Source: Evansella clarkii (lineage in GTDB: Bacteria > Bacillota > Bacilli > Bacillales > Salisediminibacteriaceae). Taken from it: 64,000 bases of DNA. Position numbers and translations under genes: made by a program. Positions 1 to 64,000 of the stretch are shown here, in pieces. Position 1 is the stretch's first letter, and every line of letters begins with the position of its first letter. Under the pieces are notes generated by a model that saw only the letters and a list, made by a program, of their open reading frames with translations, did not search any database and was not told where the DNA came from. The stretch is from assembly GCF_002019695.1 (NCBI RefSeq), contig NZ_KV917376.1, positions 854,369-918,368 of the forward strand. Reading direction: 5' to 3'.

Positions 1-707
1 GTTTCCTCGCCAATAAACCGGTACCCTGCTCCCCATACTGTCTGAATAAACTTCGGCGACTTGCTCACGTCCTTCAGTTTGGAACGGAGACCTTTAACAT
101 GCACAGTAACTGTATTATTACCGTCCACATCCTCCAGCTGCCAGATATGCTCGTACAGCTCTGGCTTAGAAAAGGTCCGGAAAGGGTTTTTAGCCAGCAA
201 AAACAATAGTTCAAGTTCCTTAGCCGTCAGAAGAACCTGATCGCCTTCCAGCTGCACAAGCCTGTTAGTAAAATCGATTGTAAGGCCATGCAGGTAGGTC
301 GTTTTCCGGCCTCCTTCTCCTCCATTTTCATAGCGCCTGTACCTTCTTAAGTGAGAGTGAACTCTTGCAGTAAGCTCCTCCAGGCTGAATGGCTTTGTTA
401 TATAATCGTCAGCCCCGGAATCCAGACCAAGCACTTTATTTTCGTCTTCATGTTTGGCACTGATAATGAGAAGAGGAACATCGCTTTCCAGCCGGATCAT
501 CCTGGAAAGGCTGAATCCATCCATTTCCGGCATCATAAGATCAACTAGTACCAGGTCAAACGGCGTCCGCTTAAATTCTTCCCAGCCTTCCTTTCCGGTT
601 GACGCCCAGACAGTATGGAAACCTGCTTTACGGAGATGATCAGCAACGATGCGGGCAATTTCCAGGTCATCTTCCACAATGAGAATATTTTGCTGTGGCA
701 AATTCAT
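1..707 (-). CDS. OmpR/PhoB-family response regulator, truncated by window edge
   Basis: DNA-binding response regulator of a two-component system. The ATG is at 707 and about 235 residues are visible; only the last few residues lie outside the window. The receiver domain (about 1-118) shows the acidic pocket EDD near residue 11, the phosphoacceptor in VLVDLMMPEMDG, and the conserved lysine in DYITKPF. The C-terminal winged helix (about 135-235) ends in WGAGYRFIGEE. A sensor kinase would be expected just beyond coordinate 1, because this gene points out of the window. The specific signal cannot be read from the sequence. Family call is secure. Confidence 0.93.
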   Translation of the reverse strand, partial: MNLPQQNILIVEDDLEIARIVADHLRKAGFHTVWASTGKEGWEEFKRTPFDLVLVDLMMPEMDGFSLSRMIRLESDVPLLIISAKHEDENKVLGLDSGADDYITKPFSLEELTARVHSHLRRYRRYENGGEGGRKTTYLHGLTIDFTNRLVQLEGDQVLLTAKELELLFLLAKNPFRTFSKPELYEHIWQLEDVDGNNTVTVHVKGLRSKLKDVSKSPKFIQTVWGAGYRFIGEE

Positions 708-917
708 CTTTAATACCTTCTTTCTGTCTTCATTATAGCTCCGCCATGTATGTATTTTTTTAATCTTTATATTTGCTTAATAATTACAGATCCCCGCCGG
801 AAAAAGAAAATTCCGAAAACTCCACGAAGGCAACCAGAGTTTATTCTGGTTACCTACGTTATTTTCCAGGGGATTGATTATATGAAAAGTAAAAATCTGA
901 TGAGCCAGCAGTGTTAT
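708..917. other. Intergenic region with hairpin 3' of the protease gene
   Basis: Contains an inverted repeat at about 831-858 (GGTAACCAGA and TCTGGTTGCC on the minus strand) that could end protease transcription, but no clear U-tract follows. No other feature recognised. Confidence 0.3.
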
Positions 918-1766
918 TTACTGGCCTTCTACGTATTCTGCAAAATACTCTGTCGGAACTGCAAGCCCGACCCGTTGTCTCGATCCGCCGTGTTCTATCC
1001 TCGTAGTAGCATAAACAACCGCCACTACCTCACCTTCATGATTTATGACTGGACTGCCGCTGTTCCCCTTGTAAATGGGAGCGTCAAGCATCAGCATTGG
1101 AGCTCCCTGGCCATGGTCTGGCCGGAGCCCGATTACTTCCCCTTTATTAGCTATATAATTAAAGAACAGCGGGTTACCAATAATATAAACCGGCATATCC
1201 GGCTCCCATGTATCAGTAAATTCCAGGGCTGGCCGTTCGGTATCCTCTGGATTTATCCGGAGTACTGAAATATCAATGTCAGGATCGCTTGAAACAACCT
1301 CCGCAAGATGGCTTTCTCCGCCGTCAAAAACAACGAGAATTTCAGGCGCATCTTCTATTACATGATGATTTGTCATAATGTAGCCGTCCTCCGAGAAATA
1401 AAAGCCTGTCCCTTTGCTGTCTCCTGCTCTTACGACCACAACTGACTCTTTATATAACTGGACGTCTTCATTTTGCGAAAGCTCTCTCGATACGGCTAAA
1501 AATTCAACCGTATCAAAATTAAACAGCTGGGGCCACATGCTTAACACACTGCTCAGCATTGCAACTGCTACAATGGAGGCAATCGTCGCCTTTATCCACT
1601 TTCTTTGTTTTTTCGGCTTGAGTTCTTCTTCTGCTTCGTCTTCAGGGGGGTTAAAAAATTCCTCTTTTGTATAATATCTTTCCCCGTCAAAAAACAGCTC
1701 TTCTTCCTGCCTCTCCGGCTTATCCTGCTTGTCCTCATTTTTCTCATCTTTATTATAATCAGTAAT
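918..1766 (-). CDS. Membrane-anchored HtrA-like trypsin-family serine protease
   Basis: Predicted envelope serine endoprotease. The catalytic triad is visible: His in MTNHHVIEDA, Asp in DIDISVLRI and Ser in GNSGSPVIN. The first in-frame ATG (1559) would start inside the membrane segment and lose the N-terminus. In the same frame the coding sequence continues upstream through a charged cytoplasmic region (about 65 residues, rich in E/D/K) and a transmembrane helix (IKATIASIVAVAM). An AGGAGG at 1775-1780 lies 8 nt before an in-frame ATT at 1764-1766. No ATG, GTG or TTG exists between the upstream stop and the membrane helix, so AUU is the most economical start. No PDZ domain is visible. The family is certain; the exact start is inferred. 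Confidence 0.85.
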   Translation of the reverse strand: MTDYNKDEKNEDKQDKPERQEEELFFDGERYYTKEEFFNPPEDEAEEELKPKKQRKWIKATIASIVAVAMLSSVLSMWPQLFNFDTVEFLAVSRELSQNEDVQLYKESVVVVRAGDSKGTGFYFSEDGYIMTNHHVIEDAPEILVVFDGGESHLAEVVSSDPDIDISVLRINPEDTERPALEFTDTWEPDMPVYIIGNPLFFNYIANKGEVIGLRPDHGQGAPMLMLDAPIYKGNSGSPVINHEGEVVAVVYATTRIEHGGSRQRVGLAVPTEYFAEYVEGQ

Positions 1767-1956
1767 CGTGTTCCCCTCCTGACTGCCCTTCCTGCTGCTA
1801 TAATTTTACCATGCGCCGCTTCATTAGTTACAGTCTTTAATCGAACTTCCCATTCTAAATAAACGTTTGTTTAAATTTTATAAAAAAGCGATTGCCTTTA
1901 TGGCCTCTCTCAGTTACCCTTGGCTTAAATGGTGCAGGTAAGGGGGCGAGTAGTGT

Positions 1957-2742
1957 ATGGCTTATGTTAAAGTCAACGGGGTAAAGCTTTTTGTGAGAAC
2001 ATACGGTGACGGTGCTGGAGAACCTGTTGTTGTCCTGCATGGCCTTCATTCCTCCCATGCCTCGATGCTTCCTGTCATCAACGGACTAAAGAAAAAGTAT
2101 AAAGTCATCGCTTATGATTGCCGGGGTCACGGCCGGAGTGAAAAACCCGTAAACTACAGCCTGAAGGATCATTCAGAAGATTTGAAGTCGATTATCGGCC
2201 ATTATGGGCTGGAGAAAGTTAATGTAATAGGGTTCTCGATGGGAAGCTACATTGTCCAGCAGACAGCAATCCTGTCTCCAGACCTGTTTAAAAAGATTAT
2301 CTTAATTGCCCCTAAGTCCCGTGGAGCAGGATCGTCTGTAGAAGAACTTCTTAAGGGACAGGGGATAAGTCTAAGTGAGTTGTCGGAATTAAAGCTTGGG
2401 CGGTTACTTTCCAGACAGTTGTTCTCTCCGGGGACTTCCTTCCTGAAAAAAATAAAGCCTATGCTTTTAAAAAGGTTTTCCCCTGGCCTCACTTCTGTTC
2501 AAAGAATGACAGCAAGTCATGCATTAAAGGGATTTGATTTCACAGTGGATTTAAAAGAGCTGCCAGCCCCGACACTCATACTCTCCGGAAAAGAAGATAA
2601 AATCAATCCCCCTGAGCTGGGACAGGAAACAGCTTCTCATATTCCCAGCTGCGAGTTCCTCCTTTTTGAAAAATCCGGCCACATGATTCATTTTGAAGAG
2701 GAAAAAAAGTGTATTCAGGCTATTAATAAGTTTTTAAGTTGA
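1957..2742 (+). CDS. Alpha/beta-hydrolase fold protein
   Basis: A 261-residue cytoplasmic hydrolase with the full catalytic set: oxyanion HG in VVLHGLHSS, nucleophile elbow GFSMGS (Ser about 95), acid in SGKEDKINPPE and His in KSGHMIHFEE near the C-terminus. No signal peptide. The start follows a GGGGGCGAG-type ribosome site. It is transcribed away from the protease and followed by a tandem-repeat array, so it is probably monocistronic. It resembles esterases/lipases of the YvaK/BioH type, but the substrate cannot be assigned. Confidence 0.88.
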   Translation: MAYVKVNGVKLFVRTYGDGAGEPVVVLHGLHSSHASMLPVINGLKKKYKVIAYDCRGHGRSEKPVNYSLKDHSEDLKSIIGHYGLEKVNVIGFSMGSYIVQQTAILSPDLFKKIILIAPKSRGAGSSVEELLKGQGISLSELSELKLGRLLSRQLFSPGTSFLKKIKPMLLKRFSPGLTSVQRMTASHALKGFDFTVDLKELPAPTLILSGKEDKINPPELGQETASHIPSCEFLLFEKSGHMIHFEEEKKCIQAINKFLS

Positions 2743-2794
2743 TAAGGTAATTGCAGGTTGAAGTGGCAGGACCTTAGATTGCTCAATTGGTTCT

Positions 2795-3165
2795 CTCGCG
2801 TTACCGCTTCGGGCGAATTTTTACTCGAGCGGGTATGCGAGGCGTTCTCGCGTTACCACTTGAGGACAATTTTTACTCGAGCGGGCATGCGAGACGCTCT
2901 CGCGTTACCGCTTGAGACCAACTTTCCCTCGAGCGGGCATGCGAGATGCTCTCACGTTACCACTTCCGGCTAATTTCCCCTCGAGCGGGCATGCGAGACG
3001 CTCTTGCGTTACCGCTTCCGGCTAATTTTCCCTCGAGGCAAGACACCTTCGCGTTACCACTTCCGGCTAATTTTCCTTCGTGCCGGTATGCAAGACACCC
3101 TCGCGTTACCACTTCCGGCTAATTTTCCTTCGTGCCGGTATGCGAGACACCCTCGCGTTACCGAA
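2795..3165. repeat. Extragenic 52-bp tandem repeat array, about 7.2 units
   Basis: Units begin with CTCGCGTTACC at 2795, 2847, 2899, 2951, 3003, 3048, 3100 and 3152. The period is 52 bp except for one 45-bp unit (3003-3047). Each unit starts CTCGC and ends GCGAG, so each can form a short hairpin. The period is not a multiple of three and the spurious reading frames across it have no start signals, so it is noncoding. Units drift from CTCGAGCGGGCATG to TTCGTGCCGGTATG along the array, indicating stepwise duplication. Confidence 0.9.
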
Positions 3166-3388
3166 CTCTTCTATTTTTTATCAGTTAAGCCCACACCAAA
3201 AGTACGTCATATTACGCTTCCCGGCTGACTCAGGAATTTCGGTCTGCCTGATTCACTAGGACTTTTTACTAAATTTTTACCTTAGACAAATTTCTACAAT
3301 AACTTTCCTGGCAATATTATATGCTGATAATTATGGTACTCTCTTATTAATTTAACAAATCAAAGTATAAATAAAGGCGGAGACTAAT

Positions 3389-3565
3389 ATGGTAACTATA
3401 TTAAAAAAATACACGCTGTTAACTCAAATTAAGATCAAACAAAGGAAAATGTATGTTAACGCAAAGAAACTCAGCTTTACAGATCCTAGGGTTGTAGATT
3501 GCAGCCAGCAATTGGACAAGCTCCTGAATGAGTATCAGTCCAAATATAAAAACAACTTATATTAG
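3389..3565 (+). CDS. Spo0E-like aspartyl-phosphate phosphatase
   Basis: A 58-residue protein with the Spo0E family layout: a basic first helix (QIKIKQRKMYVNAKKL), a turn (SFTDPRVVD) and the signature helix CSQQLDKLLNEYQ. Family members dephosphorylate Spo0A~P and delay sporulation, and the S-x-x-L-D core is the active motif in that family. AAAGGCGGAG precedes the ATG by 7 nt. A related gene sits at 25901-26074. Which response regulator it acts on cannot be read. Confidence 0.82.
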   Translation: MVTILKKYTLLTQIKIKQRKMYVNAKKLSFTDPRVVDCSQQLDKLLNEYQSKYKNNLY

Positions 3566-3844
3566 GAAAACTTTCTGCTAATTAGCTTTCCTTCCATTTA
3601 ACCGGGCTTTTCAGACAGATGGTTTCTTAATAGTTCTTTTTCATTCTGTCCGTGTAAATATAAAGTCCAGGTTCCTCCTGACCTCAAGTTATCGCTTCTT
3701 TTGTGTGGACATGCGGATAGAATTCGTATACCTGCATACAAAAAGCCTGTCCCAGGCGAGACAAGCTTCCTCCGGCACCTGCTCTGAGAGCTTCCGGAAA
3801 TAACTCTATGCTGTTAACAATCTGAAGTTTCTTTCTGCTCTTTT

Positions 3845-4045
3845 TTACGGCCAGTCAGTTTGTTCAGAGCTGAACTTGTTTCTTTTACAAAGCTCAGCAT
3901 GAACACCCTGTCCCTGCAGCTTACTGATAATTTGTTGTACAGACTTTTTCTGGTATCCTCTTTCCTGTCCGGAAGAGCTTATCATGTTGGAAACTGCCGG
4001 TTTCTCGGCGGAAGGAGCATATTTGTGAAAGTCGGTGACATCCAT
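3845..4045 (-). CDS. Small protein, probable two-component regulon member
   Basis: A 66-residue hydrophilic protein starting MDVTDFHKYAPS, with one Cys, no signal peptide and no membrane segment. I do not recognise the family. It is likely a real gene because an AGAGGTG ribosome site precedes the ATG at 4045. Further upstream is a promoter built like that of the response regulator gene at 7519: two GTTCATA half-sites 11 bp apart (4182-4199), then a 9-nt gap and a perfect TATAAT. A longer reading from a GTG at 4054 is less well placed relative to the ribosome site. Confidence 0.62.
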   Translation of the reverse strand: MDVTDFHKYAPSAEKPAVSNMISSSGQERGYQKKSVQQIISKLQGQGVHAELCKRNKFSSEQTDWP

Positions 4046-4166
4046 TAGCAACACACCTCTTTACTTTTGCCAGGAACAGGCGGCTGTTTCTTTCTTCCTG
4101 CGTTGGAGAAGAAGCAGCTCACCTGCTAAGCCCTGGCTTTTTTTAGGCTTGCCCTTATCTTCTTTT

Positions 4167-4199
4167 ATTATAAATCATTTATATGAACTAATTATGAAC
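4167..4199 (-). promoter_or_regulatory. Response-regulator operator and -10 of the small gene
   Basis: On the minus strand, GTTCATA occurs twice with 11-bp spacing (4193-4199 and 4182-4188). TATAAT follows 9 nt after the second copy. This half-site spacing is typical of OmpR-family dimers. The same architecture lies before the gene at 7519. Confidence 0.6.
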
Positions 4200-4254
4200 T
4201 CAAAAACATTTACAGATTTTTTTACAATTTGGCTCTGTTCACTTTATTTTGGTT

Positions 4255-5337
4255 TTACGCTTCCCGCTGCCGCAGCTTCCATATCCTGTATAAATGGGAG
4301 ACGATTACCTTCCCTACTGCATAAGCAGGTACAGCAAGGATCATACCTACAATTCCGGCAAACCGCCCTGCAACAAGTACCAGGAACAGTACAGTTACCG
4401 GATGCATTTTCATCTGCTTACCCATTACCTGGGGCTGAATCAGTATGCTTTCAAGCTGCTGAACGATGACAATGACGATGATAACGAGCAGTGCCATAAA
4501 TGGAGAATGAAGCAGTCCTACTATGACGGCCGGCACAGCTCCGATCCATGGCCCGAGATATGGTATGACGTTAGTTACCATGGCAATCAGCGCAAGGATC
4601 AAGGCGTAGTCAAGTCCGATAATGGTGAAAGAAATATAACATAATACCCCGATAAAAGAGCAGACAATTAAAACTCCTTTTATATAAGAGCTAAGTTTCT
4701 CATCAAGGGCATGCATAATTTTCCTGACTTCATCCTGCTGGTTACGATTAAAAAACTGGACGATTCTTTCAGGAAACTTTTCTCCTTCTTTAAGCATATA
4801 GAAAAGGATAAACGGTACGATAAAAAACAATAGCAGAAAATTAACAACTGCTCCGAGAAAACTTACTACGTTGGTAGTGACTCCCCTGACAAAGCTGTTT
4901 ACCATACTTCCCAGCTGTTCAAGCTGATCTTCCAGGATGAAATTTTCCGTCAGGTCAAGCTGATGGATAAGTTCACTTTGCTGAATCTGAGCCAGTAAAA
5001 TCTGGATTTCTGTAATGACCATTGGCAGGTTATCCATCAAACTGAGAAACTGATCTCTGACTTCCGGAACAATCAGAGAGAAAACACTAACGAGCAGACC
5101 CGTAAATCCCAGGTAGATGATAATAATTGAAAGTGTGCGGGGAATTTTTCTGTCCAGCAGCCGCACAACAGGCCGAAATAAATAAAACAGCACCCCTGCA
5201 AGGAGCACAGGAACAAATAGAGTCTGTACCAGAATTAAAACAGGCTGAAACAGCCAGTCAATAAGCGTGCCGAGATATATGATCAGAAATAATATAATAA
5301 CTCCAATCCCTGTCTGAAATAACTTATTATGAAACAT
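4255..5337 (-). CDS. AI-2E family membrane transporter
   Basis: About 360 residues of the PF01594 family: several N-terminal transmembrane helices, a central cytosolic/amphipathic stretch (about 80-140) and a C-terminal cluster of helices with the family's PYLGPWIGAVPA segment. Members include putative autoinducer-2 exporters and Na+/H+ antiporter-like proteins, so the transported substrate is unknown. The start at 5337 is preferred to an ATG at 5361 because AAGGAG lies 7 nt before it. It stands alone between the two-component system terminator and the small gene at 4045. Confidence 0.88.
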   Translation of the reverse strand: MFHNKLFQTGIGVIILFLIIYLGTLIDWLFQPVLILVQTLFVPVLLAGVLFYLFRPVVRLLDRKIPRTLSIIIIYLGFTGLLVSVFSLIVPEVRDQFLSLMDNLPMVITEIQILLAQIQQSELIHQLDLTENFILEDQLEQLGSMVNSFVRGVTTNVVSFLGAVVNFLLLFFIVPFILFYMLKEGEKFPERIVQFFNRNQQDEVRKIMHALDEKLSSYIKGVLIVCSFIGVLCYISFTIIGLDYALILALIAMVTNVIPYLGPWIGAVPAVIVGLLHSPFMALLVIIVIVIVQQLESILIQPQVMGKQMKMHPVTVLFLVLVAGRFAGIVGMILAVPAYAVGKVIVSHLYRIWKLRQREA

Positions 5338-5377
5338 TTGATAGCTCCTTAAACCCCGCATTATGTAATCGAAGACG

Positions 5378-5403
5378 AAAAAGCCTTCAGTGAAGGCTTT
5401 TTC
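5378..5403 (-). terminator. Terminator of the two-component operon
   Basis: Stem AAAGCCTTCA/TGAAGGCTTT with A-tracts and T-tracts on both sides, 85 nt past the kinase stop codon. Confidence 0.85.
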
Positions 5404-5487
5404 CTATAAATACTCACTACTATCTATATTAATCTTTTTAGCCAACTTTATCATTATTAATCTGCAATTAAATAAAATTTTACTACC

Positions 5488-6876
5488 TTATTTTTCCCCT
5501 GTTGTATTAAAACTTCTGTACAAGGTAACCGTGAAGACTGATCCTTCTCCTTCTTTGCTGTCTACGTCAATGAAGGCATTATGGAGCTCCAGTATTTTTT
5601 TGACAATCGACAACCCAAGGCCGGTCCCTTCTGTGGAGCTGCTTCTGGCCTTATCCACTTTGTAAAACCTTTCGAATAAATAAGGGATCGCTTTTTCTGG
5701 TATTCCTTTACCGGTGTCGGACACACTAACCTTGACCATTTCGCCTTCCTTTTGCATAACAACCCGGATCTCTCCACCATCCTCTGAATATTTAACAGCA
5801 TTGCTTATCAGATTCAGCCATACTTGTTTGAGGAGATCCTCATCCCCTGATGCCAGTATCGGCTCCAGTTCCAGATGAATTCTTAAGCTTTTATCTTTCC
5901 ATTGCGGCTCTGTAGCAAGCACCACTCTTCTGATTTGTTCATCAAGCCTGAAGCTGACCAGGTTAAATGGATAATGCTCTGATTCAAGTGACGCCAGCTG
6001 CAGCAGACTTTCGCTTACTCTTGAGAGCCTTTCTGTCTCCTGATATATAATATCTAAATATTCTTTCTGGCTCTCCAGCGGCACAACTTCGTCCCGGATC
6101 GCTTTCGTAAATCCTCTGATCGAAGTCAGGGGCGATTGGATTTCATGGGAAACGCTGCTGACAAAATCTTCTCTCATTTGATCTGTTTTCTCTACTTCAG
6201 ATGCCATATGGTTAAAACTTCTGATCAGTTCCCCAACTTCACTTTTATCGTTCTTGCTCTTGATCCGGGTGGAAAAGTTCCCTTTTGCTATTTCTTTTGC
6301 AGCTCCCGTTAATTTCCGTATAGGATCTACTATATACCTGGAAGCGAGAACGATAAGCAGGCTCCCGGTAATCAAAACAAGAAGCAGTGCAATAAGAATA
6401 ACTTTTCTGACAGCCTGTTCTTCTTCCTCGTAATCAACATGGACATACAGTGTATAGTTTTCCCCGTTTATTTCAATTGGCATGCCGCCCACTCTTGTGT
6501 ATGCATCCTGATAAACAAACGGAGTACCCGGTCCTGATCTGTGTATACCAGCTGCTGCCCCTTCATTAATCACCCCAGGGTTATCGGTTGCATAAACGAG
6601 ACCATCTTCCCCTTCAATAAAAACATTGAAATGAAATTCTTGAAGCCTTTCAATAAGCCCGGGTATTTGGTCAGCTTCCGCCGACTCAATAAGCCCCGCT
6701 ACTCCTGTAGTGATATCAATAATCTCTTCCTCGAACCCCGTATCTTCCGGAAAAAACAATGAAGTAATTACAAACGAGACAAATAAGCTAATTAACACAA
6801 TACTGATAAAGATACCAACAATTCGCAGGTAAATGCTTCTTTTGAGCACTTTACATTTCCTCCAGACGGTAACCAA
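5488..6876 (-). CDS. Sensor histidine kinase (HAMP-HisKA-HATPase)
   Basis: A 462-residue membrane kinase. N-terminal helix at about 13-35, extracytoplasmic sensor of about 130 residues, second helix at about 160-182, and HAMP at about 183-235. The phosphoacceptor is in SSVSHEIQSPLTSIRG. The ATPase shows NLISNAVKYS (N box), DTGKGIP (G1), ERFYKVDKARS (F box) and GTGLGLSIVKK (G2). It overlaps the response regulator gene by 26 bp and forms an operon with it. The terminator at 5378-5403 closes the unit. The sensor domain is not one I can name. Confidence 0.95.
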   Translation of the reverse strand: MVTVWRKCKVLKRSIYLRIVGIFISIVLISLFVSFVITSLFFPEDTGFEEEIIDITTGVAGLIESAEADQIPGLIERLQEFHFNVFIEGEDGLVYATDNPGVINEGAAAGIHRSGPGTPFVYQDAYTRVGGMPIEINGENYTLYVHVDYEEEEQAVRKVILIALLLVLITGSLLIVLASRYIVDPIRKLTGAAKEIAKGNFSTRIKSKNDKSEVGELIRSFNHMASEVEKTDQMREDFVSSVSHEIQSPLTSIRGFTKAIRDEVVPLESQKEYLDIIYQETERLSRVSESLLQLASLESEHYPFNLVSFRLDEQIRRVVLATEPQWKDKSLRIHLELEPILASGDEDLLKQVWLNLISNAVKYSEDGGEIRVVMQKEGEMVKVSVSDTGKGIPEKAIPYLFERFYKVDKARSSSTEGTGLGLSIVKKILELHNAFIDVDSKEGEGSVFTVTLYRSFNTTGEK

Positions 6877-7519
6877 GACCTCTGACTGTAGTGATTATTA
6901 TATTTTTAAAGGGGAAAATCTGCTCTCTTAAACGTTTAATATGAACATCAACTGTCCGTTCATCCCCTTCATAATCATAACCCCAGATTTTCTCAATGAG
7001 CTGAGCCCTTGTAAAAACTTTACCCGGCGACCCTGCAAGAGTAAATAACAGTTCGCATTCCTTCCGTTTCAGATGAACGGAAGCATCCTCAGATTCCGCT
7101 GTCAGCCTGTCTAAATCAACAGTAACTGAACCAGCAGTTACTTTATTTTCTGATCCTGGGTGATAGCGTTTCAGCAGGGCCTTTACCCTTAGCGTTAGCT
7201 CTACCGGGTCGAAAGGTTTTACTAAATAATCATCTGTTCCAGCATGAAAGCCCTTTACCTTATCCTGGGATTCTCCTTTAGCAGTCACCATCAGTATTGG
7301 AATATCCATAAATGAGCGAATGTCTTCTGTGAGCTCTAGCCCATCCAGATTGGGCATCATCACATCTACAATCGCCAGATCAATTTTTTCCTTTGTTAAC
7401 AGGTCCAGAGCCGCCTGGCCATCAGCCGCTTCCAGTACAGAATAACCGCTGTTCTCCAGATAAAGGCGGATGAGTTTTCTAATATGGGCGTCATCATCGG
7501 CAACAAGTATAGTATTCAT
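6851..7519 (-). CDS. OmpR-family response regulator
   Basis: A 222-residue regulator. The receiver shows ADDDAH (acidic pocket), phosphoacceptor in AIVDVMMPNLDG, the switch Thr in MVTAKG, and Lys in YLVKPFDP. The winged-helix domain ends GLGYRLEEM. It is the first gene of the operon with the kinase at 5488. Its promoter carries two TTCATA half-sites 11 bp apart (7571-7588), suggesting autoregulation. The same pattern precedes the small gene at 4045, a probable second target. Confidence 0.95.
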   Translation of the reverse strand: MNTILVADDDAHIRKLIRLYLENSGYSVLEAADGQAALDLLTKEKIDLAIVDVMMPNLDGLELTEDIRSFMDIPILMVTAKGESQDKVKGFHAGTDDYLVKPFDPVELTLRVKALLKRYHPGSENKVTAGSVTVDLDRLTAESEDASVHLKRKECELLFTLAGSPGKVFTRAQLIEKIWGYDYEGDERTVDVHIKRLREQIFPFKNIIITTVRGLGYRLEEM

Positions 7520-7555
7520 CTTTTTCAGCCTTTCTTCATATCATTCGTCACCGTT

Positions 7556-7588
7556 AGCATAGCATTCTTTTATGAACTATGTATGAAA
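7556..7588 (-). promoter_or_regulatory. Operator and -10 of the two-component operon
   Basis: The minus strand reads TTTCATA, then GTTCATA 11 bp later (7588 to 7571). A 9-nt gap and TATGCT as the -10 follow. The layout matches 4167-4199. Confidence 0.58.
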
Positions 7589-7602
7589 TTCCGCTAACTA
7601 AA

Positions 7603-7635
7603 ATAAAAAACGTATTCCTGATTACAGGAATACGC
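7603..7635 (-). terminator. Terminator of the CBS-domain gene
   Basis: Stem CGTATTCCTG/CAGGAATACG; on the minus strand it is followed by TTTTTTATTTT. It lies 59 nt past the CBS gene stop. Confidence 0.88.
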
Positions 7636-7693
7636 TGTCAGTCAGCAGCTTTTTTGGGGATATACAGGATGTGTGTAATCCCTGGCAAGCTGC

Positions 7694-8134
7694 TTAATAC
7701 AAGTCCCGGCCATCGGCATTAGGGACAGAGATATTTGATAAAGCCTCTTCCGCCTCATCCTGGTAAATATTCTGTCTGGCAAGGTCACCTATTGCCAGCA
7801 TTCCCACAAGCTGTCCATTTTCCACGACAGGGAGCCTGCGGATCTGATTTTCTCCCATGATCCTGGCGGCTTCATGGATATCCATATTTGCGTCAGCTAC
7901 TTTTAATCCCTCACTCATACACTGGGAAACAGGTGAATGAGCAGCAAGACCTCTGGCAGTCGCTCGAAGAGTAATATCCCTGTCCGTTAAGATCCCTCTA
8001 ACCTGTCCATTTTCCACAACCGGTATTGCGCCAATATCATTCTGGTCCATTAGAGCTGCTGCTTCCTGAATGGATTGCTGCGGAGAAACGGAAACCACAT
8101 TGGTGCTCATTAAATCTCTGATCATTTGGCTCAT
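7694..8134 (-). CDS. Tandem CBS-domain protein
   Basis: A 146-residue cytosolic protein made of two CBS motifs (about 7-62 and 72-128), each with the GxxPV-x-ENGQ-x-G hairpin, e.g. GAIPVVENGQVRGILTDRD. Such stand-alone CBS pairs usually bind adenosine nucleotides and sense energy or redox state. It resembles B. subtilis YhcV. GAAAGGAGCGATAAA precedes the ATG. It is monocistronic, with its own terminator. Confidence 0.87.
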   Translation of the reverse strand: MSQMIRDLMSTNVVSVSPQQSIQEAAALMDQNDIGAIPVVENGQVRGILTDRDITLRATARGLAAHSPVSQCMSEGLKVADANMDIHEAARIMGENQIRRLPVVENGQLVGMLAIGDLARQNIYQDEAEEALSNISVPNADGRDLY

Positions 8135-8492
8135 TTTATCGCTCCTTTCGCTGTTATCTTTTGCAAAATGGTGAAATTAATGCGAAAGAAAACCCATGAA
8201 TGATGAGCAATGAAAGATCTTGAATTTTTTTAGTTATTGTCGAAACCAGAGGACTTTCGAACGCCTGCACAGGTAATAATTTCCATAAAAACCAACTTAT
8301 ATTACGATCAAGTAACAGGGAGTTTTTAGTTAAATAACATTCGCAGAAAAGGGTTTATTTTTATACCCTGCTGCATGTAGTATTAAACCTGCGAGCGGGA
8401 CAAGCCGCCGAAACAGCAGTAAAAAAACTTCATAAAAAACTTAACAGACTTTATATATATAATTTTTTAGAGAAAGTGGGAGAGGAAAGTAA
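8135..8492. other. Long leader and promoter region of the NlpC/P60 gene
   Basis: A 358-bp gap. It contains a GGGTTTATTTTTATACCC hairpin (about 8350-8367), the 33-bp block at 8373-8405 shared with the paralogue's upstream region, and an AT-rich TATATATAAT stretch about 25-40 nt before the start codon that could be a -10. No further gene seen. Confidence 0.55.
8373..8405 (+). promoter_or_regulatory. Conserved upstream block shared by both NlpC/P60 genes
   Basis: It matches 56186-56154 (minus strand) at 30 of 33 positions. It starts GCATGTA, has TATTAAA in the centre, and ends AGCGGGACAAGC. It sits 87 nt before this start codon and 85 nt before the other. The flanks have diverged much more, so the block is under selection. 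Confidence 0.6.
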
Positions 8493-9203
8493 ATGAAAAA
8501 GTTCATCATGAGTATAGCATTGGCAGGAGCATTTTTCGCGGTACCGGCAATTTCAGAAGCATCAATGAATATCGGTGACAGAGGAGATGACGTTAGACAG
8601 CTTCAGTCGGAATTAAACAGCAACGGTAAGAGCATCGCAGTAGACGGAATTTTTGGGCCGGAAACGCTTGGAGCAGTAAAAGCATATCAGCTGAGAAACG
8701 GCATCTCCAGCCCGGCAGGCAACTTCTATGGAACAGCTGGCCCGGCAACAACTAGTTCACTGGGATTGTCAGGATCTAACAGCGGAACTCAGACAGCAAC
8801 AAGAACTACAAGCACAGCAAGCAGCACTGCTTCTTCATCTGCAACAAGCAGCAGCGCAAGCGGAGTTATTTCCACAGCAAGAAGCTTAATCGGAAGCTCC
8901 TATGTATGGGGAGGAACTACGCCACGAGGATTTGACTGCAGCGGATTCATTCAGTATTCATTCGCTCAGAACGGTAAGAGCCTTCCGCGTACTGTAGCGC
9001 AAATGTGGAGCGCAGGTACTTCTGTATCTAACCCACAGGCTGGAGACCTTGTATTCTTTGAAACTCGCACAGGTCCTTCACACGCTGGTATCTACCTTGG
9101 AAACAACCAGTTCATCCACGCTGGATCTTCAACTGGCGTAACAATCTCAGACATGAACTCTTCCTACTGGGGACCACGTTACCTTGGTGCGAAAAGGTTC
9201 TAA
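8493..9203 (+). CDS. Secreted NlpC/P60 peptidoglycan hydrolase
   Basis: A 236-residue exported cell-wall hydrolase. Signal peptide 1-24 (MKKFIMSIALAGAFFAVPAI, cleavage after SEA). Peptidoglycan-binding domain at about 27-75 (GDRGDDVRQLQSELN, IFGPETLGAVKAYQ), a Ser/Thr-rich linker at about 95-125, then NlpC/P60 at about 127-236. The catalytic Cys is in FDCSGFIQYSF, the His in GPSHAGIYLG, and the polar third residue in QFIHAGSS. The family cleaves gamma-D-Glu to diamino-acid peptide bonds. GGGAGAGG lies 8 nt before the ATG. It has a close paralogue at 55364-56068 and shares a conserved upstream block with it. Confidence 0.93.
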   Translation: MKKFIMSIALAGAFFAVPAISEASMNIGDRGDDVRQLQSELNSNGKSIAVDGIFGPETLGAVKAYQLRNGISSPAGNFYGTAGPATTSSLGLSGSNSGTQTATRTTSTASSTASSSATSSSASGVISTARSLIGSSYVWGGTTPRGFDCSGFIQYSFAQNGKSLPRTVAQMWSAGTSVSNPQAGDLVFFETRTGPSHAGIYLGNNQFIHAGSSTGVTISDMNSSYWGPRYLGAKRF

Positions 9204-9224
9204 TAAATTTTAATATACAGCTGC

Positions 9225-9268
9225 AGAGGGTGTCCCAAAAGCAACTAGCTTTTGGTGACACCCTCTTA
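9225..9268 (+). terminator. Strong terminator after the NlpC/P60 gene
   Basis: Long stem AGAGGGTGTC-CCAAAAGC / GCTTTTGG-GACACCCTCT, 22 nt after the stop codon. The U-tract is weak (CTTACTTTAT). Confidence 0.7.
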
Positions 9269-9320
9269 CTTTATAGCGAATTAATTGAAGTAAATATAAT
9301 AAGTTCGCTCGAATCGCTCT

Positions 9321-9354
9321 CGGCTGAAGCGTTCCCCGGGCAACGCTTCAGCCG
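9321..9354. repeat. Palindromic extragenic element
   Basis: Perfect 13-bp stem CGGCTGAAGCGTT/AACGCTTCAGCCG around loop CCCCGGGC, within a GC-rich stretch (about 9305-9400) unlike its flanks. It looks like a relic of a dispersed Bacillus repeat. No coding function seen. Confidence 0.5.
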
Positions 9355-9499
9355 TTGCTTTTCCCGCGGGAGTCGCCGCCTGCCACTCTTTCGAGCTATT
9401 TTAATAAAATTGAACCAGAAACCAGCCTTGACTTGATCTAATGGAAAGAGCGCCCAAAAAGGCGCCCTTCAGATCAAACTTCATCTCGAAAACAGGAAA

Positions 9500-9628
9500 T
9501 TAATATCCGTAACCGCTCCAGGCAACAGCTCCAATAATAACGAGCAGGATAAACACTACTAAAATAAACGCGAAGCCCGCGCCTGCACGAGGTGCTGCCC
9601 CTGTATCTTTGCATACATCGTGACTCAT
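9500..9628 (-). CDS. YjcZ-family small membrane sporulation protein
   Basis: A 42-residue protein: short polar N-terminus (MSHDVCKDTGAAPRAG) followed by the family segment GFAFILVVFILLVIIGA and a Gly/Tyr end (SGYGY). YjcZ-type peptides are small spore-associated membrane proteins in Bacillus. The start at 9628 is chosen because GGGAGGAGG lies about 8 nt upstream; a longer reading from 9685 has no ribosome site. Confidence 0.78.
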   Translation of the reverse strand: MSHDVCKDTGAAPRAGAGFAFILVVFILLVIIGAVAWSGYGY

Positions 9629-9894
9629 AAACACACCCTCCTCCCTGTAACAGGTCATTTTCATGTTATGCGGCAAGGTTTTCAAATGACTGGTTAATTA
9701 GCCTGTATGTGTTAAATTAATTGCCCCCGCTTTTTTATCTGAGTCAGAAGGGAGAGCATTCTGCTTCAGCACCTGAAACCTTTCTGATTTATAGAGAAGT
9801 TATGGAATGGTACAATATGCTACAGAACAAAAACTTCTGTCCCGCTATAATCAGAAACAGAAGCTGAAATTGTAATGATTAAGCTGGTGCTAAT

Positions 9895-10845
9895 ATGAAA
9901 ATGATTGAAAAACTTTATACCTTCCTGATCATTCTGTCGGCGCTTCTGGGGATCTTTATAGGTCAGACAGAGACAAATCTTCAGTGGGACTACTATATAA
10001 CCCCGCTGCTAGTAGTTATGCTTTATATTGCCTTTTTGCAAATCCCCTTTAAACAATTCACAGCATCCTTTAAAAACATCCGCTTTACTACGACTGCTAT
10101 ACTGATGAACTTTATTTGGACCCCTGTCCTGGCCTGGAGTTTAGCATACTTATTTTTATTAGACCATCCGATGTTATGGATTGGATTTATTATGCTGATG
10201 GTGACTCCCTGCACAGACTGGTACATCATTTTTACCAGAACTGCCAGAGGAAACATTCCTTTGTCAGCTTCCATTTTACCGGTAAATCTTATATTACAGG
10301 TTACTCTGCTGCCTGTTTATTTACTTATGTTTACTGACACTACAGGGATATTGCCTGTACAGCAGCTTATTGAAAGCATTATTTATGTACTGGTTATTCC
10401 TCTGTCCCTTGCCTGGGTTACGAACCTGCTGCTGAATAAACAGGTAAAGTTAAAAAGACAGTTACAGGAACGAACAGAATCACTTCCGATCGTTTTATTG
10501 TGTCTCGCTGTAATCGCTATGTTTGCTTCTCAGGGCCGGCTGCTTACGGAGAACCTTGGGCTCCTTTGGCTGATCACTTTGCCGATACTTTTCTTTTTCA
10601 GTATTAATTTCATTGCCGGACTGGCTGCAGGAAGGTTTCTCCGTTTTTCATACAGGGATCAGGCCAGCTTTTCCTTAACAACACTGGCGAGAAATTCACC
10701 CATTGCTCTTGCTATCGCACTGACGACTTTCCCTGAGGAACCATTAATAGCTTTAACTTTAATTATCGGTCCTTTGCTTGAACTCCCATTACTGGCCTTT
10801 TTCACCCAGCTGCTGCTTTGGCTGAATGTTAAGTGGGATAATTAA
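9895..10845 (+). CDS. ACR3/bile-acid-symporter-like membrane transporter
   Basis: A 316-residue protein with about ten predicted transmembrane helices and the BASS-superfamily segment MVTPCTDWYIIFT in helix 4. This Cys region is characteristic of ACR3-type arsenite exporters. Bacillus homologues are commonly labelled arsenic resistance protein. No arsR or arsC is adjacent and no inverted operator is visible, so arsenite as the substrate is an inference from family only. Confidence 0.75.
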   Translation: MKMIEKLYTFLIILSALLGIFIGQTETNLQWDYYITPLLVVMLYIAFLQIPFKQFTASFKNIRFTTTAILMNFIWTPVLAWSLAYLFLLDHPMLWIGFIMLMVTPCTDWYIIFTRTARGNIPLSASILPVNLILQVTLLPVYLLMFTDTTGILPVQQLIESIIYVLVIPLSLAWVTNLLLNKQVKLKRQLQERTESLPIVLLCLAVIAMFASQGRLLTENLGLLWLITLPILFFFSINFIAGLAAGRFLRFSYRDQASFSLTTLARNSPIALAIALTTFPEEPLIALTLIIGPLLELPLLAFFTQLLLWLNVKWDN

Positions 10846-11045
10846 AGCATTCTCCGGCCGGTTTCAGTTTTATTTTTTCAGGACTAATCTTTTTACACAT
10901 TACATAATATTATAGTAAAATGGTATTATGACACATTTGAGATGTAAGTTTTCACTCATTCTCTGATAACACTGCAAAAACCAGCTTAGCCGAAATATAA
11001 AATGGCTATAAAATAAATAATAAATTTCAGGAAAGGGGGCCGTGT

Positions 11046-12533
11046 ATGTTTCTTGAATCTTTCGGAACAGATGCTTTAGTTTTACTTGGTGCATTGCTGC
11101 TCATAAGCGGTGTATTAGTCGCGAAATTCTCCAACAGGCTGGGGCTCCCTTCCCTTGTTCTCTTCATACTTGTAGGGATGCTCCTTGGAAGTGACGGCCT
11201 CGGGTTTGTTTACTTCGACAATGCCTATATTGCTCAGATAATAGGTATCTTTGCACTTGTCATTATTTTGTTTGAAGGTGGTCTCCAGACAAAATACTCT
11301 ACTGTAAAGTCGGTAATTGTTCCGTCGGTGTCACTGGCTACCCTTGGTGTTCTTCTTACATCGGCGATTGTAGGCTGGTGCGCGTATTTAATTTTTGATG
11401 TAACCCTTCTGGAAGGTATGTTATTCGGAGCGATTGTAGGCTCAACAGACGCGGCTGCCGTTTTTGCTACATTGAAAGAAAGAAATATTAAAGCAAAAAT
11501 GGGCGCTACTCTGGAGGCCGAATCAGGAACCAACGACCCAATGGCTGTGTTTCTTACTATTTCTTTTATAGAACTCATAAGTATCCCTGAAACAAGCATT
11601 TGGTTATTGGTTCCGTCCTTCTTCTGGCAAATGGGGATTGGCCTTGCTGTCGGACTAGCTGTCGGTAAACTCGCTTCCGTCTCCATTAACAGAATCAATC
11701 TGGATTCAAGTGGTCTTTATCCAATTTTTTCAGTAGCCTTTGCATTATTAACTTTTGGTATGGCTTCTATCATAGGAGCCAGCGGGTTCCTTGCAGTTTA
11801 TATCGCTGCTCTTGTCATTGGAAATTCAGAATTAACCTACCGATACTCTATTTTTCAGTTTAACGAGGGTTTTGCGTGGATGGCACAAATATTGATGTTT
11901 ATCCTCCTGGGACTACTCGTATTTCCTGGACAGCTGTTTACTCTTGGAATCATCCTTGAAGGCTTGCTGTTGTCTTTTATTTTAATGTTTATCGCCCGTC
12001 CTGTAGCTGTTTTCCTTTCCACAATAGGGATGAAATACACACTAAAAGAAAAAACGTTTCTTTCGTGGGCTGGTTTAAGAGGAGCAGTACCTATCGTACT
12101 TGCAACTTTTCCAATTGTTGCTGGTCTTGATAACGCTCAGTTTTTCTTCAATGTCGTCTTTTTCGTTGTCCTTTCCTCTGCGCTCGTTCAAGGGTCTACA
12201 ATATCCTGGCTTGCGAAGAAGTTACATTTAACAGGACCGAAAAAAGATAACCCTCACCACTCCCTGGAATTGATCTCCATGGGTAAGGCGAACGCTGAAA
12301 TGGTACAGTATAAAACTAATGCCGACTCAGCCATAGTAGGGAAAAAACTCCATGAAATTGCTTTCCCGAATAAGGCAAATATCAGCGCGATTGTCAGAGA
12401 CGAAAAATTAATCACTCCTTATGGGGAGACAGAAATTCAAGAAGGAGACTTCCTCTATATCCTCGTTTCTACTAAATATAAGGAAGACTTGAAAAAGGTG
12501 CTTGAAGCAAAAAAAGATGCTTCCTATTCTTAA
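11046..12533 (+). CDS. CPA1 potassium/proton antiporter with RCK_C domain
   Basis: A 495-residue protein: about 12 helices of the Na+/H+ exchanger fold (1-385), with the ion-binding motif in AESGTNDPMAVFL and GLRGAVPIVLA. A cytosolic TrkA-C/RCK_C domain follows at about 405-485. This architecture matches NhaP2/CvrA-type K+/H+ antiporters. In Firmicutes, RCK_C domains of K+ exporters often bind c-di-AMP; the cyclase CdaA is encoded at 22911, so a link is plausible but not shown. GAAAGGGGGC precedes the ATG. Confidence 0.88.
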   Translation: MFLESFGTDALVLLGALLLISGVLVAKFSNRLGLPSLVLFILVGMLLGSDGLGFVYFDNAYIAQIIGIFALVIILFEGGLQTKYSTVKSVIVPSVSLATLGVLLTSAIVGWCAYLIFDVTLLEGMLFGAIVGSTDAAAVFATLKERNIKAKMGATLEAESGTNDPMAVFLTISFIELISIPETSIWLLVPSFFWQMGIGLAVGLAVGKLASVSINRINLDSSGLYPIFSVAFALLTFGMASIIGASGFLAVYIAALVIGNSELTYRYSIFQFNEGFAWMAQILMFILLGLLVFPGQLFTLGIILEGLLLSFILMFIARPVAVFLSTIGMKYTLKEKTFLSWAGLRGAVPIVLATFPIVAGLDNAQFFFNVVFFVVLSSALVQGSTISWLAKKLHLTGPKKDNPHHSLELISMGKANAEMVQYKTNADSAIVGKKLHEIAFPNKANISAIVRDEKLITPYGETEIQEGDFLYILVSTKYKEDLKKVLEAKKDASYS

Positions 12534-12534
12534 C

Positions 12535-12588
12535 AAAAAAAACCTTGAATCCCCGGCTTTATTCTGCCGGATGATTCAGGTTTTTTTA
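12535..12588. terminator. Bidirectional terminator between antiporter and hemAT
   Basis: Stem AACCTTGAATC-CCGGC / GCCGG-GATTCAGGTT with AAAAAAAA on the left and TTTTTTT on the right. It serves both converging genes and touches the hemAT stop codon. Confidence 0.88.
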
Positions 12589-13875
12589 ATTTGTCAGCTC
12601 CTGAGAAACGACCGTTAAATTATCCGCAGCACTTGCTACTTCTTCAAAGGCTGCTCCCAGCTCGTTCATCACATTTACAAAAGCTGTTATTTCCTGTTCT
12701 ATTTTCTTATTTTGATCCTTGGTTTCTGTCATCGTCTGATGGATCTGTAAGAAATGGTCCTTTGTCTTTTGCATATTTCTTGTACCTTTGCCCATTTCTG
12801 CTTTAATAATTTCCATTGCACCTGTAAGCTTTTCTACCTGAGCTGTGGAATTTGAGATAAGCTGCCTTACCTTGGAAACAGACTCCTTCGTTTCGTCGGA
12901 AAGCTTTCTCACCTCACCAGCTACTACACTGAATCCCTTTCCATGCTCTCCGGCCCTTGCTGCCTCAATGGCTGCATTTAATGAAAGAAGATTAGTCTGG
13001 TCAGCTATATTTGTAACAAGGCTGATTATATCCTGCATTTGTTTCATAATTCCAAGCAGCAGTTCCATGTCTGTATTAATCTCATCCAATGAGCCGTCAA
13101 TACTTGCAATCCCCTGAGTCTGGAAGTTCATCAGCTGCATTCCTTTATCTGCCCGCTCTTCCGCCACTGCCGCAAGCTCTGTGCCGCTGTTAGCAATAGA
13201 TACAATCTCCCCGGACTGGGCAGTAAGCTCCTGAAAGGAAGCATTTGTCTGCTCAGATACAGCTGCGAGGTTCTGTGATTCCTTAAAAACCTTTTCCTGT
13301 ATTTGTCCCTTTTGTGCTTCCGCTGCCTGTTTAATTCTTGCTGTCTCCAGATCGTATGCCTCCAGAACCAGCTGCTGTTCCAGATTTAGCAGTTTTGTAA
13401 CGGCTTTTACAGCAGGAAAATACTGCTCCCTGTCCTCAATCTTTTCTTCAATTATTTCGATTATCGAAAGCAGCAGTTCCTGAAAAGAACATACATACCA
13501 TTTAGTCGGAAGCCCGATTCTCACATGCATATTTGCAATCATTATCCGTTTATCCAGGTACTCTTCATCCACTGTACCTTGAAACAACTCTGTGATATGC
13601 TGCCTTAGCGTCCCTTTTAAGGCTTCCACTGAACTATGATTGTTTATAATCTGTAAAAGCGATGGTTCCGTTTCAAGATTATCGTAAAACCTGTTAACAA
13701 TTTCGTGTATTTTTTCCGCTACAAACGGTTTAAGAAACTTAATAACCCCCAGGTCCTCCGGCGTTAAACCAGTCATAGCAAGCTGCTTTTCCACATCGCT
13801 TCCTCTTCTGACCTGAATGTCTCCCCTTAAGCCCTCATAAATATCCGGCTTCTGTCTTACTTTTTTCAAAAACAT
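12586..13875 (-). CDS. hemAT: Haem-based aerotaxis transducer
   Basis: A 429-residue soluble globin-coupled chemoreceptor, close to the 432 residues of B. subtilis HemAT. The protoglobin domain (about 20-180) has the proximal-His segment [13 protein letters not shown]. The methyl-accepting signalling domain (about 190-429) has the conserved hairpin tip [20 protein letters not shown]. There are no membrane helices, as expected. It binds O2 and signals to CheA. It stands alone, convergent with the antiporter gene. Confidence 0.94.
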
Positions 13876-14023
13876 AACATCCCCCCCTTTTCAATGTTAA
13901 AGTAGCTTCTTATTATATCGGCTATATTAGCGGAAAATTTTAGGATTTAAGCCAGGAGATTTCCATAAAGCTCATTTAATATTTCGCTTCTATGGAACTT
14001 TCCTTTGCTGAAAACTTTTATTA

Positions 14024-14060
14024 TAAAAAGCCAGCGCAAATTTAATTGCACTGGCCATTT
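14024..14060 (-). terminator. Terminator of the methyltransferase gene
   Basis: Minus-strand stem GCCAGTGCAATT/AATTTGCGCTGGC followed by TTTTTATAA. Confidence 0.85.
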
Positions 14061-14070
14061 GGAAAGTATA

Positions 14071-14697
14071 TTAAGCTTTTACAGCAACGGCAATCCCGAT
14101 TGGATAATCTCCTTCAGGGCGTTTATATTTCTCAATGGCTACCCCCTGCTGATAGTAAAAGTCTGTTGCTTTAAACTTCAGTTCACTGCTGAAAAGGGCA
14201 ATAAATTCCCTTTCAGACAGCTGATGATAATGGAACGGGGAACCGCATGGTTTTCCTCTTCCTTCTCCAAATGGAGTTGATAAAACTAGAGTGCCCCCTG
14301 GCTTCAGCATGCTGTATAGATTAGCTAAAAATACCCTGTCATCAGGAACATGTTCTATTGTTTCAAACGACAAAATCGTATCGAACGTACCTGCCCTTTC
14401 TTTAAGTGCAGGGTCCAGAGCATCGCCGGTAAAGAATTTTAATAAAGGGTGGAAATGATTATGCCGCCCATATTCCACGGCATCTTCATTAATGTCCACA
14501 CCGATAACTTCTGTCACGGTTTTTCTCCTCAGCTTGGCCATCATTTTTGCCCCGTAACCTGTGCCACAGGCAATATCGAGTACACGGCCGCGTCCGTACG
14601 GAAGGGCAAAGTAATACCGTGCAAGGTGCTCAAGAAGCAGACCGTTCGCAGGCTTCATTACTTCAGGAATAACTCTTTCCCCTGTATCTTTCAACAC
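14071..14697 (-). CDS. Class I SAM-dependent methyltransferase
   Basis: A 208-residue cytosolic enzyme with the Rossmann motifs of the family: VLDIACGTGYGAKMM (motif I, about 38-52), GVDINEDAVEY (motif II), TILSFETIEHVPD (motif IV) and LKPGGTLVLSTP (motif VI). The substrate is not deducible. The start appears to be GTG at 14697, with GGTGAT upstream. It lies 5' to its own terminator and 73 bp downstream of the small coiled-coil gene. Confidence 0.86.
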   Translation of the reverse strand: MLKDTGERVIPEVMKPANGLLLEHLARYYFALPYGRGRVLDIACGTGYGAKMMAKLRRKTVTEVIGVDINEDAVEYGRHNHFHPLLKFFTGDALDPALKERAGTFDTILSFETIEHVPDDRVFLANLYSMLKPGGTLVLSTPFGEGRGKPCGSPFHYHQLSEREFIALFSSELKFKATDFYYQQGVAIEKYKRPEGDYPIGIAVAVKA

Positions 14698-14770
14698 AAG
14701 AAATCACCGCTGTCTTTTATATTTTTTAGTAGCTAAAGCGCAGTCAGGTCTAAAAGAGCGTAAAGAAGTT

Positions 14771-14959
14771 TTAATCCTCTTTGTTATCACGCAGCTTTTC
14801 ATTTAAAGAATGCAGTTCTGCCTCAATTTCAGTGAGCCGCTTTTCCAGTGGGGAAAGGTTGCCTTTTACAGACTCCAGTTTTTCCAGGTTGTGCTGAAGC
14901 TGCAAATATTCATCCTTTAACTCTGCGATTTCATACTTAATTTCTGTTTTATTCATCAT
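14771..14959 (-). CDS. Small coiled-coil protein, SE1832-like
   Basis: About 62 residues, almost wholly a predicted coiled coil: EIKYEIAELKDEYLQLQHNL, a break at GNLSPL, then KRLTEIEAELHSLNEKL. It resembles the uncharacterised SE1832 family of Bacillales. The start ATGATG at 14959/14956 follows GAGGGAG. It lies 30 bp downstream of rnjA in the same orientation and may be cotranscribed. Function unknown. Confidence 0.68.
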   Translation of the reverse strand: MMNKTEIKYEIAELKDEYLQLQHNLEKLESVKGNLSPLEKRLTEIEAELHSLNEKLRDNKED

Positions 14960-15004
14960 ATTCCACTCCCTCATTCACTGTTGTTCCGGCAACGACTCGG
15001 TTAG

Positions 15005-16669
15005 TCAGACCTCCATAATAATAGGGAGAATCATTGGTTTTCGTTTTGTTTTTTCATATAAGAACGGTCCGAGGAGATCTGTAATTTCGTTTTTAATCTC
15101 CGACCATTTCGTCGTTTTGCTGTCCATTAATCCGTCAAGATGGCCCGAAAGCTTTCTTTCAGCTTCTTTTATTAAATCTCCTGATTCACGCATGTAGACA
15201 AAGCCTCGTGAGATAATATCAGGTCCGGCTGACACTTTAAATTCCTTCATGTTCAATGTGACAACTACTACAACAAGCCCTTCCTCTGAAAGGATTCTTC
15301 TGTCTCTTAAAACGATATTTCCTATATCTCCGATGCCTTTCCCATCCACATAAACAGTGCCGGACGGAATTTTTCCTGAAATCGCCGCTTCTTTTTCTTC
15401 CAGCGCCAGTACATCCCCGTTATCCATAATAAAGCAGTTCTCCTCAGGGATACCGCAGTCATTAGCCAGCTTTACATGCTGTTTCAGCATCCGGAACTCT
15501 CCGTGAATAGGCAGGAAGTATTTAGGTTTCATTAAACGAAGCATTAACTTTTGTTCTTCCTGTCCTCCATGGCCTGAAGTATGGATATCGTTTAAAGGTC
15601 CATGGATAACCTCTGCTCCCACCCGGTATAACTGATCAATCGTTTTGCTTACACTTAAAGCGTTCCCTGGAATAGGTGAAGAAGAAAGAACAACTGTATC
15701 CCCAGGATGAATTTGAATCTGCCGGTGGGTGCCATGGGCTATACGGGACAGAGCCGCCATCGGTTCCCCCTGGCTTCCGGTACAAAGGACTGTTACCTGA
15801 TCACCAGGAAGCTTATTTAATTGAGAGCGATCGATGAACGTCTCTTTAGGGACATTTATATATCCCAGTTCGAGAGCCAGGTCTATCGCTTTTTCCATGC
15901 TGCGCCCAAACACCGCTACTTTCCGGCCATATTTAACAGCTGCTTCCACGGCTTGCTGAAGGCGGTATATGTTAGACGCAAAAGTTGCAAAAATAATTCT
16001 TCCTTCTACAGACTGGAATATCTGGTCAATACTTTGTCCTACTTTCCTTTCAGACATCGTGAACCCAGGCAGTTCACTGTTAGTACTGTCAGACAGAAGA
16101 CAGAGAACACCTCCTTCTCCGATTCTCGCCATCTTTGAAAGGTTTGCCGGTTCTCCTACCGGAGTGAAATCAAACTTAAAATCTCCTGTGTGGACGATAT
16201 TACCAGGTGGCGTTTTTACTGTTACTCCGTACGAATCAGGAATACTGTGTGTTGTCCTGAAGAAAGAAACGGAAGTTTTATTAAATTTAATTACTTCGTC
16301 TTCATGTATTTCCCTTAACTCAGCTTTTCGCAGCAATCCATGTTCCTCCAGCTGGTTACGAAGAAGACCAAGTGCCAGTTTCCCTCCAAAAATAGGCATA
16401 TTTACTTCACGGAGCAAATATGCAACACCGCCGATATGATCCAGATGCCCGTGAGTTATAAAAAGCCCTTTAATTTTATCTTCGTTATTCACTAAGTATG
16501 TATAGTCAGGAATGACATAATCGATTCCCAGTAATTCGTCTTCCGGAAACTTTATTCCTGCATCAATGATTATAATCTCATCCTGAAACTGCACTGCGTA
16601 CATGTTTTTGCCAATCTCGCCCATTCCTCCGAGGGCAAACACAGCAGTCTGGTGGTTTTTAACTTTCAT
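15005..16669 (-). CDS. rnjA: Ribonuclease J1
   Basis: A 554-residue metallo-beta-lactamase/beta-CASP ribonuclease with both 5' exonuclease and endonuclease activity in the family. Zn motifs: [18 protein letters not shown] and the late PIHGEF. The core HxHxDH is canonical. Beta-CASP landmarks include FGRSMEKA and the C-terminal [11 protein letters not shown]. Its C-terminus ([12 protein letters not shown]) is nearly that of B. subtilis RnjA. In B. subtilis rpoY precedes rnjA, but no rpoY is seen upstream here, so this may be a relocated or second J1-type gene. Confidence 0.95.
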
Positions 16670-17074
16670 AAATTACTCTCCATTTTCTTAATTTTATTTG
16701 CTTAAAGAATTGATGCGGCTGCAATCCTCTCTTATGAGAAACGTTTGATAATTCCCCTTCTGCTTATTATCTCCTTAATGGCTGGGGGTTCAAACGCTTT
16801 CCCTCGCATCTTTTCTCCTTGCAGCAATCCAGCAAAAATTTTGCTCAAGCAGTAAACCGTAACTAATCATATAAATATTACTAGTAAACATTTTATCATA
16901 CAGGCTCTCATTATGTATTTTGCCAGGAATAAAAAAATTCCGCTGGCGCAAAGTTTATTAGGCATTAAAATAAATTTTGCTCAGAAGTTTTCCTAAATCC
17001 AGAACCCGCATTGAAACAGTTCTTTCAAAATGAATTCTTTCATTGTGAAGTATTCAATAAATTAATTAATAAGC
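16670..17074. other. Intergenic region upstream of rnjA
   Basis: A 405-bp AT-rich gap. It must hold the rnjA promoter, but no box stands out clearly enough to call. No open frame with a ribosome site was found. Confidence 0.3.
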
Positions 17075-17500
17075 CTATTTACTGGTTTCTCTTCGAATTA
17101 CTGGTGCAATCTCCGTTGCTAACAATTCAATACTTTCTGCTGCATGTTTAAATGGCTGGCCTCCAATATCCAACTGAGCTAAGAAACGCTGGTGTCCAAA
17201 GAGCTCATGCTGCTGGAGAGAATCTTCTCTACAATTTGCTCAGGACTACCCTCTGAGACTAAATCCAATGTAGCAGAGTCTTCAAACAGACGAACAGGAT
17301 CAAGGGTACTTAGAACACTTATGGCACTCGTTAATCTAATTTGCATCGTTACTTGTGCAATAGCAGCCAAAAGCACAGGAGGAGAAAAAGAAGCATAATC
17401 GAGACGATGATGCTCTCCTAACCCAAAAACGTCAAGTCCTGCTTCATCAGCCAGTTCTGCGGCCTGAATATTTCTTTTACTCTTTCATTAACTGTTTGCT
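17075..17500 (-). pseudogene. Remnant of an LLM-class flavin-dependent monooxygenase
   Basis: Pieces of a luciferase-like oxidoreductase occur in order but in shifting frames. The N-terminal part has AELADEAGLDVFGLGEHHR and IRLTSAISVLSTLDPVRLFE, ending at TLDLVSEG. It jumps directly to the family's C-terminal EQIVEKIL, HELFGHQRFLAQLDIGG and IELLATEIAPVIRR. About 200 central residues are missing. There is a frameshift near 17205 and another near 17480. Family members use FMNH2 and O2. The gene cannot be functional. Confidence 0.82.
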
Positions 17501-17531
17501 GCTATGGCCTTACTCAATTCTTCCTAAATTT

Positions 17532-17571
17532 AAAAAATCGAGACGCCATACGGACTGTATGGGTCTCGATT
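17532..17571 (-). terminator. Terminator of glmS
   Basis: Minus-strand stem AATCGAGACCCATACAG/CGTATGGCGTCTCGATT followed by TTTTTTAAA, 35 nt past the stop codon. Confidence 0.88.
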
Positions 17572-17606
17572 CCATGTATGTTAACTATTTTTTACAGGCA
17601 ATTATC

Positions 17607-19409
17607 TTACTCTACAGTAACTGACTTTGCCAGGTTTCTTGGCTTATCTACGTCACAATCACGGTGAAGCGCTGCATAGTAAGAGATTATCTGGAGAGGT
17701 ATTACACTTACAAGCGGAGTAAGGTATTCGTGTACACGAGGGATGACTAGCTGGTCATCATGTTCCTCGAGACCCTCCATGCTGATCATGCACTGGGATG
17801 CTCCGCGGGCAACTACTTCTTTCATGTTTCCTCGAATGCTGTAATTGACATGTTCCTGTGTAGCTAGCCCTACTACAGGCGTGCCTTCTTCAATAAGAGC
17901 GATAGTCCCGTGCTTAAGCTCTCCTCCGGCAAACCCTTCCGCCTGAATATAAGAGATCTCTTTAAGCTTGAGAGCACCTTCAAGGCAGACGAAGTAGTCA
18001 ATTGCCCGACCGATGAAGAAACAGTTACGGGTAACACTCATGTAGTCACGGGCGATTTTTTCCATTTCTTCTTTTTTGTCTGTTAAAGTTTCCATGGCGT
18101 TAGCAACGATCGCCAGCTCCTGAAGCGGATCGAAGTCAATTTCAATCCCCGCCGCTCTTGCAGCGTCAACTGCAAGTATAGCTAATACAGCCATCTGAGC
18201 AGTATATGCTTTCGTGGAAGCTACGGCAATTTCAGGTCCGCCATACGTGTGCAGTGTGTAATCAGCCTCACGGGAAAGGGTGGATCCTGGAACGTTTGTT
18301 ATTGTGAGGGCTTTATGCCCCATTTTCTTGACATTTACTAATACTCCGCGGAGGTCTGCTGTTTCCCCGCTTTGCGAAATAAAAATAAAGAGTGGGTTTT
18401 TGCTGATTAACGGCATATTATACAAAAATTCACTGGCAATATGCGTTTCAACAGGTTTTTGCGCGATCTGTTCAATCATCTGCTTACCAACAAGCCCTGC
18501 GTGATAGCTCGTTCCTGCAGCAATAATATAAATACGGTCTGCGCCGTTAACAGCCTGGCGGATATCTTCGTCGAGCTTGATGTTATCATTTTCATCCTGG
18601 TATTTTGTGATGATATTACGGATCACAAACGGCTGCTCATCGATTTCCTTGAGCATGAAATGAGGGTATGTCCCCTTTTCAATATCACTTGCATCAAGTT
18701 CAGCTGTATAAGGCTCCCGGGAAACTATTTCACCATCGAGTTTCTTGATGGTTGCTTTCTCCCGAGTAACAATAACGATTTCCTCGTCCATTAGTTCAAC
18801 AAATTCGTTAGTCACCTGCAGCATTGCCATAGCATCACTTGCTACAACATTTACTCCGTCACTTAGCCCAACGAGAAGAGGACTTTTATTTTTCCCTACA
18901 TAAATGGTTTCCTTGTCTTCTTTATCAAGAAGTGCAGTGGCATATGATCCTTTAAGCAAACTCAGAGTTTTCCGGAAGGCTTCCTCGGTATCCATTCCTT
19001 CCTTAGCAAAACGCTCTACCAGCTGTACGATAATCTCTGTGTCCGTTTCACTCTCAAGAGACACTTCAGATAAATATTCACGCTGAAGCTTGCTGTAATT
19101 TTCAATAACTCCATTATGAACGATTGTATAACGCTTCGTTTCACTCTGGTGCGGGTGAGCATTCAACTGGCTTGGCGCACCATGCGTTGCCCAGCGTGTA
19201 TGTCCAATCCCGACGTAAGCCTGCTCGTCTTCATCCACTACATTACGTAAAGTTGCGATCCTGCCCTTTTCTTTATAAACATGGACGCCTTCTTCGTTTG
19301 CTATCGCAATACCAGCCGAGTCATATCCTCTGTATTCCAGCTTTTCAAGACCTTTTAAAAGGATTTCTTTTGCATCTTCTCTTCCCACATATCCTACAAT
19401 TCCGCACAT
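17607..19409 (-). CDS. glmS: Glutamine-fructose-6-phosphate aminotransferase
   Basis: A 600-residue enzyme making glucosamine-6-phosphate from fructose-6-phosphate and glutamine, the first step of UDP-GlcNAc synthesis. The N-terminal amidotransferase begins MCGIVGYVG, where Cys2 becomes the nucleophile after Met removal. That fixes the start at 19409 rather than the in-frame ATG at 19418. Two SIS domains (about 285-425 and 455-595) carry [10 protein letters not shown] and the C-terminal [13 protein letters not shown]. It is the last gene of the cdaA-cdaR-glmM-glmS cluster and is controlled by the ribozyme at 19500-19668. Confidence 0.97.
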
Positions 19410-19499
19410 AAATAACATTTCCTCCCTTAAGCAGGGCAGGATAATACCGGGGCATTACCTGCCCCACTCTTTATCATCAATTAGTATAATAGTTACAGA

Positions 19500-19668
19500 T
19501 CTGTTATATGCCCACGCAACTGCCTTTGTTCGGAAAGTCGCCTTTCCGTTTTAGTCAGCTGCTTGCGGCTGAGGCGTACAGCCGGGAGGTATCCGCCGAA
19601 AAACTCGATAAACCTCCTCCTCGTCAACTATCCATCGTTTCGTCCGCACGGATAGTTCAGGCGCTTTA
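19500..19668 (-). ncRNA. glmS ribozyme-riboswitch
   Basis: On the minus strand the leader has the conserved cleavage-site context AAAGCGCCTGAACTA, then GTTGACGAGGAGG, TTATCGAGTTTTTCGGCGGA and TACCTCCCGGCTGTACG, the invariant core of the glmS ribozyme. Self-cleavage is expected between 19665 (A) and 19664 (G) when glucosamine-6-phosphate binds as cofactor, lowering glmS expression. The start codon lies about 90 nt past the 3' end. The match to the known class is unmistakable; the exact 3' boundary is approximate. Confidence 0.96.
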
Positions 19669-19830
19669 TTTAATAAGAGAGCTTCTGTAGTTCAGGCAGA
19701 TCAATCCTGCACTTTTCAGCCTCTGCTTATTACTCGTACTCCTCTGTCCTCCTTTTCTGTATAGAATCTTTCTAATCATACTACACGAACAGAAATAAGG
19801 TCAACGTTTTTTCAGCAGTTTGGTGCCTGC

Positions 19831-19953
19831 CTACTGTTTACCCGCTGAAACCTCCTTTAAACTGTGTTTTTTCGGAAGCCAGGCGTAATCAATTCCTTCT
19901 CCCTGCTTCTCAATAATAAAATATGCACGAACGGCACTACCTGTGCTGCTCAT
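19831..19953 (-). CDS. Possible 40-residue protein between glmM and glmS
   Basis: ATG at 19953 preceded by AAAGGATG. The frame starts MSSTGSAVRAYFIIEKQGEG and ends VSAGKQ. It lies in the leader between glmM and the ribozyme, in operon orientation. I recognise no family. It could be a small protein or chance. Confidence 0.33.
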   Translation of the reverse strand: MSSTGSAVRAYFIIEKQGEGIDYAWLPKKHSLKEVSAGKQ

Positions 19954-20067
19954 GCATATTCATCCTTTTATTACAGTAAAGAGTACTTTCGTTCCGGCTT
20001 TGCAGCCTGTACAGGGAACAGTGCTTTTATTTTTCCCGGGTAAGGCTAATAAATCCCGGCCTCCCGT

Positions 20068-21429
20068 TTACTCCAGTGCTCCTAATTCTCTTTTTACTAC
20101 ATCCACAATTTTTTGAACATATTTATCGCACATTTCTTCAGAAGGCGCTTCTGCCATTACACGGACCAGAGGTTCTGTACCAGAAGGCCTTACGAGGATT
20201 CGCCCTTCGCCTTGCATTTCAGCTTCCACAGCATTAATTTCATCTGCAATTACCTCGTTATAGGTTAATGCATGCTTGTCCGCAACACGTACGTTAACAA
20301 GCTTCTGCGGATATTTTGGCATCTCAGCAGCAAGCTCGGATAATGGCTTGCCAGAAGCCTTCAGAATGCTGCAAAGCTGGATTGCCGACAGCAGACCGTC
20401 CCCTGTAGTGGCGTAATCAAGGAAAATAATATGGCCTGACTGCTCTCCGCCAAGATTATAATCCCCTTTTCTCATTTCCTCCATTACATAACGATCTCCA
20501 ACTGCTGTCTGCTTTGTTTCCACCTGAATGTTCTCTAACGCTTTATAAAAACCAAGGTTACTCATAACGGTCGACACGACCGTGTTATTATTCAGAGCAC
20601 CTTTTTCTTTCATATACTTTGCACAAATATACATGATCTGGTCCCCGTCAACTATGTTTCCAAGTTCATCAACAGCAATCAGTCTGTCAGCATCCCCATC
20701 GAAAGCGAGTCCAATATCTGCTCCCTTTTCTTTGACAAGTTCTACGAGAGTTTCTGGATGTGTAGAGCCTACCCCCTCGTTAATGTTAATTCCGTTAGGG
20801 GAAGAGCCTATCGTTGATATTTGATCTGCTTCCAGATCTGCAAACAAGTGAGCAGCTAAAGGAGAAGCTGATCCATTTGCGCAATCCAGTGCAATATGCA
20901 GTCCGGACAAATCTCCAATTATTGTCTGTTTGAGGAAATGAAGGTATTTTTGTCCCCCTTCAAAATAATCGTTTACCTGGCCGATATCTCCTCCAACAGG
21001 CCGGGGAAGCCCGTCTTCCATATCATCTTCTGACTGAAGCAGTTTTTCTATCTCTTCTTCCTGATCGTCAAGGAGCTTAAAGCCATCTGATCCGAAGAAT
21101 TTAATACCGTTATCTTCAACCGGATTATGGGAAGCTGAAATCATTACACCGGCATCCGCACTTAGTGCTTTGGTTAAATAAGCAACTCCCGGAGTGGAGA
21201 TAACGCCGAGGCGCATCACTTCCGCCCCGATGGATAAAAGCCCTGCTACAAGAGCACCTTCAAACATATGGCCGGAAACCCGGGTGTCCCTGCCGATCAG
21301 CACTTTTGGTTTTTCTGTTTCCTTTGTAAGTACATAACCGCCAAACCGGCCTAATTTAAAAGCCAGTTCAGGTGTTAATTCTTTATTAGCTATTCCTCTT
21401 ACACCATCTGTTCCAAAAATCTTTCCCAT
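20068..21429 (-). CDS. glmM: Phosphoglucosamine mutase
   Basis: A 453-residue enzyme converting glucosamine-6-phosphate to glucosamine-1-phosphate. The active phosphoserine is in [17 protein letters not shown], the Mg-binding loop in [10 protein letters not shown], the sugar-binding loop in GGEQSGH, and the phosphate-binding loop in [13 protein letters not shown]. The length is standard. It sits between cdaR and glmS. In the family GlmM binds and restrains CdaA, which explains the conserved linkage. Confidence 0.97.
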
Positions 21430-21481
21430 TTGAATCTCTCCTTAAGGTTTATCAAAGGTCGATATATAAATAATTCCTGAA

Positions 21482-22918
21482 TTAATTTTCGTTGTTTTCG
21501 TTACCGTTTGTCTCATCATCCGGCTCTTCATCCAGCTCTTCGTCAGGTTCCTCATCAGGCTCCGGCTCGTTTTCAGTCTCGTTCCCAGCTTCGTTTTCCT
21601 CTGTGTTCGCATCGTTATCGTTCTCTTCGACGGTTTCCTCGTTTTCGTCCGGGTCTGCCAGTCCTTGAGAAAAAACTTCATCAGTTTCTGTAATAACAAT
21701 CCGGACGCTGCTCCTGTTTATACTTACTCGGACATTCTGTGGTCCGCTGAATTGCAGAGGCAATGTATGCTCTCCAGGACCCAGTCCTTCGGCGTCTGCA
21801 TAAATTTGCAGATCCTCCCGGTTAACCCTTCCCAGTACGTTTGGGCTTCCAAACAACTGGAAATCTACAACCCCATTTTCAGGAATAATGAACTCATAAT
21901 CATAACCTTCGTTTTCCTCAATACCTGTCACTTCTATTGGAAAATCAGAAAACTCTCTGGTATCTTCTTCTGTCACTTCCACAATTACATTTATTGTTTC
22001 CGGACTAACACTCTCAACGCCCCGTGGTACCGGGACCTCCACTTCGTATGTTCCGCTTTCTGATACCTCACTTAAATCAAGTGTAATACCATCAATAAAA
22101 GAAATATCGTTTATCACATCTACCGGCCCGAATATTGTAACTTCCTCAGGTTCAGTTACAATTGACTCTATTGCCATTCCTCCCGGAAGCTGCCCCTCTC
22201 TTTCTATTCGAACAGGAACTTCTTTATTTGGGCTTGTTATTGGCACCATTACTTCAACAGCCGGCGGGTCAGTATTCAGGTCCATCACATTGCCTGCTTC
22301 ATCCAGAACTTCCACCCCTGCTGTTTCCTGAAAAGTTCCGTCTCTGCCCGCTAAGTCCACCACTGCCCTTACTCCAGCAATTTGATCTACCACACTCTGA
22401 GCGGCCGTAATATCCACATTGGACGGCTGTACAGAAGGTGTGCCGGCGCTGTATCCTTCTTCAATTTCACCGGAGTTTATTAATTCTATCTCTACAGGAA
22501 GAGATACTGTCTGCTTTTCCTGTATGGTTACCCTTACAGTCATTGGGACAATGGAGACTGATAAATCCGGCGGGAAGTTCCGGTGCCGCACTCTTTCATA
22601 ATGTGTCCCCGCTTCTCTCTCCCGAAGATCAAGGTATACTTCATAATCTTCAGGTCCAATCTGCAGCATTGTCAGCACATTTTGCGGCCCTCTCACCGTT
22701 ACTTGTACACTTTCCGGAGCTTCTGTCACTACATACTGATCTTCATCGTAATAAATATTAAGCTGTACTTCTTCCAGAACTCTTGAACCGTTCGTAATTC
22801 CAGGTATCCCTCCTGGCTGAGGCCCTCTGTTTTCCAGATTCACCATAAGAAAAAGCATGACGGCTATTAAAAGGGAAATCCCTTTAATGACCCAGGTATT
22901 ATTAAACCATTTATCCAT
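21482..22918 (-). CDS. cdaR: CdaA regulator with YbbR repeats
   Basis: A 478-residue membrane-anchored regulator of the diadenylate cyclase. One N-terminal helix (about 10-28, WVIKGISLLIAVMLFLMVNL), then four YbbR-type beta domains on the outer face (about 45-415). The last 60 residues are almost entirely Asp, Glu and Asn, an unusually long acidic tail suggesting adaptation to high salt. It overlaps cdaA by 8 bp, so the two are translationally coupled. Confidence 0.94.
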   Translation of the reverse strand: MDKWFNNTWVIKGISLLIAVMLFLMVNLENRGPQPGGIPGITNGSRVLEEVQLNIYYDEDQYVVTEAPESVQVTVRGPQNVLTMLQIGPEDYEVYLDLREREAGTHYERVRHRNFPPDLSVSIVPMTVRVTIQEKQTVSLPVEIELINSGEIEEGYSAGTPSVQPSNVDITAAQSVVDQIAGVRAVVDLAGRDGTFQETAGVEVLDEAGNVMDLNTDPPAVEVMVPITSPNKEVPVRIEREGQLPGGMAIESIVTEPEEVTIFGPVDVINDISFIDGITLDLSEVSESGTYEVEVPVPRGVESVSPETINVIVEVTEEDTREFSDFPIEVTGIEENEGYDYEFIIPENGVVDFQLFGSPNVLGRVNREDLQIYADAEGLGPGEHTLPLQFSGPQNVRVSINRSSVRIVITETDEVFSQGLADPDENEETVEENDNDANTEENEAGNETENEPEPDEEPDEELDEEPDDETNGNENNEN

Positions 22919-23729
22919 TCTTTTTCCCTCCCCATTGCCAGCGTGAAGAGGTATTTGCTGTGTCGTTTTTCAGAAGCTCATTTTCCAGTAACGTCCTGAG
23001 CGAATCTTCATCAAGGTTTCGGTGAAGTTCTCCATTTTTAGTAATGGAAATCCCTCCTGTCTCCTCAGAAACGACTAAAGTAACAGAGTCTGTAACTTCA
23101 CTGACCCCTAACGCAGCTCTGTGACGGGTTCCAAGCTCCTTGGAAATAAAAGGGTTCTCTGACAGAGGCAGATAACAGCCTGCTGCCATAATTTCGTTAT
23201 TTTTTACAATTACCGCCCCGTCGTGAAGCGGCGTGTTTGGGATGAAAACATTAATAAGTAATTCGGAAGTAAGCTTTGCGTTCAGCTGAATGCCTGTTTC
23301 AACATAGTCATTCAGCCCAGTACCCCTTTCCAGTGTTATGAGCGCTCCAATACGCCTTTTACCCATATAGTTAGCCGACTTGACTATATGTTCAATTGAA
23401 TTCTTAACTTCTTCTTCTTCAGCAACGGTACTCTTTGAGAAAAACCGCCCTCTTCCAAGCTGTTCAAGCGCACGGCGAAGTTCCGGCTGAAAAATAATAA
23501 TTATCGCTAATAAACCGTATGTAACAGCCTGCTGCATAATCCATTGCAAGGTATTCAGCCCTAAGTAACGGCTGAAAAACCACACGGCCAATATCACTGT
23601 AATCCCTTTGACGAGCTGCACGGCACGTGTCCCGCGGATTACCATGATTAGTTTATATATCACATAAGCCACCAACAAAATGTCGATGACGATAACCAGC
23701 ATTTCAAGAAAAGTTAGCTCTTCAAACAT
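22911..23729 (-). CDS. cdaA: Membrane diadenylate cyclase
   Basis: A 272-residue enzyme making c-di-AMP from two ATP. Three N-terminal transmembrane helices (about 10-85), then the DAC domain with catalytic DGAVIVKN and ATP-contacting GTRHRAALG. c-di-AMP controls potassium and osmolyte transport and is essential in many Bacillales. The gene order rsiW-cdaA-cdaR-glmM-glmS is the classical one. It is separated from rsiW by 766 bp including a terminator and tandem repeats, so it probably has its own promoter. Confidence 0.96.
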   Translation of the reverse strand: MFEELTFLEMLVIVIDILLVAYVIYKLIMVIRGTRAVQLVKGITVILAVWFFSRYLGLNTLQWIMQQAVTYGLLAIIIIFQPELRRALEQLGRGRFFSKSTVAEEEEVKNSIEHIVKSANYMGKRRIGALITLERGTGLNDYVETGIQLNAKLTSELLINVFIPNTPLHDGAVIVKNNEIMAAGCYLPLSENPFISKELGTRHRAALGVSEVTDSVTLVVSEETGGISITKNGELHRNLDEDSLRTLLENELLKNDTANTSSRWQWGGKKNG

Positions 23730-24051
23730 GGCTCTGCCTCCATCGTATTACTGCCTTAATCCTTTAGTTCTTTAACTTTAACATTATATCATAAATTTTT
23801 GAAATCAGACCTTATTCATGGAGCTATCAAACTAAAGAAAACCCAGCCATATTTTATACTTTCTTAAAGTTTAAAAAAGCACAAGCGTCTTGACACGAAA
23901 GGAACTCTATATATGTGACGAGTAACCGCAGGTCCAGGGGGGGGCACTGCCTCTTCCTCTGCGAGTGTATTATGATGGTGTATTGGTAACGTTGATGGCC
24001 ACTTGCTGCATATGCACGATAGACTGTAATATTACTTAACCGATTCAATTT

Positions 24052-24240
24052 AATTCCTTAATGAGCCGCTTTCGTACGTTGAGTGACTGCGTTCCTTCAA
24101 TTCCTTAATGAGCGGCTTTCGTACGTTCAGTGACTGCGATCCTTCGATTCAATTCCTGAATCACCCGCTTTCGCACGTTCAGTGACTGCGATCCTTCAAT
24201 TCAATTCCTGAATGAGCTCCAATTCATACCTTGAGTGATT
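24052..24240. repeat. Extragenic tandem repeats, about 3.6 units of 47-52 bp
   Basis: Units begin AATTCCTTAATGAG or AATTCCTGAAT at 24052, 24099, 24151 and 24203 (spacings 47, 52, 52). They contain GCTTTCGTACGTTCAGTGAC. The sequence is unrelated to the 2795 array, but the 52-bp period is the same. No start signals or codon pattern. Confidence 0.85.
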
Positions 24241-24382
24241 GATTCGGCGGACCGTGGAGCTGGACATTGTCGTGGAAGGTTATAAATAAAATTTGCAAAC
24301 CAAGCCTTAAAAATCGAGGATTATAATTTCTTCTGGGCCGAGACTGCTTCATTGCTAGTATATTATACATTCTTCCAGTGTT

Positions 24383-24420
24383 AAAAAAGCACATTGCTGG
24401 TAGCAATGTGCTTTGTTTTT
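24383..24420. terminator. Terminator of the sigW-rsiW operon
   Basis: Stem AAAGCACATTGCT/AGCAATGTGCTTT with A-rich and T-rich flanks on both sides, 76 nt past rsiW. Confidence 0.85.
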
Positions 24421-24495
24421 CTGTTCGACGAAATATATGTCAGCGATTATTTCATGCAGCTGGCTTAATTCCGGTTAACATTTCCTGACCGCTCA

Positions 24496-25128
24496 TTATT
24501 CATCGCTGCTATTCATAAAACTCATTACATCAGCAAAGAAGGCCTTAGTCCGGTACCATAACCAGTCGAACACCCTGTTGATTTCTTCAATTTCACCTGC
24601 TACATGGCCAGCTGAAGCTAAGTACTGTTCTCCATTGATTACTGTAATACTGCCAAGTACTTCTCCCTCTACTTCAATATTTCCATTGCGTACGAGAAGG
24701 TCTCCCGAAATGGTCTCTCCTTCCGGTACAACCACTACTCCCCGCTCCTGGTCCACATAAAACTGTCCCTCTCCTGCTACAGTAATTTCTCCATCGCCAT
24801 CATTCCATATGGAGGAAATACTTAAAATAAATACAAGAAAGAAAGTTGCTGCTGTTATGATCAGAGGATGCCTTCTCACCCATGTTTTCCACTTGTTTTT
24901 CTGCGTTTCCTTCGGCAGCCCGGCCATCACCTGGGCCGTAAAATCAGCAGGGGCTTCTATATGTGAGGCACTTTGAATAATCGCTACAGTTTTTCTTAGT
25001 TCCCTCAAATGTCCATGACATATATCACACTTAACAAGGTGGGCTTCCAGCTCCTTTTTTTCAAGCAAAGTAATGTCTTCATCCATATATTTATGGATCA
25101 GCTGATGTTTTTCCTTATTACAAGCCAT
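24496..25128 (-). CDS. rsiW: Anti-sigma-W factor
   Basis: About 210 residues. The zinc-binding anti-sigma domain carries the HxxxC..C arrangement in HLVKCDICHGHL. A single membrane helix (HPLIITAATFFLVFILSISS) follows, then an extracytoplasmic part with GDLLVRNGNIEVEGEVLGS, a bactofilin-like beta segment. In the family it holds SigW until site-1 and site-2 proteolysis after envelope stress. Start 25128 is chosen for AAGGAGAG 6-7 nt upstream. It lies just after sigW. Confidence 0.9.
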   Translation of the reverse strand: MACNKEKHQLIHKYMDEDITLLEKKELEAHLVKCDICHGHLRELRKTVAIIQSASHIEAPADFTAQVMAGLPKETQKNKWKTWVRRHPLIITAATFFLVFILSISSIWNDGDGEITVAGEGQFYVDQERGVVVVPEGETISGDLLVRNGNIEVEGEVLGSITVINGEQYLASAGHVAGEIEEINRVFDWLWYRTKAFFADVMSFMNSSDE

Positions 25129-25150
25129 AAGCCGCTCTCCTTTCCCAGGC

Positions 25151-25711
25151 TTAATCACGCAGTCGTTTTCTCAGAGCTTCCCTGCCACGGTGTATTCTTG
25201 TTTTAACGGTGGCTACTGGCAAATTTAAGACTTCCCCTATTTCTTTGAGTGAAAGATCTTCCATGTATTTCAAAATAATAGCAGATCGGTACTTTGGCGG
25301 AAGCATCATAATTTCATCCTGAATCCATTCCTGCATTTCATGCTGTACAACCACATCTTCAGGGAGCTCGTCATCTCCTGGTATTTGTGAATAATAATCA
25401 AGATCCTCTGTTCCCGCTACCTGGTCCTCCAGATGAAAGTCTGGTTTCTTCTTACGAATCCGGTCTATCGCCAGATTCGTTGCAATGCGGAAAATCCAGG
25501 TGGAGAATTTCCGGTTAATATCGTAGGATTCAATGTTAGTATACGCTCTTAGAAACGCCTCCTGAGATATATCCTGTGCTTCGTGCACATTCCCAAGCAT
25601 TCGGTAAGCAACCTGAAAGACCTTGTCCTTGTATAATTCAACAAGCTCAGCAAAAGCCTGCTGGTTACCTTTTTTAACTTCTATTATAATCTTTTTAACT
25701 GTTGCGTCCAT
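25151..25711 (-). CDS. sigW: ECF sigma factor SigW
   Basis: A 186-residue extracytoplasmic-function sigma factor. Region 2 (about 24-95) has YRMLGNVHEAQDISQEAFLR and FSTWIFRIATNLAIDRIRK; region 4 (about 125-180) has LPPKYRSAIILKYMEDLSLK and VATVKTRIHRGREALRKRL. It is an almost textbook SigW. An autoregulatory promoter lies upstream (25744-25772). It is cotranscribed with rsiW and responds to envelope-active antibiotics and alkaline shock in relatives. Confidence 0.95.
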   Translation of the reverse strand: MDATVKKIIIEVKKGNQQAFAELVELYKDKVFQVAYRMLGNVHEAQDISQEAFLRAYTNIESYDINRKFSTWIFRIATNLAIDRIRKKKPDFHLEDQVAGTEDLDYYSQIPGDDELPEDVVVQHEMQEWIQDEIMMLPPKYRSAIILKYMEDLSLKEIGEVLNLPVATVKTRIHRGREALRKRLRD

Positions 25712-25743
25712 TTATATACCTCCGCGACATTGCGGTTATCTCC

Positions 25744-25772
25744 TATACGGCAACAACCTGCTAAAGGTTTCG
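25744..25772 (-). promoter_or_regulatory. SigW-type autoregulatory promoter
   Basis: Minus strand: -35 CGAAAC at 25772-25767, a 17-nt spacer, and -10 CGTATA at 25749-25744. The SigW consensus is TGAAAC-N16/17-CGTA. It lies 33 nt before the sigW ATG. Confidence 0.75.
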
Positions 25773-25900
25773 TTTCAGAATTAATTTTATCATGTTAATT
25801 AGTGGAAAAAATAAAAATCTCTAAAAAAACATGTTTTATCATTATTTTTTCGGGGTAAAAGGTCTTTAAATAAATTTGTTTTATCATTAAGGAGGTACTC

Positions 25901-26074
25901 ATGGAAAAGTCATCCCAAGAACGTTTACTAAAGGAAATTGAAACGGCCAGAGATAAAATGCATCGGCTCTCGTATGAAAAAACGAGAACATCAGAGGAAG
26001 TAGTTAAGGTGAGTACCTATCTGGACGGACTCCTAAACCGTTATCAAACAATCCTTTATAAGAAAAATGCATAA
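25901..26074 (+). CDS. Spo0E-like aspartyl-phosphate phosphatase
   Basis: 57 residues with the Spo0E hairpin: first helix LLKEIETARDKMHRLSYEKT, then SEEVVKVSTYLDGLLNRYQ with the S-x-x-L-D signature. AAGGAGG lies 6 nt before the ATG. It is divergent from sigW. It is a second member beside 3389-3565; the two differ in sequence and probably in timing or target. Confidence 0.85.
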   Translation: MEKSSQERLLKEIETARDKMHRLSYEKTRTSEEVVKVSTYLDGLLNRYQTILYKKNA

Positions 26075-26379
26075 CTATTTAAAAAACCGAGTCGTTTTAA
26101 ACACGGCTGTTTTTTTTGCCTTTTTTAGGTGTCAGAACGGGTGGGTTGGATCTGTATCTGTGTTGGACCACGTTTTGTTAGGGGACTCCCGTTTCCTCAC
26201 TCCCTCAACCTTGCACTTCGGGACCGGGTTCAACGGTGCCACGTTGAGCTGCTCACTCATCCTCCATCTGAAAAATTGGTCAGCGTTCGGGTTCAACTAT
26301 GTATAATTAATTACACTTTTTATTAACACAAATAAAAAACCCTGGACGTTGTTTCATCCAAGGTGAAGTTTCCTATGTA
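26075..26379. other. Intergenic region between Spo0E-like gene and tRNA genes
   Basis: Contains a weak terminator-like element at about 26081-26118 (A-run, CCG/CGG, then eight T) and the tRNA terminator at 26333-26364. The middle (26120-26300) is GC-rich with small inverted repeats, but I recognise nothing in it. Confidence 0.4.
26333..26364 (-). terminator. Terminator of the tRNA operon
   Basis: Minus-strand CCTTGGATGAAACAACGTCC stem closing with AGGG, then TTTTTTATTT. Confidence 0.82.
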
Positions 26380-26455
26380 TGGTGGAGCCTAGCGGGATCG
26401 AACCGCTGACCTCCTGCGTGCAAGGCAGGCGCTCTCCCAGCTGAGCTAAGGCCCC
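26380..26455 (-). tRNA. tRNA-Ala (TGC)
   Basis: Cloverleaf with acceptor GGGGCCT/AGGCTCC, anticodon loop CTTGCAC (TGC), T-loop GTTCGATC, encoded CCA. 76 nt. Confidence 0.97.
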
Positions 26456-26504
26456 GTAGATTTTTCAATGATGTTATGCCGGAGCTTGTTTCTTAAAAAG
26501 AAAA

Positions 26505-26580
26505 TGGTGAGCCATGAAGGACTCGAACCTTCGACCCTCTGATTAAAAGTCAGATGCTCTACCAACTGAGCTAATGGCTC
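26505..26580 (-). tRNA. tRNA-Lys (TTT)
   Basis: Acceptor GAGCCAT/ATGGCTC, anticodon loop CTTTTAA (TTT), T-loop GTTCGAGTC, encoded CCA. 76 nt. Its first 12 bases are repeated 240 bp away at 26809-26820. Confidence 0.97.
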
Positions 26581-26854
26581 GCAGTTAATTCCACGATGAT
26601 TATTCATGAAGCTTACGGACGACGTTTTGCTCCGCAGTCTCACCTGTTTCTTCCTCTTCCAGCTTTGCTTCGAAGTAGATCCGTCGAAACAACTCGATGC
26701 ATTGGCTGAGAAGTAAATGCTCGTAACTGTGTCTCTTCCTCTGCCAGCTTCACTATGCAGTATATACGTCGAGACAAGTCGCAGTATTTCGGTGAAGCAA
26801 ATGCTCCTAGCTAATGGCTCGCAGTTAATTCCACGATGATTATTCATGAAGCTT
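26569..26854. repeat. 46-bp direct repeat and internal 84-bp repeats next to tRNA-Lys
   Basis: 26569-26614 and 26809-26854 are identical over 46 bp and offset by exactly 240 bp. They include the first 12 nt of tRNA-Lys plus its upstream flank. Between them are two imperfect 83-84 bp units (26644-26726 and 26727-26810) ending in AAATGCTC. This is a partial tRNA duplication or a small insertion at the tRNA 5' end. Confidence 0.85.
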
Positions 26855-26946
26855 CCTGATTACTGACGATGCTTCACTTCGCTTCGTTTGTTCACTCTTC
26901 TGCTTATACCCGGCATTTCTTATTTTAAACAGGAATAAGAGAAAAA

Positions 26947-27021
26947 TGGCTGGGCTAGCAGGATTCGAACCTGCGAATCACGGAATCAAAATCCGGTGCC
27001 TTACCGCTTGGCTATAGCCCA
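26947..27021 (-). tRNA. tRNA-Gln (TTG)
   Basis: Acceptor TGGGCTA/TAGCCCA, anticodon loop TTTTGAT (TTG), T-loop GTTCGAATC, encoded CCA. 75 nt. Confidence 0.97.
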
Positions 27022-27116
27022 ACAATCTGCAGACTGCTTCTAAATTTAATGAGCAGCTGTTTTAAACAAACGTTTATTTAATTCTTGTCTATTTTAGGAA
27101 AAAAGGCAAAAAAAAA

Positions 27117-27191
27117 TGGTGACCCGTACGGGATTCGAACCCGTGTTACCGCCGTGAAAGGGCGGTGTCTTAACCACTTGACCAACGGGCC
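27117..27191 (-). tRNA. tRNA-Glu (TTC)
   Basis: Acceptor GGCCCGT/ACGGGTC, anticodon loop CTTTCAC (TTC), T-loop GTTCGAATC, encoded CCA. 75 nt. Confidence 0.97.
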
Positions 27192-27197
27192 TCTTCA

Positions 27198-27273
27198 TGG
27201 AGCTTCCTAGCGGGCTTGAACCGCTGACCTCATCCTTACCATGGATGCGCTCTACCTGCTGAGCTAAGGAAGC
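27198..27273 (-). tRNA. tRNA-Thr (GGT)
   Basis: Acceptor GCTTCCT/AGGAAGC, anticodon loop ATGGTAA (GGT), T-loop GTTCAAGC, encoded CCA. 76 nt, 2 nt from tRNA-Asn. Confidence 0.97.
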
Positions 27274-27275
27274 AA

Positions 27276-27350
27276 TGGCTCCACAGGTAGGACTCGAACC
27301 TACGACCGATCGGTTAACAGCCGATTGCTCTACCACTGAGCTACTGTGGA
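27276..27350 (-). tRNA. tRNA-Asn (GTT)
   Basis: Acceptor TCCACAG/CTGTGGA, anticodon loop CTGTTAA (GTT), T-loop GTTCGAGTC, encoded CCA. 75 nt. First gene of the tRNA operon. Confidence 0.97.
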
Positions 27351-27375
27351 ATAATCTAATGATGAGACATAAAGT

Positions 27376-27404
27376 ATTGTACATCATCACCGGATCAAAT
27401 GCAA
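27376..27404 (-). promoter_or_regulatory. Sigma-A promoter of the tRNA operon
   Basis: Minus strand -35 TTGCAT (27404-27399), 17-nt spacer, -10 TACAAT (27381-27376), 25 nt before tRNA-Asn. Confidence 0.7.
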
Positions 27405-27505
27405 GACTTTTTCTATACTTTTTTCTTAATAAACCCCTGATTTTTTTCTCAGACAGACGTACGGCATAGGAGCAAAATTAATATATCAGTAATACAGAGT
27501 TACTG

Positions 27506-27754
27506 TCAATCTGTTGATGAAAACCTTTTGTACTTTTCCGAGTATTGTCTGCTTCTAACGTACTTCATGTATTCTTCCCGCGGTGTAAAACGTTTATATA
27601 AATTAAAGATAATCTGGTATCTTTCCTCCATCGCTCTTTTTACAATTCCTTCAATCCTTGAATCTGACAGGTCCAGTAAGATTTCTTCCATTTCCCGCTT
27701 TAGTAAGTATTCCATTTCCTGTGATTCCTTACTTGTCAGCATCATCCCTAACAT
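27506..27754 (-). CDS. Conserved small helical protein of unknown function
   Basis: An 82-residue, highly charged, probably all-helical protein, with MEYLLKREMEEILLDLSDSR and IVKRAMEERYQIIFNLYKRF as the most patterned part. I do not recognise a named family. The ribosome site GGAGGTG is 5 nt before the ATG, so it is a real gene. It lies upstream of the tRNA operon and diverges from pdaB. Confidence 0.7.
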   Translation of the reverse strand: MLGMMLTSKESQEMEYLLKREMEEILLDLSDSRIEGIVKRAMEERYQIIFNLYKRFTPREEYMKYVRSRQYSEKYKRFSSTD

Positions 27755-27869
27755 GGTAGCACCTCCGTTAGTAGTTATAAAAATTATTTCTTTTTTTTAT
27801 GTATTTTATTCATAACTGCCTGTCCAAGGAATAGACATGTAACTAAAGATAAGACAGGGGGGAAATGGG

Positions 27870-28631
27870 ATGAATTTCATCTGGGTTTGGCACGCAAAGA
27901 CGTTGAAAAGATTCATGATCGTTGCGATTGCAGCCTTTTTCACAGCCGGAATCCTGTATGTTGAATCACCGGAGCTTGCTGTATTTTCAACTGGAGACAA
28001 GCCTGTGGCAATTTATAAAGCAGAAACAGAAGAAAAAAAGGTGGCGTTAACTTTTAATATTAGCTGGGGAGAAGAAAAAGCAGTGCCCATCCTGGACACA
28101 TTAAAGGAGCATAACATTAGTGAGACAACTTTTTTCGTGTCTGCTTCCTGGGCAGAACGGCACCCGGAAATTATAGAACGGATCCTTGAGGACGGCCATG
28201 AAATCGGGAATCATGGATTCAGACATGAACATTATACAAGCTGGGAAGAAGATAAAATAAAAAGTGATATTCAGACAGCCCACAGGATTATTGAGGAAGT
28301 TACCCAGGAGGCACCAAAGTATTTAAGGCCTCCGAACGGAAGTTTCGATGAAAGGGTACTCAAAATTGCAGAAACGCTAAACTACGATGTAATCCATTGG
28401 AGTATTAACTCTGAAGACTGGCAAAACCCTGGCGTGGAAAAAATTATTGAAAATGTAACTTCGAATACCGCCAGCGGTGATATAATTTTACTGCACGCCT
28501 CTGATTCAGCAAAGCAGACGAACAAAGCTCTTCCGGAAATAATTAAAGTTCTTGAAAGTGATGGTTTTCAGTTCGCAACTGTTTCACAGCTCATCTCTGG
28601 AGCCGAGGCTGAGGCTGAGGAAATAAAATGA
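27870..28631 (+). CDS. pdaB: Sporulation polysaccharide deacetylase PdaB
   Basis: 253 residues: N-terminal signal anchor (about 10-30), then a NodB-homology deacetylase domain (about 55-245). Landmarks are KVALTFNISWGEE, HEIGNHGFRHEH, LRPPNGSFDE and IILLHASDS. The first catalytic motif reads TFNISWG rather than TFDDG, as is usual for PdaB. It acts in spore cortex formation. As in B. subtilis it neighbours kbaA, gerD, salA and cwlD. Confidence 0.93.
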   Translation: MNFIWVWHAKTLKRFMIVAIAAFFTAGILYVESPELAVFSTGDKPVAIYKAETEEKKVALTFNISWGEEKAVPILDTLKEHNISETTFFVSASWAERHPEIIERILEDGHEIGNHGFRHEHYTSWEEDKIKSDIQTAHRIIEEVTQEAPKYLRPPNGSFDERVLKIAETLNYDVIHWSINSEDWQNPGVEKIIENVTSNTASGDIILLHASDSAKQTNKALPEIIKVLESDGFQFATVSQLISGAEAEAEEIK

Positions 28632-28710
28632 AACTTCATCAGTGGGTTTTTTGTTCCCCCCCCGGTGATTGTTAGTTGCACCCATCGGATGTTAGCATTG
28701 GGATAAAATA
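28629..28710. repeat. Dispersed hairpin repeat, copy A
   Basis: It aligns through most of its length with 38242-38320. Shared blocks in order are AAACTTCA-TCAGTG, TTTTGT, CCCC, TGAT-GT-AGTTG, ATCGG and CAT. The first half can fold (ATCAGTG with a mostly complementary CGGTGAT). It lies between pdaB and the kbaA terminator. Confidence 0.6.
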
Positions 28711-28711
28711 G

Positions 28712-28747
28712 AAAAGCCAGCCATCATGTTGATGGCTGAGCTTTTTT
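28712..28747. terminator. Terminator shared by pdaB and kbaA
   Basis: Stem AAAAGC-CAGCCATCA/TGATGGCTG-GCTTTT with T-run on the plus strand. It overlaps the last codons of kbaA. Confidence 0.82.
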
Positions 28748-29398
28748 GTGGTTAGCAGATTTGTTTTTTGTTGTTTTTCCTTTTTTCTGTCCTTTTTCTT
28801 CCGCAGGCTTACTCTCCGGTTCATGTAGTCGATGAAGCACAAGAACCTGCCATGTGTTGGCAACTAAAAGAGGGACAATGGATGTAAGCAGAAATGTCAT
28901 ATCATTTTCTCTTAGAGCCGGGATCCATTCAACCATTGTAACCACAACAATAAAGAATAAAGTAGGTATAAACGCAAGCCAGTGTGTGTCCTTACTTTTG
29001 AAGTAAGCCACGATGAGCCCGTAACCGAGCAGTAACAGAGGCATCACCGCAAACCCTAGCATGCCTTGTCCTTCTTCAGCAAAAGCCATATGCCTGAAGA
29101 ACATTAAATCAAATAACGCAAACCCGATAAGGACTATCTGTACTCTGCTCCAGAGCTTTACTGATTTAAAGATCCCGAGGCCGAAACGATGTATTGTTAA
29201 ATATGCAAAGAAACCCATTTGGGCAATAACTGTCCATATAGAGGCAGTAATAACCACCATCGCAATGCCCCCGAACTGGACGTTCATAAGGTCATTAAGA
29301 TGTGTACGCCAGTCGAGAACAAAACCCATAAGCGACCCGGCAATTGTCCCAATCAGAAATGTTGTATAAAATAAAAAAACTACTTTTCGTGTATTCAC
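28724..29398 (-). CDS. kbaA: KinB-pathway activation protein
   Basis: About 224 residues with six predicted membrane helices. B. subtilis KbaA is needed for KinB to feed the sporulation phosphorelay. The start is a GTG at 29398 (GTG AAT ACA CGA) with AGGAGG 7 nt upstream; an upstream in-frame ATG at 29431 has no ribosome site. The hydrophilic C-terminal tail is Lys-rich (EEKGQKKGKTTKNKSANHKK). It converges with pdaB and diverges from gerD, as in relatives. Confidence 0.88.
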   Translation of the reverse strand: MNTRKVVFLFYTTFLIGTIAGSLMGFVLDWRTHLNDLMNVQFGGIAMVVITASIWTVIAQMGFFAYLTIHRFGLGIFKSVKLWSRVQIVLIGFALFDLMFFRHMAFAEEGQGMLGFAVMPLLLLGYGLIVAYFKSKDTHWLAFIPTLFFIVVVTMVEWIPALRENDMTFLLTSIVPLLVANTWQVLVLHRLHEPESKPAEEKGQKKGKTTKNKSANHKKAQPST

Positions 29399-29577
29399 TA
29401 TGTTTCCTCCTGTAAAATCAGTACATACCATCCTTTATTCTAACAAAATAAAGCTTCCTTCCGCTAGTTTTTTCTTGAATTTGTCACTGCACTGCCATAT
29501 TTAATCCCGCATAAATTCAGGGTTAATAACTCATATTATAAACACGGGCAATTGAAACTGAAAGGGGACTGCATCCT

Positions 29578-30228
29578 GTGTGTAAGTGGCATAATTTAAA
29601 AATATTCCTTTTGTTTACCAGCCTTATACTCATGATTTTGGCTACCGGCTGTGCTGCTGCAGAGGGGCAGAGCAATTCACAGCCCGATTATGAAAACACG
29701 AAGAAAATGATGGTAGATATGCTGAAAACCGATGAAGGAAAACAGGCCATTAAAGAAGCTCTAGAAGATGAAGAAATCAAAGGAGCTCTTGTCATGGAAC
29801 AGGATTTTGTCAGGGATACTGTCACGTCTACTTTGACCTCGGACGCCGGCAAGGAGTACTGGACTACCGTCATGAAGGACCCTGAATTTGCAAAATCCTT
29901 CGCCGAGAGTATTCAGCAGGAAAATGAAAAAATTATAAAGAATTTAATGAAAGACCCTGAATATCAAAGTATGATGATTACCATTCTTCAGGATCCTGAA
30001 ATGGAAGAAGAATATCTGGAGCTTATGCAGAGTAAAGCTTACCGCCAGCAGGTGATGACCGTTATGACAGAAGCGTTTGAAAGCCCTTATTTCATTTCCC
30101 GTTTAAATGAAATAATGGGAAAAGTCGCTGAAGAGCAAATGAAGAAAAAAGAAGAGGAAAAAGAGACACAGTCAGAAGGCGGCGAATCAGGCGGTGGTTC
30201 CGGCGGCGAGGGCGGGGGCGGCAGCTAA
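29578..30228 (+). CDS. gerD: Spore germination lipoprotein GerD
   Basis: 216 residues. Lipoprotein signal (ILMILATGC, lipobox Cys about 25). The helical core carries family landmarks KMMVDMLKTDEGKQAIKEAL and DPEFAKSFAESIQQEN; repeated KDPEY/QDPEM helices form the superhelical trimer in known GerD. The low-complexity Gly/Ser tail begins about residue 195. It clusters germinant receptors in the spore inner membrane. It starts at a GTG with GGGG about 10 nt upstream. Divergent from kbaA. Confidence 0.94.
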   Translation: MCKWHNLKIFLLFTSLILMILATGCAAAEGQSNSQPDYENTKKMMVDMLKTDEGKQAIKEALEDEEIKGALVMEQDFVRDTVTSTLTSDAGKEYWTTVMKDPEFAKSFAESIQQENEKIIKNLMKDPEYQSMMITILQDPEMEEEYLELMQSKAYRQQVMTVMTEAFESPYFISRLNEIMGKVAEEQMKKKEEEKETQSEGGESGGGSGGEGGGGS

Positions 30229-30239
30229 ATAAACTCTTG

Positions 30240-30278
30240 AAAAGCCTGGCAGCATAAATCGGTGCCAGGCTTTTTTTT
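30240..30278 (+). terminator. Terminator of gerD
   Basis: Stem AAAGCCTGGCA/TGCCAGGCTTT with eight T following. Confidence 0.9.
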
Positions 30279-30283
30279 GCTGC

Positions 30284-30318
30284 AAAAACAGCGCTTCCCC
30301 GTAGAAGGAAGCGCTGAG
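30284..30318 (-). terminator. Terminator of salA
   Basis: Minus-strand stem CAGCGCTTCC/GGAAGCGCTG followed by TTTTTGC. Confidence 0.87.
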
Positions 30319-30330
30319 TAATAACCTTAT

Positions 30331-31380
30331 TTAATTTTCCAGTTTGCCGATTACTTTGTCAGCAATATCGGAATAAATCTCTCCAATTTTATGTTCCTGA
30401 TCATAAATAGATGGAGCGAAATTATCTTCATCAATTTCCGGCTGGCCAAGTGGAATCTGAGCCAATACTTCCGTACGAAGTTCATCTGCAAGCTTTTCTC
30501 CGCCGCCTTTTCCGAATACATATTCTTTCTCGCCAGTTACTTTACTTTCAAAATAAGCCATGTTTTCCACAACACCAAGGATTTCATGGTCTGTTTTGAT
30601 TGCCATGGCACCTGCCCGGGCTGCAACAAAAGCAGCTGTTGCATGCGGTGTTGTTACGATGATCTCTTTAGATTCAGGAAGCATGGAATGGATATCTAAT
30701 GCCACGTCTCCTGTTCCCGGAGGAAGATCAAGCACTAGATAATCAAGGTCATCCCATTCAACTTCAGAGAAGAAGTTGTTAAGCATTTTTCCAAGCATTG
30801 GCCCTCTCCAGATAATTGGGGAGTTGTCTTCCACGAAGAATCCCATAGAGATTACCTGGACGCCGAAGCGTGTGACAGGGTATATTTTCTGCCCTACCAC
30901 TTTAGGTCTTTCTTCGATGCCCATCATGTCCGGAACACTGAAACCATAGATGTCGGCATCAATGATACCAACTTTTTTGCCTTTACGGGCAAGAGATACA
31001 GCCAGGTTAACTGATACTGTTGATTTACCTACGCCGCCTTTACCACTTGTAACTGCAATAAAGGTTGTTTTTTTGTTGTTAAGGAGAGAACCGCCTTCTT
31101 CTTCCTCAGCTTGTCCGCCATGTTTCTCCAGTTCTTCGTCAGACATTTTTTCAAAACGAAGACCTACAGATTCAGCTCCTGCACCTTTTACTGCGTTAAC
31201 CACGTTCTGCTGAAGCTGCATCTGTTCTGCTGTTCCAGGCTGGGCAATTGCTAATTTTAAGCTGACCATATCATTTTTGATCTTCAGCTCTTTTACTGCA
31301 TTAATCTCAACAAGGCTCTTCTTCAAATGAGGTTCATTTACATCTTTAAGGGCGTTAAGCACCTGTTCTTCTGTTATCAT
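30331..31380 (-). CDS. salA: Mrp/NBP35-family ATPase SalA
   Basis: 349 residues. N-terminal MIP18-like domain (about 1-80), then a P-loop ATPase with deviant Walker A SGKGGVGKST, switch ADIYGFSVPDMMG and Walker B LDYLVLDLPPGTGD. B. subtilis SalA represses scoC and so promotes protease production; Mrp relatives carry Fe-S clusters. The usual CxxC near the C-terminus is absent here, as in other SalA/Mrp forms of Bacillus. It is located between gerD and cwlD as in the model genome. Confidence 0.93.
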   Translation of the reverse strand: MITEEQVLNALKDVNEPHLKKSLVEINAVKELKIKNDMVSLKLAIAQPGTAEQMQLQQNVVNAVKGAGAESVGLRFEKMSDEELEKHGGQAEEEEGGSLLNNKKTTFIAVTSGKGGVGKSTVSVNLAVSLARKGKKVGIIDADIYGFSVPDMMGIEERPKVVGQKIYPVTRFGVQVISMGFFVEDNSPIIWRGPMLGKMLNNFFSEVEWDDLDYLVLDLPPGTGDVALDIHSMLPESKEIIVTTPHATAAFVAARAGAMAIKTDHEILGVVENMAYFESKVTGEKEYVFGKGGGEKLADELRTEVLAQIPLGQPEIDEDNFAPSIYDQEHKIGEIYSDIADKVIGKLEN

Positions 31381-31716
31381 TTTAGCACCGTCCTTTGCAT
31401 ATCCATGTATACGTTCTCACGTCAAACCTAGTATAACATACTATCCCCTGTGTTTATGATGATATAAATCACACAGAACCAAGTATCCGTTTCTATACTT
31501 TTAATTTTAGTGGCTGCCGGTTCCAACGTAAAGGATGGTGCTTTGTTATAGTATATTGCTATGGATTTTCGATAAAGGACGCTCGCTTGCACCACGGGCA
31601 TAAGCGCAACATCTGCTTAATCATCACTCCGTTCGATTTCGCAGTGTTTTCTTTACCTCTGGCATTGCCTCAGCTTCTGTTATAACAAATTCCCCTGGGC
31701 CTTTAAATAAAAAACC
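31381..31716. other. Intergenic region with decayed repeat element
   Basis: A 336-bp gap between salA and cwlD. It contains the degenerate MITE-like element at 31539-31696 and the cwlD terminator. No gene seen. Confidence 0.5.
31539..31696. repeat. Degenerate MITE-like element
   Basis: It shares GGACGCTCGCTTGCACCAC and GGCAT-AGC with 39593-39736. Ends contain TTTGTTATA in inverted orientation, a decayed version of that element's termini. Confidence 0.5.
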
Positions 31717-31737
31717 TCACCCAGCATCGGGCAAGGG
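31705..31737 (-). terminator. Terminator overlapping the cwlD stop codon
   Basis: Minus-strand stem CCTTGCCC/GGGTGAGG, then TTTTTTATTTAAA. The stop codon lies inside the stem. Confidence 0.75.
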
Positions 31738-32439
31738 ATCTTCAACCATATAGCGCATGATTCCTTCGTAAATAGAAGCAGCGACTTGCTGCTGATAATC
31801 TTCAGACTTCAAAAGCTCAGCCTCAGTTGGATTAGACAGGAAGCCCACCTCTACAAGAGCACCCGGGACGGAAGCCTGCTGTAATAAGTAAACACTGTTT
31901 ATCGGCTTGGCTTCCCTTGTGGTGTTTTCCAGGTTTCTGATTATTTCTCCCTGTATATGCTTTGCCAGAATTTCATTTCCCTCTACAGTACGGTTATAAA
32001 AAGTCTGTGCTCCCCGCCACTTAGGAGAAGGGATTGCGTTCAGATGGATACTTATAAAAAGATCTGAACCAGATTCATTTATAAAAGCAACTCTCCTTCT
32101 TAAATCCTCTACCTTTCTCGACCTTACCCGCTTTGTGCCTTCTGCAGCTAAATCATGGTCTCCTTCCCTTGTCATCAACACCAAGGCTCCGGATTCCTGA
32201 AGATAGTCCCTGAGCTTCAGGCTGATCTGAAGGGAAATATCTTTCTCGAGGTCTCCAGCTTTAGAAGTAGCCCCGCCGTCAATTCCTCCATGGCCTGGGT
32301 CAAGCACAATCACTTTTCCGGAAAGAGGCAGATGCCAGCCAGTGGAATCTCTGCTCGAAAACTGATGTTCAATAAATATAATTAGTAAGCCGATACCAAG
32401 AGCCACGGCAAAGAGCTTCCATAAATTTATACTCCCCAT
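31717..32439 (-). CDS. cwlD: N-acetylmuramoyl-L-alanine amidase CwlD
   Basis: 240 residues: N-terminal signal anchor (about 6-24), then an Amidase_3 domain. Zn-binding residues are in VLDPGHGGIDGG, the glutamate arm, and ISIHLNAIP; the catalytic Glu is in GALVEVGFLSNP. With PdaA-type deacetylases, CwlD makes muramic-delta-lactam in spore cortex, which germination lytic enzymes recognise. It lies 63 bp downstream of ybaK, probably cotranscribed. Confidence 0.94.
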   Translation of the reverse strand: MGSINLWKLFAVALGIGLLIIFIEHQFSSRDSTGWHLPLSGKVIVLDPGHGGIDGGATSKAGDLEKDISLQISLKLRDYLQESGALVLMTREGDHDLAAEGTKRVRSRKVEDLRRRVAFINESGSDLFISIHLNAIPSPKWRGAQTFYNRTVEGNEILAKHIQGEIIRNLENTTREAKPINSVYLLQQASVPGALVEVGFLSNPTEAELLKSEDYQQQVAASIYEGIMRYMVEDPLPDAG

Positions 32440-32502
32440 TACCCTCGTCCCTCCTTATTCTCCCTTTCCTATTTATATGGGACGAGGTTTGTATTATGAC
32501 TG

Positions 32503-32940
32503 CTAATGGAGTCTTAACCGATACTTTTTTTCTCCCTCTGTAAAGCCTTTTTTCCACCATTTTTTAATAAAAGCGGAGCTTTTTTTCCTGTGTTCGTCTA
32601 TACTTCTTTCTCCCCCGGTATACCAGGCTGTAAACTGGCTCGCCGTCTGGCCTGTAAGAGCATTCAGTTCCTCTTCACACCGCTTTTCAGCTTGCTCTGC
32701 TGTTTCCCCGAAATAGCCAAAGCGGGCATACTCCGAGCCCAGCAGGTAAGCGTCTATTCCAATATCAAGGCAAAAATCCATTAGATACAGTGTTCCGACC
32801 GTTTCTCCAATTTGTCCGGAAAAGAACGTCCTCTCTGCATCATTTCTCATTTCGTGAATAGAAAGTGAACGGAGCATACTCCGCTCAAATTTCCACTGTT
32901 TCTTTCTCCTTCGTTCTCCAAGGTTATAAACGACGTTCAT
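32503..32940 (-). CDS. ybaK: YbaK/DUF2521 family protein
   Basis: A 145-residue cytosolic protein starting MNVVYNLGERRRKKQWKFER, matching the Bacillus YbaK (DUF2521) family. Function unknown. The ribosome site AGAGGCG precedes the ATG. In B. subtilis rpsI-ybaJ lie upstream of ybaK; here 10 kb of other genes intervene, and the rpsI 3' end reappears at 43283. Confidence 0.85.
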   Translation of the reverse strand: MNVVYNLGERRRKKQWKFERSMLRSLSIHEMRNDAERTFFSGQIGETVGTLYLMDFCLDIGIDAYLLGSEYARFGYFGETAEQAEKRCEEELNALTGQTASQFTAWYTGGERSIDEHRKKSSAFIKKWWKKGFTEGEKKYRLRLH

Positions 32941-33259
32941 GTCTCATCGCCTCTGTTGTCATAATCCGGGGCTGCTCGCTCCGTTTGTCCTCTTAAAGCT
33001 TCCGAAAAAAGCGGAATTAAGTTCACCTTTCTCATCCTTTATTGTTTATCCTCTCGCCTAAATCATGATGGCGAAAAACTGGCACTGCTAGTAAATATCC
33101 ACCATGGAGTCGTTTACCAGCAAATAACCGGAGATACTTGTTCACCACTCCTTACTTGCATCCCAAGTTTGACTTTTCACAAGTTGTGGTAACTATGCAA
33201 TATGGCCGCAGCATTTTTCTACGTTCATTAACTAACAAAAAAATAAGGAGGAAATTAAT
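32941..33259. other. Upstream region of the MscS-like gene
   Basis: A 319-bp gap. The plus strand has GTTTGA (33169) and TGGTAA about 14 nt later, a weak match to a SigB promoter (GTTTAA-N13-GGGTAT). That would suit an osmotic channel but is unproven. Confidence 0.3.
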
Positions 33260-34714
33260 ATGCAGAATGTGTTCGACCAGTGGATGGCCTATCTTGGCTT
33301 CCTGCCTGAAATACTGATTGCACTGATTGTCCTGCTGATTGGCTGGCTTATTGCTAAAGGAATCGCTAAAGCAGTGAAAAAAGCATTGAATAAAACAAGC
33401 ATGGACGATCGCCTTTTTGACAAGATGAATATTGATACGAAAAAATATTCTTCCGAGGATATTATCAGCAAGATTGTTTTCTGGATTTTATTCCTGTTTG
33501 TGATAATGATCTTCTTTAATATGCTTAACCTCGGAGGAGCAGTCGGGCCATTCAACGCCTTACTGAGCACTATTTTTGGGTTCATTCCTAACATACTTGG
33601 GGCTGCACTGATACTTGCTATTGGCTATGTTGTTGCCCGGTTAGTTAAAGGAATTGTAGTAAGCCTGTTAAAGAAGGCAGGAGCTGAACGTCTTTCAGAG
33701 CGAATGGGATTAAGCAAAGCACTGGAGGGCACTACTTTATCTAATATTATTGGTACGATTGTCTTCGTATTAATTCTCATTCCTGTTGTAATCGCAGCTC
33801 TTGAACGGCTGGAACTTCAGGGTATCGCCGCACCGGCAATCGCTATGCTTAACTCGATTATGACAATGATTCCAAATATCATTGTAGCAGTTCTGCTGAT
33901 CGCAGCTGGTGTGTGGCTCGGTAAATGGGTGAAAAAAATCGTTTCCGGCCTGCTTAAGAATGTTGGCTTAAACAGCTTCTTCAGCAGTCTCGGACTTGGT
34001 GCAAAAGCCAGAACTGAGAACACTCTGACACCTGCTGATATTGTAGGATATGTTGCACAGGTTATTGTTGTATTACTGTTCACAATTGAAGCACTGCAGC
34101 TTGTGAACCTGCATAACATTGTAGGAATCGTGAATGCGATACTTGCATACTTGCCAATGGTAATTGGCGCACTGCTCGTGCTCGGTATCGGGCTGTATGT
34201 GGCAAACCTTGCACAGAAATTTGTTTCCAGCATGATTGTCCAGCGCTCTGAGGCAAAGCTCTTCGGAAACCTGGCAAAATATATCATTATTATCTTTACA
34301 GTATTCATGGCAGTTGACCAGCTTCAGATTGCCAACACTGTAGTAAACTCAGCATTTATGCTCATTCTTGGAGCCCTCGCCCTTGCATTCGGACTTGCAT
34401 TCGGGCTGGGAGGAAGAGATTTTGCTTCCAGACGCTTAGCTAAACTGGAGCAGAAAATGGAAAAAACACAGACGAAAGAACCTGACACAGAGGCAGTAAA
34501 AGAAACAGCTAAACCGGATACTCTGTCTAAACCAGATACAAATCAGGAGGACTTAACTCCACCAGCAGGCGGGTCCGGAAGAAAAGATATGCGGGGCAAA
34601 ACTACCGGTACTGCAGCAGATAATGATGCAGATATGTACAAGCCTGGGGATGCAAAAGACCCTGGTGACGACCACGATAACTTTGGACCAGGTAAAGGCG
34701 GACCACGCCGCTAA
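33260..34714 (+). CDS. MscS-related membrane protein with TM_helix repeats
   Basis: A 484-residue protein with about ten membrane helices built from repeated PF05552-type units: IGWLIAKGIAKAVKKAL, IGYVVARLVKGIVVSLL, AGVWLGKWVKKIVSGLL and IGLYVANLAQKFVSSMI. The last repeat leads into ALAFGLAFGLGGRDFASR, the pore-lining motif of MscS-like channels. The C-terminal 85 residues are polar and Asp/Pro/Gly-rich. Related to CmpX-type proteins, it probably responds to membrane tension. TAAGGAGG is 8 nt before the ATG; monocistronic. Confidence 0.88.
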   Translation: MQNVFDQWMAYLGFLPEILIALIVLLIGWLIAKGIAKAVKKALNKTSMDDRLFDKMNIDTKKYSSEDIISKIVFWILFLFVIMIFFNMLNLGGAVGPFNALLSTIFGFIPNILGAALILAIGYVVARLVKGIVVSLLKKAGAERLSERMGLSKALEGTTLSNIIGTIVFVLILIPVVIAALERLELQGIAAPAIAMLNSIMTMIPNIIVAVLLIAAGVWLGKWVKKIVSGLLKNVGLNSFFSSLGLGAKARTENTLTPADIVGYVAQVIVVLLFTIEALQLVNLHNIVGIVNAILAYLPMVIGALLVLGIGLYVANLAQKFVSSMIVQRSEAKLFGNLAKYIIIIFTVFMAVDQLQIANTVVNSAFMLILGALALAFGLAFGLGGRDFASRRLAKLEQKMEKTQTKEPDTEAVKETAKPDTLSKPDTNQEDLTPPAGGSGRKDMRGKTTGTAADNDADMYKPGDAKDPGDDHDNFGPGKGGPRR

Positions 34715-34726
34715 CTTAACCTGCAG

Positions 34727-34757
34727 GAAAAGGATGGGCATTCGCCCATCCTTTTTG
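34727..34757 (+). terminator. Terminator of the MscS-like gene
   Basis: Perfect stem AAAAGGATGGGC/GCCCATCCTTTT with T5. Confidence 0.92.
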
Positions 34758-34811
34758 CTGTGCAATAATTCAGCTTTTCTTATGACAGCCCTGTGCGGGC
34801 ACCGCCGGACG

Positions 34812-35627
34812 TCAATTAGATATTAACGGGCGGATGTATTCAGCGCAAACTTTTTTGTGGAGGTTCTTATGGGCTGTCAGCACAGAAGAATGTTTAAACA
34901 CATATATATCTTCACCGCTTAGGGTCGACAGCTCCATTCCCTGTTCTTTCAGCAGGACATAAGCCGCTCCAAAATCCCACGGTCCGAGCCCGGCAAAAAT
35001 TGCGCCATCAAACCGGCCGACAGCGACATAGGCCATCTCTAATGCAGCGGAACCTATACAGCGGAAGCCCCTGATCTCAGTGGCCATCTTCTGCAATGGC
35101 TGTTCTTCCAGATAATCATTCGGTGTCAGCCATAAATGATTCATACTGATTAAAGCCTGTTCAGATGAAGGTCCGTTAATTTGTTTATCGATTCTCTCTT
35201 CATTTAAATAAACGCCCTCTCCAGCAAGAGCATGGAACATTTCATCAGCCATTGGATCATAAATGACACCTGCTACCGGCTTTCCTTGTACAAATATACC
35301 GACCGAGACACAAAAGTTCCGCTTTGTATGTACAAAATTTGTTGTTCCATCAATTGGGTCAACCAGCCAGACGATTTCATTTTCCGGCTCATAATCTCCT
35401 TGCTCTCCAGCCGCCCCTTCTTCTCCTAAAAGAAAGTGGCCAGGAAAAGACTCTTTAATTTTCTCCGCGAAAAACGCTTCAATTTCTTTATCCTTTTCTG
35501 TTACCAGATCAGCGGCTGAAGTTTTATATTCTACTTCCAGCTCCCTGGTTACCGCATCCTTCAGATTTCTCCCTGCTTCATATGCCCATTCCTTTGCTGC
35601 CTCGTAAATTACTTTATACTCATCCAT
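34812..35627 (-). CDS. Inositol monophosphatase family protein
   Basis: About 271 residues of the Mg-dependent, lithium-sensitive phosphatase fold. Metal motifs are GEEGAAGE, WLVDPIDGTTNFVH and GPWDFGAAYVLLKEQG. It resembles B. subtilis YktC/SuhB. It hydrolyses inositol phosphates or similar sugar phosphates. The start at 35627 (second ATG) has GGAGG at 8 nt; the first ATG is too close to it. Located beside the phosphonate-transport genes but not clearly in their operon. Confidence 0.9.
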   Translation of the reverse strand: MDEYKVIYEAAKEWAYEAGRNLKDAVTRELEVEYKTSAADLVTEKDKEIEAFFAEKIKESFPGHFLLGEEGAAGEQGDYEPENEIVWLVDPIDGTTNFVHTKRNFCVSVGIFVQGKPVAGVIYDPMADEMFHALAGEGVYLNEERIDKQINGPSSEQALISMNHLWLTPNDYLEEQPLQKMATEIRGFRCIGSAALEMAYVAVGRFDGAIFAGLGPWDFGAAYVLLKEQGMELSTLSGEDIYVFKHSSVLTAHKNLHKKVCAEYIRPLISN

Positions 35628-35699
35628 AACCATAATCCTCCCGTTAAAAATACAGATGGAGAATCATCAGATCCCCCATCTGGTTATCAGCATTGCAGA

Positions 35700-36503
35700 T
35701 TAAACTAACTTCTTACGGATTTTACCACTGATTAAATCAATGATACTTACGAATACAACGACAACGATTAAGATCATACCTACATCTTCCCAGTTCCGCT
35801 GATACGTTGCCAGAATAAGCGGAGCACCGATACCACCGGCTCCTACAATACCTAAAACAGTAGATGCACGTACATCAATCTCGAACCGGTATATAGAGTA
35901 AGAAGAGAACTCCGGAAGTACCTGCGGCAGGACACCATACCACATTGCCTGAATTCTGTTCCCGCCGCTCGCCTTTATTGCGTCAATATTACTTTTATCA
36001 ATGGATTCGATTACCTCAGCATACAGTTTCCCCAGCATCCCGATGGAGTTAATACTGATAGCAAGCACACCGGCATACGGTCCAATACCAACTGCAGCTA
36101 CGAAAATAATCGCGAAGATTAATTCCGGGATGGCTCGGATGGCGTTTAAGATGGATTTTCCAATGTATGAAAATCGATGCGATATATTACGTGCTGCAAG
36201 GAACGCAACAGGGATAGCCAGGATTGTCGCCACTGCCACACCAGCATATGCGATAGCGATAGTCTCCAGCATATAGCCTATGTATACTGGAAACTGGACG
36301 ATATAATCCATGTTAGTAATCGGGACAATAAATATGCGCCTTAATGTTTCCAGAGGTGAGGCCGCAGATCCTGAAACAGAGAACGAAGTGGTAAAGAATG
36401 CGTTTATATATAACGCACTGAGAATAAACATGATGATATAAAAATAAGTCTTTTGTTTCTTCGTCATTGCCATACGTAATGATACTTTTGGTTTTTCACT
36501 CAT
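35700..36503 (-). CDS. phnE: Phosphonate-type ABC transporter permease 2
   Basis: 267 residues with six membrane helices and the BPD_transp_1 signature (EAA-loop region IKASGGNRIQAMWYGVLPQ). The C-terminal GIVGAGGIGAPLI is typical for PhnE. Its start overlaps the stop of the preceding phnE by one base (TAATG), so translation is coupled. It forms the channel with the other PhnE for phosphonate, phosphite or phosphate-ester uptake. Confidence 0.92.
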   Translation of the reverse strand: MSEKPKVSLRMAMTKKQKTYFYIIMFILSALYINAFFTTSFSVSGSAASPLETLRRIFIVPITNMDYIVQFPVYIGYMLETIAIAYAGVAVATILAIPVAFLAARNISHRFSYIGKSILNAIRAIPELIFAIIFVAAVGIGPYAGVLAISINSIGMLGKLYAEVIESIDKSNIDAIKASGGNRIQAMWYGVLPQVLPEFSSYSIYRFEIDVRASTVLGIVGAGGIGAPLILATYQRNWEDVGMILIVVVVFVSIIDLISGKIRKKLV

Positions 36504-37321
36504 TATTCTAACCGCTCCCTTACGCGATTACTAATCAAGTCAATGATTGAGATCGCTACGAATGTCACGAGGATGATTGTTGCCACATTAGCATAGTTGA
36601 ACGTGTTCAGCTGCTGGCGCAGTATTATACCAATACCGCCGGCGCCAACGAAACCAAGCACAACAGAGGCTTTCACATTTATCTCCAGAACATAAAGAGT
36701 ATAAGATGCAAACTGAGGTAAAATCTGTGGCATAATCCCAAAAGTAATTACCTGAAAGACATTTCCCCCTGAAGCTCTTACCGCTTCCACAGGTCCAGGA
36801 TCGATCGCTTCAATAGTTTCACTTATCAGCTTTGCAAGTATCCCTATAGAGAAGACGAATAAAGCGAGAATACCTGAAACAGCACCAATCCCTACCAGCG
36901 CAACAAACAATACAGCGAGGATAATTTCAGGGATCGTTCTAAGCAGGTTCAGAAAATTACGCACACCCTGGTAAAAAAGCGGATTTCTGTTAATATTGCT
37001 TGAAGCTATAAAACTTACAGGTAAAGCAACTAATGCAGCAAGCGTTGTACTGAAAAGAGCCATGTTCCATGTTTCCAGCAACGCCATCGCTACGCGGGGC
37101 AAATAGCTCCAGTTAGGCGGCCATAAGTCATCTACTGCAAATAGAAAAATGATCGGCAGCCCGTCAATCACCCTGTCAGGAAAGGCTTCTGTCTGATAGG
37201 CAGCGAGAAAATACAGGCCAATCACCACAGCTATTACAGACCCGATATACCACTTCACGCCTTTTGGAGTAAGAGGATATTTCTTTTGCTCTGTAGGTTG
37301 ATTGTTTTCCTGCTTTTCCAT
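36503..37321 (-). CDS. phnE: Phosphonate-type ABC transporter permease 1
   Basis: 272 residues. Polar N-terminus (about 1-25), then six helices with EAVRASGGNVFQVITFGIMPQ and VLGFVGAGGIGIILRQQL. A paralogue of the next gene. It overlaps phnC by one base. No C-P lyase genes occur in the window, so the system may bring in phosphite or intact phosphonates used elsewhere. Confidence 0.92.
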   Translation of the reverse strand: MEKQENNQPTEQKKYPLTPKGVKWYIGSVIAVVIGLYFLAAYQTEAFPDRVIDGLPIIFLFAVDDLWPPNWSYLPRVAMALLETWNMALFSTTLAALVALPVSFIASSNINRNPLFYQGVRNFLNLLRTIPEIILAVLFVALVGIGAVSGILALFVFSIGILAKLISETIEAIDPGPVEAVRASGGNVFQVITFGIMPQILPQFASYTLYVLEINVKASVVLGFVGAGGIGIILRQQLNTFNYANVATIILVTFVAISIIDLISNRVRERLE

Positions 37322-38094
37322 TAGCTCTCATCTCCTCCGAGAAGATCCTCTTCTTTGATCGGACGGCCATAGATTTCTTCGAATGTTTTATCAGTTACTT
37401 TATCAATCGGTCCGTCAAATACAATTTCACCATCGCGCAACCCTACAATACGGTCGGCATATTCCTGAGCCATATCAATAAAGTGCAGGTTAACGAGGGT
37501 TGTTAAATTGTCTTCACGGCTTACCCGTTTAAGGTCTTTCATTACTTTATGTGATGTGGGAGGGTCAAGGCTGGCAACCGGCTCATCGGCTAAGATAACT
37601 TTCGGCTGCTGTGTCAAAACACGGGCAATACTAACCCGCTGCTGCTGTCCTCCACTCAGCTGGTCTGCCCGTACATATGCTTTCTCTTTTATTCCCACAC
37701 GCTCGAGGTTATCCATTGCCATTTGCAGATCCTCCTGCGGGAATAAACCGAGCATAGAACGGAGAGTCCCGGTATGGCCAAGGCGGCCTGCCATAACATT
37801 TCTCAAAACGGACATTCTCTTAACGAGATTATAGTTTTGAAAAATCATTCCCGCTTCAGTACGGAGTTTTCTCAGCTGTTTTTCTTTAAATTTAAGGATA
37901 TTTTCCCCGCCAAGGAGTAGCTCTCCCTCTGTCGGTGTTACCATGCGGTTAATGCTTCGGATTAAGGTCGATTTTCCGGCCCCGGACATACCAACAATGA
38001 CCACAAATTCACCTTCATTAAGCTTTAAGTTTATATTCTTTAATCCCTGATGCCCGTTCGGGTATGTAAGGGAAACATTCTTGAATTCAATCAC
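37321..38094 (-). CDS. phnC: Phosphonate-type ABC transporter ATPase
   Basis: 257-residue ABC ATPase: Walker A GMSGAGKSTLIRSINR, Q-loop MIFQNYNLV, signature LSGGQQQRVSIARVL, Walker B VILADEPVASLDP, and switch His in NLHFIDMA. The family length and PhnC-type spacing are clear. It is the first gene of the permease-ATPase segment; phnD precedes it after a 343-bp gap containing a terminator. Confidence 0.93.
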   Translation of the reverse strand: MIEFKNVSLTYPNGHQGLKNINLKLNEGEFVVIVGMSGAGKSTLIRSINRMVTPTEGELLLGGENILKFKEKQLRKLRTEAGMIFQNYNLVKRMSVLRNVMAGRLGHTGTLRSMLGLFPQEDLQMAMDNLERVGIKEKAYVRADQLSGGQQQRVSIARVLTQQPKVILADEPVASLDPPTSHKVMKDLKRVSREDNLTTLVNLHFIDMAQEYADRIVGLRDGEIVFDGPIDKVTDKTFEEIYGRPIKEEDLLGGDES

Positions 38095-38241
38095 TGCTGT
38101 TCACCTTCCCAATGTTAACTTTTCTATAAGACCTGAGTGTTCTATTACAAATATTGATCTTTTCGCCGTACTGCCATGACAGCACGGTCCCGTTTCATGC
38201 TGATAATCTCGCCGCTCCAGTCAACAAGGCTTCCACATAAA

Positions 38242-38320
38242 GTGAAACTTCAATCAGTGAGGGTTTTGTCCATCCCCAACTGATGGTAAGTTGAGCTAAT
38301 CGGGATGAACATCAGTATTT
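38242..38320. repeat. Dispersed hairpin repeat, copy B
   Basis: It aligns with 28629-28710. ATCAGT and ACTGAT flank GGG/CCC, giving a clear hairpin, followed by TAAGTTGAGCTAATCGG. It is outside coding sequence. Confidence 0.6.
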
Positions 38321-38335
38321 ATCAGAATTTTCTAT

Positions 38336-38398
38336 GAAAAAAGAAGGGCTCGCTGTCACTGCAAAAACGCACTCTCAGTGACAACAAAGACCTTCTTC
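38336..38398 (-). terminator. Terminator of phnD
   Basis: Minus strand: AGAAGG and GTCACTG pair with CAGTGAC and CCTTCT around a 14-nt loop, then TTTTTT. It ends phnD before phnC, so the binding protein can be made in excess. Confidence 0.82.
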
Positions 38399-38437
38399 AT
38401 ATTAGCAGTGCATTAATAATTTATTTATAACCTGAAA

Positions 38438-39340
38438 TTAGTTGGCAAGGTCGTCTTCAAATTCAGCGAAAACTTCTCTGACAATATCGTAATCTTCTGA
38501 TTCTGCTTCAACAATACCATCCCAAGTATAAATCTCGTGCATGATTGCAAGCATTTCTTCGTTATCATTTAAGCTCATGAACGCATCTACAATTTCTTGT
38601 TTAAGATCTTCCGGCATTCCGCTTCTTACTGAAATAGTATCATTTGGAATTGGATCTGTATAACCGATAACACGGAGATCATCGTAAATGTCCGGAAACT
38701 CGCCTGCGAGTGTATCCCGGGCATCGTCAAATGTTGTAGCGAAATCTGCCTGCCCGTCAAGTAACTGCATTATCGCGTTATCGTGACCGCCGACACTGAA
38801 TCTCTGAAAATGGTTGTCCAGATTATCAACGCCCATATCAATTAACTGCTTAGCCGGGAACAGGAATCCTGAAGTAGAAAGGTCATCTGCGTATGCCCAA
38901 ACAAGTCCTTCTTCCTCCAGTAAATCTTCAATACTTTCAATTGGAGAATCTGCTGGTACCGTGTATTGCGCTACATAGGAATCTTCCCCATGACGTACCG
39001 ATTTCAGAATTACTTCCACATCAGCACGGTTCTCTGCCTGAACAAATCCAAATGGATTTAAGAAACCGATATCAACTTGCTGTGTTCTCATTGCTTCAAT
39101 AAGACCACTGAAATCTACCATAACTTCTGCCTGAACTTCGATTCCGAGTTCTTCAGAAAGAAACTCTTCCAGAGGCTCAGCAGTAGTAGCTATTTCCCCT
39201 GCATCCTGAGAAGGAATAAAACCCATGACCAGTGTGTCGATTTCTTCGTTACCTGCAGCGTTATTATTTCCCCCGCCGCATGCAGCTAACGTTCCTGTGA
39301 GCAAAACTGCACCTAAAGAAAAAGCTAAACGTTTAAACAA
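38438..39340 (-). CDS. phnD: Phosphonate-type ABC substrate-binding lipoprotein
   Basis: About 300 residues. Lipoprotein signal with lipobox LTGTLAAC, then a PhnD-type periplasmic-binding fold (TLVMGFIPSQDA, LEEFLSEELGIEVQAEVM, DIGFLNPFGFVQA). The start is taken as a TTG at 39340 because GGGGTGG lies 6 nt upstream. The ATG seen at that spot is out of frame, and the longer frame from 39400 has no ribosome site. It captures phosphonate or related oxyanions for PhnC/PhnE. Confidence 0.9.
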   Translation of the reverse strand: MFKRLAFSLGAVLLTGTLAACGGGNNNAAGNEEIDTLVMGFIPSQDAGEIATTAEPLEEFLSEELGIEVQAEVMVDFSGLIEAMRTQQVDIGFLNPFGFVQAENRADVEVILKSVRHGEDSYVAQYTVPADSPIESIEDLLEEEGLVWAYADDLSTSGFLFPAKQLIDMGVDNLDNHFQRFSVGGHDNAIMQLLDGQADFATTFDDARDTLAGEFPDIYDDLRVIGYTDPIPNDTISVRSGMPEDLKQEIVDAFMSLNDNEEMLAIMHEIYTWDGIVEAESEDYDIVREVFAEFEDDLAN

Positions 39341-39426
39341 AGCATGCCACCCCAATTTTCTGAATTTGTTGAAAAATGACGATATAAGTCGCCAAATCAC
39401 TAGTTATAATTATTATTGAATACCAT

Positions 39427-39443
39427 TGTAATGTCAATGTAAT
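39427..39443 (-). promoter_or_regulatory. Possible PhoP-type direct repeat before phnD
   Basis: Coding strand ATTACA-N5-ATTACA, 11-bp period, about 90 nt before phnD. The PhoP consensus is TT(A/T/C)ACA-N5 repeats; each half differs at one base. Phosphate-starvation control is plausible only. Confidence 0.4.
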
Positions 39444-39592
39444 TTTAAGCGATTTCATAATAATTTTTGCAAAACTGTTAATATAAAGATTTTGCTGAAA
39501 TTCCTTTTGATACACGTAAAAAGATCCTCGTTTATCCCAAAGGCCTAAGCACACAACGACCTAACGAAAAGTGACTCCTGGTCTATGTTTTA

Positions 39593-39736
39593 AAAAAGCT
39601 CTGTTAAACTTTATTGTTGATTTCCACTACAGGACGCTCGCTTGCACCACAGGCATTAGCTGAAGGCGCCTCGCTTCCTTTCGCTACAATCAGCATACAT
39701 GTAAAAATCAACATTGGACTTTAACAAAGCCTTTAA
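39593..39736. repeat. MITE-like element with about 30-bp terminal inverted repeats
   Basis: The left end (39593-39623) and the complement of the right end (39736-39703) match at most positions: AAGCTCTGTTAAACTT-TTGTTGATTT against GGCTTTGTTAAAGT-ATGTTGATTT. The interior has GGACGCTCGCTTGCACCAC, also in 31539-31696. No coding capacity. Confidence 0.7.
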
Positions 39737-39783
39737 AAAAGAAAAAACGAGGTTCCGTAAATACGCACATTCGCTATAAAACA

Positions 39784-39823
39784 AACAAGAACGCCTGGAT
39801 AATAAAATCCAGCCGTTCTTGTT
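39784..39823. terminator. Terminator, likely bidirectional
   Basis: Stem ACAAGAACG-CTGGAT / ATCCAG-CGTTCTTGT with a T-rich tail on either strand. Confidence 0.75.
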
Positions 39824-39846
39824 CTCTTTATATAATGGTATTTATA

Positions 39847-39877
39847 TTTTTCCGGACTTTCTCTCCAGTCCGGAAAA
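39847..39877 (-). terminator. Terminator of the HAD gene
   Basis: Stem TTTTCCGGACT/AGTCCGGAAAA directly after the stop codon. Confidence 0.85.
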
Positions 39878-39882
39878 CTACT

Positions 39883-40713
39883 TTAAGATGTCTGCCAGCT
39901 CTTTCTTAATGAGCTTGTCCAGTCATTTATTTTGTTTACCTGATACAAGTCTTTATGCTCTGTCGGGTGGGGGTGTTCAGATATATAGACGGCTTTCATA
40001 CCAAGTAATAAGGCTGGTGCTATTTCGTTAATAAAATTATCACCAACTGAAACCATTTGGCCGAAAGGAATCTTATAAATGCTCTGAAGCTCTTCAAAGA
40101 ATGCTTTCGTCCTGGCCGGCTTTTGAGCGGAGGTGATGACATGATCAAAAACCCCTGTTAACTCCAGTTCGCCAAGAAGTCTTAGTACGTCTTCCCGGTC
40201 ACTGTTAGTCATAAGTGCTATATCATGCCTTTCTCTTAGCTCCAGTAAGAATTCCCGAAGACCGGAGATCGCTTCAAGTGTAAACTCCTCGCTGACCATG
40301 TATTCTTTCGTTTGCAGATACCTCGGATAACAGTCTTTTACTCCGTAATGTTTTGCACTGGCAAATGGCAGCCACCATCCATCTCCAATTGCCACCAGTT
40401 TCTTAAAATCAAATACAAGCTGCTCCTCCCCATATATTCGTTCAGGGGCATCGACTTTTTCTCCGTTCCACTTATGGGCTTCCACTGCCTTCAATGTGAG
40501 TGGATCCACGGTAACGGCTAAATCATTTTCCACATCATAGGCTTTTCCAATAGCTACGGGATGCTCTCCAGCCTTCATTTTTTCATAGTCGTTCCAGAAT
40601 GCTTCCCGATTCTCTTCAGGCACATCCTGCATCAGCAGTTCTGCATAGTAGTCAAAATGGTCTGTTCCTTCATAAAGCGTTCCGTCTAAATCAAATATGT
40701 ATAAATTTTTCAT
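39883..40713 (-). CDS. HAD-superfamily phosphatase
   Basis: 276-residue cytosolic hydrolase: motif I FDLDGTLYEG, motif II MTNSDREDV, motif III Lys in KPARTKAFF, motif IV SVGDNFINEI. A large cap (about 15-135) includes GDGWWLPFASAKHYG, which is not typical of phosphoglycolate phosphatases. Substrate unknown. Monocistronic with its own terminator. Confidence 0.86.
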   Translation of the reverse strand: MKNLYIFDLDGTLYEGTDHFDYYAELLMQDVPEENREAFWNDYEKMKAGEHPVAIGKAYDVENDLAVTVDPLTLKAVEAHKWNGEKVDAPERIYGEEQLVFDFKKLVAIGDGWWLPFASAKHYGVKDCYPRYLQTKEYMVSEEFTLEAISGLREFLLELRERHDIALMTNSDREDVLRLLGELELTGVFDHVITSAQKPARTKAFFEELQSIYKIPFGQMVSVGDNFINEIAPALLLGMKAVYISEHPHPTEHKDLYQVNKINDWTSSLRKSWQTS

Positions 40714-40808
40714 TTTGTCTGTCTCCCTTTTCCTAATAAAGACTCCTGCATTATTTTATCATTGCGGCAGATAAAATTACAGCTCATATACGGTCGTGAG
40801 TTTATAGT

Positions 40809-40845
40809 ATAAAAAACCTCTGTCCTTTAAGGGGACAGAGGGTGT
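40809..40845 (-). terminator. Terminator of the fni operon
   Basis: Minus-strand stem CCCTCTGTCCCC/GGACAGAGG followed by TTTTTTATACT, 117 nt past the fni stop. Confidence 0.85.
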
Positions 40846-40961
40846 AGACTTTCGGAGCTGACTGCTCACCGCGTCTCCGGTAAGAGATATAAATTTCAGC
40901 TTCTCTTTAAGCTGCTAATAACTGTATCCGAAAAAGGCTCTCTCCTGAGCCCGCTGAGACT

Positions 40962-42002
40962 CTAGCGCTGTTCCCTCAAACGAGGGGAGTCCTTCAATTC
41001 CCGTATCGTCTCCGCTCCTATTCCGAACATCGCCATTCGAAGTTCCATTTCCCTGATTTCCATCACGTTAAGAACATCTTCCGGGCTCTCGGTCGCTTCT
41101 TTCAGGATCGATCTGCCAAACCCAGCCATGTCAGCTCCCAGAGCGATGGCCTTGGCCCCGTCAAGGCCTGTCCGCATACCGCCGCTGGCAATCAGCGGAT
41201 GGCCCCCGACTTGTTCCCGAACCTGCCTGATCGATTCCACTGTCGGAATGCCCCATTCGCTGAATGCTTCTGCTGCAGCCTGCCGTACAGGATCTTTCGA
41301 ACGGAATTTTTCCACCTGGCTCCAGGAAGTGCCTCCTGCTCCGGCGACATCGATAAACGAAACCCCGGCTTCCATTAGATTTTTAGCTGTCTGTCCATCG
41401 ATTCCCCAGCCTACTTCTTTCACCCCAACAGGAACCTCCAGTGTGCTGCAGAGTTCTTCGATTTTCTTTAATATCCCTTTGAAGTTAGTATCGCCTTTAT
41501 CCTGTATTACTTCCTGAATACTGTTCAAATGGAGAACGAGCATATCAGACTCGGTTATCTCAATAATCTTCCTGCATTCCTCGATCCCGTAGCCATAATT
41601 AAACTGAACGGCACCCAGGTTGGCAATTATCGGAACACTCGGTGCGTATTTCCTCATTAAGAAGGAGGAGGAGTGCCCGTCGCTGTCAAGCAGTGCTCTG
41701 GTGGATCCGAGCGCGAGGGCCCAGCCTCTTATCTCGGCCGCCTCTGCCAGATTACGGTTTATCTTCTCAGCCAGGGCTGTACCGCCCGTCATGGAACTTA
41801 TCAGAAACGGCGTTTTGCATTCAAATCCAAGAAAAGTGGTTTCCAGAGAGATTTCATCAAAATTGATTTCCGGGAGAGCATTGTGTATGAACATAAGCGA
41901 ATCAAATCCTGTTGAGATAGATTCCCCCGTAACCTTTTCGTTCAGCGCAATTTTAATATGTTCAGATTTTCTTTGCTCGATTGAGCTGGCCAATGCCAAC
42001 AC
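40962..42002 (-). CDS. fni: Type 2 isopentenyl-diphosphate isomerase
   Basis: 346-residue FMN-dependent TIM-barrel enzyme interconverting IPP and DMAPP. Landmarks: RKSEHIKIAL at the N-terminus, FLISSMTGGT, LALGSTRALL, the FMN-site VKEVGWGIDGQTAKNL, DVAGAGGTSW, and IASGGMRTGLDGAKAIALGA. The start is uncertain: GTG at 42002 or TTG at 41993, the latter better spaced from AGGTG. It follows the squalene/phytoene-synthase-like gene by 92 bp and shares its direction, pointing to one isoprenoid operon. Confidence 0.93.
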   Translation of the reverse strand: MLALASSIEQRKSEHIKIALNEKVTGESISTGFDSLMFIHNALPEINFDEISLETTFLGFECKTPFLISSMTGGTALAEKINRNLAEAAEIRGWALALGSTRALLDSDGHSSSFLMRKYAPSVPIIANLGAVQFNYGYGIEECRKIIEITESDMLVLHLNSIQEVIQDKGDTNFKGILKKIEELCSTLEVPVGVKEVGWGIDGQTAKNLMEAGVSFIDVAGAGGTSWSQVEKFRSKDPVRQAAAEAFSEWGIPTVESIRQVREQVGGHPLIASGGMRTGLDGAKAIALGADMAGFGRSILKEATESPEDVLNVMEIREMELRMAMFGIGAETIRELKDSPRLREQR

Positions 42003-42094
42003 CTGCCTTTGCCATCAAGATTCCTTACAATTTCTCCCCTGTATACAGAGGAAGATCATATAATATAAACCTTCTTCCCTCTCAACATCGAGAG

Positions 42095-42907
42095 TTAATC
42101 GATTTGAACTTCTTTCACGGTTTGTTCCACTTCCGCACGGGACATTTTTTCACGGCCCTCTTTCAGCGCATTTAATGTTTTATGAGCCAGGGAGAGGGGC
42201 AGACGGCAAAATAATATAATGCTTTTTTTACTAAGAGACTTCATATATTCATCTGCTTTTGCCAGATTTTCATCTGCGTATGCGAACAGCTCTGTACGTG
42301 TCCAGCCATCAGGCACAAAGCTTACCCCCCGTTCTTCCAAATCTTCCTGCTCATTCCGCAGTATATTCACAGCCTGAAGCCCTCTTCCATAACTGATGGC
42401 AAGGTCCCTGTCTGTTTTTTCCCCACCATAGTACTCCCAGAGATCCGAAAGCATAACTCCAACAAGCCCCGCAACGTAATATGTATAGTTGTCCAAATCC
42501 TCACGAGTGCGGATTTCCCAATTTGCTTTTGACCACGTTGCCATACCAAAAGCCATCTCACATGCAGCATTACTGATGATTGGCCGGGCATCCTTGGGGC
42601 AGGCTTCCAGCCATTCTTCTAATCGGAGCGTGACTTCCGGCATCCGGTCTTTTACCGGTTCAATAATTTCCTTATATTCTTCCCTATTAAATCCATGCTT
42701 AAATAAATCACTTACTTGCATCAGGATAGTATGTTTTACCTCATTGTCCACTTCTTCATGATCTTCAATTTCATCAATAGCCCGAAATACCAAATAAGCA
42801 GCTGCGACCGATTGTTTTAACTCCTTCTGCAAGAAAGTAATGGGAATATAAAATGTTCTGCTCGTCTCTTTCAGCATACGCATTGCATCTTTAGGAAACC
42901 TGCTCAT
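42095..42907 (-). CDS. Squalene/phytoene-synthase-like protein, YisP type
   Basis: 270 residues of the all-helical head-to-head prenyl synthase fold. The first Asp-rich motif is intact (RAIDEIED). The second region reads YGRGLQAVNILRNEQEDLEE, where the usual NILRD is NILRN. B. subtilis YisP, of similar length, has lost synthase activity and acts as a farnesyl-diphosphate phosphatase involved in membrane microdomains. This gene could be either a synthase or YisP-like; the altered motif and lone isomerase neighbour favour YisP-like. Confidence 0.8.
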   Translation of the reverse strand: MSRFPKDAMRMLKETSRTFYIPITFLQKELKQSVAAAYLVFRAIDEIEDHEEVDNEVKHTILMQVSDLFKHGFNREEYKEIIEPVKDRMPEVTLRLEEWLEACPKDARPIISNAACEMAFGMATWSKANWEIRTREDLDNYTYYVAGLVGVMLSDLWEYYGGEKTDRDLAISYGRGLQAVNILRNEQEDLEERGVSFVPDGWTRTELFAYADENLAKADEYMKSLSKKSIILFCRLPLSLAHKTLNALKEGREKMSRAEVEQTVKEVQID

Positions 42908-43282
42908 TTTATTTTCGTACCTCCTGTTTTAATCTGTCTATACTTTCAGTAACTCATATAAAAGGAATTGTATATAAACATGATTCGCCAGACCTTGCCT
43001 TTGATTTCCATTATTCCATTACATGCTGTTCAAACACAAGGATAAAGGATAGAAAGCTTTGAAAAAACTGAGGCCGACGTTCTTCTTCTGAATTTCTTCC
43101 CCCTCAAAAGCATCACCAGGTTAATTTAGCAGGCTGTTATATCTTTTGTTCAAACTATAATCATTATCCTTCATGCTGTCCAAGTAATCTATTTGAAACT
43201 CCTATGCGTGATCACCACTATACCGGAGCACAAAAAAGACCCCCAACCGAAATCGGTTGAGAGCCTTCCAAACGTAAGTTTA
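42908..43282. other. Upstream region of the isoprenoid operon and rpsI terminator
   Basis: Holds the operon promoter (not resolved) and, at 43232-43262, a minus-strand terminator (CAACCG/CGGTTG then TTTTTT) that belongs to the rpsI fragment. Nothing else recognised. Confidence 0.5.
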
Positions 43283-43345
43283 TTATCGCTTTGGGAACTG
43301 AGGTGCACGACGAGCAGCTTTAAGACCGTATTTCTTACGCTCTTT
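43283..43345 (-). pseudogene. rpsI: Displaced 3' end of rpsI (ribosomal protein S9)
   Basis: The minus strand encodes KERKKYGLKAARRAPQFPKR and a stop, the conserved C-terminus of ribosomal protein S9. The upstream sequence has no S9 similarity. A native-looking terminator follows at 43262-43232. This is what remains when an integrative element inserts at the 3' end of a gene and supplies its own copy of that end on the other side. The orientation agrees with the ancestral order rpsI-ybaJ-ybaK. No integrase gene is seen near this end. Confidence 0.85.
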
Positions 43346-44082
43346 AAGAGGTGGGGCTCTTTTCCGTTTTATGGAAATCGATAAACCGCTTAAAATCAGC
43401 ATTTCTCCCTTTAATATTTGATGGGATTTTTTTCTATTTCACACAAAGGGTATTCAAGGGGTATTCAAAAAGGTATTCAATATATATATGCTGGCAGGCT
43501 ATATACAGGAAACCCTCTTGATTTTTGCTTTACAGATTTTGGCTCAATTCATTATTAGAAATGGAGTATCTATTTGCTTGTGTTTCTACACTATGTTGCT
43601 GCTTTTTAAAGCTACTTCTCAAAGAAAACATTTACTGCCACAATGATACCCTCATATTATCTATGTGCGGTATATCATTCTGGTTTTATTCTTATCCTCC
43701 AGTAACAAGTTTGTGCTTCACCGCAGCTTTATAGGGAAGAATGTATAGAAATAACTAAAAACATTACTTCGGTAATTATTACCGGATTAACTACCGATTA
43801 CTGCATTACCATCTATGCGATGTTTTTTACCAAAAGTTACCACAGAATTTGCCACTTGTTGTCAACGAGTTTAAAGTAAAAAAGCTTAATCTCATTTTCT
43901 TACTGTGAAATTAAGCTGTGGTCTTTCGAAATCACGCAATAGTGAAATAACATTTTATATTGAATGGTATTGTTGTACTGCGTAACAAATGACTTTGTTT
44001 TTTTATTAATTATGCAAATTTATTAACAAACCCTTGTGGGTATGTGGCTCTATGATGTGATTACAAATTACAAATAACAACA
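43346..44082. other. AT-rich island end without recognisable genes
   Basis: About 740 bp. Contains direct repeats at 43448-43480 and a hairpin at about 43886-43920 (AGCTTAAT/ATTAAGCT). Short open frames here lack ribosome sites. Confidence 0.5.
43448..43480. repeat. Three direct repeats GGTATTCAA
   Basis: Copies at 43449, 43460 and 43472, spaced 11 and 12 bp, roughly one helical turn. They lie about 105 bp inside the island from the rpsI tail, where integrases often have arm-type sites. Confidence 0.6.
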
Positions 44083-44114
44083 AGAAAAGGAACTGCCTAT
44101 TCACAGTTCCTGCA
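44083..44114 (-). terminator. Terminator of the E2-E1/JAMM operon
   Basis: Minus-strand stem AGGAACTG/CAGTTCCT followed by TTTCTTGTTG, 9 nt past the stop. Confidence 0.78.
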
Positions 44115-44122
44115 TTCGAATA

Positions 44123-44584
44123 TTACTCCTCATATATTATATAATCTAGCTTCTTCCTCTTACTGTTCAGATAAATAAAAGTTCCGATCGATATATCATT
44201 ACGTTTTTTCCGTACAATGATAAGGAGTGGACAATCATTTTGGTAAGAGTCAGTTTCAGATATTTCAAACATAGACTTATTATCTTGTGGACTAGGAACG
44301 GGCTTTCCTAAAGGGTGTGTATGCCACTCGCCAAGATAATTTAATCCCCCATTCGACTGCTCAAATATTTCCTCTATCTTGTTATTACAATAGTCAACAT
44401 CTCTCTCAAAGTGTAACAATTGATGCTTGGCATTTGGACCAGGACCTGTATTATCTGTAATAACAAATTCATTCCCTACCCGATACCCAATTAAAACTCC
44501 TCCTGTTTCTTTAAGACCAAATAATTTTGTCTCATTGAAAAAGGAGTCCATAACTTTATAATGAATAAAGATTTTATATGACAT
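44123..44584 (-). CDS. JAMM/MPN+ isopeptidase (JAB, Cap3-like)
   Basis: 153-residue zinc metalloprotease of the prokaryotic JAB family. The catalytic set is complete: Glu26 (KETGGVLIG), His88 and His90 (EWHTHP), Ser98 and Asp101 (H-x-H-x7-S-x2-D). In ubiquitin-like systems such enzymes process the modifier's C-terminus or remove conjugates; in CBASS the equivalent is Cap3. It follows the E1 stop by 2 nt, with AGGAG inside the end of E1. Intact, unlike its E2-E1 partner. Confidence 0.92.
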   Translation of the reverse strand: MSYKIFIHYKVMDSFFNETKLFGLKETGGVLIGYRVGNEFVITDNTGPGPNAKHQLLHFERDVDYCNNKIEEIFEQSNGGLNYLGEWHTHPLGKPVPSPQDNKSMFEISETDSYQNDCPLLIIVRKKRNDISIGTFIYLNSKRKKLDYIIYEE

Positions 44585-44586
44585 TT

Positions 44587-46332
44587 TTAACTCCTATTAC
44601 AATGATCACAGTCAGGATGTTTATCTATCTTCTTCTGAACAAGCTTCATATTACCACCCTTCCCTTGACTTATCCAAAAGATATGGTCATTTTCAGTTTG
44701 TTCATAGGAATCTTTCTCTTCTGAAAGCAAAGTTTGAATACTTAATCGGGTTGTAAAATTAGCAATTATACCTGTATCTATACCACTACCAATAAATGCA
44801 GGTGTAGCACAACCGTCATCATATATTTCTTGGTTCTCATTAGGCTCAACTGACTGGAGTTCTTCATCATCACCAATATGTTCTAGGTGACAATAGTAGC
44901 AACCTGTTTCTCCTGGTACCACTCTAAAAGCTCTTCCACTCCAAGCACCTGGACCTACGAACGAATAGACAATTGGTATATTATAGTGATAAGCCATGTG
45001 GTTTAAATAGTATTCGGTATGATGGTTACCGACTGCACAAACAATTAAATCAAAATCTTTTAAGTGTTCTTGGACAATTTCCTCATCTACTCAATTTCCC
45101 CAATGTTCGTTAAAAGCTTGAACATTAGTATAAGGATTATGAGATTTTACTATTAGCTCAATTGATTGCTTCTTAGGCAGTCCCACATAGTGTATACTAG
45201 GTTCCTGTCTTATGACATTCCCGACACTTACTGAATCATTATCAATCAAAGTAAGCTTTCCCATACCAGCTTTGGCTAGATCAACAGCAACTGAAGAACC
45301 AATAGTTCCTAATCCTAGAACCAAAACATGTTGCTTACTTAAAGACTGCTAGCTTGGGCTTCTTTTAAACAGTTTATTTTGCGAAATCTCCTCCGACTTA
45401 AATACAACATAAGGAAAATGTAAAGGTCTTTTATTAGCAACCTTACTACTCTTTAAACCGACTACTAAGAATCGATTTTCATAATTTCCTTTTTGCTCAA
45501 CTTCATCGTTATATTTAATCCCTAATAGTGCGCCGATCTCAACATTAGGGTTATTTCGTATTACTTTATCCTTAAGGTGTACAGAAGCCTGCTCACATTT
45601 TACTTTTACATTTTTATGTCCTTGTTGTTCCAACCACTCTACCAATTCATTCTGGTCTTCAAAATATGGTGGAGCAGTATCTACTTCAAAACATTTACCG
45701 CTATATTCACGAGTGTTTTGCTTTAAAAGATCTAACTCTCTCTCATTTAGAAGATCTGTTCTATTACAATGGATTCTAGTCAAAAGACCTTTGAAAAGGA
45801 ACCTTTCATTTGATTCATCTGAAAGTTTTTGTATGTTAATAGTGAAGTTACCTTCTTTACCTTTCCAATCTGGTTGATAAACACTTTCTGGTGCTATTAA
45901 TACACCTTTGTGTTTTACAGAAAAAAGTGAATATTGTTTTGGCTCAGGTCCATCAATCTCCTCTGAAGGGGAAAATGAATCCGTTAAAGTTTTCTCAATC
46001 CATACTTTTGCTCTCTCTAGAATATCAATCCCTGTTTTGTTTCTATTATCTTCCCAATCTACATATAAGCACAGCTTCCCGGCATTCGGTAGAATATGCT
46101 TCTTATTCCAAAAGTCCTTATCCTGACAAAAGCATTCAGGTGGGAAATAAGGGAACCCCTCCGGATATTCTATATCAAGTTTGTAGTCTTTATTGTTAAC
46201 ATTAACTACACCTGTAAAAACTACTCTTTTCTGGTTCTCTAGTATATCACTTTGCAAAGAAAAACCCTGATTATTCAGGGCTTCTCTCTCCCAATCAAAC
46301 CTATCTTTTAACTCAATGTACCAAGGTTCCAT
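44587..46332 (-). pseudogene. E2-E1 fusion ubiquitin-like transferase with two in-frame stops
   Basis: One frame of 581 codons interrupted by TAG (codon 328, 45349-45351) and TGA (codon 414, 45091-45093). E2 domain about 1-130: YPEGFPYFPP, then HILPNAGKLCLYVDW with candidate catalytic Cys88. A linker domain covers about 135-325. E1/ThiF domain from about 337: Rossmann loop VLGLGTIGSSVAVDLAKAG, LIDNDSV, NVIRQ; zinc Cys pairs CYYC (478, 481) and CDHC (575, 578); candidate catalytic Cys508 (DDGCATPAF). E2-E1 order and length match CBASS Cap2, which attaches a C-terminus to targets through thioesters. The frame is clean between stops, so inactivation is recent, or the stops are sequencing errors or are read through. 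Confidence 0.88.
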
Positions 46333-46460
46333 TAGGCAAACTTCTTTTCATCCACTTTTGTTGGTTTATCTTTCCCTAAACCTGGTGGTGAAGGTGGTCC
46401 ATCTGGTTTACCCTTAGGTGGTTGTCCATGTGGATGTTCTGGCTTATTATCTTTTGACAT
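46332..46460 (-). CDS. 42-residue disordered protein, candidate modifier of the E2-E1 system
   Basis: First gene of the cassette. Pro, Lys, Gly and Asp make up most of it (MSKDNKPEHPHGQPPKGKPD at the start, KPTKVDEKKFA at the end); no fold is expected. TAAGGAG precedes the ATG by 8 nt. The stop overlaps the E2-E1 start (TAATG), so the two are coupled. No beta-grasp Ubl or CD-NTase is present, so this is the only candidate for the protein whose C-terminus the E1 would activate; it ends in a small residue (Ala). Role is inference. Confidence 0.68.
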   Translation of the reverse strand: MSKDNKPEHPHGQPPKGKPDGPPSPPGLGKDKPTKVDEKKFA

Positions 46461-46493
46461 TACTACCACTCCTTATAATAGTATATAAATAAT

Positions 46494-46506
46494 TTAGGTA
46501 ACCTAA
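46494..46506. promoter_or_regulatory. Palindromic operator candidate
   Basis: Perfect 6-1-6 inverted repeat TTAGGTAACCTAA between the promoter and ribosome site of the cassette. It suggests repression in the resting state. No regulator gene is adjacent. Confidence 0.5.
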
Positions 46507-46536
46507 GACGACAAAAGAAAGTATGTTCGTATCTTC

Positions 46537-46564
46537 ATTTTACCAGTTATTAGTTGTTTGTCAA
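46537..46564 (-). promoter_or_regulatory. Sigma-A promoter of the E2-E1/JAMM cassette
   Basis: Minus strand -35 TTGACA (46564-46559), 16-nt spacer, -10 TAAAAT (46542-46537), 77 nt before the first ATG. Confidence 0.72.
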
Positions 46565-47030
46565 TTCGAAAAATACGATATTTTGTGTTATTTGTTACAC
46601 TTGGCCAGATAGGCATACTATATACTGAAGTTAGTATACTTGACAAAATATAATTAGATTAAAAAAGAAAATACAACAGTTCCTATTGAAATTGTTATTT
46701 ATTATGGGAGTAAGTTACTCTAAAATCTGCCCCGTTTATTGAAACCAATCACCTCTAAACAAAAAGCTACTTCTTTACTTTTGAAGTAATTTGTTGCGTA
46801 GTATAAGTCTACTACGTTGTAAAACAGATTAATCTAGCCTGTTGCATACTATTGAACAAATTATGGATATAGGTCTAATTAATTCAAAAATACTACATAA
46901 TCCATAGTTACAAAATAACCGTATCGGATTGTATGGTATAGCAGAGTATCAGAGTATTTAACTTTATTGAGCGCATAAAAGTTAATGAAGAGAGTAGATT
47001 AAAATTTATAGTCTTCTCTTTTGAAATAAA

Positions 47031-47056
47031 ATAAAAGCAGCAGGAACCCTTTGAAA
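47031..47056. terminator. Left half of a terminator split by the IS element
   Basis: AAAAGCAGCAGG here pairs with CCTGCTGC at 48497-48504, now 1.4 kb away. The loop contains the IS insertion point. On the minus strand the T-rich tail fits a terminator for the lipoprotein gene at 48744. Confidence 0.75.
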
Positions 47057-47096
47057 TGAACTGCACCCCAATTGTTAGACAAAAATAACGATTGGG

Positions 47097-47621
47097 GTGC
47101 ATTTATTTATGACTAAATTTACAAATGATACGAAATTACTGCTCGTTCAAGGGTATAATTCGAAAATAATTTCCCAAAAAGAATATGCAAAACAGATAGG
47201 TGTAACCAGAGCACAATTCCAATATTGGTTGAAGTTATTTGAATTACATGGAGAAGACGGACTTAGAAATACCTATACAAACTGTTCTGTTAGATTTAAA
47301 CTAGACGTACTAAACTACATGGTTCAAACCGGTGCCTCATTAATGGATACCGCAGCTCTCTTTAAACTCTCCAGTTTTACAATGGTGTATGATTGGCAGA
47401 AAAAGATGGAGGTTGGTGGTATAGAAGCCCTTGAACCGATTCAAAAGGGACGTCCATCTATGAAAAATAAATTTACTAAACAATCAAAGCAAGCACCAGC
47501 TGAAGGATCAGTTGAGGCATATGAAGCGCGTATAAAACAACTGGAAATGGAAAATGAGTATTTAAAAAAGTTGAATGCCTTAGTTCAAAAAAAGTCACCA
47601 AACAAGACAAAGCGCAAGTAG
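47097..47621 (+). CDS. IS3-family transposase OrfA
   Basis: 174-residue DNA-binding subunit with two helix-turn-helix segments (ISQKEYAKQIGVTRAQFQYW and SLMDTAALFKLSSFTMVYDW) and a C-terminal leucine-zipper-like helix (VEAYEARIKQLEMENEYLKK). It ends just after the slippery site CAAAAAAAG (47586-47594). A -1 shift there would fuse it to OrfB, as in IS150. Confidence 0.92.
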   Translation: MHLFMTKFTNDTKLLLVQGYNSKIISQKEYAKQIGVTRAQFQYWLKLFELHGEDGLRNTYTNCSVRFKLDVLNYMVQTGASLMDTAALFKLSSFTMVYDWQKKMEVGGIEALEPIQKGRPSMKNKFTKQSKQAPAEGSVEAYEARIKQLEMENEYLKKLNALVQKKSPNKTKRK

Positions 47622-47647
47622 TCTATGAGTTAAGGCATAAATACCCG

Positions 47648-48457
47648 GTGAAAGCACTGGTGAAGCTCGCTGGTATTCCACGCAGCACATACTATGATTT
47701 AGTTAAGCGAATGAATCGTCCAGATCCGGATGGCGATTTGAAGGCTGAAATTAAAGCCATTTACGAAGAACATGAAGGTCGTTATGGTTACCGCCGCATT
47801 CGTGATGAGCTAGCGAATCGCGGGCAAAAAGTGAATCACAAAAAGGTTCAGCGTATCATGAAGGAACTTGGGCTAAAATGCCTGGTACGCCTGAAAAAAT
47901 ATAAATCATACAAAGGCACTGTAGGAAAAATAGCGCCGAATCATTTAGATCGTCAATTTACAGCAGATGCCCCAAATCAGAAGTGGGTAACGGATATAAC
48001 AGAGTTTAAATTATTTGGTGAGAAGCTTTATTTATCTCCTGTCTTAGATTTATTTAACGGAGAAATTATTACATATACAATCGGCTCAAGACCAACATAT
48101 TCACTTGTTTCGATGATGTTAGAGAAAGCTCTGGAGGGGCTACCAGAAGAGCATGAACTACTAATGCATTCAGACCAGGGTTGGCATTATCAGATGAAAC
48201 AGTATTGTCATGCCCTCCAAGAAAGAGGGATTATACAAAGTATGTCTCGTAAAGGGAACTGTTACGATAATTCGGTGATGGAAAACTTCTTTGGAATCAT
48301 GAAATCAGAATTTCTCTATTATAAGGAATTTGAAAGTATAGAGCATTTTAAGCTAGAACTGGAAAAATATATGAATTACTATAATACGAAACGGATGAAG
48401 GCAAAATTCAAAATGAGTCCGGTGCAATACCGGACTCATTTTGAGCAAGCAGCCTGA
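47648..48457 (+). CDS. IS3-family transposase OrfB (DDE integrase core)
   Basis: 269 residues from a GTG, but the frame is open back to the slippery site near 47590, so the main product is probably the OrfAB fusion. The catalytic triad is visible: Asp in WVTDITEFK, Asp in HSDQGWHYQ and Glu in FFGIMKSEF. An HTH_21 segment (HEGRYGYRRIRDELANRGQK) precedes the rve core. Confidence 0.94.
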   Translation: MKALVKLAGIPRSTYYDLVKRMNRPDPDGDLKAEIKAIYEEHEGRYGYRRIRDELANRGQKVNHKKVQRIMKELGLKCLVRLKKYKSYKGTVGKIAPNHLDRQFTADAPNQKWVTDITEFKLFGEKLYLSPVLDLFNGEIITYTIGSRPTYSLVSMMLEKALEGLPEEHELLMHSDQGWHYQMKQYCHALQERGIIQSMSRKGNCYDNSVMENFFGIMKSEFLYYKEFESIEHFKLELEKYMNYYNTKRMKAKFKMSPVQYRTHFEQAA

Positions 48458-48493
48458 CAAAATAACCGTGTCTAACTTTTAGGGGTCACTTCA

Positions 48494-48743
48494 AAACCTG
48501 CTGCTTCTTTTACAATTCTTTAACGCACTCCGCATGTGTCGAAATGATTGCAGGCACATAATTTATAACAAATATAGTGGCGCTTACTTAAAACAGAATT
48601 TATTTCCCCTATAATCAAAACAAAAGAATTAACATCTGTAGCTGCTGCTTAGTGGACAATTATATGACTAAAGGTTACTAGTGGCTATCTCTTTCTAGAG
48701 TTCTCAATACAGTTGCTAACGTTTGAATTAACTTAATTATCGT
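48494..48743. other. Right flank of the IS, including the other terminator half
   Basis: 48497-48511 (CCTGCTGC then TTCTTTT) is the right arm of the split terminator. The rest is AT-rich without recognised features. Confidence 0.6.
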
Positions 48744-50150
48744 TTAATGCCCACCATGGTCATCGCCTGAGAGAGAAACAATTTCAAGTTTTTCATCAAT
48801 AACCCCTTGTACCTGGAAGGTGATTGAGTCCGTACTTCCAAAGATATAACCATGATTGTATGGTCCTTCAGTTGGATTATCTTCATATGCTGGCTTTAAT
48901 TGTGCTAAATAATCAAATACCGCCTGATTTAGTTCTCCTTCTTCCAACCAGATCATAGGAGAATGTTTTCCTAAATGTGCAAGCGGAGCACCAGGAAGTG
49001 CCAGTTCAGGGTTAGCCGTTGAAGCGAAAGTCAAGCCATGTCCAGGCTCATCAATTCCCCATCCAAAGCCTGTTTCTTCATCAAAATAATATGCAAAGGC
49101 AATAGAAAGTTCTGTTGGTGTATCGCCCCCTATACGGGTCACTGGTCCGTAATCAGCCAGCTCCTCTTCAATGTTTCCTGAAACTTCGTTTTCAGAGCCT
49201 ACTATATAGATGTTAGCTCCTCCATTCCGCTTTCCCAAGGCTTCAATTGTTGCCTCAGGAATATCAGTTTCAGTTACATATAACAATGGCTCATCCATGT
49301 GGGAAATCCAATCTCCAGCCACTGATGTCATTAGCTGGGCATCGTCTGCGGAAGATCCTATAATTACACTTTGCGGAAGGTCCCCAGTAATATCTGCGTA
49401 ATACTGGTCAACCATTGCAGCAAATTCTGCAGGGTTATCCGCTGTAATTTGTTCCACTTCAAAACCGGACAGCTTGTCCAGTTCATTTTCCGGAAGGTCA
49501 TCCATAACCATCACTTGGGTGCCCTCGGAATTTCCTAATGGCTGAAGCCTTTCTATCTCTTGAAGAACATCTTCGGAGATGGAGCCATCTGTATAGAGGA
49601 GCGGGCCATCGTTCGGATGATGAACAAGCGTCAATGCTGCTAGGGAGTGCTGCCATGAATCAGCGGGACCAAGGATAACAGTTCCTGGTTGGTTTCCTTC
49701 GTGAGTTGCCGGCCAAATGGTCTGTGAAGCCAGAATTGAAAATGTAACTGGATCATCGTTATTGATTCTAGTAACATTTTTCGTATTTTCTATTTGAAGT
49801 CCGTCAAGAGCATTATCATTAAACGATTGAGGGCCTTCTGATGCTTCAGCCTCTATTTCCTCTCTTCCACCTGCTCCATGCCCTTCATGCTCCTCATTTA
49901 CCTCGTTGTTATTATCGCCATGGTCACCATGACCGCCATGGTCGTTATTATCAATTTCATTATCATTATGCATATCGTTATTTTCTCCGTGCCCGGCATG
50001 CTCGTCGTCGTTATTCATTTCCACATTATTCATCTCGTTGTTATTGTTAGCGCCGTCATTTGTTGTTGTGTCGTTTGCATCATTATTACAAGCTGCAAGG
50101 AAAATACTTGAAGCCGCAAGTACTGATAAAATACTGGATTTCTTCATCAT
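48744..50150 (-). CDS. His/Asp/Asn-rich lipoprotein with cell-wall-binding repeats
   Basis: About 468 residues. Lipoprotein signal with lipobox FLAAC. The next 80 residues are extremely rich in Asn, Asp, His, Gly and Glu (DEHAGHGENNDMHND, NDHGGHGDHGDNN), a likely metal-binding spacer. Three CWB2-type domains follow (about 150-440), each like TVILGPADSWQHSLAALTL or SVIIGSSADDAQLMTSVAGD. The C-terminus again ends DDHGGH. ATG at 50150 follows AGAGAGG. It lies 21 bp after the BNR-like lipoprotein gene in one operon. Envelope metal handling is an inference from composition and the copper neighbours. Confidence 0.85.
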   Translation of the reverse strand: MMKKSSILSVLAASSIFLAACNNDANDTTTNDGANNNNEMNNVEMNNDDEHAGHGENNDMHNDNEIDNNDHGGHGDHGDNNNEVNEEHEGHGAGGREEIEAEASEGPQSFNDNALDGLQIENTKNVTRINNDDPVTFSILASQTIWPATHEGNQPGTVILGPADSWQHSLAALTLVHHPNDGPLLYTDGSISEDVLQEIERLQPLGNSEGTQVMVMDDLPENELDKLSGFEVEQITADNPAEFAAMVDQYYADITGDLPQSVIIGSSADDAQLMTSVAGDWISHMDEPLLYVTETDIPEATIEALGKRNGGANIYIVGSENEVSGNIEEELADYGPVTRIGGDTPTELSIAFAYYFDEETGFGWGIDEPGHGLTFASTANPELALPGAPLAHLGKHSPMIWLEEGELNQAVFDYLAQLKPAYEDNPTEGPYNHGYIFGSTDSITFQVQGVIDEKLEIVSLSGDDHGGH

Positions 50151-50171
50151 AATCATCCTCTCTTTGTTGTA

Positions 50172-51173
50172 TTAAGCTGGTTCTCCATTCTCCACAATCA
50201 GTTGCCATGTCTTTCCCTGATCATCAGACCAGTATATAGAATCTGAAGCAGTACCTATCGCCAGAGTATCCGTATTGTTATGGTCAACTGCAATAGCCAG
50301 TACAGGTGCAGCCTCCTCAGGCAGCTCACCAACAACTTCCCATGTCTCACCGAAATCAGTGCTCTTCATTAACCCCTCTATTCGGCCTATTCCGTTAGCG
50401 AATAAGATTCCATCAGGCCCCTGGCTCACACTTGTCATAGTAAGTTCATTGTTAAATAAATTAAAATTTTCTCCGCCATCAAGAGACTCGTAAATTCCAT
50501 TAGCCATACCTGCTAGTACTCGTTCAGAATCCTCAGGATCAGATATAATTGAATAAAGTTCATGAAACCGGTCATTTATGCCTTCTGCACTGACTTCCGA
50601 CCAATCCTCTCCGCCATCTTGAGACTTAAACATTCTTCCACCATAGGCATCAAAACCGTAAAGGTATTCAGAGTCTCCCTCATTTGCATCCATTAGGTGA
50701 AAATCTACCTCACTATATAAGGCCCCTGTTTCCCATGTGCCGCCATGGTCTTCACTTTTCATAACTCCGAGTGGGTTTTCCAATTCAGAACCATGCCCCG
50801 GGTGCCCACTGCTCATGAAGATATTTTCAGCTGTGATGAGGAAACCCATAAAGTCATGCCGGTCTTCCTCCGTCCCCTGCCAATAAAACTCACCGCTGTT
50901 TAAGTCTGCATGCATCAGGCCGTAATGGGTTCCTACATATAAGATGCCTTCTTCCTCTCTATCAAAAGCCATATCATGGATATGTTCAATCTCCTCTACA
51001 GCCTCCCTGACCTGTTGTTCATTATCCTCATTCGGCTGTTCAGCTTCTTCACTAAGATCCCGCTCCGGTCCGTCCACAACTGCAGGAGGCTCTTCCTCAC
51101 CTGTTGTACAGCCTGTGAGTATTATTAGAATAGCACTAAAAAATGCAAACATCTTCGCCTCTTTATTATCCAA
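50172..51173 (-). CDS. BNR/sialidase-fold lipoprotein, F510_1955-like
   Basis: 333 residues: lipoprotein signal (ILIILTGC), acidic linker, then a beta-propeller with Asp-box-like turns (SEDHGGTWE, SQDGGEDWS, SLDGGENFN, STDFGETWE, SDDQGKTWQ). It resembles the Bacillus F510_1955 glycosylhydrolase-like family; catalytic activity is unproven. The start is TTG at 51173 with GGGAGAG 7 nt upstream; an ATG at 51152 is the alternative. It is first gene of the operon with 48744, controlled by the operator at 51221-51238. Confidence 0.82.
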   Translation of the reverse strand: MDNKEAKMFAFFSAILIILTGCTTGEEEPPAVVDGPERDLSEEAEQPNEDNEQQVREAVEEIEHIHDMAFDREEEGILYVGTHYGLMHADLNSGEFYWQGTEEDRHDFMGFLITAENIFMSSGHPGHGSELENPLGVMKSEDHGGTWETGALYSEVDFHLMDANEGDSEYLYGFDAYGGRMFKSQDGGEDWSEVSAEGINDRFHELYSIISDPEDSERVLAGMANGIYESLDGGENFNLFNNELTMTSVSQGPDGILFANGIGRIEGLMKSTDFGETWEVVGELPEEAAPVLAIAVDHNNTDTLAIGTASDSIYWSDDQGKTWQLIVENGEPA

Positions 51174-51220
51174 CTAGCAACTCTCCCTTTCACTTTTGTC
51201 TTTAAATTATGCATTAAAAA

Positions 51221-51238
51221 TATGAAGAAAATTTGAAG
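51221..51238 (-). promoter_or_regulatory. 18-bp operator of the envelope regulon, site 1
   Basis: The coding (minus) strand reads CTTCAAATTTTCTTCATA: two CTTCA half-sites 11 bp apart. After 11 nt comes TAATTT as a possible -10. The same motif lies at 51380-51397 and 53575-53592. Confidence 0.72.
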
Positions 51239-51379
51239 AAAAATAAAATATTATCTCAAGTTCACCACGCCGTGGGCCTTTCTTAGGTTGAAATATTATT
51301 CCCCATATTAAATTGTTTAACAATATTCTATAACTTTGTAAAGAAAAGACCTCCACAAATAAATTGCTATTTAAGTTGC

Positions 51380-51397
51380 CTTCAAACTTTCTTCATA
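51380..51397 (+). promoter_or_regulatory. 18-bp operator of the envelope regulon, site 2
   Basis: The coding (plus) strand reads CTTCAAACTTTCTTCATA, followed after about 10 nt by TAGATT, just before the acyltransferase gene. Confidence 0.72.
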
Positions 51398-51419
51398 AAG
51401 TTTTGTTTAGATTAAAACG

Positions 51420-52538
51420 ATGTATTATGAGAACCGAAAAAAGGAGCTGCCTTCAATTAGCAAAAAAATAATTTACGAAGCATACTGGCTGAGAGCAATA
51501 GCTTGTATGGCTGTAGTTATTACTCATGCTGTTAATACAACCCTCATTAATAATGATAGCTCTGACAGCCAATTTCAAGAATATTTATTAATAATGCTTA
51601 GATTTATGGCTTTTTTTGGAACACCTGCTTTTGTTTTTATATCAGAGTTATTAATTTCCCGCGCTTATCCAACAAAGATTCCACAAGGTTTTCTTATAAA
51701 GCGAGTTAAATACTTACTTTTTCCTTATGTGTTTATGGGAGCAGTATTTGCAGTTATAGAAAGTAATTCACAAAGGGAATTCTTTCAGAAAACTTTTTTC
51801 AATCTCCTTTTAGGGGGATATACCGGGTATTTCATTTTAATAATTTTTCAATTTTATATTCTGCATATTTTGTTTTCCCGTTTCTTGAAGACCTTGCCTG
51901 TAAAGCCTGTTATCTTTATTTCATTTATTATTAATTTGCTTTACTTAGCGTTATTTAATTTTACAGAGCCATTTCCTGGGGCGTTAGGGGAATATTTATG
52001 GGCAAGGGGGTACTGGATGCCATTTATTGGCTGGATATTTTACTTTATCTTAGGATATTACAGCGGCCTACATTTTGACCTTTTAAAAGAAAAAATCAAG
52101 CAGTACAGAGCTCTTATTTTTACTGTTCCCCCCTTGGCTCTGCTCCTGTTAATATTATTAGTCAGAGCAGATATAGTAACTGTAGTTTCCTCCAAAAGAC
52201 TGGATATGCCCATTTATACTGCGGGAGTTATAATGGTCATTTTATATTTAACCTCAAAGTACAGAAAGACACCAGAGTTTATTTTGGTTATTAGTAAATA
52301 TTCCTTCAATATTTATTTACTTCATAAAATCTTTCTGTTTTATCTTCCGCCTATTGAAGGAACAAGTCCTTTTATTTATTTTGTAATTTCTTTTCTGTCA
52401 TCGCTTATGTTTTCAGTTTTACTAGCAAAATTATTATCTTTCTTTAAATTCAGCCATTACCTTATCGGTAAGCCGCTTCCCGATCCAAGAAGTATACAAG
52501 AAGATAAATTTAGCACTAAATTAAATGGAACAAACTGA
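51420..52538 (+). CDS. Integral membrane acyltransferase (acyltransferase-3 family)
   Basis: 372 residues, about ten helices, N-terminal family motif EAYWLRAIACMAVVITHAVN containing the key His. Members O-acylate cell-surface glycans such as peptidoglycan or teichoic acids; the acceptor is unknown here. The ATG at 51420 has no ribosome site. AAAGGAG lies within the frame, 9 nt before an in-frame ATT (51456) that would give an N-terminus like that of relatives, so an AUU start is possible. It diverges from the lipoprotein operon and has its own copy of the 18-bp operator. Confidence 0.86.
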   Translation: MYYENRKKELPSISKKIIYEAYWLRAIACMAVVITHAVNTTLINNDSSDSQFQEYLLIMLRFMAFFGTPAFVFISELLISRAYPTKIPQGFLIKRVKYLLFPYVFMGAVFAVIESNSQREFFQKTFFNLLLGGYTGYFILIIFQFYILHILFSRFLKTLPVKPVIFISFIINLLYLALFNFTEPFPGALGEYLWARGYWMPFIGWIFYFILGYYSGLHFDLLKEKIKQYRALIFTVPPLALLLLILLVRADIVTVVSSKRLDMPIYTAGVIMVILYLTSKYRKTPEFILVISKYSFNIYLLHKIFLFYLPPIEGTSPFIYFVISFLSSLMFSVLLAKLLSFFKFSHYLIGKPLPDPRSIQEDKFSTKLNGTN

Positions 52539-52539
52539 A

Positions 52540-52575
52540 ACAACACCTCCTGAAAATATTTTCAGGAGGTGTTGT
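52540..52575. terminator. Perfect 36-bp palindrome between acyltransferase and lgt
   Basis: 18-bp perfect arms starting ACAACACCTCCTGAAAAT, directly after the acyltransferase stop. No T-run follows, but its place between converging genes suggests a bidirectional terminator. Confidence 0.6.
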
Positions 52576-52638
52576 GGTATAAACTAATCAGTTAATGTGG
52601 TTCTTTTCCCTCAAGCAGTTTTGTATAGTAAATTAATG

Positions 52639-53496
52639 TTAGCTGATCCTATGTTTCTTTTTCCGGTCACTCTGTATTTTAGTGTTATTTAAATACCGTT
52701 CTTCCGCCAATCCTGCTCTTCTCCTGTAAAAAAGTATGATTACTCCTCCGATTAGTGTAAGAATAGAAACTGCTTGAGCAGTCTTAACTACTCCAAATAC
52801 AAGGAGGTAATCCGTCCGGATTCCTTCTATTATAAATCTTGCGATGGAATACCAGATAGCATACGAGATAAACATTTCCCCTCTTCGTAGGTTTGCCCTC
52901 CGAAGCAGCAATAGTATTGCAACTCCAAGCAGGTTCCATAAAGATTCATAAAGGAAAGTAGGATGGTGGTAAGCCCCATTTATATACATTTGATTTATAA
53001 CTAAATCAGGTAGCATCAAACTTTCTAAAAAGCTTCGGGAAACTTCCCCTCCATATACTTCCTGATTCATAAAGTTGCCCCAACGTCCCACAGCCTGTCC
53101 CAAAAGAATGCTTGGTGCCGCTATATCTGCAATCTTCCAGAAAGACAGGTTTCTCTTTCTCGCAAAAACTAAAGCTGTTATTGCGCCTGCAATTAATCCT
53201 CCATGAATCGCAAGCCCGCCTTCCCAGATTGCAAATATTTTTGCAGGATTATCGGCAAAGTGCTCCCATCTGAAAAATACGTAATAGATTCGCGCACCAA
53301 TAATGGAAATTGGCAGTGCAAAAAGTAATAAATCAGCAAAAGTGTCTTTAGGCAGCCCCCGCCTTTTCGCTTCCGAATTAGCTAATAAGTATCCAAGGAG
53401 CGCTCCGAGACCAATTAAAATACCATACCAATATACTGTCACAGGTCCTAACTCAAATGCAACCGGGTTCAGTGGCTGTATTGTATTCATCATCAC
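52639..53496 (-). CDS. lgt: Prolipoprotein diacylglyceryl transferase
   Basis: 285-residue membrane enzyme that attaches diacylglycerol to the lipobox Cys of prolipoproteins. Landmarks: [24 protein letters not shown] with the essential His, and the signature [23 protein letters not shown] precedes ATGATG. The housekeeping lgt of Bacillus usually sits with hprK; this copy, beside two lipoproteins and an orphan kinase, is probably an accessory one. Its promoter has the 18-bp operator at 53575-53592. Confidence 0.94.
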
Positions 53497-53574
53497 TACA
53501 CCTCATTTTTCCAGTACCAGTCTTTTCAGCTTCTAACCATTGGCACCTTGTATACCTTTATTATCTGTCACAGA

Positions 53575-53592
53575 TATGAAGAAACCTTGAAG
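53575..53592 (-). promoter_or_regulatory. 18-bp operator of the envelope regulon, site 3
   Basis: The coding (minus) strand reads CTTCAAGGTTTCTTCATA, then 11 nt, then TAATAA. It lies 78 bp before the lgt start. Confidence 0.7.
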
Positions 53593-53706
53593 TTATTGCT
53601 CGCATATTTGACGAGTTTGTTAATAACGTTCTGCTGTCATGAAGTCATTTTATTAACATGAAAAAGTTAATACCATCTGGTTTCATAACTAACTCTAATT
53701 GGTCAT

Positions 53707-55134
53707 TTATTCAACTGGGAGGTATAGAAAAAATTCCGCCCCTTCTCCTTTAACACTGTCAACTGAAACCGAGCCATCATGCAGTTCAACTATCTCTTTG
53801 ACTATCGCTAATCCAAGTCCTGTAGCACTATTTTCATTTTGTTTTCTGGATTTATCCGCCTTATAGAATCTGTCCCAAATATTTAAAATGTCTTCTTCAG
53901 CAATACCTTCGCCAGTGTCCTTCAATGATAAAACAATATGGCCATGCTTTTTTGAAAGAGAAATATTGATTTCTCCATTTATTGGCGTATGACGAATAGC
54001 GTTTTCCATGAGATTCACCAAAGCCTGTTCCATTCTATTAGGATCAAATATAACCTTTAAGCCTTTGCATTCCCCAGAAATATTCAGACTATGTTTAATC
54101 AGTTTTTGTTCAAAAAGTAGAATTCTGCTTTGGTAAATATGTTTAAGCCAAGCATCAATTGGAATTAGTTCTTTTTCCAATACCATTTTCCCTTCATCCA
54201 GTTTTGTCAGTAAGAAAAGATCGCTTACTAACTTTTCCATCCTTCTCGCCTCATGATAGATTACATTTATATTTCTCTTCCATTCTTCATGGTTTATTTG
54301 TTCACTTTCCTTCATTACTGCAGAATAACCTTTGATATACGTAATTGGCGTACGAAGGTCATGAGAGATGTGGGAAATAAATTGCCTTCTTGAATCACGA
54401 TACACTTTTAATTGACGTGTCATTGACTGAATACTGTCTGCCAAATGACTGACTTCATCTTTCCCGCTAACATTTAGTTTAATTTCAAAGTTACCTTCCG
54501 CAATCTTTTCTGTCATTTTACTAATTTCATTTAATGGACGTGAAACTTTCCTTGTCAAATATTTAGTTAAAATCAAACCGACCCCAACTGCAGCAATACT
54601 CATCAACAATAGTAATATTACAAGCTTGATCCTTGCTTGATTGATATCCCCCGTATCTTGGTCCAGAAAAATATATCCCCTTACTTCATCTGTTGCAGAA
54701 TCGGATATTGGCATGATTGCCCAAACATGGGGAATGTGATGGACAATATAAGTATCTACATGATCGATAAATGGTTCGTTTTCCAAGCGCTCAATCGACT
54801 CTCTGTTTTCAATTAGCCAATCCGTTATTAAATTCCAGAGTTCCCCTGACACATTTGCTGATTGGCTGATAGCTGATAGATCACTGTCCAAAATAATAAA
54901 AACGCTATTTTTCCCTTCCTCAATTTCTTCTATGTAATCGATTGCTAAATCATCCGAGTGCTGCTCAATGAAATTAGCATGGGCTGCAGCCCTTACAGAA
55001 ATCTCCCTCTCCACATGGTCCTGGTAGTGTGTTTTTGTAATCCAGTTTGCCCCGCTAATCAGAATAACAACAAGGGAGAGGAGAATCACCATTACTACCA
55101 CAGTAATTTTTGTTGCAAGTTTTTTTTGCAGCAT
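53707..55134 (-). CDS. Orphan sensor histidine kinase
   Basis: 475 residues. Helix at about 8-30, extracytoplasmic sensor about 31-180, second helix about 181-200, HAMP about 200-250. Phosphoacceptor in FISHISHDLRTPITYIKG; ATPase motifs NLMENAIRHTP, DTGEGIAE, WDRFYKADKSR and GLGLAIVKE. A response regulator gene normally precedes such a kinase, but 5' of this start there is only AT-rich spacer and the NlpC/P60 gene, so the partner is lost or elsewhere. The neighbouring 18-bp operators are the likely targets of that partner. Confidence 0.94.
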   Translation of the reverse strand: MLQKKLATKITVVVMVILLSLVVILISGANWITKTHYQDHVEREISVRAAAHANFIEQHSDDLAIDYIEEIEEGKNSVFIILDSDLSAISQSANVSGELWNLITDWLIENRESIERLENEPFIDHVDTYIVHHIPHVWAIMPISDSATDEVRGYIFLDQDTGDINQARIKLVILLLLMSIAAVGVGLILTKYLTRKVSRPLNEISKMTEKIAEGNFEIKLNVSGKDEVSHLADSIQSMTRQLKVYRDSRRQFISHISHDLRTPITYIKGYSAVMKESEQINHEEWKRNINVIYHEARRMEKLVSDLFLLTKLDEGKMVLEKELIPIDAWLKHIYQSRILLFEQKLIKHSLNISGECKGLKVIFDPNRMEQALVNLMENAIRHTPINGEINISLSKKHGHIVLSLKDTGEGIAEEDILNIWDRFYKADKSRKQNENSATGLGLAIVKEIVELHDGSVSVDSVKGEGAEFFLYLPVE

Positions 55135-55312
55135 ACGTTTCCTTCTTTCATTATTTACTCTTGAAAATGTATCGATCCACTGTTAAGTGTCAATTAGTAT
55201 TAAATTGGTACTCATATATTTTATTATAATAAATTGAATTATTTATGAAGTTTTCAAAAACTTGTGTCCTGTTTTATATAATTTAGTATAAAAAATAAAA
55301 TTCACAGAAGTA

Positions 55313-55346
55313 TAAAAGCACTACGGTAAGAAAACCGTAGTGCTTC
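55313..55346 (-). terminator. Terminator of the second NlpC/P60 gene
   Basis: Minus-strand stem AAGCACTACGG/CCGTAGTGCTT followed by TTATACTT. Confidence 0.85.
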
Positions 55347-55363
55347 GTATATGTCAGTGACTA

Positions 55364-56068
55364 TTATAATCTTTTAGCACCAATATAAGCATTGCTCCAG
55401 TAAGAACTGTTCATATCAGAGATAGTTACTCCTGTAGAAGCTCCGGAGTGGATGAACTGGTTGTTTCCAAGGTAGATACCTGCGTGGGAAGGACCAGTTC
55501 TTGTTTCAAAAAATACTATATCACCAGGTTGTGGGTTTGAAACTGAAGTCCCAGCACTCCACATTTGTGCTACTGTACGGGGGATGCTTTTACCATTTTG
55601 GGCGAATGAATACTGTATGAAGCCGCTGCAGTCAAAACCGCTTGGGGTCGTTCCTCCCCATACATAAGAGCTTCCTATTAAGCCTCTAGCTGTTGAAATA
55701 ACAGCGCTGGAACTGCTGCTTGCTGTTGATGCTGAGCTGCTCGCTGTTTGTGTATTCCTTGTGGCTCTTGATGTTCCGTCAGAGCTGTTCGAGAGACCTA
55801 ATGAACCAAGGGTTGCTGGTCCTGCTGTTCCATAAAAATTTCCCGCAGGGCTGGAGATGCTGTTTGCCAGCTGATATGCCTTAACTGCACCAAGTGTCTG
55901 TGGGCCAAAGATTCCATCCACTGCGATATTTTTACCATTCTCGTTTAATGATGATTGAAGTTGCCTTACGTCGTCTCCTCTGTCACCGATGTTTAAAGAA
56001 GCTTCTGATAAAGAAGGTACAGCGAAAAGTGCTCCTGCTAAAGTTATACTCATGATGAATTTTTTCAT
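55364..56068 (-). CDS. Secreted NlpC/P60 peptidoglycan hydrolase, paralogue
   Basis: 234 residues, same architecture as 8493-9203: signal peptide ending SEA, peptidoglycan-binding domain, Ser/Thr linker, NlpC/P60 with FDCSGFIQYSF, GPSHAGIYLG and QFIHSGAS. Most differences are in the linker. The upstream 33-bp block is also conserved, so the duplication included the regulatory region. This copy lies in the inferred island; which copy is ancestral cannot be decided. Confidence 0.93.
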   Translation of the reverse strand: MKKFIMSITLAGALFAVPSLSEASLNIGDRGDDVRQLQSSLNENGKNIAVDGIFGPQTLGAVKAYQLANSISSPAGNFYGTAGPATLGSLGLSNSSDGTSRATRNTQTASSSASTASSSSSAVISTARGLIGSSYVWGGTTPSGFDCSGFIQYSFAQNGKSIPRTVAQMWSAGTSVSNPQPGDIVFFETRTGPSHAGIYLGNNQFIHSGASTGVTISDMNSSYWSNAYIGAKRL

Positions 56069-56153
56069 TTTTTCTCTCCCACTTTCTCATTTAAAATATT
56101 TATATATACTCTATGAAGTTTTGAAAATAAGCTTTGTTTTTTGCTGCATCTAT

Positions 56154-56186
56154 GCTTGTCCCGCTTGCAGATTTAATATTACATGC
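56154..56186 (-). promoter_or_regulatory. Conserved upstream block of the NlpC/P60 paralogue
   Basis: It matches 8373-8405 at 30 of 33 positions and lies 85 nt before the start. An AT-rich TATATATAAAT stretch follows, so the block is probably a protein-binding site upstream of the promoter. Confidence 0.6.
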
Positions 56187-56393
56187 AAACATGTATAAAA
56201 AAAACTCTTTTTTGAGATTGTCAATGAACTTAAAAGACTCTGTTACTATACTGAAATATTTTCCAATCATATTGGAATAGATTACCGTTTTAAAGTAACG
56301 AAGGTCCTGTAAAATAAAGACAAAATATGACTACATTTGCATCCTTTTTGCTTTTTTAAGTACACAGTAACAAAATTTGTGGGGAAACTGTGA

Positions 56394-56412
56394 AGTTTAG
56401 ATAATCTAAACT
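56394..56412. promoter_or_regulatory. Perfect 9-1-9 palindrome
   Basis: AGTTTAGATAATCTAAACT. The shape is like Fur-superfamily or MarR-type operators but matches no consensus I can name. No gene starts nearby (nearest is 390 bp to the right). Confidence 0.4.
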
Positions 56413-56731
56413 ACCTGGCAATCATGCAAAAGCCTTATTACTGAGAATTTCCATTGAAAATTAATATGGAATTAAGTTGGTTTCCGGGACTTTGAATCTT
56501 CTAGCCCTTTTGTTACCAGGAAAGGTGGAAATAATCCAGATATGAAACATTAGTATGTATAATTTAACCTGGTAGATATCATCGTGATAAAGCTTAGTCC
56601 ACCCCGACATTCTAATCCTCAATGCTTTCTTTACTATAACTGTGCAGTTATCTCCTTCATAAGCGAGACCCACTCGGTTCCAGAAGATCTTCCCGTCTGA
56701 AAAACAAATTATAATGATTACTATTTACAAA

Positions 56732-56746
56732 TCGTAATCATTACGA
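56732..56746 (+). promoter_or_regulatory. Zur box
   Basis: TCGTAATCATTACGA, a perfect 7-1-7 inverted repeat equal to the B. subtilis Zur consensus, 53 nt before the znuA-like start. It predicts derepression under zinc limitation. Confidence 0.85.
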
Positions 56747-56799
56747 TACACTACCTTTTATAATTATATATATTTTTCACTTGAAAGGTGGCATGGACA

Positions 56800-57894
56800 T
56801 TGAAACACCCAATCTTACTTTTTACCTTGCTATTCACAACTTTTTTGTTAGTAGCATGTGGAGGAAATGAACCAGAAACAAGCGCAGATAATAACTCTTC
56901 CACAATTGGCTCTGAGGAAAACAACGCGCCTGAAAACTCACAACAAACAGATGAAGAAAGCATCCCCTTGCAGGTATACACAACACTTTATCCGTTAGAA
57001 GAATTCACGAGTCGGATTGGTGGTGATTTAGTTAATGTAGTAAACATTATCCCTCCTAATTCAGATGCTCATTCTTTTGAACCTACTGCCAATCAAATGA
57101 TTGACATTGCTGAGTCTGATCTTTTTATTATTAATGGTGCTGGTTTTGAAGGATTTGCAGAACGTATTCAAGAAACTTTGGAGAACGAAAAAGCCAGAAT
57201 GGTCACGGTTTCTGAAGGTATCCAATTAATTGATGCCGATGAAAATGATATACATGATGACCACGGAGAAAATAATCATAATGAGAATGACCATAACGAA
57301 GATCATCATAATGAGGATAATCATGCAAATAATGAAATTGCTGAGGATCTCCATAACGAAGACAAACATATTGATGGCGACCCCCATATATGGATTGATC
57401 CTATTCGTTCAATACAAATAGCTGAGAATATTAAAGAAGAATTGATCGACTTAATGCCAGAAGCTGAAGAAGAATTCACAGCTAATTTTAAATCTCTTAA
57501 AGATGACTTGGAGAGCCTTGATCAACAATTTAAAGATATGCGAGAAGAAGTGACTAAAGATGTCTTTGTTGTTTCTCATGCAGCCTATGGTTATTGGGAA
57601 GATCGTTATGAGATTCACCAGGTTGCAATTTCTGGTCTTTCTCCATCTAACGAACCCTCTATTAAACAAATTGAGGAGGTTATTAATTTTGTAGAAGAAA
57701 ATGAAATTAATTTTATAGTATTCGAACAAAATATTCCTGCAAATATAGCGGAAACTGTACGCGAACAGGTGGGAGCAGATGCATTATGGCTCCATAACCT
57801 GGAGTCACTTACTAATGAGGAAATCGAGTCAGGTGAAGACTATTTCAGCCTGATGAAAAATAACATTAAAACTTTAAGAATAGCTTTGCAGTAA
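56800..57894 (+). CDS. znuA: Zinc ABC transporter substrate-binding lipoprotein
   Basis: About 364 residues of the cluster A-I metal-binding family. Lipobox LLVAC, then YTTLYPLEEFTSRIGGD and DAHSFEPTANQM, with the first His ligand. A long His/Asn/Asp-rich loop (about 140-185) precedes GDPHIWIDP, typical of ZnuA/AdcA. Later ligands are in VVSHAAYGYW and in the C-terminal lobe. The start is TTG at 56800, AAAGGTGG lying 8 nt upstream. A Zur box precedes it. No permease or ATPase genes follow, so it must work with a transporter encoded elsewhere. Confidence 0.92.
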   Translation: MKHPILLFTLLFTTFLLVACGGNEPETSADNNSSTIGSEENNAPENSQQTDEESIPLQVYTTLYPLEEFTSRIGGDLVNVVNIIPPNSDAHSFEPTANQMIDIAESDLFIINGAGFEGFAERIQETLENEKARMVTVSEGIQLIDADENDIHDDHGENNHNENDHNEDHHNEDNHANNEIAEDLHNEDKHIDGDPHIWIDPIRSIQIAENIKEELIDLMPEAEEEFTANFKSLKDDLESLDQQFKDMREEVTKDVFVVSHAAYGYWEDRYEIHQVAISGLSPSNEPSIKQIEEVINFVEENEINFIVFEQNIPANIAETVREQVGADALWLHNLESLTNEEIESGEDYFSLMKNNIKTLRIALQ

Positions 57895-57900
57895 AATATC

Positions 57901-57936
57901 GGAGTATATTATAACCTTGATAGTATACTCTTTTTT
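57901..57936 (+). terminator. Terminator of the znuA-like gene
   Basis: Stem GGAGTATATTAT/ATAGTATACTC then TTTTTT. Confidence 0.8.
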
Positions 57937-58096
57937 ATTAGAACAATAATCAACTTTTTTTAACATAAAAACTCTACGATGTCTGAACATTCCGTAAAGC
58001 TTTTTTCAAACTCTTTAAGATCGGATAACCTTATAACTTGGGCAGACAAGCTTTGCCTTTCCCTATCTCTATACCTTGCTAGGGTATTATTTAATT

Positions 58097-58133
58097 CAAA
58101 AAATCATCGTGCGTTATATGCACGATGATTTTA
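58097..58133 (-). terminator. Terminator of copZ
   Basis: Stem AAAATCATCGTGC/GCACGATGATTTT, T-rich on both sides, 32 nt past the copZ stop. Confidence 0.88.
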
Positions 58134-58164
58134 ATCTTAGTGTTAAAACTTTTTTTAAGGTCCC

Positions 58165-58374
58165 TCAAGACTTCACTTCATATCCTTGCTTTTCAATCAC
58201 TTCATTAATTTGGTTTAATGCAACCTGTTCAGAATCATATTCCACGATTACTTTTTCATTATCCAATTGTACTCTAACCGATTTTACTCCTTGTAGATTA
58301 CCTAAACTCCCCTCAATTGTGTTAACACAATGTCAACAGGACATTCCTTTTACTGTAATCGATTCCTGTTTCAT
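58165..58374 (-). pseudogene. copZ: Copper chaperone CopZ with an in-frame TGA in the metal site
   Basis: A 70-codon frame with the heavy-metal-associated fold. It starts MKQESITVKGMSC, then TGA (codon 14, 58333-58335), then HCVNTIEGSLG and on to GYEVKS, the normal 69-residue length. The metal loop is normally GMSCxHC; a GGA-to-TGA change would give this. GGGAGG precedes the ATG and a CsoR-type box lies upstream, so the rest of the gene is preserved. Nonsense mutation, readthrough or sequencing error are possible; selenocysteine is unlikely because the codon is not at a Cys position. Confidence 0.87.
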
Positions 58375-58418
58375 TAGTTATACCTCCCTCAAAATAATAC
58401 CAGTTGGCGTATATTTAT

Positions 58419-58437
58419 ATTACCCTGTACCGTATTT
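58419..58437 (-). promoter_or_regulatory. CsoR-type operator upstream of copZ
   Basis: Minus strand AAATACGGTACAGGGTAAT, very similar to the site before the copper ATPase (59236-59256): AAATAC-N4-ACAGGGTA. Confidence 0.6.
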
Positions 58438-58592
58438 CAAGGTTAACACTCGTGATTGCAGTCAGACAACTTTCGGGATAAGTTTTCTAATTCTGAAAAG
58501 TAAAGGTTATCTGCCGGTTTGTAAGTTCGTTTATGGTCAGCCTCCTACGTACCAAAAAAGAATAACAAACAACTGTGACCCTTCCAGTTATA

Positions 58593-58877
58593 CTATTTAA
58601 CCATTTTTTTCATAACATCCGTGAGCTCTTTAATAGCTACTTCCCCATCATTGTTTTTAATAGCATTTGCTACACAATGATGGGTATGGTCTTCCATAAG
58701 ACCGATAGATACCTTGTTTACTGCAGCCTGTACAGCAGCAATCTGGTTTAGAATATCCACGCAATACCGGTCATCTTCGACCATTTTATGTATACCTCTT
58801 ACCTGGCCTTCAATTCTCTTTAACCTGTTTAAGATTTGTTGCTTATTTGGCTGAACCGTGCTCCTGTTTTTTTCCAT
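58593..58877 (-). CDS. csoR: Copper-sensing repressor CsoR
   Basis: 94-residue all-helical repressor. Cu(I) ligands Cys39 (RYCVDIL), His64 and Cys68 (DHTHHC) have the spacing of CsoR. The DUF156 N-terminus ILNRLKRIEGQVRGIHKMV is typical. It releases DNA on Cu(I) binding; its sites are probably those before copZ and the CopB-type ATPase. Confidence 0.93.
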   Translation of the reverse strand: MEKNRSTVQPNKQQILNRLKRIEGQVRGIHKMVEDDRYCVDILNQIAAVQAAVNKVSIGLMEDHTHHCVANAIKNNDGEVAIKELTDVMKKMVK

Positions 58878-58989
58878 TTTTGCCCCCTCGTATATCGTTC
58901 CTTAAGAAGTTATTAATATCGTATCACATACAGTATTTTATTGGAATAAGGGGCAAAGCCTAATGCCTTAAGATATATAGAATAACTTC

Positions 58990-59118
58990 TTATCTTATCA
59001 CTCTTTCCAAATAATCAGCATTTCGGTCTTTACTTTTTAATCTAAATCCGAATGCGGTTCCACCATTTACAGCTTGCCTTTGTATTTCTGAAAAATAATT
59101 GATACCATACATCGGCAT
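58990..59118 (-). other. Possible gene fragment
   Basis: A 42-residue frame, MPMYGINYFSEIQRQAVNGG to DYLERVIR, with protein-like composition but no ribosome site. It may be the C-terminal remnant of a lost gene. I do not recognise the family. Confidence 0.3.
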
Positions 59119-59235
59119 AGTATAAAAGTATTTTATTTTCAGTACGATTTTTTGAGATATTCTAACAGTCTAAATAATTTAACAGGACTATTTTATATTT
59201 TTTTCAATTCCTGTTTATAATAATTAATACGAGGT

Positions 59236-59256
59236 AAATACCTATACAGGGTATTT
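59236..59256 (+). promoter_or_regulatory. CsoR-type operator upstream of the CopB-type ATPase
   Basis: Inverted repeat AAATACC-N7-GGTATTT around CTATACAGG, 37 nt before the ATG. The form agrees with Bacillus CsoR boxes. Confidence 0.65.
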
Positions 59257-59292
59257 TTGTATTTATGGAGTTAATATGTGGAGGTGCTATTT

Positions 59293-61410
59293 ATGAGTAA
59301 GAAATTACGCGATAATCATAAACACAAAAATGAAGATATACATCAAGAAAAAAAATATAAGCCTAACCATCAAAGGTCGGGTGAGCATAACGAACATACT
59401 CACCATCACAATTATAATAATCATGAAGAACACGACCGACATGATAATCATGACCACCATGATAAGCACGGCGGCCACCACGGCCATATCAGCGACTTTA
59501 AAAAAAGGTTTTTTGTGTCACTCATTCTTATGGTTCCAATTTTATTACTCTCTCCTATGATTCAGGGTTTTCTGGGCGTTGACTGGAGATTTGACGGAGA
59601 TATGTATCTGCTCTTCGGTATTTCAACAGTAGTATATATATACGGCGGGTGGCCATTTCTAACTGGAGTAGTTGACGAACTTAAAGCAAAAACTCCCGGA
59701 ATGATGACATTAATTGCCTTAGCTATAACAGTGGCTTATGTATACAGCACGGCAGTTGTTTTCGGGGTAGACGGACACGAGATGTACTGGGAGTTATCCA
59801 CTCTTATAGTGATCATGCTACTTGGCCACTGGATTGAAATGAAATCCATTATGGGAGCATCAAAAGCATTGGAAGAACTGGTAAAGTACATGCCTTCTGA
59901 AGCCCACCTTGTTCAGAATGATGGGAGCTTGAAAGATGTGCCGGTTTCTGATATTCAGGCAGGGCAGCATGTATTAGTCAAACCTGGTGAAAAAGTACCT
60001 GTGGATGGACAAATCATAAAAGGGAGTTCTGCAATCGATGAATCAAACCTTACCGGGGAGTCTATTCCTGTAAATAAAAATATTGATGATCAGGTGATCG
60101 GAGGCTCTGTTAATGGGGAAGGCTCTTTAACCGTTAAAGTTGAAAAAACCGGGGAAGAAAGCTATCTTTCTCAGGTTATTAATATGGTAAAAGAAGCACA
60201 GGAGTCAAAGTCCCGCACACAGAACCTCGCTAACCGGGCTGCTAAATTCCTGTTTTATGTAGCTTTACTGGCTGGTGGCACCACTTTGCTCATCTGGCTT
60301 TTGCTCGGGTTTAACGCAGACTTTGCCATTGAACGAATGGTCACCGTTATGGTTATTGCCTGTCCACATGCCCTAGGACTGGCTGCCCCCCTTGTAGTTT
60401 CTGTTTCTACTTCACTTTCTGCTCAAAAGGGGTTGCTTATAAGAAACCGTACAAATTTTGAAGAGGGAAGAAGAATAAATGCAGTAGTTTTTGATAAGAC
60501 AGGAACGTTAACAAAGGGAGAGTTCGGGATAACGAACTTTGTAGTTGAGCGGGGAGAGGAAGAGGAAATTCTTCGCATGGCAGCTTCCTTAGAATCAGAA
60601 TCAGAACATCCTATCGCAAGAGGAATAGTGGAAGCGGCTAAAAACAAAAATATCCCTGTAACCTCTCCGGAATCTTTTTCCTCAATGGCTGGAAAGGGGC
60701 TTAAAGGCAAAGTCGATGGTACTGATATTGAAATAGTCAGCCCTGGGTATATCCAGGAGAAGAATATTGACTATAATACAGATAAATATAAAGACCTTTC
60801 AAAACAAGGAAAGACAGTTGTATTTGTTTTGTTAGATGGGCAGCTTTCCGCGATGATAGCATTGGCAGACCAGGTAAGGGAAAATTCAAAAAGGGCCATT
60901 GCTGCTCTAAAAAGCAAAGGAATTGAATCAATAATGCTTACGGGGGACAATCAGCAAGTAGCAAATTGGGTAGCAGAACAGCTGGAACTGGACCAGGTAT
61001 ATGCGGAAGTCCTCCCCCACGAAAAGGCAGACAAAATTAAGGAAATACAAAAACAAGGGTTTCGAGTTGCTATGACAGGTGATGGAGTAAATGACGCCCC
61101 AGCTCTGGCAACTGCCGATTTAGGAATTGCAGTTGGAGCCGGAACGGATGTGGCTATTGAAACAGCGGATGCAATATTAGTTAAGAGTGATCCTGAAGAT
61201 GTTGTCTCTCTCTTAGAGCTCTCAAAGGCCACATACAGAAAAATGGTACAAAATCTCTGGTGGGCTACTGGATACAATATAGTGGCTATTCCTTTGGCAG
61301 CCGGAGTACTCTATACAATGGGTGTACTCCTGACTCCTGCTGCTGGAGCTGTGTTGATGTCATTAAGTACGATTATTGTAGCGATTAACGCTAAACTTTT
61401 GAGGATTTAG
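59293..61410 (+). CDS. copB: Copper-translocating P-type ATPase, CopB class
   Basis: About 705 residues. N-terminal His-rich cytosolic tail (about 1-70, e.g. EHDRHDNHDHHDKHGGHHGH) instead of HMA domains, then the P1B core: CPH in VIACPHALGLAAP, phosphorylation DKTGTLTKGE, SEHPIARG and GDGVNDAPAL. The CPH motif marks the P1B-3/CopB class, reported to move Cu(II)/Cu(I) or Ag out of the cell. ATG at 59293 follows GGAGGTG. Controlled by a CsoR-type site; a small Met/His-rich secreted protein follows. Confidence 0.94.
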   Translation: MSKKLRDNHKHKNEDIHQEKKYKPNHQRSGEHNEHTHHHNYNNHEEHDRHDNHDHHDKHGGHHGHISDFKKRFFVSLILMVPILLLSPMIQGFLGVDWRFDGDMYLLFGISTVVYIYGGWPFLTGVVDELKAKTPGMMTLIALAITVAYVYSTAVVFGVDGHEMYWELSTLIVIMLLGHWIEMKSIMGASKALEELVKYMPSEAHLVQNDGSLKDVPVSDIQAGQHVLVKPGEKVPVDGQIIKGSSAIDESNLTGESIPVNKNIDDQVIGGSVNGEGSLTVKVEKTGEESYLSQVINMVKEAQESKSRTQNLANRAAKFLFYVALLAGGTTLLIWLLLGFNADFAIERMVTVMVIACPHALGLAAPLVVSVSTSLSAQKGLLIRNRTNFEEGRRINAVVFDKTGTLTKGEFGITNFVVERGEEEEILRMAASLESESEHPIARGIVEAAKNKNIPVTSPESFSSMAGKGLKGKVDGTDIEIVSPGYIQEKNIDYNTDKYKDLSKQGKTVVFVLLDGQLSAMIALADQVRENSKRAIAALKSKGIESIMLTGDNQQVANWVAEQLELDQVYAEVLPHEKADKIKEIQKQGFRVAMTGDGVNDAPALATADLGIAVGAGTDVAIETADAILVKSDPEDVVSLLELSKATYRKMVQNLWWATGYNIVAIPLAAGVLYTMGVLLTPAAGAVLMSLSTIIVAINAKLLRI

Positions 61411-61417
61411 CACTAAA

Positions 61418-61459
61418 TGGCCAAAAGGACCCACCTGGTTCTTTTGGCCATTGTGTTTT
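61418..61459 (+). terminator. Terminator of the CopB-type gene
   Basis: Stem TGGCCAAAAGGA/TTCTTTTGGCCA then TTGTGTTTT. Confidence 0.82.
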
Positions 61460-61572
61460 GAAATAACCTCCTTCTGCCTGCTTTTAGTCACAATATCTTC
61501 AAACCATCTTCACGGTTTCCACAAACTCAAGAGATAAAATGAAAGTGAATAAAATATAAGGAGCTGATAGAA

Positions 61573-61758
61573 ATGAAAAAACTTTTAGCAGGGTTGTTGT
61601 CTTTGACGCTTGTAGCAGGAATCGGAACAACAGTTGCAGCACACAGCGACAACTTTTCAAGTTTTCAGGAAATGCTCCCTTTTATGCAGAATATGCATCC
61701 TGATATGTCTGAAGAAGAATTGGAAACAATGTATAACAACTGCCACGGAAAAAACTGA
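61573..61758 (+). CDS. Small secreted Met/His/Cys-containing protein
   Basis: 61 residues: signal peptide MKKLLAGLLSLTLVAGIGTT (cleavage near VAA-HS), mature part about 38 residues with MLPFMQNMHPDMSEEELETM and NNCHGKN. The spaced Met, His and Cys residues resemble extracytoplasmic Cu(I) ligands. AAGGAG is 9 nt before the ATG. It lies 162 bp downstream of the CopB-type gene, after a terminator, so it has its own promoter. Copper binding is an inference. Confidence 0.7.
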   Translation: MKKLLAGLLSLTLVAGIGTTVAAHSDNFSSFQEMLPFMQNMHPDMSEEELETMYNNCHGKN

Positions 61759-61841
61759 AGCGATGATTTCAGCAGGTTGATGTACGAAGCAAGGACTGAC
61801 CAGGATAGAGGCTGATGGGAGAGGTGTAGAGAACTGATTTC

Positions 61842-61872
61842 CAGAAGATAGCCTTATGGCTGTCTTCTTTGT
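61842..61872 (+). terminator. Terminator of the small secreted gene
   Basis: Stem AGAAGATAGCC/GGCTGTCTTCT with TTGTCTT following. Confidence 0.72.
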
Positions 61873-62253
61873 CTTAGCTAGACATGAAATTGTTTCAATT
61901 ACTTCCTTGTCAACCGTATAGCTTGTCAGTACACTTTGTCGTCAAGCTTCATAGATACTTCTAAAATGAACCTGCGAAAAATGTTACTGCTTATGCCTTG
62001 TTCATGAGAAATTATTTTATTCTCATTACCTCGGCTCTAGTAAGATAATTTTTCCAAATGAAAATGCTGTAATTTATAAATACACAGTAACAAAATCAAA
62101 AAAAATGAAATTAAGAGGACTCAACCAACAACAATGAGACCGGTCCTTAATTTTGTATGAAAATAATAGAGTCATTGAGTTTCATTCTCTCCCCAATATA
62201 TTCCCCGTTATTCTAGCCCTCATTTCTTTCCTATACACTGTAGGCTCAGCAGT

Positions 62254-62290
62254 AAAAAGGAATGTTCAGCATCTGAACATTCCTTTAAAA
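62254..62290 (-). terminator. Terminator of copA
   Basis: Stem AAAAGGAATGTTCAG/CTGAACATTCCTTT, A/T-rich both sides. Confidence 0.88.
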
Positions 62291-62305
62291 AATCGCAGAG
62301 CAAAA

Positions 62306-64000
62306 TTAAATTGTTTTAAATCTTCTTAAGCGCAGCGTATTTAATACTACCGACACAGAACTAAAGGCCATCGCTGCTCCGGCAAGCATCGGATTTAGCA
62401 GAATCCCGAAGAACGGGTAGAGCATGCCTGCTGCCACAGGAATCAACACAATATTGTAGCCAAACGCCCAGCCAAGGTTCTGCCAGAGCATCCTCATCGT
62501 TGATTTGGACAAGCGAAGTGCGGTAACCACACTCATAATATCGCCGCGCATTAACGTAATATTGGCGGTTTCCATCGCCACATCTGTCCCTGTTCCAATC
62601 GCAATACCAACGTCAGCCTGCGCCAGAGCCGGGGCATCGTTAATTCCGTCGCCAACCATCGCGACAATCTTTCCTTCTTCCTGAAGTTGTTTAATTTCAT
62701 TCGCTTTATCTTCCGGCATTACTTCAGCTATAAAACGGTCGACACCGGTTTCCCTCGCAATCGCCGCCGCTGTTTTATAGTGGTCGCCAGTGAGCATTAC
62801 AACCTCCAGCCCCATCTTCTTCATTTCCTTAATAGCTCTAACAGAGTCCTTCTTAACTGTATCGGCAACAGCGATTACCCCTGCACATTCGCCGTCTATG
62901 GCGATATACATCGGTGTTTTCCCATCATCAGCGAGCTGATCTGCCTGACGTACAGCTTCCAAAGTCTCAATGCCGTTTTCCTTCATCAGTTTCATGTTGC
63001 CAATCAATACTTCTTTATCCTCAACTATCGCTTTAATGCCCTGTCCTGTTACGGAATTAAATTCCCCTGGCTCGCTTAGTGAAAGGTTTCTGTCTTTTGC
63101 AGCCTGGACGATCGCTTCTCCAAGTGGATGCTCGGATACGGTTTCAACCGAAGCCGCTATTCTTAACAGTTCTTCTTCCTTCCAGCCGGACAGCACATTG
63201 ACATCTGTCAGCTGCGGCTTTCCTTCTGTTATTGTCCCTGTTTTATCAAGGACCACAATATTTGTTTTGTGTGCTTTCTCAAGGCTTTCAGCATCTTTTA
63301 TTAATACTCCGTTCTCCGCGCCTTTTTCCGTACCGACCATAATCGCTGTCGGTGTCGCCAGTCCTAAAGCACACGGGCAGGCGATGATCAGAACTGCGAT
63401 AAAGGTGGTTAATGAAAAAATAAGAGCCGGGTCTGGTCCGATAAAGTACCATACTACTGCAGCGATTAAGGCAATTATTACTACTGCAGGAACAAAGTAA
63501 GCCGATATTACGTCCACGATTCTCTGAATCGGAGCTTTTGAGCCCTGTGCTTCGTTAACCATCCTGATAATCTGCGCTAAAGCTGTTTCTTTTCCTACCT
63601 TTGTTGCCTTAAAAGTAAAGCTTCCCGTTTTATTAATCGTAGATCCGATGACCTCATCGTCAGCGGTTTTTTCTACAGGTATAGACTCTCCGGTAAGCAT
63701 TGATTCATCTACAGATGACTTTCCTTTAAGAACGACACCGTCTACCGGAATCCTTTCTCCAGGCCTTACAATAATTTCGTCGCCTTCTTTCACCTGGTCT
63801 ATTGGAATATCCATTTCCGTATTGTCACGGACAACCCGCGCTGTTTTTGCCTGCAGGCTCATCAGCTTCTTAATTGCTCCGGATGTCTGGCCTTTCGCTT
63901 TCGCTTCAAAGTAGCGCCCTAAAAGAATAAGGGTAGTAATTACCGTCGTTACATCATAATACAGCTGGTACGGGAATCCCATCGTTGTCAGCGTTTCCGG
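62306..64000 (-). CDS. copA: Copper-exporting P-type ATPase CopA, truncated by window edge
   Basis: The C-terminal 565 residues are visible; the N-terminal HMA domains and first helices lie beyond 64000. The frame is open to the window end ([16 protein letters not shown]). P1B-1 motifs: actuator TGES, CPC in [40 protein letters not shown], and the last-helix region [11 protein letters not shown] with MAFSSVSVV. Cu(I) efflux. The start at an internal Met (63982) is not real. A copper ATPase of another class, CopB, is 0.9 kb away. Confidence 0.94.

What the first reader, a model, noticed from the sequence alone, without database searches (positions are those of the whole stretch)
44123..46460. 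Minimal ubiquitin-like conjugation cassette: tiny disordered protein, E2-E1 fusion, JAMM peptidase
Seen: three tightly coupled frames on the minus strand (stop/start overlap TAATG between the first two; 2-nt gap between E1 and JAMM), one promoter, one terminator. E2 has Cys88 in GKLCLY, E1 has the ThiF nucleotide loop, two Cys pairs and Cys508, and JAMM has its full metal site. Known: CBASS Cap2/Cap3 use the same E2-E1 plus JAMM pair to attach a CD-NTase to targets; Bil/Bub systems use a beta-grasp Ubl. Neither a CD-NTase nor a Ubl is in the window. Inference: the 42-residue Pro/Lys/Gly protein ending in Ala is the conjugated species, a Pup-like disordered modifier used by E1/E2 chemistry, or the cassette acts on a partner elsewhere.
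Basis: partly seen in the sequence, partly recalled or inferred. Interest (0 to 1): 0.92.

Follow-up and report, generated by a model that had tools for sequence, protein, structure and literature searches.

The report
Disordered proline-rich ubiquitin-like tag cassette
A decayed copy in this genome points to a scattered bacterial gene cassette in which ubiquitin-type enzymes sit beside a tiny, shapeless proline-rich protein that in relatives ends in valine-glycine, so the tag these enzymes attach may be nothing but a flexible tail.

Summary
The layout is real: 42-aa Pro-rich ORF, E2-E1 fusion, JAMM, minus strand, tightly coupled. But E2-E1 carries two in-frame stops and the 42-mer lacks the C-terminus of its relatives, so this copy looks decayed. 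A search by an E1 motif gave 19 loci in five phyla; 18 have a Pro-rich tail ending Val-Gly (one Val-Gly-Gln-Gln) just before E2-E1. So do all 14 plasmid places of the family. In 43 control ThiF loci, mostly of lower GC, the one Pro-rich segment does not end so. In two loci the tail is the C-terminus of a larger protein, a ThsB-type TIR and a YegP-type DUF1508. Best reading: Cap2/Cap3-like enzymes activate a foldless Pro-rich tail by its terminal glycine, and JAMM removes it. Against: the window's nearest E2-E1 relatives are CBASS Cap2 proteins, and its place relative to the Pro-rich clade is unresolved. Conjugation is untested. New variant of bacterial ubiquitin-like conjugation.

The parts
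46332..46460 (-). Small Pro/Gly/Lys-rich ORF, 42 aa, putative tail modifier; relatives end Val-Gly-stop, this one runs on six residues past Val36
46469..46474 (-). AAGGAG ribosome-binding-like sequence 8 nt before the ATG at 46460
   Evidence: read directly
46537..46564 (-). sigma-70-like promoter site (TTGACA-16-TAAAAT, 11 of 12); such sites are barely above the shuffled number here
44587..46332 (-). E2-E1 fusion gene, interrupted by two in-frame stops (apparent pseudogene)
45349..45351 (-). in-frame TAG between the E2/linker part and the ThiF domain
45091..45093 (-). in-frame TGA inside the ThiF domain
44123..44584 (-). JAMM/JAB peptidase, 153 aa, full metal motif, open frame
44088..44111 (-). 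intrinsic-terminator-like hairpin after JAMM

Best explanation
The cassette is a decayed member, or near relative, of a family of three-gene ubiquitin-like conjugation systems. In intact copies, a short disordered Pro-rich protein ending in Val-Gly is activated at its terminal glycine by the E1 (ThiF) domain with ATP and passed to the E2 Cys of the same polypeptide. From there it is attached to an amine on a target, and the JAMM enzyme trims (Val-Gly-Gln-Gln forms) or removes it. The peptide takes the place of the beta-grasp ubiquitin of Bil/Bub and of the CD-NTase of type II CBASS; the conserved part is the tail itself, which in two loci sits on a TIR (ThsB) or YegP-type domain. In the window E2-E1 is interrupted twice and the tail end is lost, so this copy is probably inactive. 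Shown: gene order, conservation of the tail, catalytic residues, breakage. Inferred: that the peptide is disordered (from composition), that the tail is the E1 substrate, that it is conjugated, the target, and a defence role.
For: Loci found by an E1 motif: 18 of 19 have the tail just before E2-E1. Plasmid family: 14 of 14 places. Of 5795 stop-delimited segments of 40 aa or more in 31 loci (both strands), 44 are Pro-rich and 26 of these end VG; the 26 lie one per locus, upstream of E2-E1 on its strand. In 43 control ThiF loci: 2533 segments, 1 Pro-rich, 0 ending VG. VG ends 11 of 562 long ORFs in 23 of these loci. E2 His and Cys and E1 Cys: 19 of 19 aligned family rows. JAMM E-HxH-S-D: 29 of 31 loci; the pattern missed L038 and found L073 without the ETGG part. 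Tail on ThsB_TIR (1.1e-25) and DUF1508 (1e-21). A profile that includes the window row hits Cap2 7to3 (7.4e-23) and, with its E2 part, UBE2L3 (3.5e-7); Cap2 structures hold the CD-NTase C-terminus (titles). Jenson 2023 (passages, PMC10097602): cGAS C-terminal Gly/Ala is conserved only with Cap2 and Cap3, and the Gly is needed. Window 42-mer scores 27.8 bits against a model of 23 relatives; 0 of 2000 shuffles reach it.
Against: No biochemistry. The window's E2-E1 is not placed in the Pro-rich clade: nearest by path are CBASS Cap2 rows; window plus Pro-rich as one clade has p-AU 0.094, window plus G275-type CBASS 0.305; the window row is a long branch and the tool warns of long branches meeting. 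The window 42-mer lacks the Val-Gly end. The best shuffle scored 27.3, close to its 27.8, and with only its first 35 residues 4 of 2000 shuffles reach the score, so its homology rests on composition and order, not on strong identity. CBASS tails can end in Ala, so the Ala end could be native. L066 shows no tail (its E2 part is missing too). Family loci are GC-rich (median 0.59) and controls mostly are not (median 0.40); only 6 controls have GC of 0.5 or more, with 904 segments and 1 Pro-rich. Clade support is 92/92 and 94/94, not starred.
Confidence: 0.66

Rival explanations
1. The peptide is not conjugated: it is a scaffold or regulatory peptide (Pro-rich ligand) that docks on E2-E1, and the enzyme acts on a partner elsewhere in the genome.
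For: The peptides are repetitive (EHP, PPG) and compositionally biased, as docking peptides can be; no conjugate has been seen.
Against: The very C-terminus is conserved (22 of 23 end VG, the other VGQQ), which is what an E1 reads; the tail also occurs as the end of two unrelated domains; in the 14 plasmid tables I see no other gene shared by all besides E2-E1 and JAMM.
Confidence: 0.16
2. RiPP/microcin-C-like system: the ThiF domain adenylates the peptide C-terminus to make a peptide-nucleotide or other modified peptide, as MccB does with MccA (MccB chemistry recalled).
For: MccB and PaaA are among structural neighbours of the modelled E2-E1 of L058; the substrate is a short peptide.
Against: An E2 domain with invariant His and Cys and a JAMM with full metal site have no known role there; the two best matches of the model are Cap2 chains; two loci carry the tail on folded domains.
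Confidence: 0.06
3. For the window alone: a decayed type II CBASS that lost its CD-NTase and effector, the 42-mer being a chance or degenerate ORF.
For: Nearest E2-E1 relatives by tree path are CBASS Cap2 of G1148, G275, G883 (in one search L049 comes third), with a CD-NTase-type gene ending RRHG or RTHG before E2-E1; the cassette is broken.
Against: The 42-mer has its own AAGGAG and TAATG coupling and matches the peptide family better than each of 2000 shuffles, if narrowly better than the best; those CD-NTase ends are not Pro-rich; it is the most Pro-rich and most Pro/Gly/Lys-rich of 690 distinct ORFs.
Confidence: 0.17
4. Stops are read through or recoded and the cassette is active, with the Ala end native.
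For: CBASS cGAS can end in Ala; all catalytic residues are kept on both sides of the stops.
Against: Two different stop codons in one gene; the 32 family tails seen hold Val-Gly, none Ala; decay is common in the family, E2-E1 being split or cut short in L038, L062, L066 and L067.
Confidence: 0.05

Closest known systems
Type II CBASS Cap2 (E2-E1) and Cap3 (JAMM)
   Same: Same E2-E1 fusion plus separate JAMM, same catalytic residues, C-terminal-tail substrate without a ubiquitin fold (profile match to Cap2 7to3; cGAS C-terminus)
   Different: No CD-NTase or SAVED effector in the cassette; the conjugated species would be a 39-59 aa Pro-rich peptide ending Val-Gly
Iyer 2006 operon types 6b/6c (PMC1779556)
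   Same: Row 6b lists RhNGR234a and Asp., row 6c RhNGR234, for E2+E1 with JAB; S. fredii NGR234 and Arthrobacter FB24 carry loci of this family (L040, L072, L039). That these rows mean the same loci, and Asp. means FB24, is my inference
   Different: The peptide is not in the table or passages that I read; 6b is described with a polymerase-beta nucleotidyltransferase, 6c with a predicted metal-binding protein
Bil and Bub systems
   Same: E1, E2 and JAMM in one operon (Bil: PMC11354881 passages; Bub: recalled, named in PMC13373217 passages)
   Different: They use a beta-grasp Ubl (Bil; Bub: recalled); no sign of one here
Pup
   Same: Small disordered modifier (recalled)
   Different: Pup uses PafA ligase chemistry and ends GGE/GGQ (recalled); here E1/E2-type enzymes and Val-Gly

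Membership tests
Type II CBASS | CD-NTase gene in the operon | tested here: not met
   Only one SMODS match in the genome, at C1:940778-941113, about 40 kb away in another operon
Type II CBASS | Cap2-type E2-E1 with E2 Cys and E1 Cys | tested here: met
   Residues present; gene interrupted by two stops
Type II CBASS | Cap3-type JAMM | tested here: inconclusive
   JAMM motif complete, but NCBIfam Cap3 model 81.3 bits against cut-off 200
Type II CBASS | effector gene (e.g. SAVED, phospholipase) in the operon | tested here: not met
   No ORF of 130 aa or more lies between 42907 and 44123, nor between the E2-E1 start at 46332 and the IS3-like ORFs from 47097
Bil/Bub/polyUbl | beta-grasp Ubl encoded beside E1/E2 | tested here: not met
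   Only the 42-mer precedes E2; no Pfam match, 10 of 42 residues Pro; Multi_ubiq not found in the genome, but nothing rang in the controls
6A-MBL | E2-E1-JAMM in one protein, NCBIfam NF058523 above cut-off | tested here: not met
   15.5, 47 and 71.8 bits for three of the pieces against cut-off 320; JAMM is a separate gene
Pup | C-terminal GGE/GGQ | tested here: not met
   42-mer ends KKFA, relatives VG
Pup | PafA ligase | not tested
   not searched
Pro-rich -VG cassette family (named here) | Pro-rich ORF directly before E2-E1 | tested here: met
Pro-rich -VG cassette family (named here) | tail ends Val-Gly | tested here: not met
   Window runs past Val36 to KKFA; probably a frame change
Pro-rich -VG cassette family (named here) | E2-E1 inside the family's clade | tested here: inconclusive
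   p-AU 0.094 for window plus family as one clade; placement unresolved

The most novel reading that the evidence does not exclude
Bacteria have a class of protein modifier that is only a tail: a foldless Pro-rich peptide ending Val-Gly, activated and conjugated by E1/E2 chemistry and removed by JAMM. The tail is a portable conjugation tag that evolution has also grafted onto immune or stress proteins (ThsB-type TIR, YegP-type), so ubiquitin chemistry in bacteria selects for a C-terminal tail and not for the ubiquitin fold.
Probability: 0.55. Interest if true: 0.93.

Novelty: new variant of a known kind. Interest (0 to 1): 0.85.

Why it matters
It would separate ubiquitin-like conjugation from the ubiquitin fold and give a very small substrate for E1/E2 enzymes. 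It predicts a simple bench test. It would also explain why E2-E1-JAMM operons without CD-NTase or Ubl look incomplete: the modifier gene is short, Pro-rich and mostly unannotated (listed in 1 of 14 plasmid places, tables; that gene table is known to be incomplete).

Tried and rejected
Search for close relatives of the E2 part: nothing in plasmids, phages or genome contigs, 1 of 35 genomes of the family and 1 of 397 of the order, both times the window itself. Four scans of viral contigs found no relative. My first guess, that the 42-mer is the leader of a deleted Ubl, was dropped: relatives have the same kind of short ORF, complete. Raoultella, Acinetobacter and Moraxella plasmid relatives read (L041, L043, L044) look like ordinary CBASS. 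The other plasmid hits read are other ThiF loci: a cyclase pair, YcaO (43), archaeal MoeB (44), multiubiquitin (45), MBL (48), and three beside hypothetical genes (31, 32, 47). Of the 390 plasmid records I read 15 loci. Metal genes lie near some copies, in 3 of 14 plasmid tables clearly; not taken as function. The AlphaFold model of the TIR-tail protein without alignment was poor (pLDDT 40). The E2-E1 model of L058 (pLDDT 73.5) matched Cap2 7to3 first, with low global TM-score (0.42). VIA library not available.

Rows dropped before counts. Peptide model: 23 peptides chosen by hand, starts set at the first Met of the Pro-rich part; left out L051 (same as L035), L067, L074, L076, L078 (copies, near-copies or partly read), L053 and L057 (fusions), L066 (none); L082 and L083 came later, also. 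Tree: L038, L062, L066, L067 (broken or partial) and L051, L059, L060, L064, L073, L074, L076, L078 (near-copies or run-on starts) not used; L068 and L077 cut at the N-terminus to a start after the tail; one search also without L042 and L047.

Full report
What is there. On the minus strand at 46460-44123 lie a 42-aa ORF, an E2-E1 fusion and a JAMM gene, with TAATG coupling, a 2-nt gap, an AAGGAG before the first ATG and a terminator-like hairpin. Pfam names Prok-E2_B weakly (0.00019, below cut-off), ThiF (7.5e-20 and 3.5e-12) and Prok-JAB (2.6e-12). E2 Cys88, E1 Cys508, the two Cys pairs and the JAMM motif are present. The E2-E1 gene is interrupted at 45351-45349 and 45093-45091. The window's genome has an intact type II CBASS with CD-NTase, E2-E1, JAMM and HNH-SAVED at about C1:936.7-941.1 kb. 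Beyond that, one search found only a 368-aa ThiF-type frame, but it scored only 3 of 10 first-look candidates.

Relatives. The E2 part alone found nothing close. A four-row alignment of E2-E1 (window plus three plasmid relatives) gave one E1 motif pattern and 19 confirmed loci of 39 matched stretches in one genome each of 84,980 species. The small ORF played no part in that search, though the three plasmid relatives in the alignment had already been seen to carry it. By record titles the loci come from Bacteroidota, Pseudomonadota, Actinomycetota, a Patescibacteria MAG and a Planctomycetota MAG. In 18 of 19 a Pro-rich tail sits just before E2-E1; the exception, L066, has lost its E2 part. With a family member as query, 13 plasmid records with 14 places were found at 1e-20, and all 14 have the tail. 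Two of the places are on one plasmid, pNGR234a, and several are near-copies, so the counts are of loci and not of independent events.

The tail. 23 stand-alone peptides are 39-59 aa, 30-46% Pro, without Cys; 22 end VG and one VGQQ; RPVG is commonest (13 of 23). In 31 loci 44 of 5795 segments are Pro-rich; 26 end VG, one per locus, each upstream of E2-E1. The five loci outside that count are L035 and L051 (VGQQ), L053 and L057 (tail on a larger protein, less Pro) and L066. In 43 control ThiF loci none end so. The controls are a weak match in base composition: median GC 0.40 against 0.59; the six with GC of 0.5 or more hold 904 segments, 1 of them Pro-rich. The within-locus count (26 of the 44 Pro-rich segments end VG, all at one place) and two family loci of GC 0.45 and 0.41 (L052, L053) do not share that weakness. 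In L053 the tail (...PPRRREVG) ends a 213-aa ThsB_TIR protein, and in L057 (...PGDRPVG) a 162-aa DUF1508 protein. YegP homologues following capK/capS immune regulators are reported in PMC13373217 (passages), which makes the second case more interesting; that DUF1508 is the YegP family is recalled, and the link is mine.

The window's member. Its 42-mer scores above all 2000 shuffles against the family model (27.8 bits; shuffles mean 14.8, sd 3.1, maximum 27.3); with only its first 35 residues 4 of 2000 shuffles reach the score. It follows the family up to ...KPTKV, where relatives have Gly-stop, and then runs on six residues; the neighbouring frame reads Gly-stop at just this point. With the two stops in E2-E1 this suggests decay, but CBASS substrates can end in Ala, so a native Ala end is not excluded. 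Trees put 19 family rows together (92/92 and 94/94, not starred) and leave the window outside or beside, nearest to CBASS Cap2 of G1148 and G275, then G883 or L049. Neither union is rejected (p-AU 0.094 and 0.305), and the window row is a long branch with a warning attached.

Mechanism. Cap2 activates a C-terminal Gly or Ala of a protein without ubiquitin fold and forms a thioester with it; Cap3 reverses the bond (PMC10097602 passages). The family here keeps the catalytic residues and has a conserved C-terminal glycine on the neighbouring gene product. The economical reading is that the peptide is the Cap2-type substrate. Target and purpose are unknown. Neighbours in some loci are typical of defence or mobile regions: Schlafen AlbA_2, Mrr, CHAT, RES-Xre pairs, integrases and transposases. 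This was a small hand-picked sample and is weak evidence for defence.

Literature. Ten searches of the open PMC library were answered; one search listed only 20 of 15,441 papers. None of the listed titles or abstract openings, and none of the passages that I read, describes a Pro-rich peptide with E2-E1 and JAMM. Passages or sections were read of PMC1779556, PMC10097602, PMC11354881 and PMC13373217 only. Gong 2025, Ye 2026, Chambers 2024 and the Ledvina 2023 identifier that I recalled are not held, so an earlier report cannot be excluded.

Noticed in passing
L032:6683-11123 (G000 C1 about 936.7-941.1 kb): Intact type II CBASS in the same genome: DncV-like CD-NTase, E2-E1, JAMM, HNH-SAVED effector.
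   Followed up: yes
47097-48457: IS3-type transposase ORF pair directly upstream of the broken cassette.
   Followed up: partly
L053:7334-9683: ThsB-type TIR protein with Pro-rich tail ending REVG, followed by E2-E1 and JAMM.
   Followed up: partly
L057:1602-3910: DUF1508 (YegP-type) protein with Pro-rich tail ending RPVG before E2-E1.
   Followed up: partly
L063:3927-6389: Long ORF ending in a DUF2188 domain just before the Pro-rich ORF.
   Followed up: no
L077:3629-5530: Annotated ThiF start lies inside the Pro-rich ORF in another frame, so the small gene is hidden by the annotation.
   Followed up: yes
L040 and L072 (pNGR234a): Two different copies of the cassette on one plasmid.
   Followed up: partly
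window 56788-61410; L032:2695-3027; L035; L039; L077: Metal-handling genes (ZnuA, P-type ATPase, four-helix copper protein by eye, RND efflux, DUF305) near several copies.
   Followed up: no
L072, L077, L078, L083: RES-Xre toxin-antitoxin pair divergently beside the cassette.
   Followed up: no
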